From Tepidimonas ignava (GTDB taxonomy: Bacteria > Pseudomonadota > Gammaproteobacteria > Burkholderiales > Burkholderiaceae_C), in contig NZ_SMAH01000017.1 of the NCBI RefSeq assembly GCF_004342625.1, forward strand, positions 1 to 52,024: a DNA stretch of 52,024 nucleotides, written 5' to 3'. Shown here piece by piece: positions 1 to 52,024 of the stretch. The notes under the pieces are model-generated. The model made no database searches. It was not told the DNA's origin and worked only from the letters and a program-made list of their open reading frames with translations. Numbering within the stretch: position 1 is the stretch's first letter; each line of letters begins with the position of its first letter. Position numbers and translations under genes: made by a program.

Positions 1-94
1 GGCGCATCAGACATCAGATCTGGGGGAAATTGTACTCGCAAACAGACAATAACACAAGAAAAATCATGATGTTATGAATATTTCAGGGGCGACT
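1..94 (-). repeat. Left copy of a 94-bp terminal inverted repeat
   Basis: Positions 1-94 are the exact reverse complement of 51930-52023. Identity stops abruptly inside the window, after GACT here and before AGTC at the right copy, so 94 bp is a true homology boundary and not a gradual decay. Read outward (minus strand) the repeat holds a sigma70-like promoter and then an ATG that would begin M-S-D-A. This is the look of the end of an insertion sequence or other multicopy element entered from the same side at both window ends. The identity is seen; the insertion-sequence reading is inference, and no terminal repeat family was recognised. Confidence 0.9.
29..57 (-). promoter_or_regulatory. Outward-facing sigma70-like promoter in the left repeat
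   Basis: On the minus strand TTGTGT (52-57) and TACAAT (29-34) are separated by 17 bp. They match -35 TTGACA at four of six positions and -10 TATAAT at five of six. The promoter points out of the window, toward an ATG at 12-14 that begins an open frame cut by the window edge. No convincing Shine-Dalgarno sequence precedes that ATG. Confidence 0.5.
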
Positions 95-393
95 AGTTGC
101 AGTTACCCGTCCCCTAAAAAGCCGTTACAACGGTGCCATTTGATTGCTTAACCGGCTCAATGCCGCAACGCATAAGAGCAGCACCGTGCATGGCACGCGG
201 CTGTTGTTAAGATCGTCATGAATGAGCCGGCTTGGTGTGGGCGAGTCCGCCACAATCGTGTCATCATCGTTGCCGTCTCCCTGAACGTGCTGAACGCCCG
301 GTGTAAGCCAAGTGTTCCCGATATTGCGGTTCACTGTGCACCAGTAGACGCCGTGGTACGAGGATGTCAAGTAATCGGCGGCGATGGCATACG
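95..393. other. Non-coding or remnant DNA between the terminal repeat and the first gene
   Basis: About 300 bp without a convincing gene. A minus-strand frame at 125-370 stays open for 81 codons but has only a TTG start, no ribosome binding site, a stop immediately upstream, and no family resemblance that I can see. It could be a remnant of a gene cut by the element whose end lies at 1-94, or plain intergenic DNA downstream of the glycosyltransferase gene. Confidence 0.5.
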
Positions 394-1395
394 TTAATTA
401 AGCATAATTGATATTATATTCTCGACATCTTTGAGTTCTGTGGCTTCGCTGTAAAGATTCTTGAGCGCCATGCGTTGTGATTGGGATTGTTCTATAAAGC
501 GGTCGAAGTCAGTTGTTGTGGCGTTTATTATTTCTTTGGCGAAGTCCAGTAGGGCGCCGTGTTCAATTTTTTTAAAAATAGGTTCGTGCCAGTATTCGGT
601 GCCGCCTTGCCCTGTATATCCGATTACCATGTTGCCGGTAAGGGCTGCCTCCAGGGGTGGGATGGGTAATCCCTCGAGCTCAATGTGCGACAGAAATATT
701 TTTGATGTTTGCATCTGTCGGGCGACTTCTATTTCAGTTGCGTTGTCAATTGGAATAAGTTTCCACGTTTTGGGGAGGTGTGGCGTGATGAAAAGCTTAA
801 GAAGGTCGGCGTGTCGTGCAAGCTTGCGCGGCATATAGGTGATAATGTTTTGCTTTTGCTGTTGCAGGTGGAATATGGAATGATTAACGGAGTAATGGAC
901 GCGAAATAATTTTTGCTGGGTGAATGGATAGGCGCGAGCGACGCATTCGGTGGTGTTGTCTGATATGGTGAATATTGCTCTTGCGCCATGGTAGGCCAGC
1001 TCGGTGTCTTGTTGAGGCTTGGTGTTAATTAAATATCCGCCTTGCACATATATTGCGTATGGTATTTGCTCTCGAATCAGTTGGGGGCCGTATTTGTGCG
1101 CCCAAAGTTCAGGTAATATGACCCGGTCGCGGGCCGGGTCCAGGCGCTTCTGGATGTTTGTTAGTTTAAGTTTTCCGTTGACAATATGAGGCTTCAGTAA
1201 TAGTGGTAATATTGGGGGGTTGGCGCTGAACCATGACGCTTTGTAAAATGGGCGATTAGGGTGAACAATTGCGGCCGAGTGGGGTGTCGTGCCTAGAAGT
1301 TTGTTGGCTAACTCTGCCTGTCTGTATAAAACTTTTATCCCGCCTACGGGGCGACGTTTTGTGGGGCAGAAGAAGAGCAGACGACGACCGCTCAT
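394..1395 (-). CDS. GT4-like glycosyltransferase
   Basis: 333 residues. The N-terminus resembles other glycosyltransferases acting on cell-surface sugars (FFCPTKRRPVGGIKVLYRQA). Near residue 240 the stretch ELEGLPIPPLEAAL carries the E-x7-E spacing typical of GT-B fold, GT4-type enzymes, where the glutamates contact the nucleotide-sugar. The enzyme presumably adds a sugar to lipopolysaccharide core, O-antigen or another surface glycan; donor and acceptor are unknown. The gene is visibly richer in A+T than everything downstream and uses A/T-ending codons, which suggests transfer. It ends about 300 bp from the repeat at the window edge and lies 17 bp after the next gene upstream on the same strand, so the two glycosyltransferases may be co-transcribed. 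Confidence 0.75.
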   Translation of the reverse strand: MSGRRLLFFCPTKRRPVGGIKVLYRQAELANKLLGTTPHSAAIVHPNRPFYKASWFSANPPILPLLLKPHIVNGKLKLTNIQKRLDPARDRVILPELWAHKYGPQLIREQIPYAIYVQGGYLINTKPQQDTELAYHGARAIFTISDNTTECVARAYPFTQQKLFRVHYSVNHSIFHLQQQKQNIITYMPRKLARHADLLKLFITPHLPKTWKLIPIDNATEIEVARQMQTSKIFLSHIELEGLPIPPLEAALTGNMVIGYTGQGGTEYWHEPIFKKIEHGALLDFAKEIINATTTDFDRFIEQSQSQRMALKNLYSEATELKDVENIISIMLN

Positions 1396-1412
1396 AGTAT
1401 TCTGGGAGTGTG

Positions 1413-2261
1413 TCAGTGGATGGTTTTAAATTTTATCGCGCCCACAAGTCTTCCGATCTTTCTTGCCAGCATTTTGGGTGACCAGAAGACGATGTGTAGA
1501 GGTAATGTGATGATGGTTAGTGCAATCAGTCGTAAACGTTGTTGGTGTGTTGGTGTCGTGTCGATATATTTGACTATGAAGGTTAATTTAGATTGCGCGT
1601 GGTGGTACCCACGCCAATATTCGGCGCTCAACCGTCGTGGTGAACGTACGGATCCGCGGGACCGGTGACGAATACGGCAGGAGGGGATGATGATCATCGA
1701 CTGCTTGGATCTCAGCAGGCGCAGACACAAATCATCATCCTCGTAATAGAGGAAAAACCTTTCATCAAAGGCGGGTTGCGGAAGTTTCGCGACACGCACC
1801 AGCATGGCTGCGCCACACACGAAACCGACGCACAGGGGGCCTTCCGCGGCGGGTCCGGTGCTTTTCCAGTCCAGCCAAGGCCAACGGTAGTTCACTTCGG
1901 GGTGACCGTCGGCATCGCAGAGCTGCGGTGCAACCACGGCCGCATCGACGAACGTGTCCGCAGCGGTGACGAGGGTGTGAAGGTCGGCCGGGGTTGCTTC
2001 GCAATCAGGGTTGAGCAGCAACGCAAAGTCCGTCTGGCAGCGGGCAAGGGCCATGTTGTTGGCCGCACCGAAACCCACGTTGCGGGACAAGGCCAAGATG
2101 CTGGCGTGCGGCCAGCGTTTTTGTGCCAACGTGACGGTGCCGTCTTCGCTGGCGTTGTCGACAATGATGACGTGGGGACAGTGTCGCAGCAGTGGGTCCA
2201 GCGTGTCCAGGCAATGCGCGCTGTGGTGGGTGACCACCACGACGGTCACACGGTCCAACAT
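1413..2261 (-). CDS. GT2 family glycosyltransferase
   Basis: 282 residues from the chosen ATG. The protein begins with the family-2 pattern: a beta strand VTVVVVTHHS, then VIIVDNASEDGT (UDP-sugar binding), GFGAANN, and LLLNPDCE, the DxD-like acidic site, with a later FDERFFLYYEDDDLCLR stretch typical of rhamnosyltransferase-like GT2 enzymes. A longer frame to 2387 exists but would run into the zinc-finger gene and its extra 42 residues look unlike protein; the ATG at 2261 leaves a clean 52-bp gap. Codon use becomes A/T-rich toward the 3' end, so the boundary with transferred DNA lies inside or just after this gene. Likely role: surface polysaccharide or LPS synthesis. Confidence 0.85.
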   Translation of the reverse strand: MLDRVTVVVVTHHSAHCLDTLDPLLRHCPHVIIVDNASEDGTVTLAQKRWPHASILALSRNVGFGAANNMALARCQTDFALLLNPDCEATPADLHTLVTAADTFVDAAVVAPQLCDADGHPEVNYRWPWLDWKSTGPAAEGPLCVGFVCGAAMLVRVAKLPQPAFDERFFLYYEDDDLCLRLLRSKQSMIIIPSCRIRHRSRGSVRSPRRLSAEYWRGYHHAQSKLTFIVKYIDTTPTHQQRLRLIALTIITLPLHIVFWSPKMLARKIGRLVGAIKFKTIH

Positions 2262-2313
2262 GGCAGGGCGTCCCGTCAGCGGCAGGCGTTCGCACGACGG
2301 AACCGGTTCGCCA

Positions 2314-2535
2314 TCAGTGGCCTCGTGCGCCGAGCTTGTCCCCGCGCAACCGGTACACCGTTCCGCAGTACGGACATTGCGCCTCACCTGTGGAGGCGAC
2401 GTCCAGGAAGACCCGCGGGTGGCTGTTCCACAGTTCCATGCCAGCCTTGGGGTGGGGGCAGTGGATGCCGCCGTGCGCGTTGAGGTCGGTGGCGGCGAGC
2501 TCGACCACGGCGGGAGCTTGGGTGGTGGCGGTCAT
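2314..2535 (-). CDS. Zinc-finger domain-containing protein (zf-CHCC type)
   Basis: 73 residues. It has the pattern of the small CHCC zinc-finger proteins: a histidine and cysteine near GGIHCPHP, and the pair CPYC in AQCPYCGTVYRL near the C-terminus, enough to bind one zinc. Family members are related to a subunit of mitochondrial complex I, but the bacterial role is unsettled. It follows ilvE by 30 bp on the same strand, a pairing I know from other Burkholderiales, so it is probably in the ilvE transcript. Confidence 0.8.
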   Translation of the reverse strand: MTATTQAPAVVELAATDLNAHGGIHCPHPKAGMELWNSHPRVFLDVASTGEAQCPYCGTVYRLRGDKLGARGH

Positions 2536-2565
2536 GGCGTTGCTCGTGTTGGGCAGGCAAGTGGG

Positions 2566-3501
2566 TCAGACCAGCGTCAGCCAGTGCGCGTACTTGGGGT
2601 TGCGGCCGTTGACGATGTCAAAGAAGGCGCTTTGGATCTTTTCGGTGATGGGGCCGCGCTCACCGGCGCCGATGGTCACGCGGTCCAGCTCACGGATGGG
2701 GGTGACTTCGGCGGCGGTGCCGGTGAAGAACGCCTCGTCGGCGATGTAGACCTCGTCGCGGGTGATGCGCTTTTGCACCACCTCCAGACCCAGGTCGCGC
2801 GCGATGTGCAGCACCGTGTTGCGCGTGATGCCGTTGAGCGCGCCGGCCGACAGGTCGGGGGTGTAAATCACGCCACCTTTGACGATAAAAAGGTTTTCGC
2901 CGGCGCCTTCAGAGACGAAACCGCTCGGGTCCAGCAGCAGCGCTTCGTCGTAGCCGTCGTCGGTGGCTTCCATGTTGGCCAGGATCGAGTTGGTGTAGTT
3001 GGACACCGTCTTGGCCTGGGTCATCGTGATGTTGACGTGGTGGCGCGTGTAGCTGGAGGTCTTGACGCGGATGCCGCGTTTCATGCCCTCTTCGCCCAGG
3101 TAGGCGCCCCACGCCCAAGCCGCCACCATCAGGTGCACGCGGTTGCCTTTGGGGCTGACGCCCAGCTTTTCGGAGCCGATCCAGGTCAGGGGGCGGATGT
3201 AACAGCTCTGCAGGCCGTTGGCGCGCACGACGGCGCGCTGCGCTTCGTTGACCTCGTCCATGCTGAACGGGATGTTCATGCGCAGGATCTTGGCGCTGTT
3301 GAACAGGCGCTCGGTGTGCTCCTGCAGCCGAAAAATCGCCGTGCCGCGTTCGGTCAGATACGCCCGCACCCCCTCGAAGGCGCCGCAGCCGTAGTGCAGG
3401 GTGTGGGTCAGGACGTGCACCTTGGCGTCGCGCCAGTCGATCAGTTCACCGTCCATCCAGATTTTGCCGTCGCGGTCGTGCAGTGGGAGCGGGGTTGCCA
3501 T
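2566..3501 (-). CDS. ilvE: Branched-chain-amino-acid aminotransferase
   Basis: 311 residues, class IV PLP aminotransferase, catalysing the last step of valine, leucine and isoleucine synthesis (and the first of their breakdown) with glutamate/2-oxoglutarate. Visible family marks are the N-terminal WMDGELIDWRDAKVHVLTHTLHYG and FEGVRAY, the PLP-lysine region TMTQAKTVSNYTNSIL near residue 160, the DEALLLDPSGFVSEG motif, and the C-terminal AFFTGTAAEVTPI phosphate-binding region. The ATG at 3501 was chosen because AAGGAC sits just upstream; the open frame extends 32 residues further but with no sensible sequence. Length is normal for IlvE. Confidence 0.95.
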   Translation of the reverse strand: MATPLPLHDRDGKIWMDGELIDWRDAKVHVLTHTLHYGCGAFEGVRAYLTERGTAIFRLQEHTERLFNSAKILRMNIPFSMDEVNEAQRAVVRANGLQSCYIRPLTWIGSEKLGVSPKGNRVHLMVAAWAWGAYLGEEGMKRGIRVKTSSYTRHHVNITMTQAKTVSNYTNSILANMEATDDGYDEALLLDPSGFVSEGAGENLFIVKGGVIYTPDLSAGALNGITRNTVLHIARDLGLEVVQKRITRDEVYIADEAFFTGTAAEVTPIRELDRVTIGAGERGPITEKIQSAFFDIVNGRNPKYAHWLTLV

Positions 3502-3690
3502 GGGTCGTCCTTGTTGGGTCGTCGTTGGGCGCGGCGCACGCCGCGCGCTGCCGGTAACACGATTGTAAGGTGGGCGGTGGCTTGAAAAACGGCGCACGAC
3601 GCCCTAAAGTCGCGCTCAAGGTGGCCGATAACAACGGTGAGCCCGGGGCGTGTGCCCGTTGGGTTGGGTCGTCGAGCCGAGGATTGCGCC

Positions 3691-4419
3691 ATGTTGACCA
3701 TCTCGTCCATTGCTGTAGGGCCTTCACCGCAAGTGACGCCGACCGTGCGCGCGCAGCCGTTGACGCCCGCGCGGCCGGGCAACGCGGTCGCGCGTGAGGC
3801 GGTGGGTGCCGACCAGGTGGCGCCGCAGGGTGAAGCGGCGCGCGCGCAGGTGGCGGCCACCCCGCCGCTGGCGCCTGTGTCCCCTGCGCAGGAAGCTCAG
3901 CGGGCCGAGGCGCAAACCAACCCCAGCGCGCCGGAGCGCACCGGTTTGCCGGTCGCCGGACCCGAAGGCGGGCCGCGGCAGCGTGCGCAGGCCCAGGCGG
4001 TTCAAGACGAGCAGCGCCGGGCCGAGCGCGCGCGTGTGGAGCGCGACCAGCAGCAACAAGCCGAGCAGCGCCGTACCGAGCAGGCGCAGGCCAAGGATGC
4101 GCAGCAGGCCCAAACCGGCGATGATCAAGGCTTTCCCCCGGTCAAGAACCCCGCGCTGGAAGCGTTGGACACCCAAATCAAGGAGCTGTTGCCCAACCTC
4201 TGGAAGGCCAGCCGTGCGGCGGTGGACATGGTCATTGGCGATGAGGCGCGCGAAGCGGCGCAGCAGCGTGCCAAGGCGCTGGAGGAGCTGCACACGCGTC
4301 TCAACGCACCGCCGTTGGCCAACCTGCCCCCGGGCGAGCCGCAGCAAACCTACGGCGCCGCGGCAGACCAAGGCGGCTCCAACCCCCAGGCAGGGCGGCG
4401 GGTTGACCGGTTGGTGTAA
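3691..4419 (+). CDS. Uncharacterised Ala/Pro/Gln-rich protein with a coiled coil
   Basis: 242 residues from ATG 3691 (a longer frame from 3637 looks less protein-like). I do not recognise it. Residues about 1-100 are Pro/Ala-rich and look disordered; about 110-150 are repeats of Q, R, A and E (for example AERARVERDQQQQAEQ) and should form a charged coiled coil; about 165-220 form a compact segment (ALEALDTQIKELLPNLWKASRAAVDMVIG) that looks folded and helical. No signal peptide or membrane segment. It is alone on the plus strand between ilvE and the che operon, convergent with cheB. A link to motility is possible only from location. Confidence 0.6.
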   Translation: MLTISSIAVGPSPQVTPTVRAQPLTPARPGNAVAREAVGADQVAPQGEAARAQVAATPPLAPVSPAQEAQRAEAQTNPSAPERTGLPVAGPEGGPRQRAQAQAVQDEQRRAERARVERDQQQQAEQRRTEQAQAKDAQQAQTGDDQGFPPVKNPALEALDTQIKELLPNLWKASRAAVDMVIGDEAREAAQQRAKALEELHTRLNAPPLANLPPGEPQQTYGAAADQGGSNPQAGRRVDRLV

Positions 4420-4456
4420 GGCTGCCGTCCCGTTGGCCGGTTGGCAGACCCGCCGA

Positions 4457-4479
4457 CGGCGCACGCCTGGGGTGCGCCG
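4457..4479. terminator. Terminator-like hairpin between convergent genes
   Basis: CGGCGCAC (4457-4464) and GTGCGCCG (4472-4479) form a perfect 8-bp stem with a 7-base loop, placed between the stop of the plus-strand gene at 4419 and the stop of cheB at 4486. There is no run of T on either side, so the termination role is inferred from position and stem stability only. Confidence 0.45.
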
Positions 4480-4485
4480 GCGCGC

Positions 4486-5607
4486 TCAGATGCGGTGACG
4501 CACCTCGGCCGCGGCCACCCGCTCCATGATGGCGCGGGCGATGTCCTTGAGTGGCAGCACCGCGTGCACAGCGCCCGCCTGGATGGCCATTTTCGGCATA
4601 CCAAACACGACGCAACTGGCTTCGTCCTGCGCGATGTTGTAGGCGCCGGCGTCGCGCATTTCCTTCATCGCCTCGGCCCCGTCAGCCCCCATGCCGGTGA
4701 GCATGACGCCGATCGCGTTGGGCCCCAGCACGCGCGCGCAGGAGCGAAACAGCACCTCGACCGATGGTTTGTGGCGGTTGACGGGCGGGGAGTCGTCCAC
4801 CACCGCGACGTAGTTGGCGCCGCTGCGCGCAAGAGAAAATTGTTTGCCGCCTGGCGCGATGTACGCGTGGCCGGGCAAGATGCGCTCGCCGTCGTGGGCC
4901 TCGCTCACCCGGATGCGGCACAGGCTGTCGAGCCGCGCCGCGAAGCTGGCGGTGAAGCCCGGTGGCATGTGCTGGGTGATGACGACGGCCGGGGCGTCGG
5001 CCGGCAGCTGCATCAGGATTTCTTTGATGGCCTCGGTGCCGCCGGTGGACGCGCCGATGCAAATGACCTTCTCGGTCGAGAGCCGAATCGGGGCGGCGGG
5101 GCTGGAGGACGCCGGGGCCCCCGAGACGACGCTGCGGACCGAGGCGCCGCTGGGGGTGGACGCGGTTCCCGCCGTGGCCGTGTTGACGGCGGGCAGCCGC
5201 CGCACGTGGGCCTTGGCCGCGATACGGATTTTGTCGACGATATCGTCGGCGAGTTGTTGCAGCCCGCTGGCCACGCCGATGCGCGGCTTGGCCACAAAAT
5301 CGACCGCGCCCAGCTCCAGCGCGCGCAGCGTCGTTTCGGCGCCCTGCTCGGTCAGCGTCGACACCATCACGACGGGTGTCGGGCGCAGGCGCATCAGGCG
5401 CGCCAGGAATTCGAGCCCGTCCATTTTGGGCATTTCGACGTCCAGTGTGATGACGTCGGGGTTGCGCTCGCGGATGATCTCGCGTGCCTGCAGCGGGTCG
5501 GCGGCCGTGCCGACGCACTCCATGTCGGGCTGACGGTTGATGATCTCGGACAGCAGGCTGCGCACCAGCGCCGAGTCGTCGACGACGACCACCTTGATTT
5601 TCGCCAT
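4486..5607 (-). CDS. cheB: Chemotaxis protein-glutamate methylesterase/deamidase CheB
   Basis: 373 residues in two domains. The N-terminal receiver (about 1-120) has the acidic pair at 10-11, phosphoacceptor Asp56 in TLDVEMP and the lysine of AKPR. A linker of about 60 residues rich in Ala, Ser and Pro follows. The C-terminal methylesterase domain (about 178-365) shows the catalytic Ser187 in IGASTGG, the histidine in ITQHMPPGF and the aspartate in [12 protein letters not shown]. It removes methyl groups from receptors, opposing CheR, after phosphorylation by CheA. It is the last gene of the operon, 15 bp after cheD. Confidence 0.97.
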
Positions 5608-5622
5608 GGGGGTAAGGATAGC

Positions 5623-6258
5623 TCAGAACAGGTCGACGGTGCCGCCGGCGCGCGCCTGGGCCAGCCGGGTGGCCGTGCCTTGGCGCTCCTGCTGCTCGAG
5701 CAGATCGGGGTGGGCGTGGGCCAGGCGCTTGACCATGGCTTTGCCGGTGACCGGGAAAAACACCACCTTGCGCGGGTAGATGTCCATCACATCTTTGGAC
5801 ACCACCGGAATGCGTTCGGTGGCCAGGTAGTCCAGCACGAACTGGGTGTTGCGCTCACCGACGTTCATGCTGGTCATGCCGGCGATCACCGCGCCGCCGC
5901 CAAACACCTTGGCCTGCATGTACTCGCGCGTCGAGCCGCGTTTGACCAATTCGTTGATCAGCAATTCCATTGCGTACGAGCCGTAGCGCCCACCGGCGTC
6001 GGCGCCGCCTTCGGGCAGCATGAAGTGGTTCATGCCGCCGATGCGCAGGCGCGAATCCCAGATGCAGGCGGCGATGCACGACCCCAGCACGGTCATGATC
6101 AGGATATCTTCGTCGGCGACGAAATATTCGCCCGGCAGCACCTTGACCGCAGCGTACTTGAAATGCTGGTCGAAGAAAAAGAACGACGCCTCGCCCGGTT
6201 TGCGCGGGCGGGACTGGAGGACCTGCACGTGGGCAGGGGAGTGCACGGACGACGTCAT
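5623..6258 (-). CDS. cheD: Chemoreceptor glutamine deamidase CheD
   Basis: 211 residues. The CheD core is clear: LGSCIAACIWD with catalytic Cys61 and GGMNHFMLP with catalytic His78; the family converts specific receptor glutamines to glutamate. The start overlaps the cheR stop by ATGA, so translation is probably coupled. The extreme C-terminus, GGTVDLF, resembles the end of the CheZ-like protein of the same operon (GSIELF), a possible shared docking motif (see findings). Confidence 0.95.
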   Translation of the reverse strand: MTSSVHSPAHVQVLQSRPRKPGEASFFFFDQHFKYAAVKVLPGEYFVADEDILIMTVLGSCIAACIWDSRLRIGGMNHFMLPEGGADAGGRYGSYAMELLINELVKRGSTREYMQAKVFGGGAVIAGMTSMNVGERNTQFVLDYLATERIPVVSKDVMDIYPRKVVFFPVTGKAMVKRLAHAHPDLLEQQERQGTATRLAQARAGGTVDLF

Positions 6259-7091
6259 ACCCGTTCGTAAATGGTTTTGCCGCGCAGCCGAAACAGGTCA
6301 CGCGCGTCGGAGAAATTTTCGGCGTGGCCGACAAACAACGTGCCGTGGGGCTTGAGCACGCGGTGGATGCGTGCCAGCACCTTGCGCTGGGTGTCGTGAT
6401 CAAAGTAGATCATGACGTTGCGGCAAAAGACGACATCGAACGTTTCGCGCAATGGCCAGTGTTCGTCGATCAGGTTCAGCGTGAAAAACTCCAGGTGCCG
6501 CTGCAACTCGGGCTTGACGCGCGCCAACCCCTCATTGGCCCCTTTGCCGCGCAAAAAGTATTTGCGCAGTTGCTCCTGCGACAGCGGGCGCAGTTGCTCC
6601 AGTTTGTAGACGCCGCGTTGCGCGGTTTGCAGTACGCGCGTGTCGATGTCGCTGGCCCAGACGCGAAAGCGCCCGCCCGGGCCCAGCGCATCGCCCATCG
6701 TGATCGCGATGGAGTACGGCTCCTCCCCGGTGGAGGCGGCGCTGCACCAGATTTTCCAGTCGTGCGTGGGCTGTTCGCGGGCCAGCCGGGCCAGCTCCAC
6801 GAAATGGTGCTGCTCGCGAAAAAACGACGTCAGGTTGGTGGTCAGGGCGTTGACGAACTCCTGCCACTCGTCCGGGTCGTGGCTGCTTTCCAGCCAGTCG
6901 AGGTACGCGCGAAAACTGTCGTGCCCCGTTTCCCGCAGCCGGCGCGACACGCGGCTGTACACCATGGCCTGCTTGCCTTCGTGCAAGCTGATGCCGGCGT
7001 GGCGGTAAATCAGTTGGCGGATACGCTCGAAATCCGCCGCCGTCCACGCAAACTCGCGCGTTTGCAGTTGGGCTGCGGCGTCGGGCTTCAT
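6255..7091 (-). CDS. cheR: Chemotaxis protein methyltransferase CheR
   Basis: 278 residues from ATG 7091, which overlaps the cheA stop as ATGA; the frame is open much further upstream but only as a shadow of cheA. The N-terminal helical domain (ISLHEGKQAMVYSRVSRRLR) binds receptor and the C-terminal domain carries the S-adenosylmethionine site (CSAASTGEEPYSIAI) and the FDVVFCRNVMIYFD motif typical of CheR. It methylates receptor glutamates to adapt signalling, with CheB reversing the reaction. No TPR extension. Confidence 0.96.
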   Translation of the reverse strand: MKPDAAAQLQTREFAWTAADFERIRQLIYRHAGISLHEGKQAMVYSRVSRRLRETGHDSFRAYLDWLESSHDPDEWQEFVNALTTNLTSFFREQHHFVELARLAREQPTHDWKIWCSAASTGEEPYSIAITMGDALGPGGRFRVWASDIDTRVLQTAQRGVYKLEQLRPLSQEQLRKYFLRGKGANEGLARVKPELQRHLEFFTLNLIDEHWPLRETFDVVFCRNVMIYFDHDTQRKVLARIHRVLKPHGTLFVGHAENFSDARDLFRLRGKTIYERV

Positions 7092-9349
7092 GGCCGGGCG
7101 CGCCGCACCAGCGCGGAGGTGTCCAGGATCAACGACACGCTGCCGTCGCCCAGGATGGTGGCGCCAGACACGTTGGGCACTTTGCGGTAGTTGGCCTCCA
7201 GGTTTTTGATCACCACCTGCTGCTGGCCCAGCAGTTCGTCCACCATCAGCGCCACCCGCGCACCGTCGGACTCGATGACCACCATGATGCTGTTGGCGCC
7301 CGCATCGCTGTCCTTGCGCGGCACCTGAAACAGCGCGTCCAGCGCCACCACCGGCATGTACTCGTCGCGCACCTTGACCAGTTGCGCGCTTTGCGCCACC
7401 GTGTTGATGCTGCTGGACTCGACCTGGAAGGACTCCACCACCGACGACAGCGGCAGGATGTACACCTCGTCGCCGACCCGCACCGTCATGCCGTCCATGA
7501 TGGCCAGCGTCAGCGGCAGGCGCACCTTGACACTCATGCCGTAGCCTTCGGCCGAATCGATCTCCACAGTGCCGCCCAGCGCGTGGATGTTCTTTTTGAC
7601 CACATCCATGCCAACACCGCGGCCCGACACGTCGGTGACCACTTCGGCGGTGGAAAAGCCCGGCGCAAAGATCAGCTGCCAGACCTCCTGGTCGCTCATG
7701 TCGTCGGAGCACGGGATGCCTTTTTCGCGCGCTTTGCGCAGCAGCTTGTCGCGCGACAGGCCGCGGCCATCGTCCCGCACCTCGATGAGGATGGAGCCGC
7801 CCTGGTGCGCCGCCGACAGCGTGATCGTGCCCACTTCGGGCTTGCCTTTGGCGATGCGCTCGGCCGGCAGCTCGATGCCGTGGTCGCAGCTGTTGCGCAC
7901 CAGGTGCGTCAGCGGGTCGGTGATCTTCTCGATCAGGCCCTTGTCCAGTTCGGTGGCTTCACCGTGGGTGACCAACTCGACCTTTTTGCCCAGCTTGGTG
8001 GCCAGGTCGCGCAGCATGCGCGGGAAACGGTTGAAGACGACCGACATCGGGATCATGCGGATCGACATCACCGATTCCTGCAAGTCGCGCGTGTTGCGCT
8101 CCAGGTCGGCCAGGCCCGCCAGCAGCTGCTGGTGGACGGTGGCATCAAGGTCGCGGCTGTACTGCGCCAGCATGGCCTGGGTGATGACCAGCTCGCCCAC
8201 CTGGTTGATCAGCTGATCGATTTTGCTGACCGACACGCGCAGCGTGGTCGTTTCCAGTTGCGCACTGGCGGCGTTGCGCGCCGCCTTGGCGGCGTCGCGT
8301 GCACGTGCGTCGGCCTGCGCCGCTGCCCCGCCCCCGGCGGCGTTGGCCTGCACGGCGGCGATCTCGGCGCGCAGCTGCGCCGCGTGGTCGTCCGGCGTCA
8401 CAGGGTTGCCCGGCGCCCCGGGGAACAGGCCGTAGCCGTGCACCTCGTCCGGGGCGGGCGCGGGCGCGCCGCTGGCGTCGGGGCGTGTGCCCGCCACAGG
8501 GCTGCCAGGCGCGCCTGCGAACAGGCCGTAGCCCTCTTCGATGACGTCGCGGCTGTGTTCCAGGCCGGCGTCCGCGCTGGCGGGCGCAGCGGGGGCCGCC
8601 GAGGGCGCGGAGGCGGGGGCGTCCAGTGGCTCCAGGCGGATGTGCTCGCGCGCGACGTGAAACGAAAACAGGTCCAGCAGCTCGTCGTCGCTGCTGGTGG
8701 TGTCGATCTCATAGATGCGCTGCGCGCCTTCGGTGCGCTCGGCCGTGATGGTCCCCAAGCCCGCAATGTCGCGGAACAGGTCCTTGATCGGGTCGGCCAG
8801 CTCCAGCCGGTCCAGCGGGCCGATGACAGCGCGCAGCCGCCGTGGTGCGCCAGGCGGGCTGGCCGCCGGCATGCCCCCCGCGCCAAGCGGGGCCGGGCTG
8901 GGCGCCGGTGGTGGGGGAGGGGGCGGTGGCACGGGGGCGGCCGCCTGGCCGCTGGCCAGCGCCCGGATGCGTGCCACGAGGCTGGCCGTCTCGGGCGCGT
9001 CGTTGGCCAGGCCTTGATGCCGGGCCAGCAGGCCCTTGAGCGCGTCGCTCGACTCGAGCAGCACGTCCACCATGGCCGCCGTGGGCGCCAGCTCGTGGCG
9101 GCGCAGTTTGTCCAGCAACGACTCCATCTGGTGGGTCAGTTCCGCCACGTCTTCAAAGCCGAATGTGGCCGCACCGCCTTTGATCGAATGCGCGCAGCGG
9201 AAGATGGCGTTGAGCGTCTCGTCGTCGACCGTGTCGAGGTCGAGGTTGAGCAGCAGCTGCTCCATCTGCTCGAGGTTTTCGCCTGCCTCCTCGAAAAAGA
9301 TCTGGTAGAACTGGGTCAGGTCGAAGCCGTCGGTCGCGGTGTCAGCCAT
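7088..9349 (-). CDS. cheA: Chemotaxis histidine kinase CheA
   Basis: 753 residues. Domains in order: P1 histidine phosphotransfer with His54 in CAHSIKGGAATFGF; a long low-complexity Pro/Ala region (about 135-175); a CheY/CheB-binding-like P2 segment (about 180-255, RLRAVIGPLDRLELADPIKDL to HVAREHIRLEPLD); a linker with two copies of the motif GYGLFxGAPGxPV (8495-8533 and 8399-8437); dimerisation P3 starting about TTLRVSVSKIDQLINQVGEL; HATPase P4 with LVRNSCDHGIELP, VRDDGRGLS and SGRGVGMDVVKKN; and the CheW-like P5. It phosphorylates CheY and CheB in the receptor array. No cheW gene lies in the window. Confidence 0.97.
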   Translation of the reverse strand: MADTATDGFDLTQFYQIFFEEAGENLEQMEQLLLNLDLDTVDDETLNAIFRCAHSIKGGAATFGFEDVAELTHQMESLLDKLRRHELAPTAAMVDVLLESSDALKGLLARHQGLANDAPETASLVARIRALASGQAAAPVPPPPPPPPAPSPAPLGAGGMPAASPPGAPRRLRAVIGPLDRLELADPIKDLFRDIAGLGTITAERTEGAQRIYEIDTTSSDDELLDLFSFHVAREHIRLEPLDAPASAPSAAPAAPASADAGLEHSRDVIEEGYGLFAGAPGSPVAGTRPDASGAPAPAPDEVHGYGLFPGAPGNPVTPDDHAAQLRAEIAAVQANAAGGGAAAQADARARDAAKAARNAASAQLETTTLRVSVSKIDQLINQVGELVITQAMLAQYSRDLDATVHQQLLAGLADLERNTRDLQESVMSIRMIPMSVVFNRFPRMLRDLATKLGKKVELVTHGEATELDKGLIEKITDPLTHLVRNSCDHGIELPAERIAKGKPEVGTITLSAAHQGGSILIEVRDDGRGLSRDKLLRKAREKGIPCSDDMSDQEVWQLIFAPGFSTAEVVTDVSGRGVGMDVVKKNIHALGGTVEIDSAEGYGMSVKVRLPLTLAIMDGMTVRVGDEVYILPLSSVVESFQVESSSINTVAQSAQLVKVRDEYMPVVALDALFQVPRKDSDAGANSIMVVIESDGARVALMVDELLGQQQVVIKNLEANYRKVPNVSGATILGDGSVSLILDTSALVRRARP

Positions 9350-9383
9350 GGTCTTGCAGCCCGGGCGTGAGGGGTTGTGGGGG

Positions 9384-9746
9384 TCAGCGGATCACCTTGC
9401 GGATGACTTCGATGAGCCGGTTGGGGTCAAACGGTTTGACCAGCCAGCCGGTCGCCCCCGCGGCACGGCCAGCCTGTTTCATTTGGTCGCTGGACTCGGT
9501 GGTCAGGATCAGGATCGGCGTGGTGGCGTAGGCGGGCTGCTCACGCAGCTTGCGCACCAGGCCAATGCCGTCCAGCCGCGGCATGTTTTGGTCGGTCAGC
9601 ACAAGGTCGAATTTTTGTTTTTGTGCTTTTTCGAAGGCGTCGACGCCGTCGACGGCCTCGACCACTTGAAAACCGGCGCCCACCAGGGTGAACGAGACCA
9701 TCTTGCGCATCGATGCGGAATCGTCAACGGCCAAAATCGTGTGCAT
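9384..9746 (-). CDS. cheY: Chemotaxis response regulator CheY
   Basis: 120 residues, a stand-alone receiver. Asp8/Asp9 bind magnesium, Asp52 in VLTDQNMPRLDG is the phosphoacceptor, the switch Thr is in LILTTESS, and the conserved lysine is in LVKPFDP. Phosphorylated CheY binds the FliM N-terminus, whose recognition sequence SQDEIDALL is encoded in this same window, and reverses or stops the motor. It sits 34 bp before cheA. Confidence 0.96.
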   Translation of the reverse strand: MHTILAVDDSASMRKMVSFTLVGAGFQVVEAVDGVDAFEKAQKQKFDLVLTDQNMPRLDGIGLVRKLREQPAYATTPILILTTESSDQMKQAGRAAGATGWLVKPFDPNRLIEVIRKVIR

Positions 9747-9776
9747 GGGGCTAACCTTGTGCGCTCAACGTAGGGT

Positions 9777-10295
9777 TCAAAACAGCTCGATGGAACCGGC
9801 GTCCATCTCGCTTTGGGTCACGGGGTTGGGGTTTTGCGGCAGGTGCGTCACCACCATGCCGACCTCGTCTTCTTCCGGTTCCATCACCTGCTCGGCCAGC
9901 ATGTAGGCGCAGCCGCGCAGCACCTTGCCCACGTGCACCAGCAGCTGGGTGGACATGTCGTGAAATTGCAACTCCAGCAGGGCCATCTGGACCGACTCGC
10001 GCAGCTCCGCCACGGTGCCCGGGGCGGCTTCAGGGGGCAGCGTCTCGGCTGCGGCCACCGCGCGGTTGAGGCGGTCGAGCAAATTGGCGGTGGCGTGGTC
10101 CAGCAGCCCTTCGAGGCGTTTGAGGTCGTTCATCGCCACCAGCAGCGAGTCCTGCAGATCCGCCACGGCGCTCAGGCGCACCGCCACGGTGGGCTCGTCC
10201 TCCTGCGGCTCGGGCGGACGCGGCTCGACCACCGTGACCTCTTCGCGCGGCCAGCGGCGTCGTTGCGGGGTCGGGGTGCCATCCGGGTCGGTCAT
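9777..10295 (-). CDS. CheZ-like chemotaxis protein, first gene of the che operon
   Basis: 172 residues from ATG 10295 (a GTG start further up, at 10337, is possible). Mostly helical. The central part, LQDSLLVAMNDLKRLEGLLDHATANLLD, and the later ALLELQFHDMSTQLLVHVGKVL resemble the long helices and the QFQD-type motif around the catalytic region of CheZ phosphatases, but the match is loose. The C-terminus GSIELF recalls the CheY-binding C-terminal tail of CheZ and the tail of CheD in this operon. Position immediately before cheY supports a CheY-directed role. I call it CheZ-like, not CheZ; it could be another helical chemotaxis protein. Confidence 0.55.
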   Translation of the reverse strand: MTDPDGTPTPQRRRWPREEVTVVEPRPPEPQEDEPTVAVRLSAVADLQDSLLVAMNDLKRLEGLLDHATANLLDRLNRAVAAAETLPPEAAPGTVAELRESVQMALLELQFHDMSTQLLVHVGKVLRGCAYMLAEQVMEPEEDEVGMVVTHLPQNPNPVTQSEMDAGSIELF

Positions 10296-10411
10296 GGTCG
10301 GTGGGGCCTGCGTGGCCCGTGCAACTGCGTAGTTCACAAATATACTGGCTTTGTGTGCCCGTGGGCACCGGCATCAACCCGTAAAGTCGCCGTTTCGTCA
10401 CCGCACCGACC

Positions 10412-11515
10412 ATGAACCCCCCGCCGCTGCACCTGCTGCACCTGGAAGACAACCCCGTGGACCATGGGTTGCTGGTGCGTGCGTTGCGCCGCGCCGAGCT
10501 GGATGCCGAGGTGACGTTGGTGGACACGCTGGCGGCGTTCCAGCAGGCGCTGGCCACGCCGGGGGTGGACGCGGTGCTGGCCGACTACCACCTGGCGGGG
10601 TTTTCGGGCATGGAGGCCTGGGCCTGGATGCAGCAGCAGGGCATCGAGTTGCCGTTCATCCTGGTCTCCGGCGCGATTGGCGAGGCCACCGTGGCCGACG
10701 CCATGGTGCGGGGCGTGAGCGACTACGTCGACAAGCAGCACCTGACCCGCCTGCCGCACGTGCTGCAGCGGGCGCTGGAGCTGCACGCCACGCGCCGCCG
10801 CCAGGCCGAGGCCGCGGCCGCGCTGGCCGAGTCGCGTCAGCGCCTGCTGGAGCTGACCGAACACCTGCAAACCAGCATCGACCGCGAGCGCGCCGACATC
10901 GCGCGCGAGATCCACGACGACATCGGCGGGGCGCTGGCGGCGGTGCGGCTGGACTTGGCGTGGTTGCAGCGTCGCCTGACCGACCCCGAAGCGCTGGCGC
11001 ACGTGCGCTCGGCGTTGACGATGGCCGAGCAGGCCCTGGGGGCCAGCCAGCGCATCATGCGCAACCTGCGCCCTGCGGTGCTGGATCAGGGTTTGATGGC
11101 CGCGCTGCAGTGGCTGACGCGCACGTTCGCCGAGCGCACGGGGTTGGACGTCACGCTGCACGGCAGACTGGCGCGCGCCGCGCTGCCACCGCGGGTCGAG
11201 ATGGCCGCGTACCGCACCGTGCAGGAAGCGCTGACCAACGTGCTCAAGCACGCCCAGGCGCGCCGCGTGCGCGTCGAGGTCAGCGACCTGGAGGATCACC
11301 TGACCATCGAAGTGGCCGACGACGGCCGCGGCGCGGCGCCCGAGGCGTTGCGCAAGGAGCGCTCGTTTGGCCTGCTGGGCCTGCGCGAGCGCGCGCAGGC
11401 GGTGGGCGGCTGGCTGGATGTCGTCACGGCACCGGGGGAAGGCATGACGCTGATCCTTTCGGTACCATTGAGCGAGGCGGCGCGCCGTGCCGCCGAGGAG
11501 GATGCAAGCCTATGA
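10412..11515 (+). CDS. Receiver-histidine kinase of the NarX/DesK (HisKA_3) class
   Basis: 367 residues, soluble. An N-terminal receiver domain (1-125) carries LEDN and Asp58 in LADYHLAGFSG and a lysine in YVDKQHL. A short coiled coil (about 135-160) leads into a HisKA_3 dimerisation domain with phospho-acceptor His168 in REIHDDIGGAL, then HATPase with EALTNVLKHAQA and VADDGRGA and LLGLRERAQAVGG. It has no membrane or sensor domain, so input probably comes by phosphorylation of its receiver by another kinase. Its stop overlaps the start of the LuxR regulator gene, its likely partner. It is divergent from the che operon. Confidence 0.9.
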   Translation: MNPPPLHLLHLEDNPVDHGLLVRALRRAELDAEVTLVDTLAAFQQALATPGVDAVLADYHLAGFSGMEAWAWMQQQGIELPFILVSGAIGEATVADAMVRGVSDYVDKQHLTRLPHVLQRALELHATRRRQAEAAAALAESRQRLLELTEHLQTSIDRERADIAREIHDDIGGALAAVRLDLAWLQRRLTDPEALAHVRSALTMAEQALGASQRIMRNLRPAVLDQGLMAALQWLTRTFAERTGLDVTLHGRLARAALPPRVEMAAYRTVQEALTNVLKHAQARRVRVEVSDLEDHLTIEVADDGRGAAPEALRKERSFGLLGLRERAQAVGGWLDVVTAPGEGMTLILSVPLSEAARRAAEEDASL

Positions 11516-12141
11516 TCCGTGTGATGTTGTGCGACGACCACGCGGTCGTGCGCCGGGGCATCCGCGACACCCTGCAAGAGGCCACCGACATCCGCGTGGT
11601 GGCCGAAGCGGGCAGCTACCCCGAGCTGCGCGAGGCGTTGCGCCGCGAAACCCCGGACGTGCTGTTGCTCGATGTGGACCTGCCCGGGCGCAGTGGGCTG
11701 GAAATCCTGGCCGTGCTGCACGAGGAGGCCAGCCCCGTGCGCACCATCATGGTCAGCATGTACCCGGAGGACCAGTACGCGATCCGTTGCCTCAAGGCCG
11801 GTGCGATGGGTTACCTGAACAAAGGGGGCGACCCGCAGGCGCTCGTGGCCGCCGTGCGTGCCGTGGCGCAGGGGCGCAAATACATCACGCCCGAAATCGC
11901 GGAGCTGCTGGCCAACCACCTGCAGGCGCCCGAGGGGGGCGAGCTGCACGACGCGCTGTCGGAGCGCGAGCTGCAAACGCTCAAGATGATTGCGTCGGGC
12001 AAAAAGCTGTCGCAGATCGCCGAGGCGCTGATGATCAGCCCCAAAACCGTGAGCGTGTACCGCGCGCGTGTGCTCGAAAAACTCGGCCTGAGCAACAACG
12101 CCGAGTTGACCGTCTACGCCATCCGCAACAAGCTGGTGTGA
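11512..12141 (+). CDS. LuxR/NarL-family response regulator
   Basis: 209 residues. Receiver (1-120) with Asp8/Asp9, phosphoacceptor Asp54 in LLLDVDLPGRSG and lysine in LNKGG; C-terminal helix-turn-helix (about 145-205) with LSERELQTLKMIASGKKLSQIAEAL (read in two helices) and the recognition helix ISPKTVSVYRARVLEKL. It is translated through an ATGA overlap with the upstream kinase. Target genes are unknown; the neighbours are motility genes, so a role in motility or biofilm control is possible. Confidence 0.92.
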   Translation: MIRVMLCDDHAVVRRGIRDTLQEATDIRVVAEAGSYPELREALRRETPDVLLLDVDLPGRSGLEILAVLHEEASPVRTIMVSMYPEDQYAIRCLKAGAMGYLNKGGDPQALVAAVRAVAQGRKYITPEIAELLANHLQAPEGGELHDALSERELQTLKMIASGKKLSQIAEALMISPKTVSVYRARVLEKLGLSNNAELTVYAIRNKLV

Positions 12142-12147
12142 CACCAG
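12133..12147. terminator. Short hairpin spanning the regulator stop codon
   Basis: CTGGTG and CACCAG flank the TGA stop codon and form a tight 6-bp stem. It is located where the plus-strand regulator and the minus-strand fliR converge. There is no T-run, so a terminator role is only a suggestion. Confidence 0.25.
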
Positions 12148-12173
12148 GGCCGCGCCAGGTGCGGGGTGGCGTT

Positions 12174-12947
12174 TCAGCCCACTCCGTACAGCGCCGCCAG
12201 GCGCTGCAGCAGCTGGCGCGCCGGCTCGGCCAGCAGCGGCAGCGCCGCGGCCACCCCCACCAGCCCCACCGCCAGCGTCAGCGGAAAGCCGATGGCAAAC
12301 ACGTTCATCTGCGGCGCGATGCGCGAAATGATGCCCAGCACCACGTTGACGAACAGCAGCAGCACCACCAGCGGCAGCGCGATCCACAGCCCGTAGCCGA
12401 AAATCAGCCCGCCCAGCTCGTGCAGCGGCATGCGTTGCAGCGCCGCCGTGGTGCCATCCCCCACCGGCAGGGCCACGAAGCTGGCCGCCACCGCTTCAAT
12501 CAACATCAGGTGGCCGTTGAGCACGATGAACAGCAACACCATGGCGTTGCCGTAAAAGCGCCCCACGGTGCTGGATTGGCCCCCAGTGGCGGGATCAAAA
12601 AAACCTGCGAAGTTCAGCCCCATTTGCAGCCCGACGATTTCGCCCGCCATCTCGACCGCGGCCATCACGATGCGGGCCGCCAGCCCAATGGCCACCCCAA
12701 TGGCCAGTTGCTGCACCACCGCGGCCAGCGCCGTCAGGCTGCTGAGCGCCGGCAGCGGCGTGGGGGGCAGCGCCGGCTGCAGGCACACCGCCAGCACCAA
12801 CGCCAGACCGATGCGCGTGCGCAGCGGCACCGAGCGCGCCGAAAACAACGGGGCTGTGCTCAGCACCGCCAGGATGCGCAGAAACGGCCACCACACGGGG
12901 GCCAGCCACCCCATCAGCTGCGCTTCGGTGAAGGTCAGGCTCGGCAT
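12174..12947 (-). CDS. fliR: Flagellar type III export gate protein FliR
   Basis: 257 residues, with about six hydrophobic segments and the family landmarks PLFSARSVPLRTRIGLAL near the N-terminus, GLQMGLNFAGFFDP in the middle, and RIAPQMNVFAIGFPL toward the C-terminus. FliR caps the FliP-FliQ assembly that forms the export channel in the cytoplasmic membrane. It is the last gene of the leftward flagellar run and lies 35 bp after fliQ; its end is convergent with the two-component pair. Confidence 0.96.
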   Translation of the reverse strand: MPSLTFTEAQLMGWLAPVWWPFLRILAVLSTAPLFSARSVPLRTRIGLALVLAVCLQPALPPTPLPALSSLTALAAVVQQLAIGVAIGLAARIVMAAVEMAGEIVGLQMGLNFAGFFDPATGGQSSTVGRFYGNAMVLLFIVLNGHLMLIEAVAASFVALPVGDGTTAALQRMPLHELGGLIFGYGLWIALPLVVLLLFVNVVLGIISRIAPQMNVFAIGFPLTLAVGLVGVAAALPLLAEPARQLLQRLAALYGVG

Positions 12948-12982
12948 GGCGGGGCGTGGGGCGCAGCCCGAACCGCGTCGCG

Positions 12983-13252
12983 CTACACCGCGTAGCTGGG
13001 CAGCGCCAGCAGCACACGGCGGAGGTATTCCACCAGCGTGGTCAGCATCCAGGGGCCGACAACGACGAGCACCGCCACCGCCGCCAGCAGCTTGGGCACG
13101 AACGACAGCGTGGCCTCGTTGATTTGTGTCAACGCCTGAAACAGGCTCACGACCAGCCCAACCACCAGCACCGCGCCCAGCACCGGGGCGGCCACCGCCA
13201 GCAGCGTGAACATGGCCTGCTGGCCCAGGGTCAAAACGGCTTGAGGGTCCAT
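12983..13252 (-). CDS. fliQ: Flagellar type III export gate protein FliQ
   Basis: 89 residues, the usual FliQ length, with two membrane helices (about 15-40 and 52-75) and the characteristic LVVSLFQALTQINEATLSFVPK between them. FliQ wraps around FliP in the export gate. It is 16 bp after fliP and in the same transcript. Confidence 0.96.
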   Translation of the reverse strand: MDPQAVLTLGQQAMFTLLAVAAPVLGAVLVVGLVVSLFQALTQINEATLSFVPKLLAAVAVLVVVGPWMLTTLVEYLRRVLLALPSYAV

Positions 13253-13268
13253 CGGGGGCTTGAGCGCA

Positions 13269-14036
13269 TCAAGAGGGTGGGGCGAACGACGCCGCCAGCG
13301 AGCCGATCAGCAAGTTCCAGCCGTCGGCCAGCACGAACAGCATCAGCTTGAAGGGCAGCGCCACCAACACCGGCGACAGCATCATCATCCCCAGCGACAT
13401 CAGCACGCTGGCCACGATCATGTCGATGACCAGAAACGGGATGAACACCATGAAGCCGATTTGGAACGCGGTTTTGAGCTCGCTGATGACAAACGCGGGC
13501 ACCAGCACGCGCAGTGGCGCTTCGTCCACCGTGGTGGTGGGTGGCAGCTTGGCCAGGTTGACGAAGAGCTGGAAGTCGGCCTGGCGCGTTTGCGCTTTCA
13601 TGAACGAGCGCATCGGCGCCTCGGCCGCGGCCACGGCTTGCTCGAAACTGGCCCGCCCCTCGCTGTAGGGCAGGTAGGCTTCCTGGTACACCCGGTCCAG
13701 CGTCGGGCCCATGATGAACAGCGTCAGAAACAGCGACAAGCCGATGATGACCTGGTTGGGCGGCGAGGCTTGCGTGCCCAGCGCCTGGCGCAGCAACGAC
13801 AGCACGATGACCACGCGCGTAAACGCGGTCATCATCAGCAGCACCGCAGGCAGAAACGACAGCGCGGTGAAAAACAGCAGCGTCTGGATCGGCACCGAGT
13901 AGCTGGTGCCCTGCGGCCCCTGGGCCACGACCAGCGGCAGTTGCCCTGGAGGGGTGGTCGTCTGCGCCCACGCGGCGCTGGCCGCGCCGACCAGCACCAG
14001 CCCCGCCAGCAGGTGTCCCGCCGCGCTGCGCCTCAT
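13269..14036 (-). CDS. fliP: Flagellar type III export gate protein FliP
   Basis: 255 residues from ATG 14036; the frame is open further but the ATGA overlap with fliO and the signal peptide at this start (hydrophobic LLAGLVLVGAASAAWAQ) decide it. Family motifs seen: LLFFTALSFLPAVLLMMTAFTR (in two parts), ALGTQASPPNQVIIGLSLFL, FMKAQTRQADFQLF and the C-terminal PFKLMLFVLADGW. FliP forms the core of the export channel. Its leader peptide is typical of the family. Confidence 0.97.
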   Translation of the reverse strand: MRRSAAGHLLAGLVLVGAASAAWAQTTTPPGQLPLVVAQGPQGTSYSVPIQTLLFFTALSFLPAVLLMMTAFTRVVIVLSLLRQALGTQASPPNQVIIGLSLFLTLFIMGPTLDRVYQEAYLPYSEGRASFEQAVAAAEAPMRSFMKAQTRQADFQLFVNLAKLPPTTTVDEAPLRVLVPAFVISELKTAFQIGFMVFIPFLVIDMIVASVLMSLGMMMLSPVLVALPFKLMLFVLADGWNLLIGSLAASFAPPS

Positions 14037-14377
14037 GCGGCGGGCTCCCGTCGCGCGTCGTCGGCAGCCAGCGTGCGCGCCACGTCGGCGTAGCGCGGGG
14101 TGGGCGCGCGCGCGCCCAGCGGCTGCACGTGCAGCGTGCGCACGTGTTGCGGCGTCACGCCCAGGGTCAGTTGCACCGGGGCGCCCGGCCCCTGCAGCTC
14201 CACCACCACCACACGCTGCTGCGGTCCCACCATCAATTGGGCCACCACACGCAGCGCCGCGCCACCGTCGCCCATGGCTTGCTGGCGGCGGCGCAGCCAC
14301 TGCACACCCCACGCCAGCAACGCCAGCAGGGCCAACAGGCCCAGCGCAGGCAGCCACGCGGTCCAGGCGCTGTTCAT
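14033..14377 (-). CDS. fliO: Flagellar biosynthesis protein FliO
   Basis: 114 residues: one N-terminal membrane helix (LPALGLLALLALLAWGVQWL), a basic stop-transfer RRRQQ, then a short cytoplasmic domain with QRVVVVELQG, consistent with FliO, which helps FliP assemble. Sequence conservation in this family is poor, so the name rests on length, topology and position between fliN and fliP, with an ATGA overlap to fliP. Confidence 0.88.
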   Translation of the reverse strand: MNSAWTAWLPALGLLALLALLAWGVQWLRRRQQAMGDGGAALRVVAQLMVGPQQRVVVVELQGPGAPVQLTLGVTPQHVRTLHVQPLGARAPTPRYADVARTLAADDARREPAA

Positions 14378-14397
14378 GCTCGGCTCGCTCGCGGGGT

Positions 14398-14841
14398 TCA
14401 GTGCTTGCTCAGGCGCCGCAGGCGCTCCGAGGGCGTGACGATGTCGGTCAGGCGTATGCCGAACTTTTCGTTGACCACCACCACCTCGCCTTGGGCGATC
14501 AGGTAGCCGTTGACCAGCACGTCCATCGGCTCGCCCGCCAGCGCGTCGAGCTCGACGATGGAGCCCTGGGCCAGTTGCAGGATGTATTTGATCGGCACTT
14601 TGGTGCGGCCCAGCTCGACCGACAAGGTGACCGGGATGTCCAGCACCATGCTGATGTCGTTGTTGGCCGCAGGCGCGGGTGGGGCGCCGTCGAACGCGGG
14701 CGCACCGGCGAAGGGGTCATCGGCGCGGCCCGCCGAGGCGGTGCTGCTGGACTGCTCCTGCAGCGCTTGCGCCCATTCGTCGGCCAGCGCCTGCTCGTCC
14801 ACCGGGGCGCTGGGCGGGTTGTCTTGCTGGTCGGTCGTCAT
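14398..14841 (-). CDS. fliN: Flagellar motor switch protein FliN
   Basis: 147 residues from ATG 14841, which overlaps the fliM stop. The first 65 residues are acidic and disordered; the C-terminal SpoA domain is unmistakable (ISMVLDIPVTLSVELGRTK, GSIVELDALAGEPMDVLVNG, LIAQGEVVVVNEKFGIRLTDI). FliN forms the lower part of the C-ring, binds CheY and docks the FliH/FliI export ATPase complex. Confidence 0.97.
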   Translation of the reverse strand: MTTDQQDNPPSAPVDEQALADEWAQALQEQSSSTASAGRADDPFAGAPAFDGAPPAPAANNDISMVLDIPVTLSVELGRTKVPIKYILQLAQGSIVELDALAGEPMDVLVNGYLIAQGEVVVVNEKFGIRLTDIVTPSERLRRLSKH

Positions 14842-15845
14842 AGGTCGGTCCTTCCGTGCGCGTGCCACGTGGCGTCGGAGCTGCGCAAGGTGCGCACCAC
14901 CTTGAGCGCGTATTTGCCGTTGTGGGTGCCGTATTCACACTCCAGCACCGGCACGCCGTCCACCTTGGCCTGGATGATGCGCTGGCGCTCCAGTTCGATG
15001 AAGTCGCCCGGCTTCATCGCCAGCAACTGCTCGACGGTGGCGTCGGCGGTGGCCAGTTCGGCCACCAGTTCGACCTCGGCGGCCTGGATTTCCTGGCTCA
15101 GCAGCTTGACCCAGCGGCGGTCCACCTCCATCGAGTCGCCCTGCGTGTTGGAGTACAACAGGTCGCGAATCGGCTCCAGCGTGGAATACGGGATGCAAAT
15201 GTGCAGTGCGCCGCTGATGTCGCCGATTTCCAGCGTGAAGCTGGTGCTGACGACGATTTCACTGGGTGTGGCGATGTTGGCGAATTGCGGCTGCATTTCG
15301 GAGCGCTGGTACACGAGCTCCAGCGGGTAAACGCCTTTCCACGCCTTTTTGTACTCTTCGGCCACCACGTCGACCATGCGGTTGATGACGCGTTGCTCGG
15401 TCGGTGAGAAGTCGCGCCCCTCGATGCGGGTGTGGAATTTGCCGGTGCCGCCAAAGAGGCTGTCGATGACGCCAAACAGCAGCGTGGGCTCGCACACCAC
15501 CAACCCGCTGCCGCGCAACGGCCGCACCGCCATGATGTTGAAGTTGGTCGGCACGACCAGGTCACGCAGGAACATGCTGTACTTTTGCACCTGCACGGGG
15601 CCCACCGAGATTTCGGGGCTGCGGCGGATGAAGTTGAACAGCCCGACGCGCAGGTTGCGGGCGAAGCGCTCGTTGATGACCTCCATCGTGGGCATGCGCC
15701 CACGCACGATGCGCTCCTGCCGCGACAGGTCGTACGTTTGGATGCCGCCGGTCTGGACCTCTTCCTTGGCCAGTTTTTGGCTTTCGCCGGTGACGCCCTC
15801 GAGCAGGGCGTCGATCTCGTCCTGGGAGAGAAACGCGTCGCTCAT
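14838..15845 (-). CDS. fliM: Flagellar motor switch protein FliM
   Basis: 335 residues. The N-terminal FLSQDEIDALLEG is the CheY-binding peptide. The middle domain includes SRQERIVRGRMPTMEVINERF and the GGTGKFHTRIEGRDFSPTEQR region, and a C-terminal SpoA-like domain ends at about residue 320. FliM links FliG to FliN and receives phospho-CheY, coupling the che operon of this window to the motor. Length is normal. Confidence 0.98.
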   Translation of the reverse strand: MSDAFLSQDEIDALLEGVTGESQKLAKEEVQTGGIQTYDLSRQERIVRGRMPTMEVINERFARNLRVGLFNFIRRSPEISVGPVQVQKYSMFLRDLVVPTNFNIMAVRPLRGSGLVVCEPTLLFGVIDSLFGGTGKFHTRIEGRDFSPTEQRVINRMVDVVAEEYKKAWKGVYPLELVYQRSEMQPQFANIATPSEIVVSTSFTLEIGDISGALHICIPYSTLEPIRDLLYSNTQGDSMEVDRRWVKLLSQEIQAAEVELVAELATADATVEQLLAMKPGDFIELERQRIIQAKVDGVPVLECEYGTHNGKYALKVVRTLRSSDATWHAHGRTDL

Positions 15846-15889
15846 GGTGTCACGTCCGTCGGTTGAGGTTCAGCAGGGTGCGCGGCGCA

Positions 15890-16462
15890 TCACTGCACGA
15901 TGATGCTGGAAAACAGCACCGCCTCCACGGGGCTGTAGCCCTTGTAGGGCTCCATGCCCGTGGTTTCCTGGATCAATTTCAAGATGTCGGCCGCCAGTTT
16001 TTCCTTGCCCTCAGCGCTGAGCAGCTCGTCGGCGGTGCGGCGCGAGATCTGCATCAGGATGCCGTTGCGGATGGCGGGCATGTATTTCTTGACCTCCTCG
16101 GCCGTGTGTGCGTCTTCCACCTGCAGCGTGATGCCGACTTGCGCGTAGCGCGTCGAGCCTGGGTCGGCCAGGTTGACCACCACCGCGTCCAGCGGCATGA
16201 AGGTGGGCGGGGCTTCGGCTTCCTTTTTCTTTTTGGGCTTGGCCTTTTCAGCTTTGGCGGGGGCTTCATCGGCCCCTTCCTCGTCGTGGCTGGCGCCTCG
16301 GAGCAGGAAGAACGCCGCCGCACCGCCACCGGCCAGCAGCACGACCAGGGCAACGATGATGATGAGCAGCTTTTTGCTCTTGGGGGGCGCCGCCTCACCG
16401 GCGGCCGCGGCTGGGGCTTCGGCTTTGGCCATGGTCACAGACTCGTCGTTGGGTTGAACCAT
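15890..16462 (-). CDS. fliL: Flagellar basal body-associated protein FliL
   Basis: 190 residues from ATG 16462 (a second ATG at 16432 is also possible). One membrane helix near residues 31-53 (LLIIIVALVVLLAGGGAAAF), a highly charged Lys/Glu/Ala stretch, then the periplasmic FliL domain beginning TFMPLDAVVVNLADPGSTRYAQ (two parts) and ending with the family's YSPVEAVLFSSIIVQ. FliL supports stator function. It follows a 164-bp gap after fliK, room for its own promoter, and leads fliLMNOPQR. Confidence 0.93.
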   Translation of the reverse strand: MVQPNDESVTMAKAEAPAAAAGEAAPPKSKKLLIIIVALVVLLAGGGAAAFFLLRGASHDEEGADEAPAKAEKAKPKKKKEAEAPPTFMPLDAVVVNLADPGSTRYAQVGITLQVEDAHTAEEVKKYMPAIRNGILMQISRRTADELLSAEGKEKLAADILKLIQETTGMEPYKGYSPVEAVLFSSIIVQ

Positions 16463-16626
16463 TCACCGCCGGTGCCGCTTGGGCGCCTGCGGGACGCTGC
16501 CTATTGTGGCACGGCGCCGGCTCGACCCTTGCGGCGTATTGTGCGGGGGCGTGGTGTCGCTCATGAGCGCGATAAGCCCGGCTGCGTCGGCGTTGTTCGG
16601 GCGCTCACGCCCCCGCGACCATGGCC

Positions 16627-17940
16627 TTACGCGTACACGTCAAGTGCACCGCGCGGTGTTGCCGGGCGCGGCCCCTGCGCGTGCGCGGCCACCGCCGCGG
16701 ATGCCATGGCGGCACCGATGCGGGCGGCGCGCGGCGCGCCGGCCGCCGCCTCGCCTTGGCCCTGTCCCTGCCGCGTGCCGACGTCCAACTGGCCCAGCGT
16801 CAACCCCGCGCGCGCCAGCGCGTCGGCCAGCACCTGCGGGGCCTGGGCCTGGATCAACTGCCGGGTGGCGGCGTCGTCGCTGCGAAACGTCAGGTGCGCC
16901 AGCCCCGCGTCCAACTGCACGTCCACCGCCAGCGGGGTGTCCCACGTCTCGTCGTCGAAGGTCAGGCTCGCCCGCTGTTGGTCGCCGGCGGACCACAGGG
17001 CCAGTTCGGCCCCCAGGGCATCGACGGTCTGTTGCAGGGCCGCCTCCAGCCGCTGGCCAAACGTGATCTCGACGGCGGCGCCACTGCCGCCGGTGTTGCC
17101 ACCCGGCCCGTGGGGCGCGCCGTGCGGCGCGGCATGCCCAGGCAGGGCGTGGTCGCCGGCGCGCGGCTGACTGCCCTCTGCCGACGGCGTGGGGGTGGCG
17201 GCGCCCGCCGTCGCGGTCTCGCCCGCCGCGGGACCGACCGGGCTTGGGGTGCCGTCACCGACCAGCGCACGCAAACCATGCGCCACGCCGGCGTGCCCGG
17301 CCGCCTCGCGCAAGGCGGTCAGCGCGGCGTCCGACCGTGCGGCACCCGCGTCGGGCGCGGGGCCCTGGCCGGCGCCCGCGCGCGGGGCGGTCTTGGCGCG
17401 TGCACGGCCCGGCGGCCCCCCGGCGACCCCGGCCGGTGCGTCGCCGGGCGACGTCTGGCCAGGCTCGGTGCCGTGGCGCCCCTGCACCGCAGCCGCTTGC
17501 GGTGTTGGCCGTTCCTCGGTGTGCAGCCCGACGGCTTGGGCAAGCCGTTCGGCGGTCGCCGCACCCAGCAGCCCAGGTGGTTCGGTGCCCGGCCCGTTGA
17601 CGATGGGCGCGTTGGCGCCCGCCTGGGCAACCGCTGGCGTGCCGGGCAGCGGGGGCCACGTGCCCCACAGGGCCGCGATCGCGTCGCCCGGCGGGACCTT
17701 GGGGTCATCCGCAAGCGCGTCCTGATCCGGCTGGCCGGCGCTGTCCGCCAGGGTGTCCGGGCCCGGCGCGCTGGTGGGGTCCGTGTCAGCCTGGGCATCG
17801 TCGGGCGCCGCCCGAAGGTCGGCCAGCAACTGGGCGAACAGGTCCGCGGGCGCGGCGGGGTCAGCCTTGCCGTGCGCCGCGGGGCGGGCTGCCGCGGGCG
17901 TCGCGGGGGTGGGGGCGGTGGTGGCTGCGGCGGTGGTCAT
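16627..17940 (-). CDS. fliK: Flagellar hook-length control protein FliK
   Basis: 437 residues. As in FliK generally, the N-terminal two thirds is Ala/Pro/Gly/Thr-rich and poorly conserved, and a folded C-terminal domain follows (about 325-420: ITFGQRLEAALQQTVDALG, LTFDDETWDTPLAVDVQLD, LAHLTFRSDDAATRQLIQ, VLADALARAGLTLGQLDV), which switches export specificity from rod/hook to filament. The name relies on that C-terminal pattern and on its place after fliJ. Confidence 0.85.
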   Translation of the reverse strand: MTTAAATTAPTPATPAAARPAAHGKADPAAPADLFAQLLADLRAAPDDAQADTDPTSAPGPDTLADSAGQPDQDALADDPKVPPGDAIAALWGTWPPLPGTPAVAQAGANAPIVNGPGTEPPGLLGAATAERLAQAVGLHTEERPTPQAAAVQGRHGTEPGQTSPGDAPAGVAGGPPGRARAKTAPRAGAGQGPAPDAGAARSDAALTALREAAGHAGVAHGLRALVGDGTPSPVGPAAGETATAGAATPTPSAEGSQPRAGDHALPGHAAPHGAPHGPGGNTGGSGAAVEITFGQRLEAALQQTVDALGAELALWSAGDQQRASLTFDDETWDTPLAVDVQLDAGLAHLTFRSDDAATRQLIQAQAPQVLADALARAGLTLGQLDVGTRQGQGQGEAAAGAPRAARIGAAMASAAVAAHAQGPRPATPRGALDVYA

Positions 17941-17956
17941 GGTGTGTCCTCGCGCG

Positions 17957-18409
17957 TCAGGGACGGGGGGCATGGCGCCGACGGTGCTGCTGCAACGCCA
18001 TGTCGTCGTTGAACTTTTGTTCCTGCCGCTGCAGGTGCTGTTGCCACTGCTGGGCGCGGCGCTGCTGCAAGCGGCGCAGCGTGGCCAGCGCGCGTTCGGC
18101 CTTGTGCCACTGGGCCTCGCAGTGCGCGATGCGTTGGTCGAGTTGTTGCAACACGTCGCTTTGGAGGTGGCTGGCGTGCTGCAGCCGCTCCATGAAGTGG
18201 CGCTGGGTGGCCAGCAGGGTCGGGCTGACGCCGGCGCGCGCGCGTTCGGTCCAGCGCTGCTCGGCCTCGCGCGCGTAGCCCTGCAGCGCGGCCAGTTGTT
18301 GTTCGGCCAACGCACGCTCGCGGCGGGCTTGCGCCAGCGCGGTCAGCGCGTCGTCGCGTTGGCGCTCGCGCAGCTGCACCAAGACGCTGAGGTCGGCGGG
18401 CTTTTTCAT
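17957..18409 (-). CDS. fliJ: Flagellar export chaperone-like protein FliJ
   Basis: 150 residues from ATG 18409, overlapping the fliI stop as ATGA. Almost entirely a charged coiled coil ([20 protein letters not shown] and onward), the usual FliJ pattern of two long antiparallel helices that sit in the FliI hexamer and promote coupling to the export gate. Sequence identity within the family is low, so position and architecture carry the call. Confidence 0.9.
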
Positions 18410-19863
18410 GCGCGTCCTCCGCGGGCGGTGGCGGCCAGCACCTGTTGCAAGCGCTGCACGCTGGCGTCGAACGGCGCGCCTTCGCGCATGTCCTGCTGCA
18501 GCAGCTCCACCATGCTCGGGTGCAGCTGGATGGCCAGGTCGGTGTCGGGGTCGCTGCCAGGCACGTAGGCGCCCAACTGGATCAGGTCGCGGCTTTTTTG
18601 GTAGCGCGACCACAGTTGCCGAAAGCGCCGCGCCAGCGCCCAGTGCTCGGGCGTGACGACGTTGTGCATGACGCGCGACGCCGAGGCTTCGATGTCGATC
18701 GCGGGGTACTGGCCGGCCTCGGCCAGCGCGCGCGACAGCACGATGTGGCCGTCCAGGATCGCGCGCGCCGCGTCGGCGATCGGGTCTTGCTGGTCGTCGC
18801 CCTCGGACAGCACGGTGTAAAACGCCGTGATCGAGCCGCCGCCCTCGGGCCCGTTGCCGGAGCGCTCGACCAACTGCGGCAGGCGTGCAAAAGCGCTCGG
18901 GGGGTAGCCCTTGGTGGCGGGCGGCTCACCGATGGCCAGGGCGATTTCGCGCTGCGCCATCGCGTAGCGGGTCAGCGAATCCATCAGCAGCAGCACGTGG
19001 CGGCCCTGGTCGCGGAAGTGCTCGGCGATCGCGGTGGCGTAGTGCGCGCCTTGCAGCCGCACCAGCGGTGGCGCGTCGGCCGGCGCGGCCACGACCACGG
19101 CGCGCTGCCGGTCACGCGCGGCCAGGATGTCTTCGATGAACTCCTTGACCTCGCGGCCGCGCTCGCCGATGAGGCCAACGACAATCACCTCGGCCTCGGT
19201 GAAGCGCGCCATCATGCCCAGCAGCACGCTTTTGCCGACGCCGGAGCCGGCGAACAGCCCCAGCCGCTGCCCGCGGCCCACGGTCAGCAGCGCGTTGATG
19301 GCGCGCACCCCCGTGTCCAGCGGCTGGCGGATGGGGGCACGCTGCATCGCGTTGATGGGCGGGCGCTCCATCGGCTCGGCGTGGACGGCGTCCAGCGGGC
19401 CGGCGCCGTCCAACGGCACGCCGTAGGCGTCCACCACGCGGCCCAGCAGCCCCGGCCCCAGTGGCAGGCGCAGCACACCGCGCTCATCGAGCGGGGCGGT
19501 CAGGGCGGCGGCCTCGGCCCCCCAGCGCAGCCGCGGGCGAAATGGCGGCAGCGGCCGCACGATGGCGCCCGGCGCCAGCCCTGTGGTGGCGCTGGCCGGC
19601 ATCAAAAAGGCGCGGTCGCCGGCAAACCCCACCACCTCGGCCAGCACCGGCTCGCCGTCACCGGGGGCCAGCGGGTCGCTGTGGGCGGTGATCGCGCACT
19701 GGCTGCCCACCGGCACGTGGATGCCACGCGCTTCCAGCACCAGGCCGGCCATGCGCGTCAGGCGCCCGCCGCTGTCCAGCGGCAGCGGGCGCTGCGCCAG
19801 CGTGCGCGCCGCTTGCATGAAGGCTTGCCAGCGGGCTGCGGGGTCAGGCGTCGGTCCGCTCAT
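18406..19863 (-). CDS. fliI: Flagellum-specific ATPase FliI
   Basis: 485 residues from ATG 19863. Walker A is [15 protein letters not shown], Walker B is [11 protein letters not shown], and the family signature [15 protein letters not shown] and the region [21 protein letters not shown] are present. It powers unfolding and delivery of export substrates at the gate. Its start lies inside the last 20 bp of fliH. Confidence 0.97.
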
Positions 19864-20584
19864 CGCTGCGCTCCGTCGTCGGGGCCTCCCACGGCTCGTC
19901 GTCACGGCCCAGCGCGGCCAGCGCACGTGCCCAGCGCCGCGCCAGCGTGGCGTCCACCACCCCCGAGGCCGATTCCACCACGCAACCGCCGGGTTGCACG
20001 CGCGGGTCCGCCACCGCCTGCACCCGGCGGCCGGCCAGCAGCTCGCCCAGCGCGGGTTGCAGCATGTCCAGGTCGTGCGGGTGCAGCCGCAGGGTGGCGG
20101 GTTGCGCGTCGTCGGTGAGTTGCTCCAGGGCCTCCTGCACCACCGCGCGTACCGGCGCCAAGGGTTGGGCGAGCTCGCGGCGCACCACCTGGCGCGCCAC
20201 GTCGCACGCCAGCGCCAGCACCTGCTCGGCCAGCTGCGTGCGCAGCGCCTCGAGCTCGGCTTGCAGGCTGGCGACCAGCGCCTCCACGCGGCGCGCCTGC
20301 TCGGCGGCCTGGGCCTGGAGGTTGGCCAGCAAGGCGTCGCGGGTTTCCTGGGCGCCGGCCTGGCGGCCTTGTTCGAAACCTTCGGTGTAGCCGCGCGCGT
20401 GGGCCTGCCGCAATTGCTCCTCGGTGGCGGCCAGCGCTGCGCGCTGGCGCGCCTCGGCTTCGGCACGCTGGGCCGCCAGGGTGGCCTCGTCCACCGGCGC
20501 GAAGGTCCAGCTTTGCACCTGCTGCACCTCCTCGCGCGGGATGAAGCGTTGGTAGGGGTGCGCGCCGCGGTTAGACGAAGGCAT
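19844..20584 (-). CDS. fliH: Flagellar assembly protein FliH
   Basis: 246 residues from ATG 20584 (20599 is an alternative ATG five codons upstream). The N-terminus contains [12 protein letters not shown]; a region with [13 protein letters not shown] has the glycine-spaced helix motif typical of FliH; the C-terminal half is the V-type ATPase E-subunit-like domain ([41 protein letters not shown]). FliH binds and restrains FliI and anchors it to FliN. Confidence 0.92.
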
Positions 20585-21572
20585 CGTCGCCACCTCCACC
20601 CAGCACGATCTGGCCTTCGTCGGCCAAACGGCGCACGACCTTGAGAATTTCCTTTTGCTGCGCCTCCACTTCCGACAGCCGCACGGGTCCGCGCGACTCC
20701 AGGTCTTCTTTGAGCGCTTCGGCCGCGCGGCTGGACATGTTGGACAGGATTTTTTCGCGCAGCTCCTGCGACGCGCCCTTGAGCGCCACCACCAGTTGGT
20801 CCGACGACACCTCCTTGAGCACCATCTGCAGCGACTTGTTGTCGAGCTTGAGCAGGTCCTCGAAGGTGAACATCTTGTCCATGATCTTCTGGGCCAGGTC
20901 CGGGTCCTGCTCGCGGATGGCCTCGATGACGCTGGCCTCCAGACTCGCGCCCAGCAGGTTGATGATCTCCGCCGCCGTCTTGACCCCCCCCAGCGAGCTC
21001 TTGCGGATCTTGTCGCCGCCGGCCAGCACTTGGTACAGCGCTTCGTTGAGGTCTTTGAGCGCCACGGGCTGGATGCCCTCGAGCGTCGCGATGCGCAGCA
21101 TCACCTCGTTGCGCGTGCGCTCGGTGAAATGCTTGAGGATGTTGGCCGCGTGGTCCTGGTCCAGGTGCACCAGGATCGCCGCCAGGATCTGAGGGTGTTC
21201 GTTGCGCAGCAGCTCGGCCACCGACAGCGGGTCCATCCACTTCAGGCTTTCGATGCCCGACACATCGCCGCCTTGCAAGATGCGGTCGATCAGCAGCGAC
21301 GCCTTGTCCTCGCCCAGCGCGCGCTTGAGCACCGAGCGCACGTAGTTGTCGGTGTCCGACACCAGCAGGCTTTGCGATTGCGCCTCGCGCACGAAGCGCT
21401 CGATGACGCCGTTGACTTTTTCTTTCGGCACCGCGCGCATGCGCGCGATCGCCTCGCCCAGGCGCTGCACCTCCTTGGGCGAGAAATGCTTGAACACCTC
21501 GGCCGCCTCTTCCTCGCCGAGCGACATGAGGAAGATGGCGGCGTCCTGCAGTCCGTCGTCGCTGTCAGCCAT
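20571..21572 (-). CDS. fliG: Flagellar motor switch protein FliG
   Basis: 333 residues with all three FliG domains: N-terminal FliF-binding domain ([20 protein letters not shown]), middle domain with the EHPQ motif in [17 protein letters not shown], and the C-terminal torque domain carrying [18 protein letters not shown] and the charged helix [20 protein letters not shown] (two parts). It transmits stator force to the rotor and couples to FliM. It overlaps fliH slightly and is 29 bp after fliF. Confidence 0.98.
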
Positions 21573-21601
21573 GGGTGCTCATCCGTTGCCTGTGGGCCGC
21601 C

Positions 21602-23356
21602 TCAAGCGGGCACCCCCTCGCCGCTGATCCAGCCCTTGATGATATTGGCCACCGCCGCCGGGTTCTCCTTGGCCAACCGGCGCGCGTCTTCCAGGTGGCG
21701 TTCCTCGGGGGTGGGCTCATTGTGCACCGGTTGCGGCAGGCCTGGGCGCTCCACCTCCTCGGCCACCAGCGCTTCCAACTGGCCGCCAGGGGCGGGCAGG
21801 GCGCCAGCCTGGCCCGGTGCGGCGCCGGCGGCCTCGGGCGCGGGCGGGGGCTGCATCATCTTCAGCGTCGGGCGCACCATCAGCAGCCACGCCAACAGCC
21901 CGGCCAGCACCAACCCCAGCGGCGCCCCCAGGCTGCGCGCGGTGTCCAACACATCCGGGTTGCGGTACCAGGGCAGCTCCACCGGCTCCACCTTGGGCTG
22001 GTTGAACGGCGCGTTGACCACGTTGACGGAGTCGCCGCGCTCGCCGTTGAAACCGATGGCTTCGCGCACCAGCGCCTGGATTTGCTGCAGCTGCTCGGGC
22101 GGCAGCGGGGCGGTGTTGGTGTTGCCTTTTTTGTCGGTGACCTGGGTGTGGTTGATCACCACCGCGGCGCTCAGGCGCCGCACGGTGCCGCTGGCGTTGC
22201 GCGTGACCGAGACGGTCTTGTCAACCTCGTAGTTGACCACCTGCTCGCGGCGGCTGCGCGCGTCGGCGCCGGCCGCGCCGCCTTGGCCCACCACCCCCAC
22301 CGGGGCGCCGGGGCCGTTGATCGGGGCGGCGGTGGCCCCCGGCGCCACGTTGGTGGCCGCACCCGGCACACCGGCGGGTTGGGTGGGGGTGCCCGCGCTT
22401 TCTTCGATGGTTTGGGAGCTGCGCACCGCCGCGGGCTCGTTGCCCTGGTTGGGGCGGTGCTGCTCGGTGGTCGATTCGGTCAGCGAAAAGTCCACATCGG
22501 CCGTGACGGTGGCACGCACGTTGTCGCGCCCGACCACGGGTTCGAGCAGATCCAGAATGCGTTGCTGGTAGGTGCGCTCCAGCGTGCGCACGTACTCCAA
22601 CTGGCGCGAGTCGATGCCGCCGTCGCCTTCGGGCCGCTGTGACAGCAGCGTGCCGTTTTGGTCGATGACACTGACGGCCTTGGGGTCGAGCTCCGGCACC
22701 GAGCTGGCCACCAGGTGCACGATGCCCGCCACCTGCGTGCGGTCCAGGCTGCGGCCCGGGTGCAGCGTCACCACCACGCTGGCCGAAGGCTTTTGCTGCT
22801 CGCGGAAAAACCCATTCTGGTTGGGCAGCGCCAAGTGCACGCGCGCATCGGCCACCGACTGCAGCGACAAAATGGTGCGCGTCAACTCGCCTTCCAGGCT
22901 GCGCTGGAAGTTGACGCGCTCCTGGAACTGCGTCATGCCCAGCTTGGTTTGGTCCATCAGCTCAAAGCCCGTCACCGTGCCCTTGGGCAGCCCTAGGCTG
23001 GCCAGCTTCATGCGCACGTCGTTGACGCGATCCGCCGGCACCAGGATCGCGTTGCCCCCGTCAGCGTGCTTGTACGGCACGTTCATCTGCGACAGTTGCG
23101 CCAGGATCGCGCCACCGTCCTTGTCCGACAGGTTGGCGTAGAGCACGCGGTAGTCGGGCCGGTTCAGCATGTAAAACGCCGCCGCCAGCAGCGCCACCGC
23201 CGCCAGCGCGCCGGCCACGAGCAGCGCCTTGCGCGGGGTGGGCAAGCGCTGCCAGCCCGCCACCAGCGGCGTGGGCGCGGCGGCGGGGGCCAGCTCGGCG
23301 GCGTCCAGTTCGGTGCCAGTGCTCAGGGCAGGGGTGGTGGTAGCCATGGGCGCCAT
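21602..23356 (-). CDS. fliF: Flagellar M-ring protein FliF
   Basis: 584 residues (ATG at 23356 or 23347). Two membrane helices, near residues 45-67 and 465-487, enclose the periplasmic ring-building domains; markers are YRVLYANLSDKDGGAI, the LEGELTRTI and ARVHLALPNQ regions, and VNYEVDKTVSV. The C-terminal cytoplasmic end (NPAAVANIIKGWISGE) is the FliG-binding segment. A Gly/Pro/Ala-rich insertion of about 60 residues sits before VNYEVDK, common in this family. First gene of fliFGHIJK, divergent from fliE. Confidence 0.97.
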   Translation of the reverse strand: MAPMATTTPALSTGTELDAAELAPAAAPTPLVAGWQRLPTPRKALLVAGALAAVALLAAAFYMLNRPDYRVLYANLSDKDGGAILAQLSQMNVPYKHADGGNAILVPADRVNDVRMKLASLGLPKGTVTGFELMDQTKLGMTQFQERVNFQRSLEGELTRTILSLQSVADARVHLALPNQNGFFREQQKPSASVVVTLHPGRSLDRTQVAGIVHLVASSVPELDPKAVSVIDQNGTLLSQRPEGDGGIDSRQLEYVRTLERTYQQRILDLLEPVVGRDNVRATVTADVDFSLTESTTEQHRPNQGNEPAAVRSSQTIEESAGTPTQPAGVPGAATNVAPGATAAPINGPGAPVGVVGQGGAAGADARSRREQVVNYEVDKTVSVTRNASGTVRRLSAAVVINHTQVTDKKGNTNTAPLPPEQLQQIQALVREAIGFNGERGDSVNVVNAPFNQPKVEPVELPWYRNPDVLDTARSLGAPLGLVLAGLLAWLLMVRPTLKMMQPPPAPEAAGAAPGQAGALPAPGGQLEALVAEEVERPGLPQPVHNEPTPEERHLEDARRLAKENPAAVANIIKGWISGEGVPA

Positions 23357-23382
23357 TATTCGCCCGGCGCGGCGCGCGCCTA

Positions 23383-23422
23383 AAGCGCAAACAGACCGGC
23401 GGTGCGGCCGCTGTTTGCGCTT
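23383..23422. promoter_or_regulatory. Long inverted repeat in the fliE-fliF divergent promoter region
   Basis: AAGCGCAAACAG (23383-23394) is repeated as its exact reverse complement CTGTTTGCGCTT (23411-23422), 16 bp apart, in the 133-bp gap between fliF and fliE. The symmetric design with widely spaced half-sites resembles operators of the FlhDC class-II master regulator, which has long imperfect half-sites about 10-12 bp apart. The repeat is seen; FlhDC as binder is inference. Confidence 0.6.
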
Positions 23423-23489
23423 ATGCGGTGGCGGGGCCTGCCGTTACGATGCCCCCACGCGTTGCCCAGCCCCACAAGGAGAATTGCCC

Positions 23490-23876
23490 ATGGACCTGCG
23501 ACTGCTGCCCTCGGCCGGCGCTGCCCTCAGCCCCGCCCAGGCCGCCGCACTGCGCGCGGCCCAAAAGGCGCTGGCGGCCAAGGCCGCCGCCGGGGCGACG
23601 CCTGTGGCCAACCCCGCGGCCACCAACCCGACGGCGGTGCGCGCCACCCCTCAACCCGGCTTTGGCGACGCGCTGCGCAGCGCCCTGCGTGAGGTCAGCG
23701 CGGCGCAACAACAGGCCACCGAGCTGCAAAACCGCGTGCAAATGGGCGACCGCAGCGCCAGCCTGGAGCAGACCATGGTGGCCATGCAAAAAGCGCAAAT
23801 CGGCTTTCAAGCCGCGCTGCACGTGCGCAACCGCATGATGCAGGCGTACACCGACGTGATGAACATGCAGGTGTGA
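23490..23876 (+). CDS. fliE: Flagellar hook-basal body protein FliE
   Basis: 128 residues from ATG 23490, with AAGGAG at 23476-23481. The N-terminal 55 residues are Ala-rich; the C-terminal part has the FliE pattern FGDALRSALREVSAAQQQA, then MGDRSASLEQTMVAMQKAQIG (two parts) and VRNRMMQAYTDVMNMQV, a typical FliE ending. FliE joins the MS ring to the rod. It is transcribed away from fliF, as in many Burkholderiales. Confidence 0.94.
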   Translation: MDLRLLPSAGAALSPAQAAALRAAQKALAAKAAAGATPVANPAATNPTAVRATPQPGFGDALRSALREVSAAQQQATELQNRVQMGDRSASLEQTMVAMQKAQIGFQAALHVRNRMMQAYTDVMNMQV

Positions 23877-23924
23877 GCGCGGCGGACGCGCCCACGTTCG
23901 GGGCGCGCCCCGCGCGCGGCGCCA

Positions 23925-24269
23925 TCAGTGCAGCGACAGCGAGCGGCTGCCGGGCGGGGTGTTTTCCCACGCGTCCAGCCACGGCTCGGCCAGCGCGCGG
24001 ATCTGGGCGTCGTGGCGCAGGATCGCCAGCATCACGCGGTGTTTTTCGGCGCGCTGCTGCGGCGTCAGTTCGACGTCCTTGGCTTGGGCGCGCAGCTGCT
24101 CGATCAACACCGCGCAGGCGCCTTCCAGCTCCGCCACACGATCCCAGTCGTCGGTCTCAGCCGCCTGCAGCATGCGTGCGCTCAGTTCCTCCAGCGCGTG
24201 GTAGCACTGCAGCACATCCAGTTCGGGCTTGTCCATGTTGGCCTCGCGCATCGTCGGTGGGGTGCTCAC
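23925..24269 (-). CDS. fliT: FliT-like flagellar chaperone
   Basis: 114 residues from a GTG at 24269 that overlaps the fliS stop as GTGA, or 103 from ATG 24236. Small, helical and acidic, with YHALEELSARMLQAAETDDW and TPQQRAEKHRVMLAILRHDAQIR (two parts), consistent with FliT, the chaperone for the filament cap FliD and a modulator of FlhDC. The family is poorly conserved; position directly after fliS supports the name. Confidence 0.72.
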   Translation of the reverse strand: MSTPPTMREANMDKPELDVLQCYHALEELSARMLQAAETDDWDRVAELEGACAVLIEQLRAQAKDVELTPQQRAEKHRVMLAILRHDAQIRALAEPWLDAWENTPPGSRSLSLH

Positions 24270-24661
24270 TGCGGGCGGATTTGGTTCCAGGCGTCGGCCA
24301 CACCGCGCAGGTGCTGGCGAACTTCCTCGAACATACCACGGTCACGCTTGGCATGCGCTTCGGCCAGACGCACGGCGCAGTACTCGTACAAGGCATCCAG
24401 CCGTTGCGCCAGCTCGCCGCCTTTGTCGAGGTCCAGACCCTCGCGCAGTCCCTCCTGGATGAGTTGGATAGCCTTGTTGACCGCCTTGCCACGCTGCTCG
24501 GTCTGGTGCGCTTCCATGGCCGCCAGGGCCAGGGCAATCTGGGCCTCGATCGCGTCAAACAGCATGGCGATCAGCTCATGCGGGCTGGCGGCCGCCACGC
24601 GGCTGGCCGCGGCATGCTGGGTGTATGCATGAACCGTGCGGGCATGGGGAGGGGTGTACAT
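24266..24661 (-). CDS. fliS: Flagellin export chaperone FliS
   Basis: 131 residues from ATG 24661, with AGGAGT a few bases upstream. FliS marks: Y12-type tyrosine near the N-terminus, ASPHELIAMLFDAIEAQIALA, GKAVNKAIQLIQEGL, LDLDKGGELAQRLDALYEY. It binds the C-terminus of flagellin in the cytoplasm. The usual partner fliD is not upstream; instead the frame runs back without a stop into the disturbed region at 24790-25408. A CCGATAA (minus strand, 24774-24780) resembles the -10 half of a sigma28 promoter but no -35 half is at the right distance. Confidence 0.9.
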   Translation of the reverse strand: MYTPPHARTVHAYTQHAAASRVAAASPHELIAMLFDAIEAQIALALAAMEAHQTEQRGKAVNKAIQLIQEGLREGLDLDKGGELAQRLDALYEYCAVRLAEAHAKRDRGMFEEVRQHLRGVADAWNQIRPQ

Positions 24662-24789
24662 CGTGTCACTCCTGACGTTGGGTTGCTCTTTGTCCTTGTT
24701 ATCGGTCATGGCAGCACCTACTTGAGCGACGGACGTGAGGGTGACGAGATGAACAGCCCGGCCCACGCACGTCTTATCGGACGACTTCG

Positions 24790-25408
24790 ACGTTGAGCGG
24801 CACGCACGGCATGATTTCCGCTGGGCTGGGCTGTAATGTACGCCCATCTTGGTGGTTTGAGCCATGCCCACACCCCGCACAAGCAGCTCGTCGGCCTCGA
24901 AATCCCGCGCGACATCTGCGATGGGGGCTGCGAGGAACCCTGGCGTTGGCAAGGTCGCGCGCGGCGTGGCGACGGCGTTGAGCCGCTGCAGCGCGTCGTT
25001 GCCCACGGCTACGTACGCGGCGGCGCGTTGTGCCTCGAGTTGCTCGGCATGCACGATGTCGTCTTCCATGCGCCGAACGTCAGCACCGCCTCGCGCACCG
25101 GTTCCCAGCCCAGTCGATCCTGAAGCTCGGGGCGTTCGCGCACGGTTTTGGCCAGCCCCGTCGTGGCACTGTCGATGTGGTAGGCGACGATCGCATCGTG
25201 TTGGACAAAGCTTTCGGCCACGGCGCGCGGCAGGCTCTGCGAGCGCAACACGCCCCCGCCCAGACCCTGCATCGCTCCCGCACGCCAGGCGTCCAGATCC
25301 CGTGGGCGGCGAACGCCGAACGAGCCACTGGTTGGCTGGCGGGTGCGCTGTCAACCACCGTGTCGCTGCGGGTGGTCGCCCGGGCGGCGGGATGGGCAGG
25401 GAGGTTCA
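24790..25408 (-). pseudogene. Apparently frameshifted gene upstream of fliS
   Basis: No single frame gives a credible protein, yet three successive minus-strand stretches look coding, with G/C-rich third positions. Frame one starts at ATG 25408 (MNLPAHPAAR) and runs to about 25300 (AAHGIWTPGV). Frame two carries AWRAGAMQGLGGGVLRSQSL to VREAVLTFGA, about 25300-25070. Frame three carries MEDDIVHAEQLEAQRAAAY to GVGMAQTTKMGV, about 25070-24830, and is the fliS frame. Joined they would give about 190 residues. I do not recognise the product. It is either a decaying gene with two frameshifts or a gene damaged by sequencing errors. About 150 bp further left and 150 bp to the right look non-coding. 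Confidence 0.45.
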
Positions 25409-25561
25409 TGATCGTGGGGTGGTTGGGTGTTGGTGCGTGCAACTGGCGCGGGGGAGCTGATGCGTGGTGGCGATACGCCGTGTTCTCGTCGTTTTTGTTG
25501 GCTGAAGGCGCGACTTGGCAAAGCCAGCGGCGACGCTGTCACCGCCAGGCGCACGGTCGCC

Positions 25562-26230
25562 TCAGCTTGTGATCAACAGCCCGTGACGCTCAATAAACGA
25601 TACGACGTCAGCCAATCCCTGTTGGGTTTTGAGGTTGGTCATGACCCAAGGGCGACGATCGGGGTCGGGCCTCATGCGCGCGGTGTCTGCGGCCATCACT
25701 TCGAGGCTGGCGCCGACATGGGGAGCGAGGTCGATCTTGTTGATGACCAACAGATCGCTTTTGGTGATGCCTGGCCCGCCTTTGCGGGGGATTTTTTCAC
25801 CGGCCGCGACATCAATGACGTAGATGGTCAGGTCGGACAGCTCGGGGCTGAACGTGGCGGCCAGGTTATCACCGCCGCTTTCGACAAAGACAATGTCCGC
25901 GTCTGGAAACTGCCGCAACATGCGGTCGATGGCCTCGAGGTTGATGGAGCAGTCTTCCCGGATGGCCGTGTGGGGACAGCCGCCTGTTTCCACCCCAAGG
26001 ATGCGCTCGGGAGGCAATGCGCCGCTGATGGTGAGCAAGCGCTGGTCCTCTTTCGTGTAAATGTCGTTGGTGATGGCCACCAAGTCGTAGCGCTGGCGCA
26101 TGGTTTTGCACAGCATCTCCAGCAGCGTCGTTTTGCCCGAACCAACCGGTCCGCCGATGCCTACCCTCAGCGGTGGCAGAGGCTTGGTGCGTCCAGGAAT
26201 GGCGTGAAGAACCGAGGGTGCGGTGTTCAT
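25562..26230 (-). CDS. ureG: Urease accessory GTPase UreG
   Basis: 222 residues. P-loop [29 protein letters not shown], the nickel-binding [17 protein letters not shown] with the CPH motif, [16 protein letters not shown] and the NKIDL guanine-specificity motif. UreG hydrolyses GTP while nickel is delivered to urease with UreD, UreF and UreE. It overlaps ureF by ATGA and is the last gene of the leftward ureA-J-B-C-E-F-G unit. Confidence 0.98.
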
Positions 26231-26946
26231 GAGCGAAACAAGCGGCTGTATTGGGTTTCATGGCGTGCTGACAGGATGGCCAGCATTGGGGCGAAGCATT
26301 GGCGTTGCCCCGGTGGCTGCGAAAGGGCCACGTGCACGGCCGCGGGCAGCGCCGCACGCAACTGGGCCAGCAGCCGCTGGCCGGCGTTTTGTCCCAGGGG
26401 TACGGCTTTGACCGCGGCCTGGCAGGCCGCCTCACACCAGGCGAAGCCCGCAGCCAACAGGGCATGGGCTGTGGGGAGGGTGTTGGGTGTCAGGGTCGCC
26501 AGCGCCCACGCGTACGCCACGGGGTAGGTGGGCGGTTGCAGTGCGGCCGGCACCTCGTCCAACCCCGGATTGGGCAACGTGTGCGGCCTTAAGCCTTGCA
26601 ACCAGTGCAGCACCGCATGCCCCATTTGTTCGCTTTGCAAACGCAGCTCAGCGCTTTCCCGGGTGCGGCGTGTCCACGCGTTCAACGTCAGCAATGTTGT
26701 CCAGTCACGCGCGCGCCACGCGGGCAGTGCCTGCGCCACCACGGACAGATCAGCCCGGGCCTGGGTCAGGTGGAGCTGAGCCAGTAGCCACTGGGCCGCG
26801 CTGGCCTCGTCGTGCACCCGCCCGGCCTCGACGGCACTTTCCAGCCCTTCGGAGTATGAAAAACCACCCAGCGGCACAGCAGGCGAAGCGAGCCACAACA
26901 ACCCGAGCAGGGCCTGTGGATCACGCTCACCATCAGGGTTGGCCAT
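26227..26946 (-). CDS. ureF: Urease accessory protein UreF
   Basis: 239 residues from ATG 26946, which overlaps the end of ureE by 14 bp; ATG 26982 is a longer option. Family marks: [21 protein letters not shown] near the N-terminus (two parts), [30 protein letters not shown], and a C-terminal [15 protein letters not shown]. All-helical GTPase-activating partner of UreG in the UreDFG complex. Confidence 0.95.
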
Positions 26947-27484
26947 GGTGTGGGTGATCGTCGGTGGGGTGAACGTGTCCATCGTGGCGGTGATGCGCAG
27001 GTCCGCCGTAAGCACCGAACTCGGGCTCAAAGGGTTCTTCGACTTCCGTAACCGTCAGGTGCATCTGGCGTAACAGGTCGGCCAGCACATGGTCGCGCTC
27101 CAGCTTGAGATGGTCGGCGTGCAATTGCAGCGCGACATGGCGGTTGCCTAGGTGGTACGCGGCGCGCAGCAGGTCCAAGGGTGTGCCGTGCTCCGCGCAA
27201 GTCGTGACCTTGAGCAGCGGTTCGACCGCGGCGCGTACACACAGCAGGCCGCCATCGGTCAACACCAACACATCGCCGTCGCGCATGACGCTGCCGCGGG
27301 GCAGCAACACCGCAATGCGGCGTCCTTGGCTGTCACGCGCTTCGAAGCGGCTGCGCTGGCGCCACGTCCATTCGAGTTCCAGTACGGGTGCACGGGCCAA
27401 CAGCGTCCGGGCGAGCCCCGCGCCACCCGGTATCAGGCGGCTTGCCAGCAACGGCGGGTCAGCGGGGGCGGCTGCATGGTGCAT
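26933..27484 (-). CDS. ureE: Urease accessory nickel-binding chaperone UreE
   Basis: 183 residues. N-terminal peptide-binding domain with LELEWTWRQRSRFEARDSQG and VLLPRGSVMRDGDVL; C-terminal metal-binding domain with AYHLGNRHVALQLHADHLKL (two parts) and DHVLADLLRQM; and a histidine-rich tail [20 protein letters not shown] that should bind extra nickel. Starts 14 bp after ureC. The N-terminus is about ten residues longer than usual before the first strand. Confidence 0.95.
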   Translation of the reverse strand: MHHAAAPADPPLLASRLIPGGAGLARTLLARAPVLELEWTWRQRSRFEARDSQGRRIAVLLPRGSVMRDGDVLVLTDGGLLCVRAAVEPLLKVTTCAEHGTPLDLLRAAYHLGNRHVALQLHADHLKLERDHVLADLLRQMHLTVTEVEEPFEPEFGAYGGPAHHRHDGHVHPTDDHPHHGQP

Positions 27485-27498
27485 GGTGAGTGCATCCG

Positions 27499-29244
27499 TC
27501 AAAATAAAAAATAGCGCTGCGCCATGGGCAGCACGCTGGCCGCTTCGCACACCAACAACTCGCCGTCGGCGCGCACCGCATAGGTTTGTGGATCGATCTC
27601 CATGTGGGGCGTGTGGTCGTTGAGCACCATGTCGCGCTTGCCAATACGGCGGCAGCCCTGCACGGCGACCAGCGGTTTTTGCAAGCCGTAGCGCTGCCCA
27701 ACCCCGCTTTGCAGCGCTGCTTGGGACACGAACGTGAGCGCGCTGCGTTGCAGCGCCGCTCCGAAGGCGCCGAACATGGGCCGTGCATGGACGGGCTGCG
27801 GCGTGGGGATGGATGCGTTGGGGTCGCCCATCGCGGCCGCAACGATCATGCCGCCCTTGACGATGACCGAAGGCTTGACGCCGAAAAAGGCGGGTTTCCA
27901 CAGCACCAGATCAGCCCATTTGCCCACTTCGACCGAGCCGACCACGTGCGCCACACCGTGCGCGATGGCAGGGTTGATGGTGTATTTGGCGATGTAGCGC
28001 TTGATACGAAAGTTATCGTTGCGGTCATGGTGCTCGACGCCAGGTGGACGGTCCGGTGGCGGGGCCAGCCAGCCGCGTTGTACCTTCATCTTGTGGGCCG
28101 TTTGCCAGGTGCGGGTGATGACTTCACCCACCCGCCCCATGGCCTGGCTGTCGCTGCTCATGATGCTGATGGCGCCCAGGTCGTGCAGGATATCCTCAGC
28201 GGCAATCGTTTCCCTGCGGATACGGCTTTCGGCAAAGGCCAAATCCTCGGCGATCGAGGGATCGAGGTGGTGGCACACCATCAACATGTCCACATGCTCG
28301 TCCAGGGTGTTGACCGTGTAAGGGCGCGTGGGGTTGGTGGACGAGGGCAGCACGTGAGAGGCACCGACGATACGCAAGATGTCGGGCGCGTGCCCACCTC
28401 CCGCACCCTCGCAGTGGAAAGCGTGGATGGTGCGGCCGCGCATGGCCGCCAGCGAGTCCTCGACGAAGCCGCTCTCGTTCAGGGTGTCGGTGTGGATGGC
28501 GACTTGCGTGTCGGTAGCCTCGGCCACCGACAGACAAGCGTCAATGGCGGCGGGCGTGGAGCCCCAGTCTTCATGCAGTTTGAGTCCGATGGCGCCAGCC
28601 TCAATCTGTTCACGCAGGGCTTCGGGGCGGCTGCAGTTGCCTTTGCCCAGAAAACCAAGATTCATCGGGAAGGCTTCAGCCGCCTGCAGCATGCGTTCGA
28701 TGTTCCACGGGCCCGGTGTGCACGTGGTGGCGTTGGTGCCGGTCGCCGGGCCGGTGCCGCCGCCGGTCATCGTGGTGATGCCCGACATCAGCGCTTCTTC
28801 GATCTGTTGTGGGCAGATGAAGTGAATGTGGCTGTCGTAGCCGCCCGCGGTCACGATCATGCCCTCGCCCGCCAGCACTTCGGTGCCAGGGCCAATGACG
28901 ATATCGACGCCGGGCTGCGTGTCGGGATTGCCGGCTTTGCCAAGGGCGACGATACGGCCATCGCGCACGCCGATATCGGCTTTGACGATACCCCAGTGGT
29001 CGATGACCAGAGCGTTGGTGATGACCAAATCGACGGCGCCCGCAGCACGTGGGTGCTGGCTTTGGCCCATGCCATCGCGAATGGTCTTGCCGCCTCCGAA
29101 TTTGACCTCCTCGCCGTAGCCGCCAGCACGCAGCGTGTAGTCGTCCTCAACCTCGGCCCACAGGGATGTGTCGGCCAGACGGACGCGATCCCCGATCGTG
29201 GGGCCAAACATTTCGGCGTATGCACGCCGTGAGATCGTGACCAT
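27499..29244 (-). CDS. ureC: Urease alpha subunit UreC
   Basis: 581 residues from ATG 29244, slightly longer than the usual 567-573. All catalytic features are visible: [12 protein letters not shown], the carbamylated lysine in [37 protein letters not shown], the flap cysteine in MVCHHLD, and [11 protein letters not shown]. It holds the two nickel ions that hydrolyse urea to ammonia and carbamate. It begins 7 bp after ureB. Confidence 0.99.
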
Positions 29245-29251
29245 AGCCTGT

Positions 29252-29572
29252 TCAACCCTCCAGCTGATCCAGTGGCCCATTGGTCAAGCCACGAAATCCC
29301 CAGACGTGCCGCCTGCCGGCCAGCGCCACCAGCTCCACGGTGCGTTGCTGCCCGGGTTCAAAGCGTATGGCTGTGCCGCTGGCAATATTGAGCCGCATAC
29401 CGTGCGCTGCGGCGCGATCGAATTGCAGCGCAGCGTTGGTTTCGGCAAAGTGGTAGTGCGACCCTACCTGAATAGGGCGTTGCGCGGTGTTGTGCACCAC
29501 CAGCGTGCGCGTGACGCGCCCGGGGTTGAGCGGCAACTCATCGTTGACCAACAGGTATTCGCCAGGGATCAC
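29252..29572 (-). CDS. ureB: Urease beta subunit UreB
   Basis: 106 residues from a GTG at 29572, chosen because AAGGAG (29579-29584 on the minus strand) sits at ideal distance and because the family begins MIPGEY; an upstream GTG at 29620 would add 16 atypical residues. Core motif [18 protein letters not shown], then [21 protein letters not shown] and GFRGLTNG. Structural subunit of the (ABC)3 urease. Confidence 0.96.
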
Positions 29573-29655
29573 GATCGACTCCTTTGTGTTCGGGCAGGGC
29601 GCACCGGATTGATCCGGCACCGCGGCTCGGCGCTACAAGGGCACGGCGCGGAGCG

Positions 29656-30246
29656 TCAAACCAACGCCACGACGCTGGACACGCCCACGGCGCCAACCAT
29701 CGCGCCGGCGATGCGGGGTGCCCACGCATGGCTGCGTGGCAGCACGACACCGAGGCCGATCCCCACCCCGTGCAGCACCGCGGTGCTGAGCACCATGCCC
29801 AACAGCGCCGTGTGACCCGCCAGTTCATGGCCATGTGCGGCGCCGTGGAACCACGCGAACGCCGCCACCAGCCCCGCGGCCACGGCCTGCGGCACGGCCA
29901 CGCGCGCCGCGATCAGCAGCCCCAGCGTCAGCAGCGAGACCGCGATCATGGGCTCCACCGCCACTGTCGGCAGCCCCGCTTGGGCCGCCAGCGCGCCCAC
30001 CAACAACACGCTGGCGAACGCCAACGGCGCCACCCAACGCTGCGTGCTGACCAGCGCACTCCAGATGCCGACCGCGAGCATGGCGGCCAAGTGGTCCATG
30101 CCCGTCAAGGGGTGGAGCAGGCCGGCCAGCCATCCGTGGTGTACACCCCCGTCCGTGCCGGTGTGGGACATGGCTGGGAGTGTCCACACGGCTGCGGTCA
30201 GTCCACAAACGATGAGGCGAAGCAATCGGCGCTGGCGGTCAGGCAT
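29656..30246 (-). CDS. ureJ: HupE/UreJ family membrane protein
   Basis: 196 residues. A signal-like N-terminus, then about six membrane segments, with the family motifs HPLTGMDHLAAMLAVG and AAFAWFHGAAHGHELAG, whose histidines and aspartate are candidates for metal binding. HupE/UreJ proteins are nickel (or cobalt) permeases. Placed between ureA and ureB as in other betaproteobacteria, it probably supplies nickel for urease. The C-terminus is hydrophobic to the end. Confidence 0.9.
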   Translation of the reverse strand: MPDRQRRLLRLIVCGLTAAVWTLPAMSHTGTDGGVHHGWLAGLLHPLTGMDHLAAMLAVGIWSALVSTQRWVAPLAFASVLLVGALAAQAGLPTVAVEPMIAVSLLTLGLLIAARVAVPQAVAAGLVAAFAWFHGAAHGHELAGHTALLGMVLSTAVLHGVGIGLGVVLPRSHAWAPRIAGAMVGAVGVSSVVALV

Positions 30247-30316
30247 GGTCAACTCCTGGTTGTCGAACGGTCGCGAAACAACGTGCCCCGTGTTGGTGCC
30301 ATCAGCACGAGGCTCT

Positions 30317-30619
30317 CTACGTAATCGGTTGGTGCACGGTCACCAATTTGGTGCCATCAGGGAAAGTGGCCTCGACCTGAATGTCGTGAATCATGTCGGC
30401 CACACCGTCCATCACATCGTCGCGGGTCAGGACGTGGCGGCCCTCACTCATCAGTTGCGCCACCGTTTTGCCTTCACGGGCTCCTTCCAGCACATAGGCA
30501 CTGATGAGGGCGACGGCCTCTGGGTAATTCAGCTTCAATCCGCGTGCGCGCCGACGCTCGGCCAGCAAGGCCGCGGTGAACAGCAACAGCTTGTCTTTCT
30601 CGCGTGGTGACAGGTCCAT
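30317..30619 (-). CDS. ureA: Urease gamma subunit UreA
   Basis: 100 residues, the exact usual length, with [61 protein letters not shown] and the terminal VTVHQPI. It is the first gene of the leftward urease operon. Upstream ureD is missing from the expected place; the kinase gene starts divergently 68 bp away. Confidence 0.98.
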
Positions 30620-30623
30620 GCTG

Positions 30624-30651
30624 TTGCTTAAAGCAAGCGTTGTGCCAACGC
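30624..30651. promoter_or_regulatory. Two adjacent palindromes in the ureA-kinase divergent region
   Basis: TTGCTT-A-AAGCAA (30624-30636) and GCGTTG-TGC-CAACGC (30637-30651) are perfect inverted repeats lying back to back in the 68-bp gap between ureA and the sensor kinase gene. Either could be an operator, for example for the regulator encoded at 33719-34729, controlling both directions. They are too short to be ordinary terminators and have no T-run. Confidence 0.5.
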
Positions 30652-30687
30652 GCATCGATGGCACGAAAGCTGCAAGCCTGCACAGGC

Positions 30688-33600
30688 ATGAACCACACTG
30701 CCGACCAGGCCGACCCGGGACCTGCACCGAAAGCGCCAATCACACCGGTGCGGCGTGCATACCACCGCTGGGTGGCCAGTGAGACGCTGGAAGACTACGC
30801 GCTGCGTTACACGCCGCAGCGCTTTCGGCGTTGGTCAGCCGGTCGTGTCGCCAACATGGCGCTTGGGGTGTCATCGTTCCTGGTGCTGGAGGCGCTGGGC
30901 GCGACGTTGATGCTCCAGTTTGGCGTGCTCAATGCGGCGGCGGCCATCGTGGCGGCGGGTGTCTTGATTGCGCTGGTGGGGTGGCCCATCAGCGTGGCCG
31001 CGGCACGCCACGGGGTGGACATGGATTTGTTGACCCGTGGTGCGGGCTTTGGGTACCTTGGCTCGACACTGACCTCGCTGATCTACGCCACCTTTACGTT
31101 CATCTTTTTTGCGTTGGAAGCGGCAGTGATGGCTTACGCGCTGCAGCTCGCCCTTGGCATACCTTCCTCTTGGGGCTACCTGATCAGCGCGCTGCTGGTC
31201 ATTCCGCTGGTCACGCACGGGGTGACTTTGATTGGCCGATTTCAGCGCTGGACGCAGCCGCTTTGGTTGATGTTGATGGTTCTTCCCTGGCTTGCGGTGT
31301 GGCTGAACGACCCCGGCTCGATGGCCCGTTGGTTGCACCAGGAGGGTGCGCCCCAGGCACCCAAGACGTTCGATTGGCACCTGTTTGGTGCCGCGCTGAC
31401 GGTTGCACTGGCGTTGGTGACCCAAATGGGCGAGCAAGCCGACTATTTGCGCTTCATGCCCCAGCCGCAGCCCGGCCGTCGCGCACGGTGGTGGCTGGCT
31501 GTGGCCGTGGGCGGTCCGGGTTGGGTGGTGCCGGGCGTGCTCAAGATGCTGGCGGGGGCTTGGCTGGCGCACCTGGCGCTGGAGCACGGTGTGTCGGCGG
31601 CGCAGGCAGTTGACCCGAACCAAATGTACCTCGTGGCGTACGGGCACATGTTGCCGGCGGGCTGGGCGGTGGCGGCGACTGCGCTGTTTGTTGTGGTGTC
31701 CCAGCTCAAGATCAACGTCACCAATGCCTACGCGGGCTCGTTGGCATGGAGCAATTTTTTCTCGCGCTTGACGCACCACCACCCTGGCCGGGTGGTGTGG
31801 GTGGTGTTCAACACAGCGCTGGCGTGGCTGCTGATGGAGCTTAACGTCTTTCATGCCCTGGGGGCGGTGCTCGGGCTGTACGCGCATGTGGCGTTGGCAT
31901 GGCTGGTGGCGGTGGTGGCTGACCTGGTGGTGCTCAAGCCTCTGGGGTGGTCGCCCCGGGCGATCGAGTTCCGTCGTGCCCATCTGATGGACATCAACCC
32001 GGTGGGGGTGGGGGCGATGCTGGGGGCGTCGCTGTTGGGGGTCGCGGCGCACTTCGGATGGCTGGGCTCTTGGGCGCAGGCGTTTTCGGCGCTGGTGGCG
32101 ATGTCGGCGGCATTCGGGTTGACGCTGTTGCTGGGGGCCGTCACGCGGGGACGGTATCACTTGGCGCGTCGCGCTGACGCCGCTGTGGTGGCCACGGATA
32201 AAGCCGATGCCGAAGGTGCGCCCTTGCAGTTGCGCTGTGTGGTGTGCCAGGGCAGCTACGAGCGGCCCGACATGGCCCGTTGCCCGGCTTACGGCGGCTG
32301 GATCTGCTCGCTGTGCTGCACACTCGACGCGCGTTGTGGGGACGCCTGCAAACCGCACGCCCGCTTGAGCACCCAGCTGCGCGCCTGGTTGCGGCGATGG
32401 TTGCCGCGGCGGCTGCAGCCGTACGTCGATGCCGGGTTGATCCACTACCTGGTGGCGTTGTCGGTCGCAGCGTTGGTGCTGGCTGCCCTGCTTGGTTTGC
32501 TGGCGCGTCAGGATGCGCAGCGTGCCGTGTCCGACCCTGTCGCGTTGGCGTGGGTCACCGAGGTCTACCGCAAGGTTTACGTCGTGCTGCTCACACTCGG
32601 GGCGGTGTTGATCTGGTGGCTGGTGCTGACGCAGCGGGCACGCCAAGTGGCGCAACAAGAAACCCATCGCTACACGCGGCTGCTGTTGCGTGAGATTGAG
32701 GCACATCGCCGCACCGATGCGCAGCTGCAGCGTGCCCGTGAGGCGGCCGAAGCCGCCCGTCGCAGTGCCGAGCGTGCCAACGATGCCAAGACACGCTACC
32801 TGTACGCCATCAGCCACGAATTGCGCACACCGTTGGGGGCGATCATGCTGTACGTGCAGGCCTTGCAGCGGGACGCCAGCCTCAGCGCCCGCCAGGCCCA
32901 TGCGCTGGCCATGATTCAGCGCGGCGGTCAGCACGTGCTGTCGCTCATCGAAGGCACGCTGGATTTGGCGCGCATCGAAGCTGGGCGAGTCACGTTGGAC
33001 GTGCGTCCAACCGACTTGCGGGCCTTGGTGCAAGACGTGGTGGCGTGGCTGACCCCCCAGGCGCAGGCCAAAGGGTTGCGCGTGGCCCTGGAAGGCCCCA
33101 GCCGCTGGCCAAGCGCCGTGCGTTGCGACGGGCCTCGACTGCGGCAGGTGTTGCTCAACTTGCTGGGCAACGCCGTGCGCTACACCGAGACGGGACACAT
33201 CACGCTGCGGATGGCTTACGTTTGTGATGTGGCCACCGTGGAGGTCATCGACACCGGTCCAGGCATCAGTGCGGCCGAGCTGGAGCGGGTGTTCGAGCCC
33301 TTTGCGCGCGGCGCCGCGGGCAGCCAACATGCGGGGGCGGGCCTAGGGTTGACGATAGCCCGCATGTTGACTCAGCTCATGGGTGGCGAGCTACGCGTGC
33401 ACAGCGAGCTGGGGCAGGGCACGACGTTTGTTCTGCGTTTGTACTTACCCGAAGTGGCGGCGTTGGCGTCGGACCAGCCTCCGGCCGCGCTGCCCGCCCC
33501 GGTCAGCGCCGGCGCGCCACCAGCGCCGGTGGCTGCGTTGCGTCTATGGCCGCCCGAGGTGCGGGAGCGGTTGCTGCAATGCGTACGGCTTGGGTATCCG

Positions 33601-33744
33601 CGCGGGGTGCAACGGGTGCTGGACGACGCAACCGGTTTGCCTGCGGCCGAGCAATTGCGCCAGGCCGCGCAGGCGCTGGATCTCAAGACCCTGGAGCGAT
33701 GGCTGACGGAGGCGTGCGATGCGACCCCATGTGCTGCAACCTGA
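30688..33744 (+). CDS. Transporter-like sensor histidine kinase: NCS1/cytosine-permease domain, Cys cluster, HisKA-HATPase
   Basis: 1018 residues from ATG 30688. Residues about 30-500 form a polytopic domain of cytosine/purine permease (NCS1, CodB-like) type, about 12 hydrophobic segments, with [20 protein letters not shown]. Then comes a cytoplasmic cysteine cluster, C517, C520, C532, C540, C543, C544, C550, C554 (motifs [19 protein letters not shown]), a zinc- or cofactor-site candidate. Two more helices follow (about 585-607, 628-650), a coiled coil, HisKA with His710 in [14 protein letters not shown], and HATPase with [20 protein letters not shown] and [13 protein letters not shown]-terminal helical extension ends the protein. 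The lipid-embedded permease part may sense, or carry, urea or a nucleobase. The partner regulator starts before its stop. Family members of this type are known from genome annotation; function here is inferred from context. Confidence 0.85.
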
Positions 33745-34729
33745 GAGCAGTCCTTTGGTTTTGATCGTCGATGATGTGCCCGAGAGCCTTGCGGCCCTGC
33801 ACGACATGTTGGATGAGACGGGCTACACCGTGTTGGTGGCCAGCGATGGCCCCACCGCCTTGGTGCGCGCCCGTCAAGCCCGGCCCGATGTGATTTTGCT
33901 GGACGCACTCATGCCAGGCATGGACGGCTTCGAGGTGGCGCGCCGGCTCAAAGCTGACGAGCGCACCGCATCCATCCCGATTTTGTTCATGACCGGCTTG
34001 ACGGAGACGGAGCACCTGATCGAGGGACTGGCGGCCGGCGCCGTCGATTACGTGACCAAGCCGGTCAAGCCGCAGGAGGTGATCGCGCGCATCGGGGTGC
34101 ACCTGCGCACCTCGCGGCAAATTCGCCAGGGCTCGATCGTGCAGCAGCAGGCGCGCAACGCGCTCGATGCTTTCGGGTTCGCCACCATCACCGTGCGGAT
34201 GCGCGACGGGCGGCTGCTGTGGCAGACGCCACTGGCACGCGAGCTGCTGTGGCGCTATTGCGGCACCGAAGCGCCCGTGACGCCAGAGCCGGTGCTGCAG
34301 TGGCTGCGCCGCCACGGCCCGGAGCTGTGCCGCCAAGAGTCCCCGGTCGAGCCGCCGCGTTTGACGTTGACGCAAGGCACGCGTCGGTTGACCTTGCGGT
34401 TGTATCGCTCGGTGGATGATCCAGCCGACACCAGCGCCGACAGCGAGGGAGGGCATTGGTTGATTGTCATGCAGGAAACGTCGGACACCAGTGTGCTGGA
34501 GGCGCTGATGCAGACATTCGGTCTGACCGCCCGGGAGGCCGAGGTGTTGTATTGGGTGGTGCAAGGCAAGATCAACCGCGACATTGCCGACATCGTCGGC
34601 GCCAGCCCCGCCACCGTCAAAAAGCACTTGGAGCGTATTCACGCCAAGCTGGGTGTCGAGACACGCACGGCGGCGGCCGCGTTGGCGCTGCAACGTGTGC
34701 CACAACTGCGTCCCAACGCGGCGGCCTGA
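33719..34729 (+). CDS. Response regulator, REC domain plus LuxR-type helix-turn-helix
   Basis: 336 residues from ATG 33719, which overlaps the kinase gene by 26 bp; GGAGG precedes it. Receiver domain 1-130: IVDDVPESL, phosphoacceptor Asp62 in ILLDALMPGMDG, lysine in YVTKPVKPQE. A middle region of about 120 residues (TITVRMRDGRLLWQTPLAREL onward in parts) looks like a degenerate PAS-like domain; the C-terminus (about 270-325) is a LuxR-type DNA-binding domain, FGLTAREAEVLYWVVQGK and SPATVKKHLERIHAKLGV. It probably answers the transporter-like kinase and controls urtA and/or the ureA and kinase promoters, all within reach of nearby palindromes. Confidence 0.88.
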   Translation: MRPHVLQPESSPLVLIVDDVPESLAALHDMLDETGYTVLVASDGPTALVRARQARPDVILLDALMPGMDGFEVARRLKADERTASIPILFMTGLTETEHLIEGLAAGAVDYVTKPVKPQEVIARIGVHLRTSRQIRQGSIVQQQARNALDAFGFATITVRMRDGRLLWQTPLARELLWRYCGTEAPVTPEPVLQWLRRHGPELCRQESPVEPPRLTLTQGTRRLTLRLYRSVDDPADTSADSEGGHWLIVMQETSDTSVLEALMQTFGLTAREAEVLYWVVQGKINRDIADIVGASPATVKKHLERIHAKLGVETRTAAAALALQRVPQLRPNAAA

Positions 34730-34738
34730 GCAGGCCTC

Positions 34739-34756
34739 GTACGCCATCTGGCGTAC
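34739..34756. promoter_or_regulatory. Perfect 18-bp palindrome before urtA
   Basis: GTACGCCA-TC-TGGCGTAC, 8-bp arms with a 2-bp centre, starts 9 bp after the regulator stop and lies about 120 bp upstream of urtA. LuxR/NarL-type regulators usually bind such short palindromes, so this is a good candidate operator for the regulator encoded just before it. It could instead end the regulator mRNA, but there is no T-run and the loop is too small. Confidence 0.55.
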
Positions 34757-34804
34757 AGACGTGGAGAAACGTTGCACCTACCATGACTCGCGTGGTCTAG
34801 GGGT

Positions 34805-34829
34805 GGGTGGCCGCTGAGCCGGGCCACCC
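34805..34829 (+). promoter_or_regulatory. GC-rich hairpin in the urtA leader region
   Basis: GGGTGGCC and GGCCACCC pair over 8 bp with a 9-base loop, about 45 bp before the urtA start. It is terminator- or attenuator-like without a T-run, and could separate the two-component genes from the transporter operon or stabilise the urtA mRNA. Confidence 0.4.
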
Positions 34830-34875
34830 CATGCCTAGGTTCGTTCCACAAAGTCGTCCACTGCGGAGAACCACC

Positions 34876-36147
34876 ATGATGCAACGTCGCTCCACCCTGA
34901 AGATTTTGTCGGCGGCGGCCGCTATGGCCACCTTCGGTCCACTACCGTCGCGTGCCCAATCGGGTCCGATCAAAGTGGGCATTCTCCACTCGCTGTCGGG
35001 CACGATGGCGATTTCGGAAACGGTGCTCAAAGATATCGCCCTGATGACCATCGATGAAATCAATGCCGCGGGCGGCGTGCTGGGCCGCAAGGTCGAGCCG
35101 GTGGTGGTCGATCCGGCGTCGAACTGGCCCCTGTTTGCCGAGAAAGCCCGTCAGCTGCTCACCCAGGATAAAGTGGCGGCGGTGTTTGGCTGCTGGACAT
35201 CGGTGAGTCGTAAATCGGTGCTGCCGGTGTTTGAGGAGCTCAACGGCCTGCTGTTTTACCCGGTGCAGTACGAAGGCGAAGAGTTGTCCAAAAACGTCTT
35301 CTACACCGGTGCCGCGCCCAACCAACAGGCCATACCGGCAGTGGAATATCTGATGAGTAAAGACGGCGGCTCGGCCAAGCGTTTCGTGCTGCTGGGGACT
35401 GACTACGTGTATCCGCGCACCACCAACAAGATCCTGCGCGCCTTCCTCAAGTCCAAGGGAATCCCCGAGTCCGACATCATGGAGGAATACACACCGTTCG
35501 GACACAGCGACTACCAGACCATCATCGGTAAGATCAAGCAGTTTGCCGCCGCCGGTAAAAAGACCTGTGTGATTTCGACCATCAACGGCGACTCTAACGT
35601 GCCGTTTTATAAAGAGCTTGGCAACCAGGGGCTCAAGGCTACGGATGTGCCTGTGGTCGCGTTCAGTGTCGGCGAGGAAGAGCTGCGCGGCGTGGACACC
35701 AAGCCACTGGTGGGGCATCTGGCGGCGTGGAACTACTTCATGTCGATCAAAAACCCGACCAACGACGCTTTCATTAAAAAATGGGCGGCGTACGCCAAGG
35801 CTAAAAACATTCCTGGCCACAAGGACAAGCCGTTGACCAACGACCCGATGGAGGCGACGTACATCGGTATTCACATGTGGAAACAGGCCGTCGAAAAAGC
35901 CAAGAGCATCGACACGGACCGCGTGATCGAAGCCATGGCTGGTCAAACCTTCGATGCGCCCAGCGGCTTCAAGGTCAAAATGGACGAGCGCAACCACCAT
36001 TTGCACAAACCGGTCTTTATTGGCGAGGTGCGTGCGGATGGCCAGTTCAACGTGGTCTGGAAGACCAAGGGTCCGATCCGTGCACAACCGTGGAGCCCCT
36101 TCATCCCGGGCAATGAGAAGAAAAAAGACGTCCCGGAAAAGGCTTGA
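34876..36147 (+). CDS. urtA: Urea ABC transporter substrate-binding protein UrtA
   Basis: 423 residues from ATG 34876 with GGAG 8 bp upstream. The N-terminus RRSTLKILSAAAAMATF is a signal peptide with a twin-arginine look (RRSTLK). The mature protein begins with IKVGILHSLSGTMAISETVL and carries FGCWTSVSRKSVLPVFEELN (two parts), YPVQYEGEE and ATYIGIHMWKQAVEKA, typical of UrtA, which binds urea in the periplasm. It is encoded first in the urtABCDE operon, downstream of the sensor pair. Confidence 0.97.
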   Translation: MMQRRSTLKILSAAAAMATFGPLPSRAQSGPIKVGILHSLSGTMAISETVLKDIALMTIDEINAAGGVLGRKVEPVVVDPASNWPLFAEKARQLLTQDKVAAVFGCWTSVSRKSVLPVFEELNGLLFYPVQYEGEELSKNVFYTGAAPNQQAIPAVEYLMSKDGGSAKRFVLLGTDYVYPRTTNKILRAFLKSKGIPESDIMEEYTPFGHSDYQTIIGKIKQFAAAGKKTCVISTINGDSNVPFYKELGNQGLKATDVPVVAFSVGEEELRGVDTKPLVGHLAAWNYFMSIKNPTNDAFIKKWAAYAKAKNIPGHKDKPLTNDPMEATYIGIHMWKQAVEKAKSIDTDRVIEAMAGQTFDAPSGFKVKMDERNHHLHKPVFIGEVRADGQFNVVWKTKGPIRAQPWSPFIPGNEKKKDVPEKA

Positions 36148-36176
36148 GGCTGTCGACCCTTCGCGGTGAACTGGCG

Positions 36177-37778
36177 ATGCAAGGCCTCTGTAAACGTTGG
36201 TGGGCGTTGTGTGTGTTGCTGTGCGTGCCGGCGCTGGCCCGCGCGCTGAGCGGCGCAGACGCGCTGGCGGTGGTGGAAGGCGAGGTCGACGAGCGTGTGC
36301 AGGCCATCACACGGCTGGCCGCGCAGCCCGACGCGCAGGCTGCTGCGCTGTTGCGCGCGCTCCAAGAGGAGCGCGTGCGGGTGCACGATGGCAAGGTATG
36401 GATTGAACAACCCGACGGGGCCATCGTACGTGCCGAGACGGGCCAGCCCGACACCCCTCCGCCCGAGGCAGAGGCACCGCTGTTGAACAACCGGTTGCGG
36501 GCCGCGCTATCGCTGGCCCAGGCCGGTTTGGCGTTGCAGTCCAACGATCCGGATCGGCAACGCAACGCGGCGGCGACCTTGCGCGACGCCATGCTGGACG
36601 ACCCCGACGCCCAGTTGGTGCCACTGTTGCAAGCGGCGCTGGCGCCACAGCGCGACCCGGCGCTGAACAGCCGCGCCGCCACGATGCTTCAACAAGCGCT
36701 GGCGGCTGTGCAGTTGGGTGCCGCTGATCCTGCCCAGCGGCGCTGGGCCGCCGAGGTGCTGGGGGCCAGTGGACAGCGGCGGGCGCTGGCGTTGCTGCAG
36801 CAACACGCGGACGATGCCGACGCGAGCGTGCGCCATGCGTTGCAAACCGCCCAACAACGTCTGCAAAGGACGCTGGCGTTGGCTGAAGTCAGTGCCAACC
36901 TGTTCGCCGGTGTCAGTTTAGGGTCGGTCCTGCTCCTCGCCGCCCTTGGGCTGGCGGTCACGTACGGGTTGATGGGCGTGATCAACATGGCGCACGGCGA
37001 GTTGATCATGGTCGGTGCGTACACCACCTACGTGGTGCAGCGGCTGTTTGCCCAATGGGCGCCGCAATGGTTTGACTGGTACCTGGTAGCAGCCCTTCCC
37101 GCTGCCTTTGGGGTGGCGGCCTTGGTGGGGGCGGCCATTGAGCGGGGGGTGATTCGTCACCTGTACGGACGCCCGCTGGAAACGCTGCTGGCAACCTGGG
37201 GCCTGAGTCTGATTCTGATGCAAGCGGTACGCAGTCTGTTTGGGGCGCAAAACGTGACGGTGGAAAACCCCGCATGGCTTAGCGGCGCGGTGGAACTGTG
37301 GGGGGGCATGGCGCTGCCGTGGAACCGTCTGGTCATTGTCGGGTTTGCGGTGGCGGTGCTGCTCGGCGTAGGTTGGGTGCTGCAGCGCACGCGGCTGGGG
37401 CTGTTCGTACGCGCGGTCACGCAGAACCGGCCCATGGCAGCGTGCATGGGCGTTCCCACCGGGCGCGTCGACGCCTATGCGTTCGCCTTCGGCTCGGGCG
37501 TGGCAGGCTTGGCCGGCGTAGCGCTGAGCCAAATCGGCAACGTCGGCCCCGATCTCGGCCAAGCGTACATCATCGATTCGTTCATGGTTGTGGTGGTGGG
37601 CGGTGTAGGACAGTTGACGGGCACCGTGGCCGCCGCGTTCGGGTTGGGTTTGCTCAATAAATGGCTTGAGGGTTGGGTGGGCGCCGTGTTGGCCAAAATC
37701 GCTGTGTTGGTGCTCATTGTGATCTTTATTCAGAAGCGTCCACAAGGGTTGTTTGCTTTGAAGGGGCGGCAAGCATGA
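36177..37778 (+). CDS. urtB: Urea ABC transporter permease UrtB
   Basis: 533 residues from ATG 36177 (a TTG at 36144 overlapping the urtA stop is less likely because the signal peptide starts at the ATG). As usual for UrtB, a signal peptide (WWALCVLLCVPALARA) is followed by a periplasmic helical domain of about 200 residues, then the LivH-like permease domain with GVINMAHGELIMVGAY, RTRLGLFVRAVTQNR, VAGLAGVALSQIGNVGPDLG and VVVVGGVGQLTG. Confidence 0.96.
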   Translation: MQGLCKRWWALCVLLCVPALARALSGADALAVVEGEVDERVQAITRLAAQPDAQAAALLRALQEERVRVHDGKVWIEQPDGAIVRAETGQPDTPPPEAEAPLLNNRLRAALSLAQAGLALQSNDPDRQRNAAATLRDAMLDDPDAQLVPLLQAALAPQRDPALNSRAATMLQQALAAVQLGAADPAQRRWAAEVLGASGQRRALALLQQHADDADASVRHALQTAQQRLQRTLALAEVSANLFAGVSLGSVLLLAALGLAVTYGLMGVINMAHGELIMVGAYTTYVVQRLFAQWAPQWFDWYLVAALPAAFGVAALVGAAIERGVIRHLYGRPLETLLATWGLSLILMQAVRSLFGAQNVTVENPAWLSGAVELWGGMALPWNRLVIVGFAVAVLLGVGWVLQRTRLGLFVRAVTQNRPMAACMGVPTGRVDAYAFAFGSGVAGLAGVALSQIGNVGPDLGQAYIIDSFMVVVVGGVGQLTGTVAAAFGLGLLNKWLEGWVGAVLAKIAVLVLIVIFIQKRPQGLFALKGRQA

Positions 37779-38923
37779 GTGCGGAGTCGTGCGGCCATGC
37801 AACCATGGCGGGACCGGCGCTGGGTGTTCCGGGCGGCCGCCGTTGGGGGCGCGACGCGGTGCTGGTCGGATGGGTTGTCCTTGTGGCCACCGTGGTGGCC
37901 GCTGCACTCAACCTGCTGGTGCCGCCCGACAGCGTGTGGCATGTCAGCGACCACTGGATCACCCTGTTGGGCAAGATCATGTGCTACGCCATCTGTGCAT
38001 TGGCGCTGGACATGATCTGGGGCTACAGCGGCATTCTCAGTCTGGGCCACGGGTTGTTTTTCGCGCTCGGTGGCTATGTGATGGGGATGTACCTCATGCG
38101 CCAGATCGGCACCGATGGTAACTACGGCAGTGAGCTGCCCGATTTCATGGTCTTCTTGGACTGGAAGGAGCTTCCGTGGCACTGGGCGCTGTCGGATAGC
38201 TTTGCGGCGACGCTGCTGTTGATCGTTTTGGTGCCTGGGTTGTTGGCGTGGGTGTTTGGCTACTTTGCATTTCGATCACGCATCCAAGGGGTGTATTTTT
38301 CGATTATCACGCAGGCGTTGACGTTTGCTGCGATGCTGTTGTTCTACCGTAATGAAACTGGTTTTGGTGGTAACAACGGTTTCACCGATTTTAAGCGCAT
38401 TGTTGGCTTTCCGATCACCGCGTCGGAAACACGCGTGGCGTTGTTGGCGCTCACTGGACTGGCGCTGGTGGGCTGCTATGCTGTGTCGCGTTGGTTGGTC
38501 GGCAGCAAATTCGGGCGCGTGTTGCAGGCGATTCGCGATGCCGAGAGCCGTGTGATGTTTTGCGGCTACGATCCACTGTCGTACAAACTGGCCGTGTGGA
38601 CACTGTCGGCCATCATGTGCGCGGTGGCCGGGGCTTTGTACGTGCCTCAGGTCGGCATCATCAATCCCCGGGAAATGAGCCCCGCGGCCAGCATTGAAAT
38701 CGCGGTGTGGGTGGCGGTGGGGGGGCGCGGTACGCTTGTCGGGCCGCTTGTGGGTGCGTTTGCCGTCAACGGGGCCAAAAGCTGGCTGACGGTACTGGCG
38801 CCCGAAGTGTGGCTGTATGTGCTTGGGGCGCTTTTCGTCGCCGTCACGCTGTGGATGCCGGACGGTTTGGTTGGGTTGGCGCGTCGCTGGGCTCAGCGGC
38901 TGCTGGGGGGGCGGCAGCCATGA
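37775..38923 (+). CDS. urtC: Urea ABC transporter permease UrtC
   Basis: 382 residues from ATG 37775, overlapping the urtB stop as ATGA. LivM-like permease with about nine hydrophobic segments and the motifs DMIWGYSGILSLGHGLFFALGG, FFYRNETGFGGNNGFTDFKR region, SKFGRVLQAIRDAESRVMFCG and GIINPREMSPAASIEIAVWVA (each read in parts). Partner of UrtB in the membrane. GC content across urtABCDE and ureABCEFG looks lower than in the flagellar cluster. Confidence 0.96.
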   Translation: MSAESCGHATMAGPALGVPGGRRWGRDAVLVGWVVLVATVVAAALNLLVPPDSVWHVSDHWITLLGKIMCYAICALALDMIWGYSGILSLGHGLFFALGGYVMGMYLMRQIGTDGNYGSELPDFMVFLDWKELPWHWALSDSFAATLLLIVLVPGLLAWVFGYFAFRSRIQGVYFSIITQALTFAAMLLFYRNETGFGGNNGFTDFKRIVGFPITASETRVALLALTGLALVGCYAVSRWLVGSKFGRVLQAIRDAESRVMFCGYDPLSYKLAVWTLSAIMCAVAGALYVPQVGIINPREMSPAASIEIAVWVAVGGRGTLVGPLVGAFAVNGAKSWLTVLAPEVWLYVLGALFVAVTLWMPDGLVGLARRWAQRLLGGRQP

Positions 38924-39792
38924 CACCCGACTTGATGCAAAGCGGAGCCGAGCGTTGGGCACGGGCTCGGCAGCGCGCTGCGGTCCATGGTGGTAGCGGC
39001 GGGCGGGCGGCGCCGTTGGCCCATCCGGTGGCGCCCGGTGCCATCGATACCAGCCATGGGTGCATCCTCTACGTGGACGATGTGCATGTCAGCTTCGACG
39101 GCTACAAGGCGCTCAACGGCCTGTGTCTGAACATCGCGCTGGGCGAGCTGCGCGCGGTCATCGGTCCCAACGGAGCGGGCAAAACGACCATGCTCGACGT
39201 CATCACGGGCCGCACCAAACCCGACCGCGGCAGTGTGTACCTCGGCACCACAATCGACCTGTTGCGCTGGCGAGAGCCGCAAATTGCAGCGATGGGGGTG
39301 GGGCGCAAATTTCAAAAGCCCACGGTGTTTGAGCGCCTGACCGTGTGGGAGAACCTGGAGCTGGCCTTGGCGGCCGACAAGAGGGTGCGCTCGAGCATCA
39401 CGTTTCGACTGTCGGCGCCGCAGCGTGCGCGTTTGGTCGAACTGCTGGAACTGATCCATCTGGAGGCCCACGCGCAGCGTCCGGCCGGGGCGTTGAGCCA
39501 CGGCCAAAAACAATGGTTGGAAATTGGCATGCTGTTGGCCCAGCAGCCAAGGTTGTTGTTGCTGGACGAGCCGGTGGCCGGCATGACGGACGATGAAACC
39601 GAGCGCACCGCGCAATTGCTGCGGACCCTCAAAGGTCAGCACACGCTGGTGGTGGTGGAGCACGACATGGCGTTTGTACGCGCGATCGCCGACCAAGTCA
39701 CTGTGCTTTGTGACGGCGCCGTGTTGACCGAGGGTGGATTTGAGCAGGTGGCTCGTGATCCACGTGTCATCGAGGTCTATTTGGGGCGTTGA
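38920..39792 (+). CDS. urtD: Urea ABC transporter ATP-binding protein UrtD
   Basis: 290 residues from ATG 38920, overlapping the urtC stop. LivG-like ATPase: Walker A GPNGAGKTT, VGRKFQKPTVFERLTVWENLEL, a diverged signature LSHGQKQWLEIGMLLAQ and Walker B LLLLDEPVAGM. The first 45 residues before LYVDDVHVSFDGYKAL are extra and not conserved in the family, so a later start is possible. Confidence 0.95.
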   Translation: MTPDLMQSGAERWARARQRAAVHGGSGGRAAPLAHPVAPGAIDTSHGCILYVDDVHVSFDGYKALNGLCLNIALGELRAVIGPNGAGKTTMLDVITGRTKPDRGSVYLGTTIDLLRWREPQIAAMGVGRKFQKPTVFERLTVWENLELALAADKRVRSSITFRLSAPQRARLVELLELIHLEAHAQRPAGALSHGQKQWLEIGMLLAQQPRLLLLDEPVAGMTDDETERTAQLLRTLKGQHTLVVVEHDMAFVRAIADQVTVLCDGAVLTEGGFEQVARDPRVIEVYLGR

Positions 39793-39798
39793 ACAAGC

Positions 39799-40503
39799 AT
39801 GCTGCAGATCGATGCTCTCCACCAAGCTTACGGTGGCTCACACATCCTGCGCGGCATATCACTGGAGGCGCGGCCCGGTGAGATCACGGTCATCCTGGGG
39901 CGCAACGGGGTGGGCAAGACGACCCTGTTGAAGGCGCTGATGGGCTTGGTGCCGGTGCGCAGTGGGCGGGTGGTGTGGGAAGGGGTGGACTTGACGCACC
40001 GCCCGGTTCACGAGCGCTCCCGCCGCGGCATCGGGTATGTGCCCCAGGGGCGCGAAATTTTTGCGCGCTTGACGGTGCGCGAAAACCTACTGATGGGGTT
40101 GGCCAGCCAACCGGCCAACGTGGCCGTGCCGCCCAAGCTGTACGAGTTGTTCCCGGTGCTGGCCGAAATGCAGCAGCGCCGCGGAGGGGATTTGTCTGGT
40201 GGCCAGCAGCAGCAGTTGGCCATTGCGCGCGCGTTGGCGGCCCGTCCACGCTTGCTGGTGCTGGATGAACCGACCGAGGGCATCCAGCCCAACATCATCC
40301 AAGCCATTGGGCGTGTGTTGCGTCAGCTCGCCCGTGAGGGGTTGGACGGTCAGCCGATGGCGATTTTGCTGGTGGAGCAGTATTACGATTTTGCCCGTGA
40401 GCTGGCCGACCGCTACGTGGTGCTCGATCGGGGCACCGTGGTGGCCAGCGGCAGTGGTGAGGAGATGGAGGTGCACGGCGTGCGCACCATGGTGGCGCTG
40501 TAG
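39799..40503 (+). CDS. urtE: Urea ABC transporter ATP-binding protein UrtE
   Basis: 234 residues. LivF-like ATPase with Walker A GRNGVGKTT, GIGYVPQGREIFARLTVREN, signature LSGGQQQQLAIARAL and Walker B LLVLDEPTEG. It starts 6 bp after urtD and ends 9 bp before the ureD stop, which is transcribed from the other side. Confidence 0.96.
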   Translation: MLQIDALHQAYGGSHILRGISLEARPGEITVILGRNGVGKTTLLKALMGLVPVRSGRVVWEGVDLTHRPVHERSRRGIGYVPQGREIFARLTVRENLLMGLASQPANVAVPPKLYELFPVLAEMQQRRGGDLSGGQQQQLAIARALAARPRLLVLDEPTEGIQPNIIQAIGRVLRQLAREGLDGQPMAILLVEQYYDFARELADRYVVLDRGTVVASGSGEEMEVHGVRTMVAL

Positions 40504-40512
40504 CGTGGGCGT

Positions 40513-41343
40513 TCAAACGCGCCACAAGCGCAGCGCAGGGGCAGGCAAGCCCCAAGCGGCCGTGCGCAGGGCTGCCCACAAACGCTGCCACAGCGCCATC
40601 AGCGGCTCGACCATCGGCGCCAGGCCGCGCACCACCAGCACGCGCTCGTGGGGGCAGGTGGCGCCGGCTGCCACCGGCTCCAACGCGGTGGGCAGCAACG
40701 CCCGCACGGTGGCCAGCAGGTGCTCGCGCCGCTCCACGGTCCAGGGGCTGCCACTGGCCAGCACCAGCGTGGCAAGGGCGCGGTGCCCAGCAAGACCCGG
40801 CCCTCCGTTCAGCAGCCAGTCGTCACCTGCGTGCAGCCGACCCTCGTCCAACCAGATGTCATCCACCGCCATGCTCTGGTGCAACACGCCGCTGCTGAAA
40901 GGCTGTTTCGCCTGCGGCAGGCCCAGCGCGCACACCTCCCACGCCAACACTTCGGCGTCAGCCGCGAGATCCGCGTGCCAGCAATTGCTGGCCACGCAAC
41001 CGGGGTAGGCGATGGTTTCTTGCGGCAGCCATTCCAGCCGCGCACCTGGGGCCAAGCGCGCACGCACCGTTTGGGCCGCGGCTTGGCCGTCGCAGCGGTA
41101 AAAACGCGTGGCTCCCGGGGTGGTCAGCAAGGCGTGGGCGCCGCGGCCCACCGTGATGGCCACCTCCAACGTATCGCCGCCCACAATGCCGCCCGGTGGG
41201 TGGATCAGCACCGTGTGGCACACCGAAGTGCCCTCGGGGTACAACGTGCGCAGCACGCGCAGCGGGCCGTCGTGTTCAAACGCCAGCGTGGTGCCGTGTT
41301 CAAGCTGGTCGTAGCGTAACTGCAAGGTTCCTCGCCAACCCAT
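40513..41343 (-). CDS. ureD: Urease accessory protein UreD
   Basis: 276 residues. N-terminal LQLRYDQLEHGTTLAFEHDG, HPPGGIVGGDTLEVAI, TTPGATRFYR and the LEWLPQETIAYPG motif identify UreD, the urease-binding scaffold of the UreDFG maturation complex. It lies 9.9 kb from ureA, on the same strand, beyond the inserted kinase-urt block, whereas it normally sits immediately before ureA. Its end faces urtE; maeB precedes it by 6 bp, so maeB and ureD could share a transcript. Confidence 0.95.
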   Translation of the reverse strand: MGWRGTLQLRYDQLEHGTTLAFEHDGPLRVLRTLYPEGTSVCHTVLIHPPGGIVGGDTLEVAITVGRGAHALLTTPGATRFYRCDGQAAAQTVRARLAPGARLEWLPQETIAYPGCVASNCWHADLAADAEVLAWEVCALGLPQAKQPFSSGVLHQSMAVDDIWLDEGRLHAGDDWLLNGGPGLAGHRALATLVLASGSPWTVERREHLLATVRALLPTALEPVAAGATCPHERVLVVRGLAPMVEPLMALWQRLWAALRTAAWGLPAPALRLWRV

Positions 41344-41349
41344 GCACAC

Positions 41350-43647
<2,298 letters not shown>

Positions 43648-43764
43648 GCTCAGCGGTGATTCGGGTTGGCCAACGGCACAGCGGCACGCGCGAATGTTGC
43701 TGGCGCACGGCCGGTACCACAGTTTCGAGTGTAACGACTGCACGCCGAGCCGGTGCACACTAGA

Positions 43765-44157
43765 ATGCACGGCGTGAACGCTTTGCGACGCCACCCTCGC
43801 GCACCGTTGGTGCTGGCCCTGCTCGCCCTGCTGTGGGCGACGCTGGCGCCGACGTTGGCGCGCGCGTGGGTGCCGCCGGCGCCGGGGCAGGCGGTGCAGA
43901 TTTGCACCAGCACCGGCATGGCGTGGGTGGTGGTGGACCCTGAGCCGGGTCCGGTCAGCGCGGCGTCGATGGCCGCCGCCTGCGACTGGTGTGTGCTGCA
44001 TGGGGGGGCTTGGTTGCCGCCCACGGCGGCCGGCTTGCCGCGTTGGGTGACCGCGTCGCCCGGCCACGCCCATGCGGTGCAGGACGCCGCGCCGATGCGG
44101 TCGTCAGGCTTCTGGTGGCGTCCGCAACCACACGCCCCGCCTGTCGCGCGGGCCTGA
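43765..44157 (+). CDS. DUF2946-type small protein, copper-related by context
   Basis: 130 residues from ATG 43765, or 127 from GTG 43774; a TAGAAT at 43761-43766 overlaps the ATG and could be a -10 box, favouring the GTG. An N-terminal hydrophobic segment (PLVLALLALLWATLAPTLARA) then VQICTSTGMAWVVVDPE and AACDWCVLHGGAWLPP, the pattern of the DUF2946 family, with a C-x2-C pair and histidines. It precedes a PCuAC chaperone gene, so periplasmic copper handling is likely but inferred. Confidence 0.75.
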   Translation: MHGVNALRRHPRAPLVLALLALLWATLAPTLARAWVPPAPGQAVQICTSTGMAWVVVDPEPGPVSAASMAAACDWCVLHGGAWLPPTAAGLPRWVTASPGHAHAVQDAAPMRSSGFWWRPQPHAPPVARA

Positions 44158-44312
44158 CGTCCAGCCGCGCCTTTTCCAGCGGCTGCGTGCCGTTTTCAAG
44201 CCGACCGCCACCGTGCTGCACGGGCGGCCAGCTCCGCGCTGGCTCCGGTGCAGGCTGCCAATGTTGGGCGCACGTGCGCCCCCGTCATCCCACTCATGAG
44301 GAGCTTCGAACG

Positions 44313-44816
44313 ATGAACCCCCGTCATGGCCGTATCCGTGCTTCCGTCGCCGCCGCCCTGGTGGCCCTGACCAGCGCCGCTTGGGCGCAGACCGTCCAAG
44401 TGGACAACCCCTGGGTGCGTGGCACCGTGGCCAAGCAAAACGCCACCGGCGCTTTCATGCGCCTGACTGCGCCTGAGCCGATGCGCTTGGTGGGCGCGCA
44501 ATCCCCCGTGGCCGGTGTCGTGGAAATCCACGAAATGGCCATGGACAAGGACGTCATGCGCATGCGGGCCATCCCGTCGTTGCCGCTGCCGGCGGGCAAG
44601 CCGGTCGAGCTCAAGCCGGGCGGCTACCACGTGATGTTGATGGACCTCAAGCGCCCGTTGGGTGCCGGGGAGACCGTGCCCCTGACCCTGGTGCTGGAAA
44701 ACGCCGCCGGCCAGCGCCTGACGCAGGACGTCCAAGCCAAGGTTCAAGCCCTGGGCGGTGGCGGCGCAGCGATGCCGCACGCCGGAGCGCATGACCATGG
44801 CGGGCACAAGCACTGA
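44313..44816 (+). CDS. PCu(A)C-type periplasmic copper chaperone
   Basis: 167 residues from ATG 44313, with GAGGAG 11 bp upstream. Signal peptide of about 25 residues ending SAAWAQ. The family copper motif is seen as VEIHEMAMDKDVMRMR followed by GGYHVMLMDL, histidines and methionines that bind Cu(I). A His-rich tail (HAGAHDHGGHKH) ends it. Members deliver copper to cytochrome c oxidase. The 155 bp before it hold no gene. Confidence 0.92.
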   Translation: MNPRHGRIRASVAAALVALTSAAWAQTVQVDNPWVRGTVAKQNATGAFMRLTAPEPMRLVGAQSPVAGVVEIHEMAMDKDVMRMRAIPSLPLPAGKPVELKPGGYHVMLMDLKRPLGAGETVPLTLVLENAAGQRLTQDVQAKVQALGGGGAAMPHAGAHDHGGHKH

Positions 44817-45132
44817 CGCCCTGTGTTGCCAGCTGCCTGCCCAGGCTCGACTGTTTGACGTCGGGGAAACGAGCGGCCCGTGGCGGCTGCGCAGAGGTTT
44901 GGTGCGGCTGGATCGCGTGGGCAGGGATGGACCATTGCTCGTGATGCTGGCCAAGCCCGATGTGCTGACGTGCAGCGAGGCCGAGGCGTTGCGTGCCCGC
45001 CTGCCGGCGCTGCGCGTGATGGCCGAACTGGTGGACGCCAAGCCCGAGACCGTGTGCCGGGTGCTGGGGCAGTTGCTGCCCCGAGGCAGCGCGCCCAGCG
45101 ATGGGGCGGCCCGGTGGGCTTGGGCGGCCTGA
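44791..45132 (+). CDS. Miniature Crp/Fnr-like protein
   Basis: 113 residues from ATG 44791 (44797 is another ATG); it overlaps the end of the PCuAC gene by 26 bp. Residues about 20-60 (LFDVGETSGPWRLRRGLVRL, GRDGPLLVMLAKPDV) resemble the middle of a Crp/Fnr sensory beta-barrel, and RVMAELVDAKPETVCRVLGQL resembles the helix-turn-helix recognition region (PETVxRxL) of that family (two parts). Normal Crp/Fnr proteins have about 220-250 residues, so most of the barrel and the dimer helix are missing. Either a degraded gene or a compact regulator. Confidence 0.55.
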   Translation: MTMAGTSTDALCCQLPAQARLFDVGETSGPWRLRRGLVRLDRVGRDGPLLVMLAKPDVLTCSEAEALRARLPALRVMAELVDAKPETVCRVLGQLLPRGSAPSDGAARWAWAA

Positions 45133-45152
45133 GCGCGCCGGCCGCGGGATGT

Positions 45153-46268
<1,116 letters not shown>

Positions 46269-46280
46269 GCCCCGCATTGT

Positions 46281-46305
46281 AGATAATGTGCATTCGCATT
46301 TGCAC
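46281..46305. promoter_or_regulatory. Fur-box-like site between the iron transporter genes
   Basis: AGATAATGTGCATTCGCATTTGCAC can be read as successive hexamers (GATAAT, GTGCAT, TCGCAT), similar to the repeated NAT(A/T)AT blocks bound by Fur. It lies between the divergent starts of the ATPase (46268) and permease (46316) genes, where a shared iron-responsive operator would be expected. Match to consensus is partial. Confidence 0.45.
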
Positions 46306-46315
46306 GCACGTCACG

Positions 46316-47989
46316 ATGCCTCACCTCAACCCCACCCTGGTCACTGGCTGGCGCCCGCCGTGGCGGCACGGGCGCGGCGCTGCTGCGCAGGCGGCCGTGG
46401 TGCTGCTGGCGCTGGTGTTGGCGGCGCCGGTGCTGGCGCTGCTGGTCGCGGCGCTGGGCTGGAATGCCGAGTCGTGGGCGGTGCTGCGCGCGATGGCCGA
46501 CACCACGCTGCCGGGCTACGCGCTCACCAGCGTGGTGGTGTGCGTGTCGGTGGCGGTGTCGGTGGCGGTGGTGGGGGCCGCCACCGCGGTGGCGGTGACG
46601 GTGTTCGATTTCCCAGGCCGCCGCGTGGCCGAGTGGGTGCTGCTGCTGCCGCTGGCCATGCCGGCGTACGTCACCGCCTACGCCTACACCGACTTTTTGC
46701 AGTACGCCGGTCCCGCGCAAACGTGGTTGCGCGACACCTTGGGGCTGCAGGGCCGCGTGCTGCCCGACATCCGCTCCACCTGGGGGGCGGTGGTGGTGTT
46801 CACGTTCACGCTGTACCCGTACGTGTACCTGCTGGCGCGCACGGCGCTGGCCGAGCGCGCGGCCCACCTGTTGGAAGCCGCGCGCTTGCTGGGGGCGCCG
46901 TTGGGGCGGCGCCTGCGCGCGGTGGCGCTGCCGATGGCGCGCCCGGCCATCGCCGCGGGTGTGGCGCTGGCGCTGATGGAAACGCTGGCCGACTTTGGTG
47001 TGGTCAGCTACTTTGGTGTGCAGACGTTCACGGCTGGCATTTACAAAGCTTGGCTGGTGATGGACGACCGTGTGGCCGCCGCGCAATTGGCCTGGATGCT
47101 GCTGGCCACGGTCGGCGCGTTGCTGTGGGTCGAGCAGCGGGCGCAGCGCCGCCTGCGCTTCGCCGCGACGCGGCCCGGGCGCGGCGGGGTTGAGGCGCAA
47201 CCGGTACGGCTGCGCGGCCGTGGCGCGGTGGTGGCGTGGCTGGTGTGCGGCGTGCCCGTGCTGCTGGGGTTTGGTTTGCCCGTGCTGTTCATGCTGCGCC
47301 CGTTGGTGCAGGGGTGGGACGTGCTGCCGTGGCAAGCCTTTCTGGGCTGGGCGCGCAACAGCGTCATGCTGGCCGGCGCGGCGGCCATGCTGACCACCGC
47401 GGCTGCGCTGGCCCTGGGGTACGCCGCGCGGCGGCTGGCCACGCCGCTGGTGCAAGCAGCGGTGCGCGTCGTTGCCTTGGGCTACGCGGTGCCGGGTGCG
47501 GTCATCGTTGTCGGTTTGCTGCTGCCACTGGGCTGGGTGCAGGCGCGCTGGCCCGAAGCGACGCTGGCCGCATGGGTGACGACGACGGTGCTGGGGGTGC
47601 TGTGGGCGTACCTGGTGCGCTTCACCGCGGTGGCGTTGCAGTCGGTGCAAAGCGGCTACGCGCGCGTGCCCGCCCACTTCGACGACGCTGCGCGCATGCT
47701 GGGCGTGCACGGGCTGGCCCTGTGGCGGCGCGTGCACTGGCCGTTGTTGCGCCGGGCGGTGCTGGCTGCCGCGCTGCTCGTGTTCGTCGACGTGATGAAA
47801 GAGCTGCCCGCCACCTTGGTGCTGCGCCCGTTCAACATGGACACGCTGGCTGTCATGGCGCACCAAATGGCGCGCGACGAGCGCCTGGGCGAAGCGGCCC
47901 TGCCGGCGCTGACGTTGGTGGCGGTGGGCTTGGTGCCGGTGATGCTGCTCAGCCGCGCGCTGCGCCGGGGCGAAGCCAACGCCTGCTAG
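46316..47989 (+). CDS. Fe(3+)-type ABC transporter permease
   Basis: 557 residues from ATG 46316; the ATG at 46286 lies inside the Fur-like site and is less likely. Two fused permease domains with about 12 membrane segments, each with an EAA-type loop (LLEAARLLGAPLGRRLRAVALP; FDDAARMLGVHGLALWRRVHWP, each in parts). LPLAMPAYVTAYAYTDFLQY and GYAVPGAVIVVG are typical of FbpB/SfuB-type ferric-iron permeases. Confidence 0.9.
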   Translation: MPHLNPTLVTGWRPPWRHGRGAAAQAAVVLLALVLAAPVLALLVAALGWNAESWAVLRAMADTTLPGYALTSVVVCVSVAVSVAVVGAATAVAVTVFDFPGRRVAEWVLLLPLAMPAYVTAYAYTDFLQYAGPAQTWLRDTLGLQGRVLPDIRSTWGAVVVFTFTLYPYVYLLARTALAERAAHLLEAARLLGAPLGRRLRAVALPMARPAIAAGVALALMETLADFGVVSYFGVQTFTAGIYKAWLVMDDRVAAAQLAWMLLATVGALLWVEQRAQRRLRFAATRPGRGGVEAQPVRLRGRGAVVAWLVCGVPVLLGFGLPVLFMLRPLVQGWDVLPWQAFLGWARNSVMLAGAAAMLTTAAALALGYAARRLATPLVQAAVRVVALGYAVPGAVIVVGLLLPLGWVQARWPEATLAAWVTTTVLGVLWAYLVRFTAVALQSVQSGYARVPAHFDDAARMLGVHGLALWRRVHWPLLRRAVLAAALLVFVDVMKELPATLVLRPFNMDTLAVMAHQMARDERLGEAALPALTLVAVGLVPVMLLSRALRRGEANAC

Positions 47990-48028
47990 CCGCGCCGCCT
48001 TGCGCGCAGGGCGCTCCACGTGCGCGGT

Positions 48029-48103
48029 TGGTCCCCCCGCCAGGAATCGAACCTGGATTTGCCGCTTAGGAGGCGGCCGTTCTATCCATTGAACTACGGC
48101 GGG
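48029..48103 (-). tRNA. tRNA-Arg (CCU)
   Basis: On the minus strand: D arm GTTC-AATGGATA-GAAC, anticodon arm GCCGC-CTCCTAA-GCGGC with anticodon CCT, T arm CCAGG-TTCGATT-CCTGG, and an encoded CCA end (48029-48031). The acceptor stem pairs CCCGCCG with CGGGGGG and has one mismatch, G4 opposite G69. The 5' end lies 100 bp from the integrase gene start (see findings). Confidence 0.93.
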
Positions 48104-48162
48104 GCACCTAGCAAGGGCTGCTTGTCTCCCTTCGTGTTTCCCTCTGATGCTTGGCGATCTTT

Positions 48163-48197
48163 TGCTATGCTGTTGCTACCAACTGCTACCGGTAGCA
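48163..48197 (+). repeat. Helically phased TGCTA repeats before the integrase gene
   Basis: TGCTA occurs at 48163, 48174 and 48184, spaced 11 and 10 bp, and as its inverse TAGCA at 48193, the last two forming the palindrome TGCTACCGGTAGCA. The array ends 6 bp before the integrase ATG. Phased short repeats are typical of arm-type integrase or excisionase binding sites and of autoregulatory operators. Confidence 0.5.
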
Positions 48198-48203
48198 CTC
48201 AAG

Positions 48204-49244
48204 ATGGCATCGATCATCCAGCACAGGGGCCGCTGGCGTGCGCAGGTGCGGCGCAAGGGCTTTCCAGTTTACACGAAGAGCTTTGACACCAAAGCGCAGG
48301 CCGAGAAGTGGGCGCGGCAGATCGAGGCAGACATCGACCGCGGCGTGCTACCAGGGGCCGCTGCGGTAGCAGCAAAGCGCTGCTACACGGTCGCCGACCT
48401 GATCGACGACTACCGCAAGCTGCGGGAGCAGTCGCGGCCAGTGCTGGATACGTCCACAGAGCACTACAACCTGCGCCGCCTGGCCGAGTGTCTTGGCGAT
48501 CTTGACGCCACCAGGCTACGGCCTGATGAGCTGGTGGCTTACGCGCAGATGAGAGCAGACCAGGGCGCTGGACCGTACACGGTCAACATGGAGGTGTCCA
48601 AGCTCGGCACCGTCATGCGCATGGTGGCCAGCATCAAGCACATGACGCTGCCGGACGTGGTGCAGCAGGCGCGGCCGCTGCTGGCGCACCTGGGGCTGAT
48701 CGGCGGCGGCGGCAGGCGCGAGCGCAGGCCCACCGATGATGAGCTCGACCGCATCATCGCGCACATGCACGATACCTACGGCCAGGTGTGGGCCGATGCG
48801 GTGCGCTTTGCGGTGGGCACGGCGATGCGCCGTGGCGAGATCGTGCGCATCCGCTGGGACGACCTGGACGCCGCCAGGCGGCTGGTGCTGGTGCGGGATC
48901 GCAAAGACCCGCGCCAGAAGGCCGGCAACGATCAGTGGGTGCCGCTGCTGGCCGACACGGCGATGGGCGACATGTGGGCTTTGGTGCAGCGCCAGCCGCG
49001 CGTCGATCCGCGCATCTTCCCCATCGGCGACTCGACGCTCTCAAAGTACTTCACGTGGACATGCCGGGCTCTGAGCATTCCGGATCTGCACTTCCACGAC
49101 CTGCGCCACCATGCGATCAGCATGCTGTTCGAGCGCGGCTTTCGCATCGAGCAGGTGGCGCTGGTGTCCGGCCACAAGTCGTGGCAGCACCTGAAGCGCT
49201 ACACGAACCTGCGGCCGGAGGATTTGCATCGAGGTCCGGCTTGA
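48204..49244 (+). CDS. int: Tyrosine recombinase/integrase
   Basis: 346 residues from ATG 48204. N-terminal arm/SAM-like part starts ASIIQHRGRWRAQVRRKGF; the catalytic domain shows the conserved Arg in VGTAMRRGEIVRIRW, the HxxR box in FHDLRHHAISMLFERGF, the later His in SGHKSWQHLKRY and catalytic Tyr in KRYTNL. It should catalyse integration of the element at the tRNA-Arg gene. It is convergent with the following gene; stops abut at 49244/49245. Confidence 0.94.
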   Translation: MASIIQHRGRWRAQVRRKGFPVYTKSFDTKAQAEKWARQIEADIDRGVLPGAAAVAAKRCYTVADLIDDYRKLREQSRPVLDTSTEHYNLRRLAECLGDLDATRLRPDELVAYAQMRADQGAGPYTVNMEVSKLGTVMRMVASIKHMTLPDVVQQARPLLAHLGLIGGGGRRERRPTDDELDRIIAHMHDTYGQVWADAVRFAVGTAMRRGEIVRIRWDDLDAARRLVLVRDRKDPRQKAGNDQWVPLLADTAMGDMWALVQRQPRVDPRIFPIGDSTLSKYFTWTCRALSIPDLHFHDLRHHAISMLFERGFRIEQVALVSGHKSWQHLKRYTNLRPEDLHRGPA

Positions 49245-49967
49245 TCACCGCGCGAGCCATGTCGGTTCCTTGATCTTGTAGTCTTTGAAAACGATGCCCC
49301 GGCTGGCGTCGCCAACCTTGCAAGGCTTGACCCACACGATCCTGCCGTCTGGCAGCCTGCGCGAGTGGCCTCGGCGGTCGTGCAGCCTGGGGCTGGCGCG
49401 CGTGCCATCACCCTTGCGCTCGCACTTGATGGCCTTGCCATCGATCACCACCGTGCGCCAGTCGTAGGACGGCTTCTTGCCTGCTGCAATCTTGCGCTGG
49501 TTGGTGAACGTCGGCCGCACAAACGGCTGGTAGGCCGTCTTGGTGGCCATCATCGAGTGATACCACCTGGCCAGCACGCCAAGCACAAGGTGCGCTTCCT
49601 CCTCCGACACCGGGTCATCTTCCTCTGTCGGACCGTACATGATCTGGTCGCCTTCGATGGTGTAGACCATCGTCGGGATTTTGCGCGGCATCTTGCCGGT
49701 CGGCCCTTTCCACATGTCGATGAGGATGCCTTCGTGCGGATCGTCGCCGACCACCACGGCCAGGACGTCGTAGGAGGCGTGCGACTTGCTTGGGCCACGC
49801 GATACCACAAGGCATCGTCTGAACGGCGGCCTGCAGGTCATCAGGGCGTCGGTGCTGACGGCCGTCTGGGTAGCCATCAGGCCGGAAATGTCGAACCACT
49901 GCAGCTCGGTCGGGTCCATGCCGGACCTGGTGGTCCAGGCGATGGTTTCTCTGATCAGCGGCGTCAT
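49245..49967 (-). CDS. Phage-type protein of unknown function
   Basis: 240 residues. I do not know its function. The C-terminal HDRRGHSRRLPDGRIVWV and CKVGDASRGIVFKDYKI are of a kind I associate with phage early-region proteins. No membrane segment, zinc site or nuclease motif is evident. It overlaps the upstream gene by ATGA and is the last of the leftward train, ending against the integrase. Confidence 0.7.
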   Translation of the reverse strand: MTPLIRETIAWTTRSGMDPTELQWFDISGLMATQTAVSTDALMTCRPPFRRCLVVSRGPSKSHASYDVLAVVVGDDPHEGILIDMWKGPTGKMPRKIPTMVYTIEGDQIMYGPTEEDDPVSEEEAHLVLGVLARWYHSMMATKTAYQPFVRPTFTNQRKIAAGKKPSYDWRTVVIDGKAIKCERKGDGTRASPRLHDRRGHSRRLPDGRIVWVKPCKVGDASRGIVFKDYKIKEPTWLAR

Positions 49968-50305
49968 TGCTGCTGCTCTTTTTCCTCAAGCGATGCCGCA
50001 CACACCGGGCAGACGTAGGTGACGGTGCGATTGGGCTTCAACTCGGGCTGTGGTTTGGACCTTTCCAAAAGATCATGCGCGCAGACTGTCAGCGCCCACG
50101 CTCGCGCCCTGATTGAAGAAGCCTCGTCAGGCTCTTTTTTTTCGTACCTAGCCGCTGCTTCCTCAAGCCGCAGAGCCTCCCTCTTCAGTATCCACGCTGC
50201 TTCAGCAAAAGCACTGCGCCTGCCGGCATCCCACCCCTTGCGGGCCGCATTGACCCATTCGTCACGAAGCGTTTCGTCATCTGCGAGAAACTCGTCGAAT
50301 GTCAT
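49964..50305 (-). CDS. Small phage-type protein with CxxC pair
   Basis: 113 residues. Mostly helical and charged (AFAEAAWILKREALRLEEAAARY), with a C-terminal YVCPVCAASLEEKEQQQ that could bind zinc if paired with other cysteines or on dimerisation. Function unknown. It overlaps the next gene as ATGA, and follows the previous one by 35 bp. Confidence 0.65.
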   Translation of the reverse strand: MTFDEFLADDETLRDEWVNAARKGWDAGRRSAFAEAAWILKREALRLEEAAARYEKKEPDEASSIRARAWALTVCAHDLLERSKPQPELKPNRTVTYVCPVCAASLEEKEQQQ

Positions 50306-50340
50306 GGCCGCTCCTCAAAGATCACGGTCACGCGGCCGTC

Positions 50341-50676
50341 TTACCTGACCGCCTTTGCCATCCCCCGCCACTCCAAATGCGCGATGCAGTCCTCCAGGTA
50401 TGGGTCGGCTGCGATCTGCTCCGGGTACAGCACCCATTGACGCTCGCGAGGGGAGTGGCCCTCGGTGCAGATGACGCTCTCGGCCGCGTCGTCGGCCAGG
50501 CGCAGGGCGCGAGCCAAGTCACCGGACTTCGACAGCGCATCGCACACCGTGTCGATGGCGACGCCGATCTTTCGCGGGTCGCCCATCGCGGGCATGGCAT
50601 CTTCAGGCAGATGCGCCGGGGCACGGCGCCATTCGTTGTGCGCGCGCAGAATGCTCACTGCTTCATCGATTTTCAT
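50341..50676 (-). CDS. Small phage-type protein of unknown function
   Basis: 111 residues beginning MKIDEAVSILRAHNEWRRAP, a start seen in many phage proteins. It contains a helical middle (IDTVCDALSKSGDLARALRL) and ends with LYPEQIAADPYLEDCIAHLE. It overlaps the upstream gene as ATGA. No function can be assigned. Confidence 0.65.
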   Translation of the reverse strand: MKIDEAVSILRAHNEWRRAPAHLPEDAMPAMGDPRKIGVAIDTVCDALSKSGDLARALRLADDAAESVICTEGHSPRERQWVLYPEQIAADPYLEDCIAHLEWRGMAKAVR

Positions 50677-50945
50677 GACTCGTCTCCGAAAAGCCCCCGC
50701 TCCGGGTGGCTGTCATCGTCCGACATGATCCACACGCCTTCGCCCTCCGACGAAGGCCACAAGCGCATGCCATTCTTCGCCGCCGTCTGCGCCAGATCGA
50801 CCGGGCACAGGCAGCAGTGCGGCAGCAGGTCGTCGTCGGCGTAGCCGCACTGACGGTTCGGCACGATCTCGCCGCCACCCAGGGCGGACTGCAAGTCCTC
50901 GATCGTGTGAAGGTAGCGCCCACGGAAGATCACCTCATCGCACAT
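50673..50945 (-). CDS. Small phage-type protein with clustered cysteines
   Basis: 90 residues from ATG 50945 (the open frame extends to 51002 but overlaps the gene before it more deeply). CDEVIFRGRYLHTIEDLQSA, then CGYADDDLLPHCCLCPVDLA, whose four cysteines could form a zinc site, and an acidic C-terminus (SDDDSHPERGLFGDES). Function unknown. Confidence 0.55.
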   Translation of the reverse strand: MCDEVIFRGRYLHTIEDLQSALGGGEIVPNRQCGYADDDLLPHCCLCPVDLAQTAAKNGMRLWPSSEGEGVWIMSDDDSHPERGLFGDES

Positions 50946-51138
50946 CGTCACTCTCCAGCCTCTTGAGTAGGGCAGGAATGAGTTCCTTGCGCTCATCCGC
51001 ATTGGTGCCGCAGCGAAGTTCTAAAGCCTCCAGCGCCTGCCGCAGCAGGGCTTCGTCGCGCTCGATCCGCCCGACTGCGCATTCATAATGCCGTGGACCC
51101 CAGTTCCAACAGCCGTTGGCATGTGTAATCAATGACAT
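50935..51138 (-). CDS. Small phage-type protein
   Basis: 67 residues from ATG 51138 (an alternative at 51186 gives 83). The start overlaps the 50-residue gene upstream by 56 bp, which argues for a later start or for real overlap. Residues CWNWGPRHYECAVGRIERDE and LLRQALEALELRCG show a helical, charged protein of a kind common in phage genomes. Function unknown. Confidence 0.5.
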   Translation of the reverse strand: MSLITHANGCWNWGPRHYECAVGRIERDEALLRQALEALELRCGTNADERKELIPALLKRLESDDVR

Positions 51139-51235
51139 CCTCCGGTACTCCGTGAACGTTCTGCCACTTTCCAGTGGCTTCCACAATGCGGACGCGAATT
51201 CCGCGCTTCTTTGCCGCTTTCAGATACGGCTCCAT
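51083..51235 (-). CDS. Short phage-type ORF, 50 residues
   Basis: 50 residues, ATG at 51235 directly after the TAG of the previous gene (51236-51238), and too short to be noticed by an ordinary 60-codon cutoff. Protein-like sequence, KAAKKRGIRVRIVEATGKW then VPEDVIDYTCQRLLELGS. Translational coupling through the adjacent stop is likely. Function unknown. Confidence 0.5.
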   Translation of the reverse strand: MEPYLKAAKKRGIRVRIVEATGKWQNVHGVPEDVIDYTCQRLLELGSTAL

Positions 51236-51430
51236 CTACCAGCGGCGGGTGAACGTGTTCGCCACGACCGCTGGGCGACCTGCATCCACTGCGGCAATGG
51301 CCGCCCAGAAGAGCCAGCGTCGCTGCTCATAGCGCCGGCGATAAAGGCGCTCCTGCACATCGAAGATGGGACGCTCGCACGACAGGTCAACCACGTCTTG
51401 CGACAGGTCGATGTGCTGGGGGTCGGTCAT
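51236..51430 (-). CDS. Small phage-type protein
   Basis: 64 residues. It overlaps the stop of the ImmA-like gene by ATGA, so it is translated with it. Contains an acidic start (TDPQHIDLSQDVVDLSCE) and a hydrophobic/basic part (RRWLFWAAIAAVDAGRP). No known motif. Confidence 0.55.
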   Translation of the reverse strand: MTDPQHIDLSQDVVDLSCERPIFDVQERLYRRRYEQRRWLFWAAIAAVDAGRPAVVANTFTRRW

Positions 51431-51903
51431 AGCCCAGAGAAAAGACCCAGGTTGTGCACGCGCCAGCGCATGGCCGCTTGCGAGACGTCAAACATCCTGG
51501 CGAGCGATTCGAGCGAATCGGCAAAGCCCTCTTGCATCACGAAGCGCAGCGCATCCGCTGGCATCAGGATCGCAGTGGCAAAAGCATTGGCCTCGCGCTC
51601 CGGGCCTGCGGCAGCCAGCGTGAAGGCTTGCGGCGCGTCGCGGAACAGGCGCTGGCCATGCCCCAGGTGCCCCAGCGCCCAGTGCCCCAGCTCATGGGCC
51701 ACGGTGAAGCGCTGCCGCACACGCGCCTCAGCGCAGTTGACGGTGATGCGCGGCCGCTTTCCGACGAGCTCGATGCGGCCAGATTCCTCGATGGGGCCGC
51801 AGCATGCCTCTAGCCCCATGCGCGAGGCGATGGCATGGACATCAACCGGCAATCTGCCATCCCAGTGGCTTGCCAGCACATGCGCCGCCATGCGCTCGAT
51901 CAT
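51427..51903 (-). CDS. ImmA/IrrE-family metallopeptidase
   Basis: 158 residues. The zinc-protease motif HExxH is clear in FTVAHELGHWALGHL, followed by PEREANAFATAILMPADAL, where E is the third ligand candidate. Such peptidases cleave a phage or element repressor to trigger induction. No helix-turn-helix domain is fused and no repressor gene is visible beside it; that gene may be beyond the window edge or in the repeated element. It is the first gene of the leftward phage-type train. Its upstream region is cut at 51930 by the terminal repeat. Confidence 0.88.
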   Translation of the reverse strand: MIERMAAHVLASHWDGRLPVDVHAIASRMGLEACCGPIEESGRIELVGKRPRITVNCAEARVRQRFTVAHELGHWALGHLGHGQRLFRDAPQAFTLAAAGPEREANAFATAILMPADALRFVMQEGFADSLESLARMFDVSQAAMRWRVHNLGLFSGL

Positions 51904-51929
51904 GCGTATGCTCGCTGTAGGTCCTAAAC

Positions 51930-52023
51930 AGTCGCCCCTGAAATATTCATAACATCATGATTTTTCTTGTGTTATTGTCTGTTTGCGAGTACAATTTCCC
52001 CCAGATCTGATGTCTGATGCGCC
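51930..52023 (+). repeat. Right copy of the 94-bp terminal inverted repeat
   Basis: Exact reverse complement of 1-94. It begins 26 bp upstream of the ImmA-type gene, with AGTCGCCCC at the boundary, and runs to the window edge. Its sequence contains CAGATCTG and a nearby duplicated CATCAGA, in addition to the outward promoter. Confidence 0.9.
51967..51995 (+). promoter_or_regulatory. Outward-facing sigma70-like promoter in the right repeat
   Basis: TTGTGT (51967-51972), 17 bp, TACAAT (51990-51995), pointing out of the window to an ATG at 52010 (M-S-D-A-P, then cut). In an insertion sequence this is where the transposase promoter would be; in a prophage it would be the rightward promoter opposite the peptidase gene. 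Confidence 0.5.
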
Positions 52024-52024
52024 G

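Follow-up and report, generated by a model that had tools for sequence, protein, structure and literature searches.

Background

In the SLC5-STAC kinases CbrA, CrbS and RpuS, a transporter domain of the LeuT fold is joined to a histidine kinase, and in CbrA a lysine, K196, lies in the Na2 region (PMC13022988, as excerpted). In another such protein, the Amt-histidine kinase of Kuenenia stuttgartiensis, the fold of a nitrogen-source transporter has likewise been turned into a kinase sensor, there an Amt/Rh fold with ammonium (excerpted text of PMC5764959). A hybrid kinase and a LuxR regulator are labelled beside urt genes in PMC13296017, the sensor passing uncommented in the excerpted text; homology to the kinase described below is not established. 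Furthermore, the S. meliloti genes smb21707 and smb20602-20605 are given in excerpts of PMC2651895 as ABC genes like those of urea/short-chain amide systems. No description of an NCS1-fold, urea-linked kinase class was found in the literature searched.

In soil, water and hosts alike, urea uptake and urease serve as entry points for nitrogen. To our knowledge, no membrane receptor for urea has been described in bacteria. Here we present a kinase of Tepidimonas ignava that is probably a sensor of urea or short amides derived from an NCS1-type permease, and whose partner regulator would switch on urtABCDE from a conserved operator. The best account of the protein is that it would work like the CbrA class, with a membrane domain that is NCS1-like by fold where the SLC5-STAC kinases have an SLC5 domain. 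It also differs from them in having an eight-cysteine module and two helices as linker, a LuxR-type regulator and a urea/formamide context, and from the Kuenenia kinase in pairing an NCS1 fold with that context.

Results and discussion

The kinase and its locus

The window, meaning the whole stretch of DNA analysed, is the 52,024-nucleotide contig NZ_SMAH01000017.1. The original prediction, made from its letters, was of a 1018-residue protein with permease-like, eight-cysteine, two-helix and HisKA-HATPase parts, lying between urease and urt genes; both the domains and the neighbours were confirmed. The features are as follows (ORF, open reading frame).

25562..26230, - strand: ureG
26227..27030, - strand: ureF
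26933..27901, - strand: ureE (ORF as listed, true start later)
27499..29280, - strand: ureC
29252..29620, - strand: ureB
29656..30252, - strand: ureJ/hupE
30317..30739, - strand: ureA, divergent from the kinase gene (ORF as listed; gamma-subunit domain from residue 41)
30688..33744, + strand: NCS1-type sensor histidine kinase, 1018 aa (ORF and translation, domain searches, fold)
30742..32157, + strand: NCS1 (CodB/Mhp1-like) membrane domain, residues ~19-490 (structure comparison)
32236..32349, + strand: module of eight cysteines (residues 517-554) and a probable two-zinc unit
32449..32631, + strand: two extra transmembrane helices, residues ~588-606 and ~630-648 (hydropathy)
32788..32985, + strand: HisKA, residues 701-766 (Pfam), with phospho-acceptor H710 by motif
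33127..33447, + strand: HATPase_c, residues 814-920 (Pfam)
33719..34729, + strand: response regulator, receiver 14-125 and LuxR-type DNA-binding domain 269-323 (Pfam)
34740..34755, strand not assigned: predicted palindromic operator TACGCCATCTGGCGTA, upstream of urtA (pattern search)
34807..36147, + strand: urtA, urea-binding protein (TIGR03407)
36144..37778, + strand: urtB (TIGR03409)
37673..38923, + strand: urtC (TIGR03408; ORF as listed, true start later)
38707..39792, + strand: urtD (TIGR03411; ORF as listed, true start later)
39799..40503, + strand: urtE (TIGR03410)
40513..41349, - strand: ureD

The kinase gene is thus flanked by divergent ureAJBCEFG on one side and by the regulator, urtABCDE and ureD on the other, and the HisKA-HATPase kinase with its adjoining response regulator has the layout of a two-component system. 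HisKA and HATPase were the only Pfam matches in the kinase; by hydropathy, its helices run up to residue ~488, followed by the two more at 588-606 and 630-648. Each gene of urtABCDE scored above its NCBIfam cut-off. The genome (2.71 Mb, 32 contigs) has a single place matching the whole kinase, and the closest record by identity in a search of genome contigs was a Tepidimonas MAG fragment, at 83%. As side observations, the urtB ORF encodes ~250 extra residues ahead of the conserved domain, and a phage-type integrase gene lies at 48147-49244, downstream of the urea locus.

Distribution and the receiver domain

Using residues 1-690 as query, we found a homologue in 169 of the 299 genomes of the family; four of these matches were weak and were counted as negative in the operator comparison below (165 positive, 134 negative). 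The family profile matched 56 of 398 sampled genomes of the phylum, as well as 527 plasmid records, including 342 from Klebsiella. A homologue, L189, is carried by pSymB of Sinorhizobium meliloti 1021. Outside the genus group of the window, near relatives that are not truncated have a length of 1116-1224 aa and a receiver domain after HATPase, which was seen by Pfam in the L012 and L223 kinases and by sequence in a record named Tepidimonas fonticaldi (L024). The domain is absent from the window kinase (Pfam) and from its congeners L090 and L091 (sequence; both 1020 aa), all three keeping a short C-terminal piece (33448-33744 in the window).

An NCS1 fold with an altered Na2 site

A nucleobase-type permease domain had been predicted, and structure comparison did reveal the NCS1 fold, that of CodB and Mhp1, with cytosine and hydantoin transporters as best matches; SLC5 was not the nearest fold. 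By hhalign, the permease family aligned to NCS1 proteins with a probability of 87.6. NCS1 was missed by PDB and Pfam profile searches run with the permease family: PF02133 was unmatched in the window kinase, in 26 relatives and in three other stand-alone relatives, and was matched by the distant relative L211 (3.6e-9). The window kinase differs from CodB and Mhp1 in its C-terminal cysteine module, in its kinase and in carrying K341-I342 where Mhp1 has S312-T313, which we take to be the hydroxyl pair at the Na2 site. Lysine occupies the K341 position in all 84 fused rows of a joint alignment, and lysine or arginine in all 14 stand-alone rows. The hydroxyl pair expected of a sodium-coupled NCS1 transporter is therefore missing from the aligned positions, which argues that the membrane domain is not one. 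By alignment, K341 resembles K196 of CbrA as a lysine in the Na2 region (PMC13022988, as excerpted). Pfam scans of the window kinase and its relatives detected no linker domain.

Stand-alone homologues and the question of transport

Proteins annotated as 'allantoin permease' or 'cytosine permease' (L214, L216, L217, L221, L223) share the membrane domain at 42-50% identity, part or all of the cysteine tail, and a similar kind of gene context, in urease or formamidase clusters; they differ in lacking an output domain and the TM1 glutamate described below. On an Acinetobacter plasmid, a urease cluster begins with a 535-aa homologue. When this protein was searched against 369 genomes of the class, 18 gave a match, three of these having stand-alone-sized frames. 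The 'cytosine permease' at L216:8956-10563, encoded immediately behind ureG in a urease cluster of Klebsiella pneumoniae, is a candidate urea permease, and a homologue also follows ureG in G965 (L224). Others lie beside fmdA in Moraxella and Tsukamurella, and in Methylovirgula and G951 (L223) the stand-alone permease adjoins the kinase and formamidase, in the ABC transporter's usual place. No urease or formamidase neighbour was seen for the Streptomyces and Arthrobacter copies.

A quick tree that kept the very long rows placed nine stand-alone permeases inside the fused set; without the longest rows, and with the fused set thinned, one branch split 48 fused from 11 stand-alone proteins with support of 97. 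Other kinase cores carry the sensor module as well (L208, L209, L225, L227); L208 and L209 have a different core (HELRNP motif) without a receiver domain and lie beside fmdA. In L226:6852-10526 (G831 C3) the module is joined to PAS-GGDEF-EAL in a protein of 1225 aa with cyclic-di-GMP output; no urea or formamide gene was found in that fetched stretch.

These homologues bear on the strongest alternative, in which the permease part is at the same time a carrier of urea or amides, perhaps coupled to protons, and signalling follows transport. The pocket and K341 positions are common to fused and stand-alone proteins, and CbrA, with its lysine in the Na2 site, both transports histidine and signals (PMC13022988, as excerpted). 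However, TM1 differs: the fused rows carry F64/E68, with E68 in all 83 that have a residue there and in none of the 14 stand-alone rows, as though the sensor had been changed to serve a role other than transport. Moreover, the stand-alone proteins are themselves no more than putative transporters. We consider this alternative rather unlikely and favour a receptor.

Urea and amide neighbourhoods

The 80 near loci are the best 80 of at least 584 matches, so they are not a random sample. Among them, 71 of the 75 loci with enough upstream DNA have a divergent ureA within 2.5 kb, and the regulator follows the kinase in 70/70 loci with enough downstream DNA, as expected if the kinase has its own regulator; urtA is found within 8 kb downstream in just 24 of 60. 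Urease is thus the constant neighbour in the near clade, whereas urt is often elsewhere. In near loci L012 and L069, both with full flank, the genes between regulator and urtA proved to be unrelated ORFs.

The 40 distant loci came from the phylum search, leaving out near-clade places, same-genus duplicates, fragments and G657. Urea or formamide genes were present in all 40: a divergent amide-type urtABCDE-like transporter with the formamidase gene fmdA in 31, with a urtA of ~38-45% identity, and true urt and/or ure genes within the fetched stretch in 9. Among these nine, L183 shows only a urtA 7.7 kb away and weak urt-like matches. Hence the neighbourhood, whose loss would have counted against the original prediction, is conserved, and the predicted link to urea held; the suggestion on the ligand, urea or nucleobase, changes. 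What is conserved around the kinase is either urea genes or formamide/short-amide genes, so that small amides are the likely ligand class (urea in the near clade). On inspection of the four annotated kinase loci, nucleobase genes were not seen. One NCS1 gene does follow a kinase-regulator pair, in G001 (L200:11580-12914); going by the sequences, we take it to be CytX-like and its neighbours to be thiamine-type genes, and we judged it probably a coincidence.

Mapped onto a tree of 83 fused rows, of which 32 are labelled urea and 42 amide while 9 carry no label, the urea/amide context changes at least 5 times (bootstrap 5-5), and within residues 22-499 a single position (280, V/I) parts the two sets at 80%. 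One sensor domain with almost no residue change thus seems to serve urease and formamidase clusters alike, which fits a small-amide ligand and also fits a shared product. The latter would be the case if the kinase responded not to an amide but to nitrogen state or to ammonia, which both enzymes produce. A general ammonia sensor, however, would be expected beside other nitrogen genes too, whereas a search aimed at urea and amide genes linked all 40 distant loci to these, and the permease fold suggests that a small organic solute is bound; we regard ammonia sensing as improbable. Least credible is the sensing of a nucleobase, hydantoin or other ureide with urea genes downstream of that pathway: the best fold matches are cytosine and hydantoin transporters, but the recurring neighbours are formamidase or urease and not ureide genes.

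The cysteine module

The eight cysteines of the window kinase (517, 520, 532, 540, 543, 544, 550, 554) form a motif present in all 111 near proteins extracted (101 distinct) and in 43 of 44 distant loci; the remaining one, L162, has it in the joint alignment, where all eight are kept in 84/84 fused rows whatever the output domain. Loss of the cysteines, which in relatives would have spoken against a metal site, was therefore not seen in any fused row. Modelled alone (65 aa, 73 rows; pLDDT 76.9), the module consists of four strands, then helices. The best Foldseek matches were RING and ADD domains, weak at E 0.11 or worse, and sequence searches yielded matches that were non-significant or short C2H2 stretches. 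We read it as a putative two-zinc treble-clef-like unit.

This conservation, together with the fact that urease is a nickel enzyme, would suit a module that is itself the sensor, of zinc, nickel or redox state. Yet formamidase-linked members keep it, and it ends several stand-alone permeases in part or whole: of 14 stand-alone rows (excluding L229b, a fused protein truncated where the fetched stretch ends), two have all eight cysteines, one has five, six have the CxxC/CxxC core, two have one and three have none. The predicted fold also resembles, weakly, structural RING/ADD/PHD units. A sensing role is about as improbable as ammonia sensing, if not slightly more so. Of the predicted zinc site or redox/metal reporter, conservation and the zinc-like character stood, and a structural RING/treble-clef-like zinc unit is more likely than a reporter.

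A conserved putative operator beside urea and amide genes

A dyad search in 35 urtA-HK gaps (HK, the kinase gene) gave the consensus TACGYCANNTGRCGTA, TACGYCA-NN-TGRCGTA; in the ureA-HK gaps, no palindrome stood out clearly. A single exact copy is present in the window, at 34740-34755 between regulator and urtA, and it is the sole exact copy in the genome; two one-mismatch sites elsewhere lie in or beside ORFs. Allowing up to three mismatches, the window has 4 matches against 4.1 in shuffles, so that just the exact copy stands out. No good copy lies ahead of ureA in the window, and direct control of urease there is consequently unsupported.

Across 124 loci (2.31 Mb), which include the 35 discovery gaps, 56 matches with at most one mismatch were found in 53 loci, against 2 for the reversed pattern. 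All but one of the 56 lie within 450 bp upstream of urtA, fmdA, HK or ureA, the last being at a contig end; neither reversed match is so placed. The operator stays beside urtA where urtA is far from the kinase (L012, L015, L062, L087, L192). With up to two mismatches, it precedes 34/36 urea-type and 25/34 amide-type urtA genes (reversed control 0/70), leaving 9 of the 34 amide-type genes without a site.

Over whole genomes, the near-clade form occurs in 80/299 against 73/299 for the reversed form, a difference that is weak by itself. The exact form is nevertheless found in 72/165 kinase-positive vs 8/134 kinase-negative family genomes (Fisher p 2e-14, indicative only since the genomes are related), and the reversed control shows no link to the kinase (44/165 vs 29/134, p 0.35). 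Of 42 near-clade-form sites inspected (50 stretches, 8 repeats), 39 have urtA within 400 bp; of the other three, the G246 site showed no urt gene, the G048 site is at a contig end and the G205 site has just urtE and ureD.

Six of the eight operator-bearing, kinase-negative genomes keep a full-length regulator homologue (45-66% identity), the other two being 93% and 74% complete; the operator thus appears to follow the regulator. The homologue sits beside ureA, in the place of the kinase-regulator pair, in G062, G174 and G252, and between urtA and ureA in G179 and G257. Five stretches (L307, L308, L309, L275, L276) have the operator together with a regulator homologue of full length next to ureA or urtA, with no NCS1 kinase found; these regulators may be orphans or may be partnered with a different kinase. 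Together, the positions of the palindrome suggest that the response regulator binds TACGYCANNTGRCGTA and drives urtABCDE.

Proposed mechanism and implications

In the model we favour, urea would occupy the permease-like pocket, and the resulting shape change would reach the kinase by way of the zinc-like module and the pair of extra helices, upon which the kinase would autophosphorylate at H710. Because the window kinase lacks an internal receiver, phosphate would go straight to the response regulator (33719-34729), which in turn would bind the operator and turn urtABCDE on. In other lineages the targets may be the amide ABC transporter, formamidase and the kinase gene and, in two loci, the ureA-kinase gap. 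Weighing against the model are the missing profile match to NCS1, the many near loci with urtA farther away, the amide-type urtA genes with no site, the overlap of discovery gaps and tested loci, and the kinase-negative genomes that keep operator and regulator.

More tentatively, and at somewhat under even odds in our judgement, there may be an unrecognised NCS1-fold urea/formamide family made up of stand-alone permeases, including the Klebsiella gene after ureG, of which one branch gained the TM1 glutamate, gave up transport and turned into a portable sensory module. That module would have been joined to several kinases and to a GGDEF-EAL protein, and a regulator-operator (TACGYCANNTGRCGTA) system would control urea/amide uptake across the Pseudomonadota.

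If the favoured model is right, the kinase would be a new type of transporter-derived nutrient sensor. The findings also suggest that, within urease and formamidase clusters, some proteins annotated as 'allantoin permease' or 'cytosine permease' transport urea or amides. Furthermore, they provide a candidate bacterial urea receptor with a defined target operon, an operator, stand-alone counterparts and a one-residue signature, E68, which together make the change from transporter to receptor directly testable.
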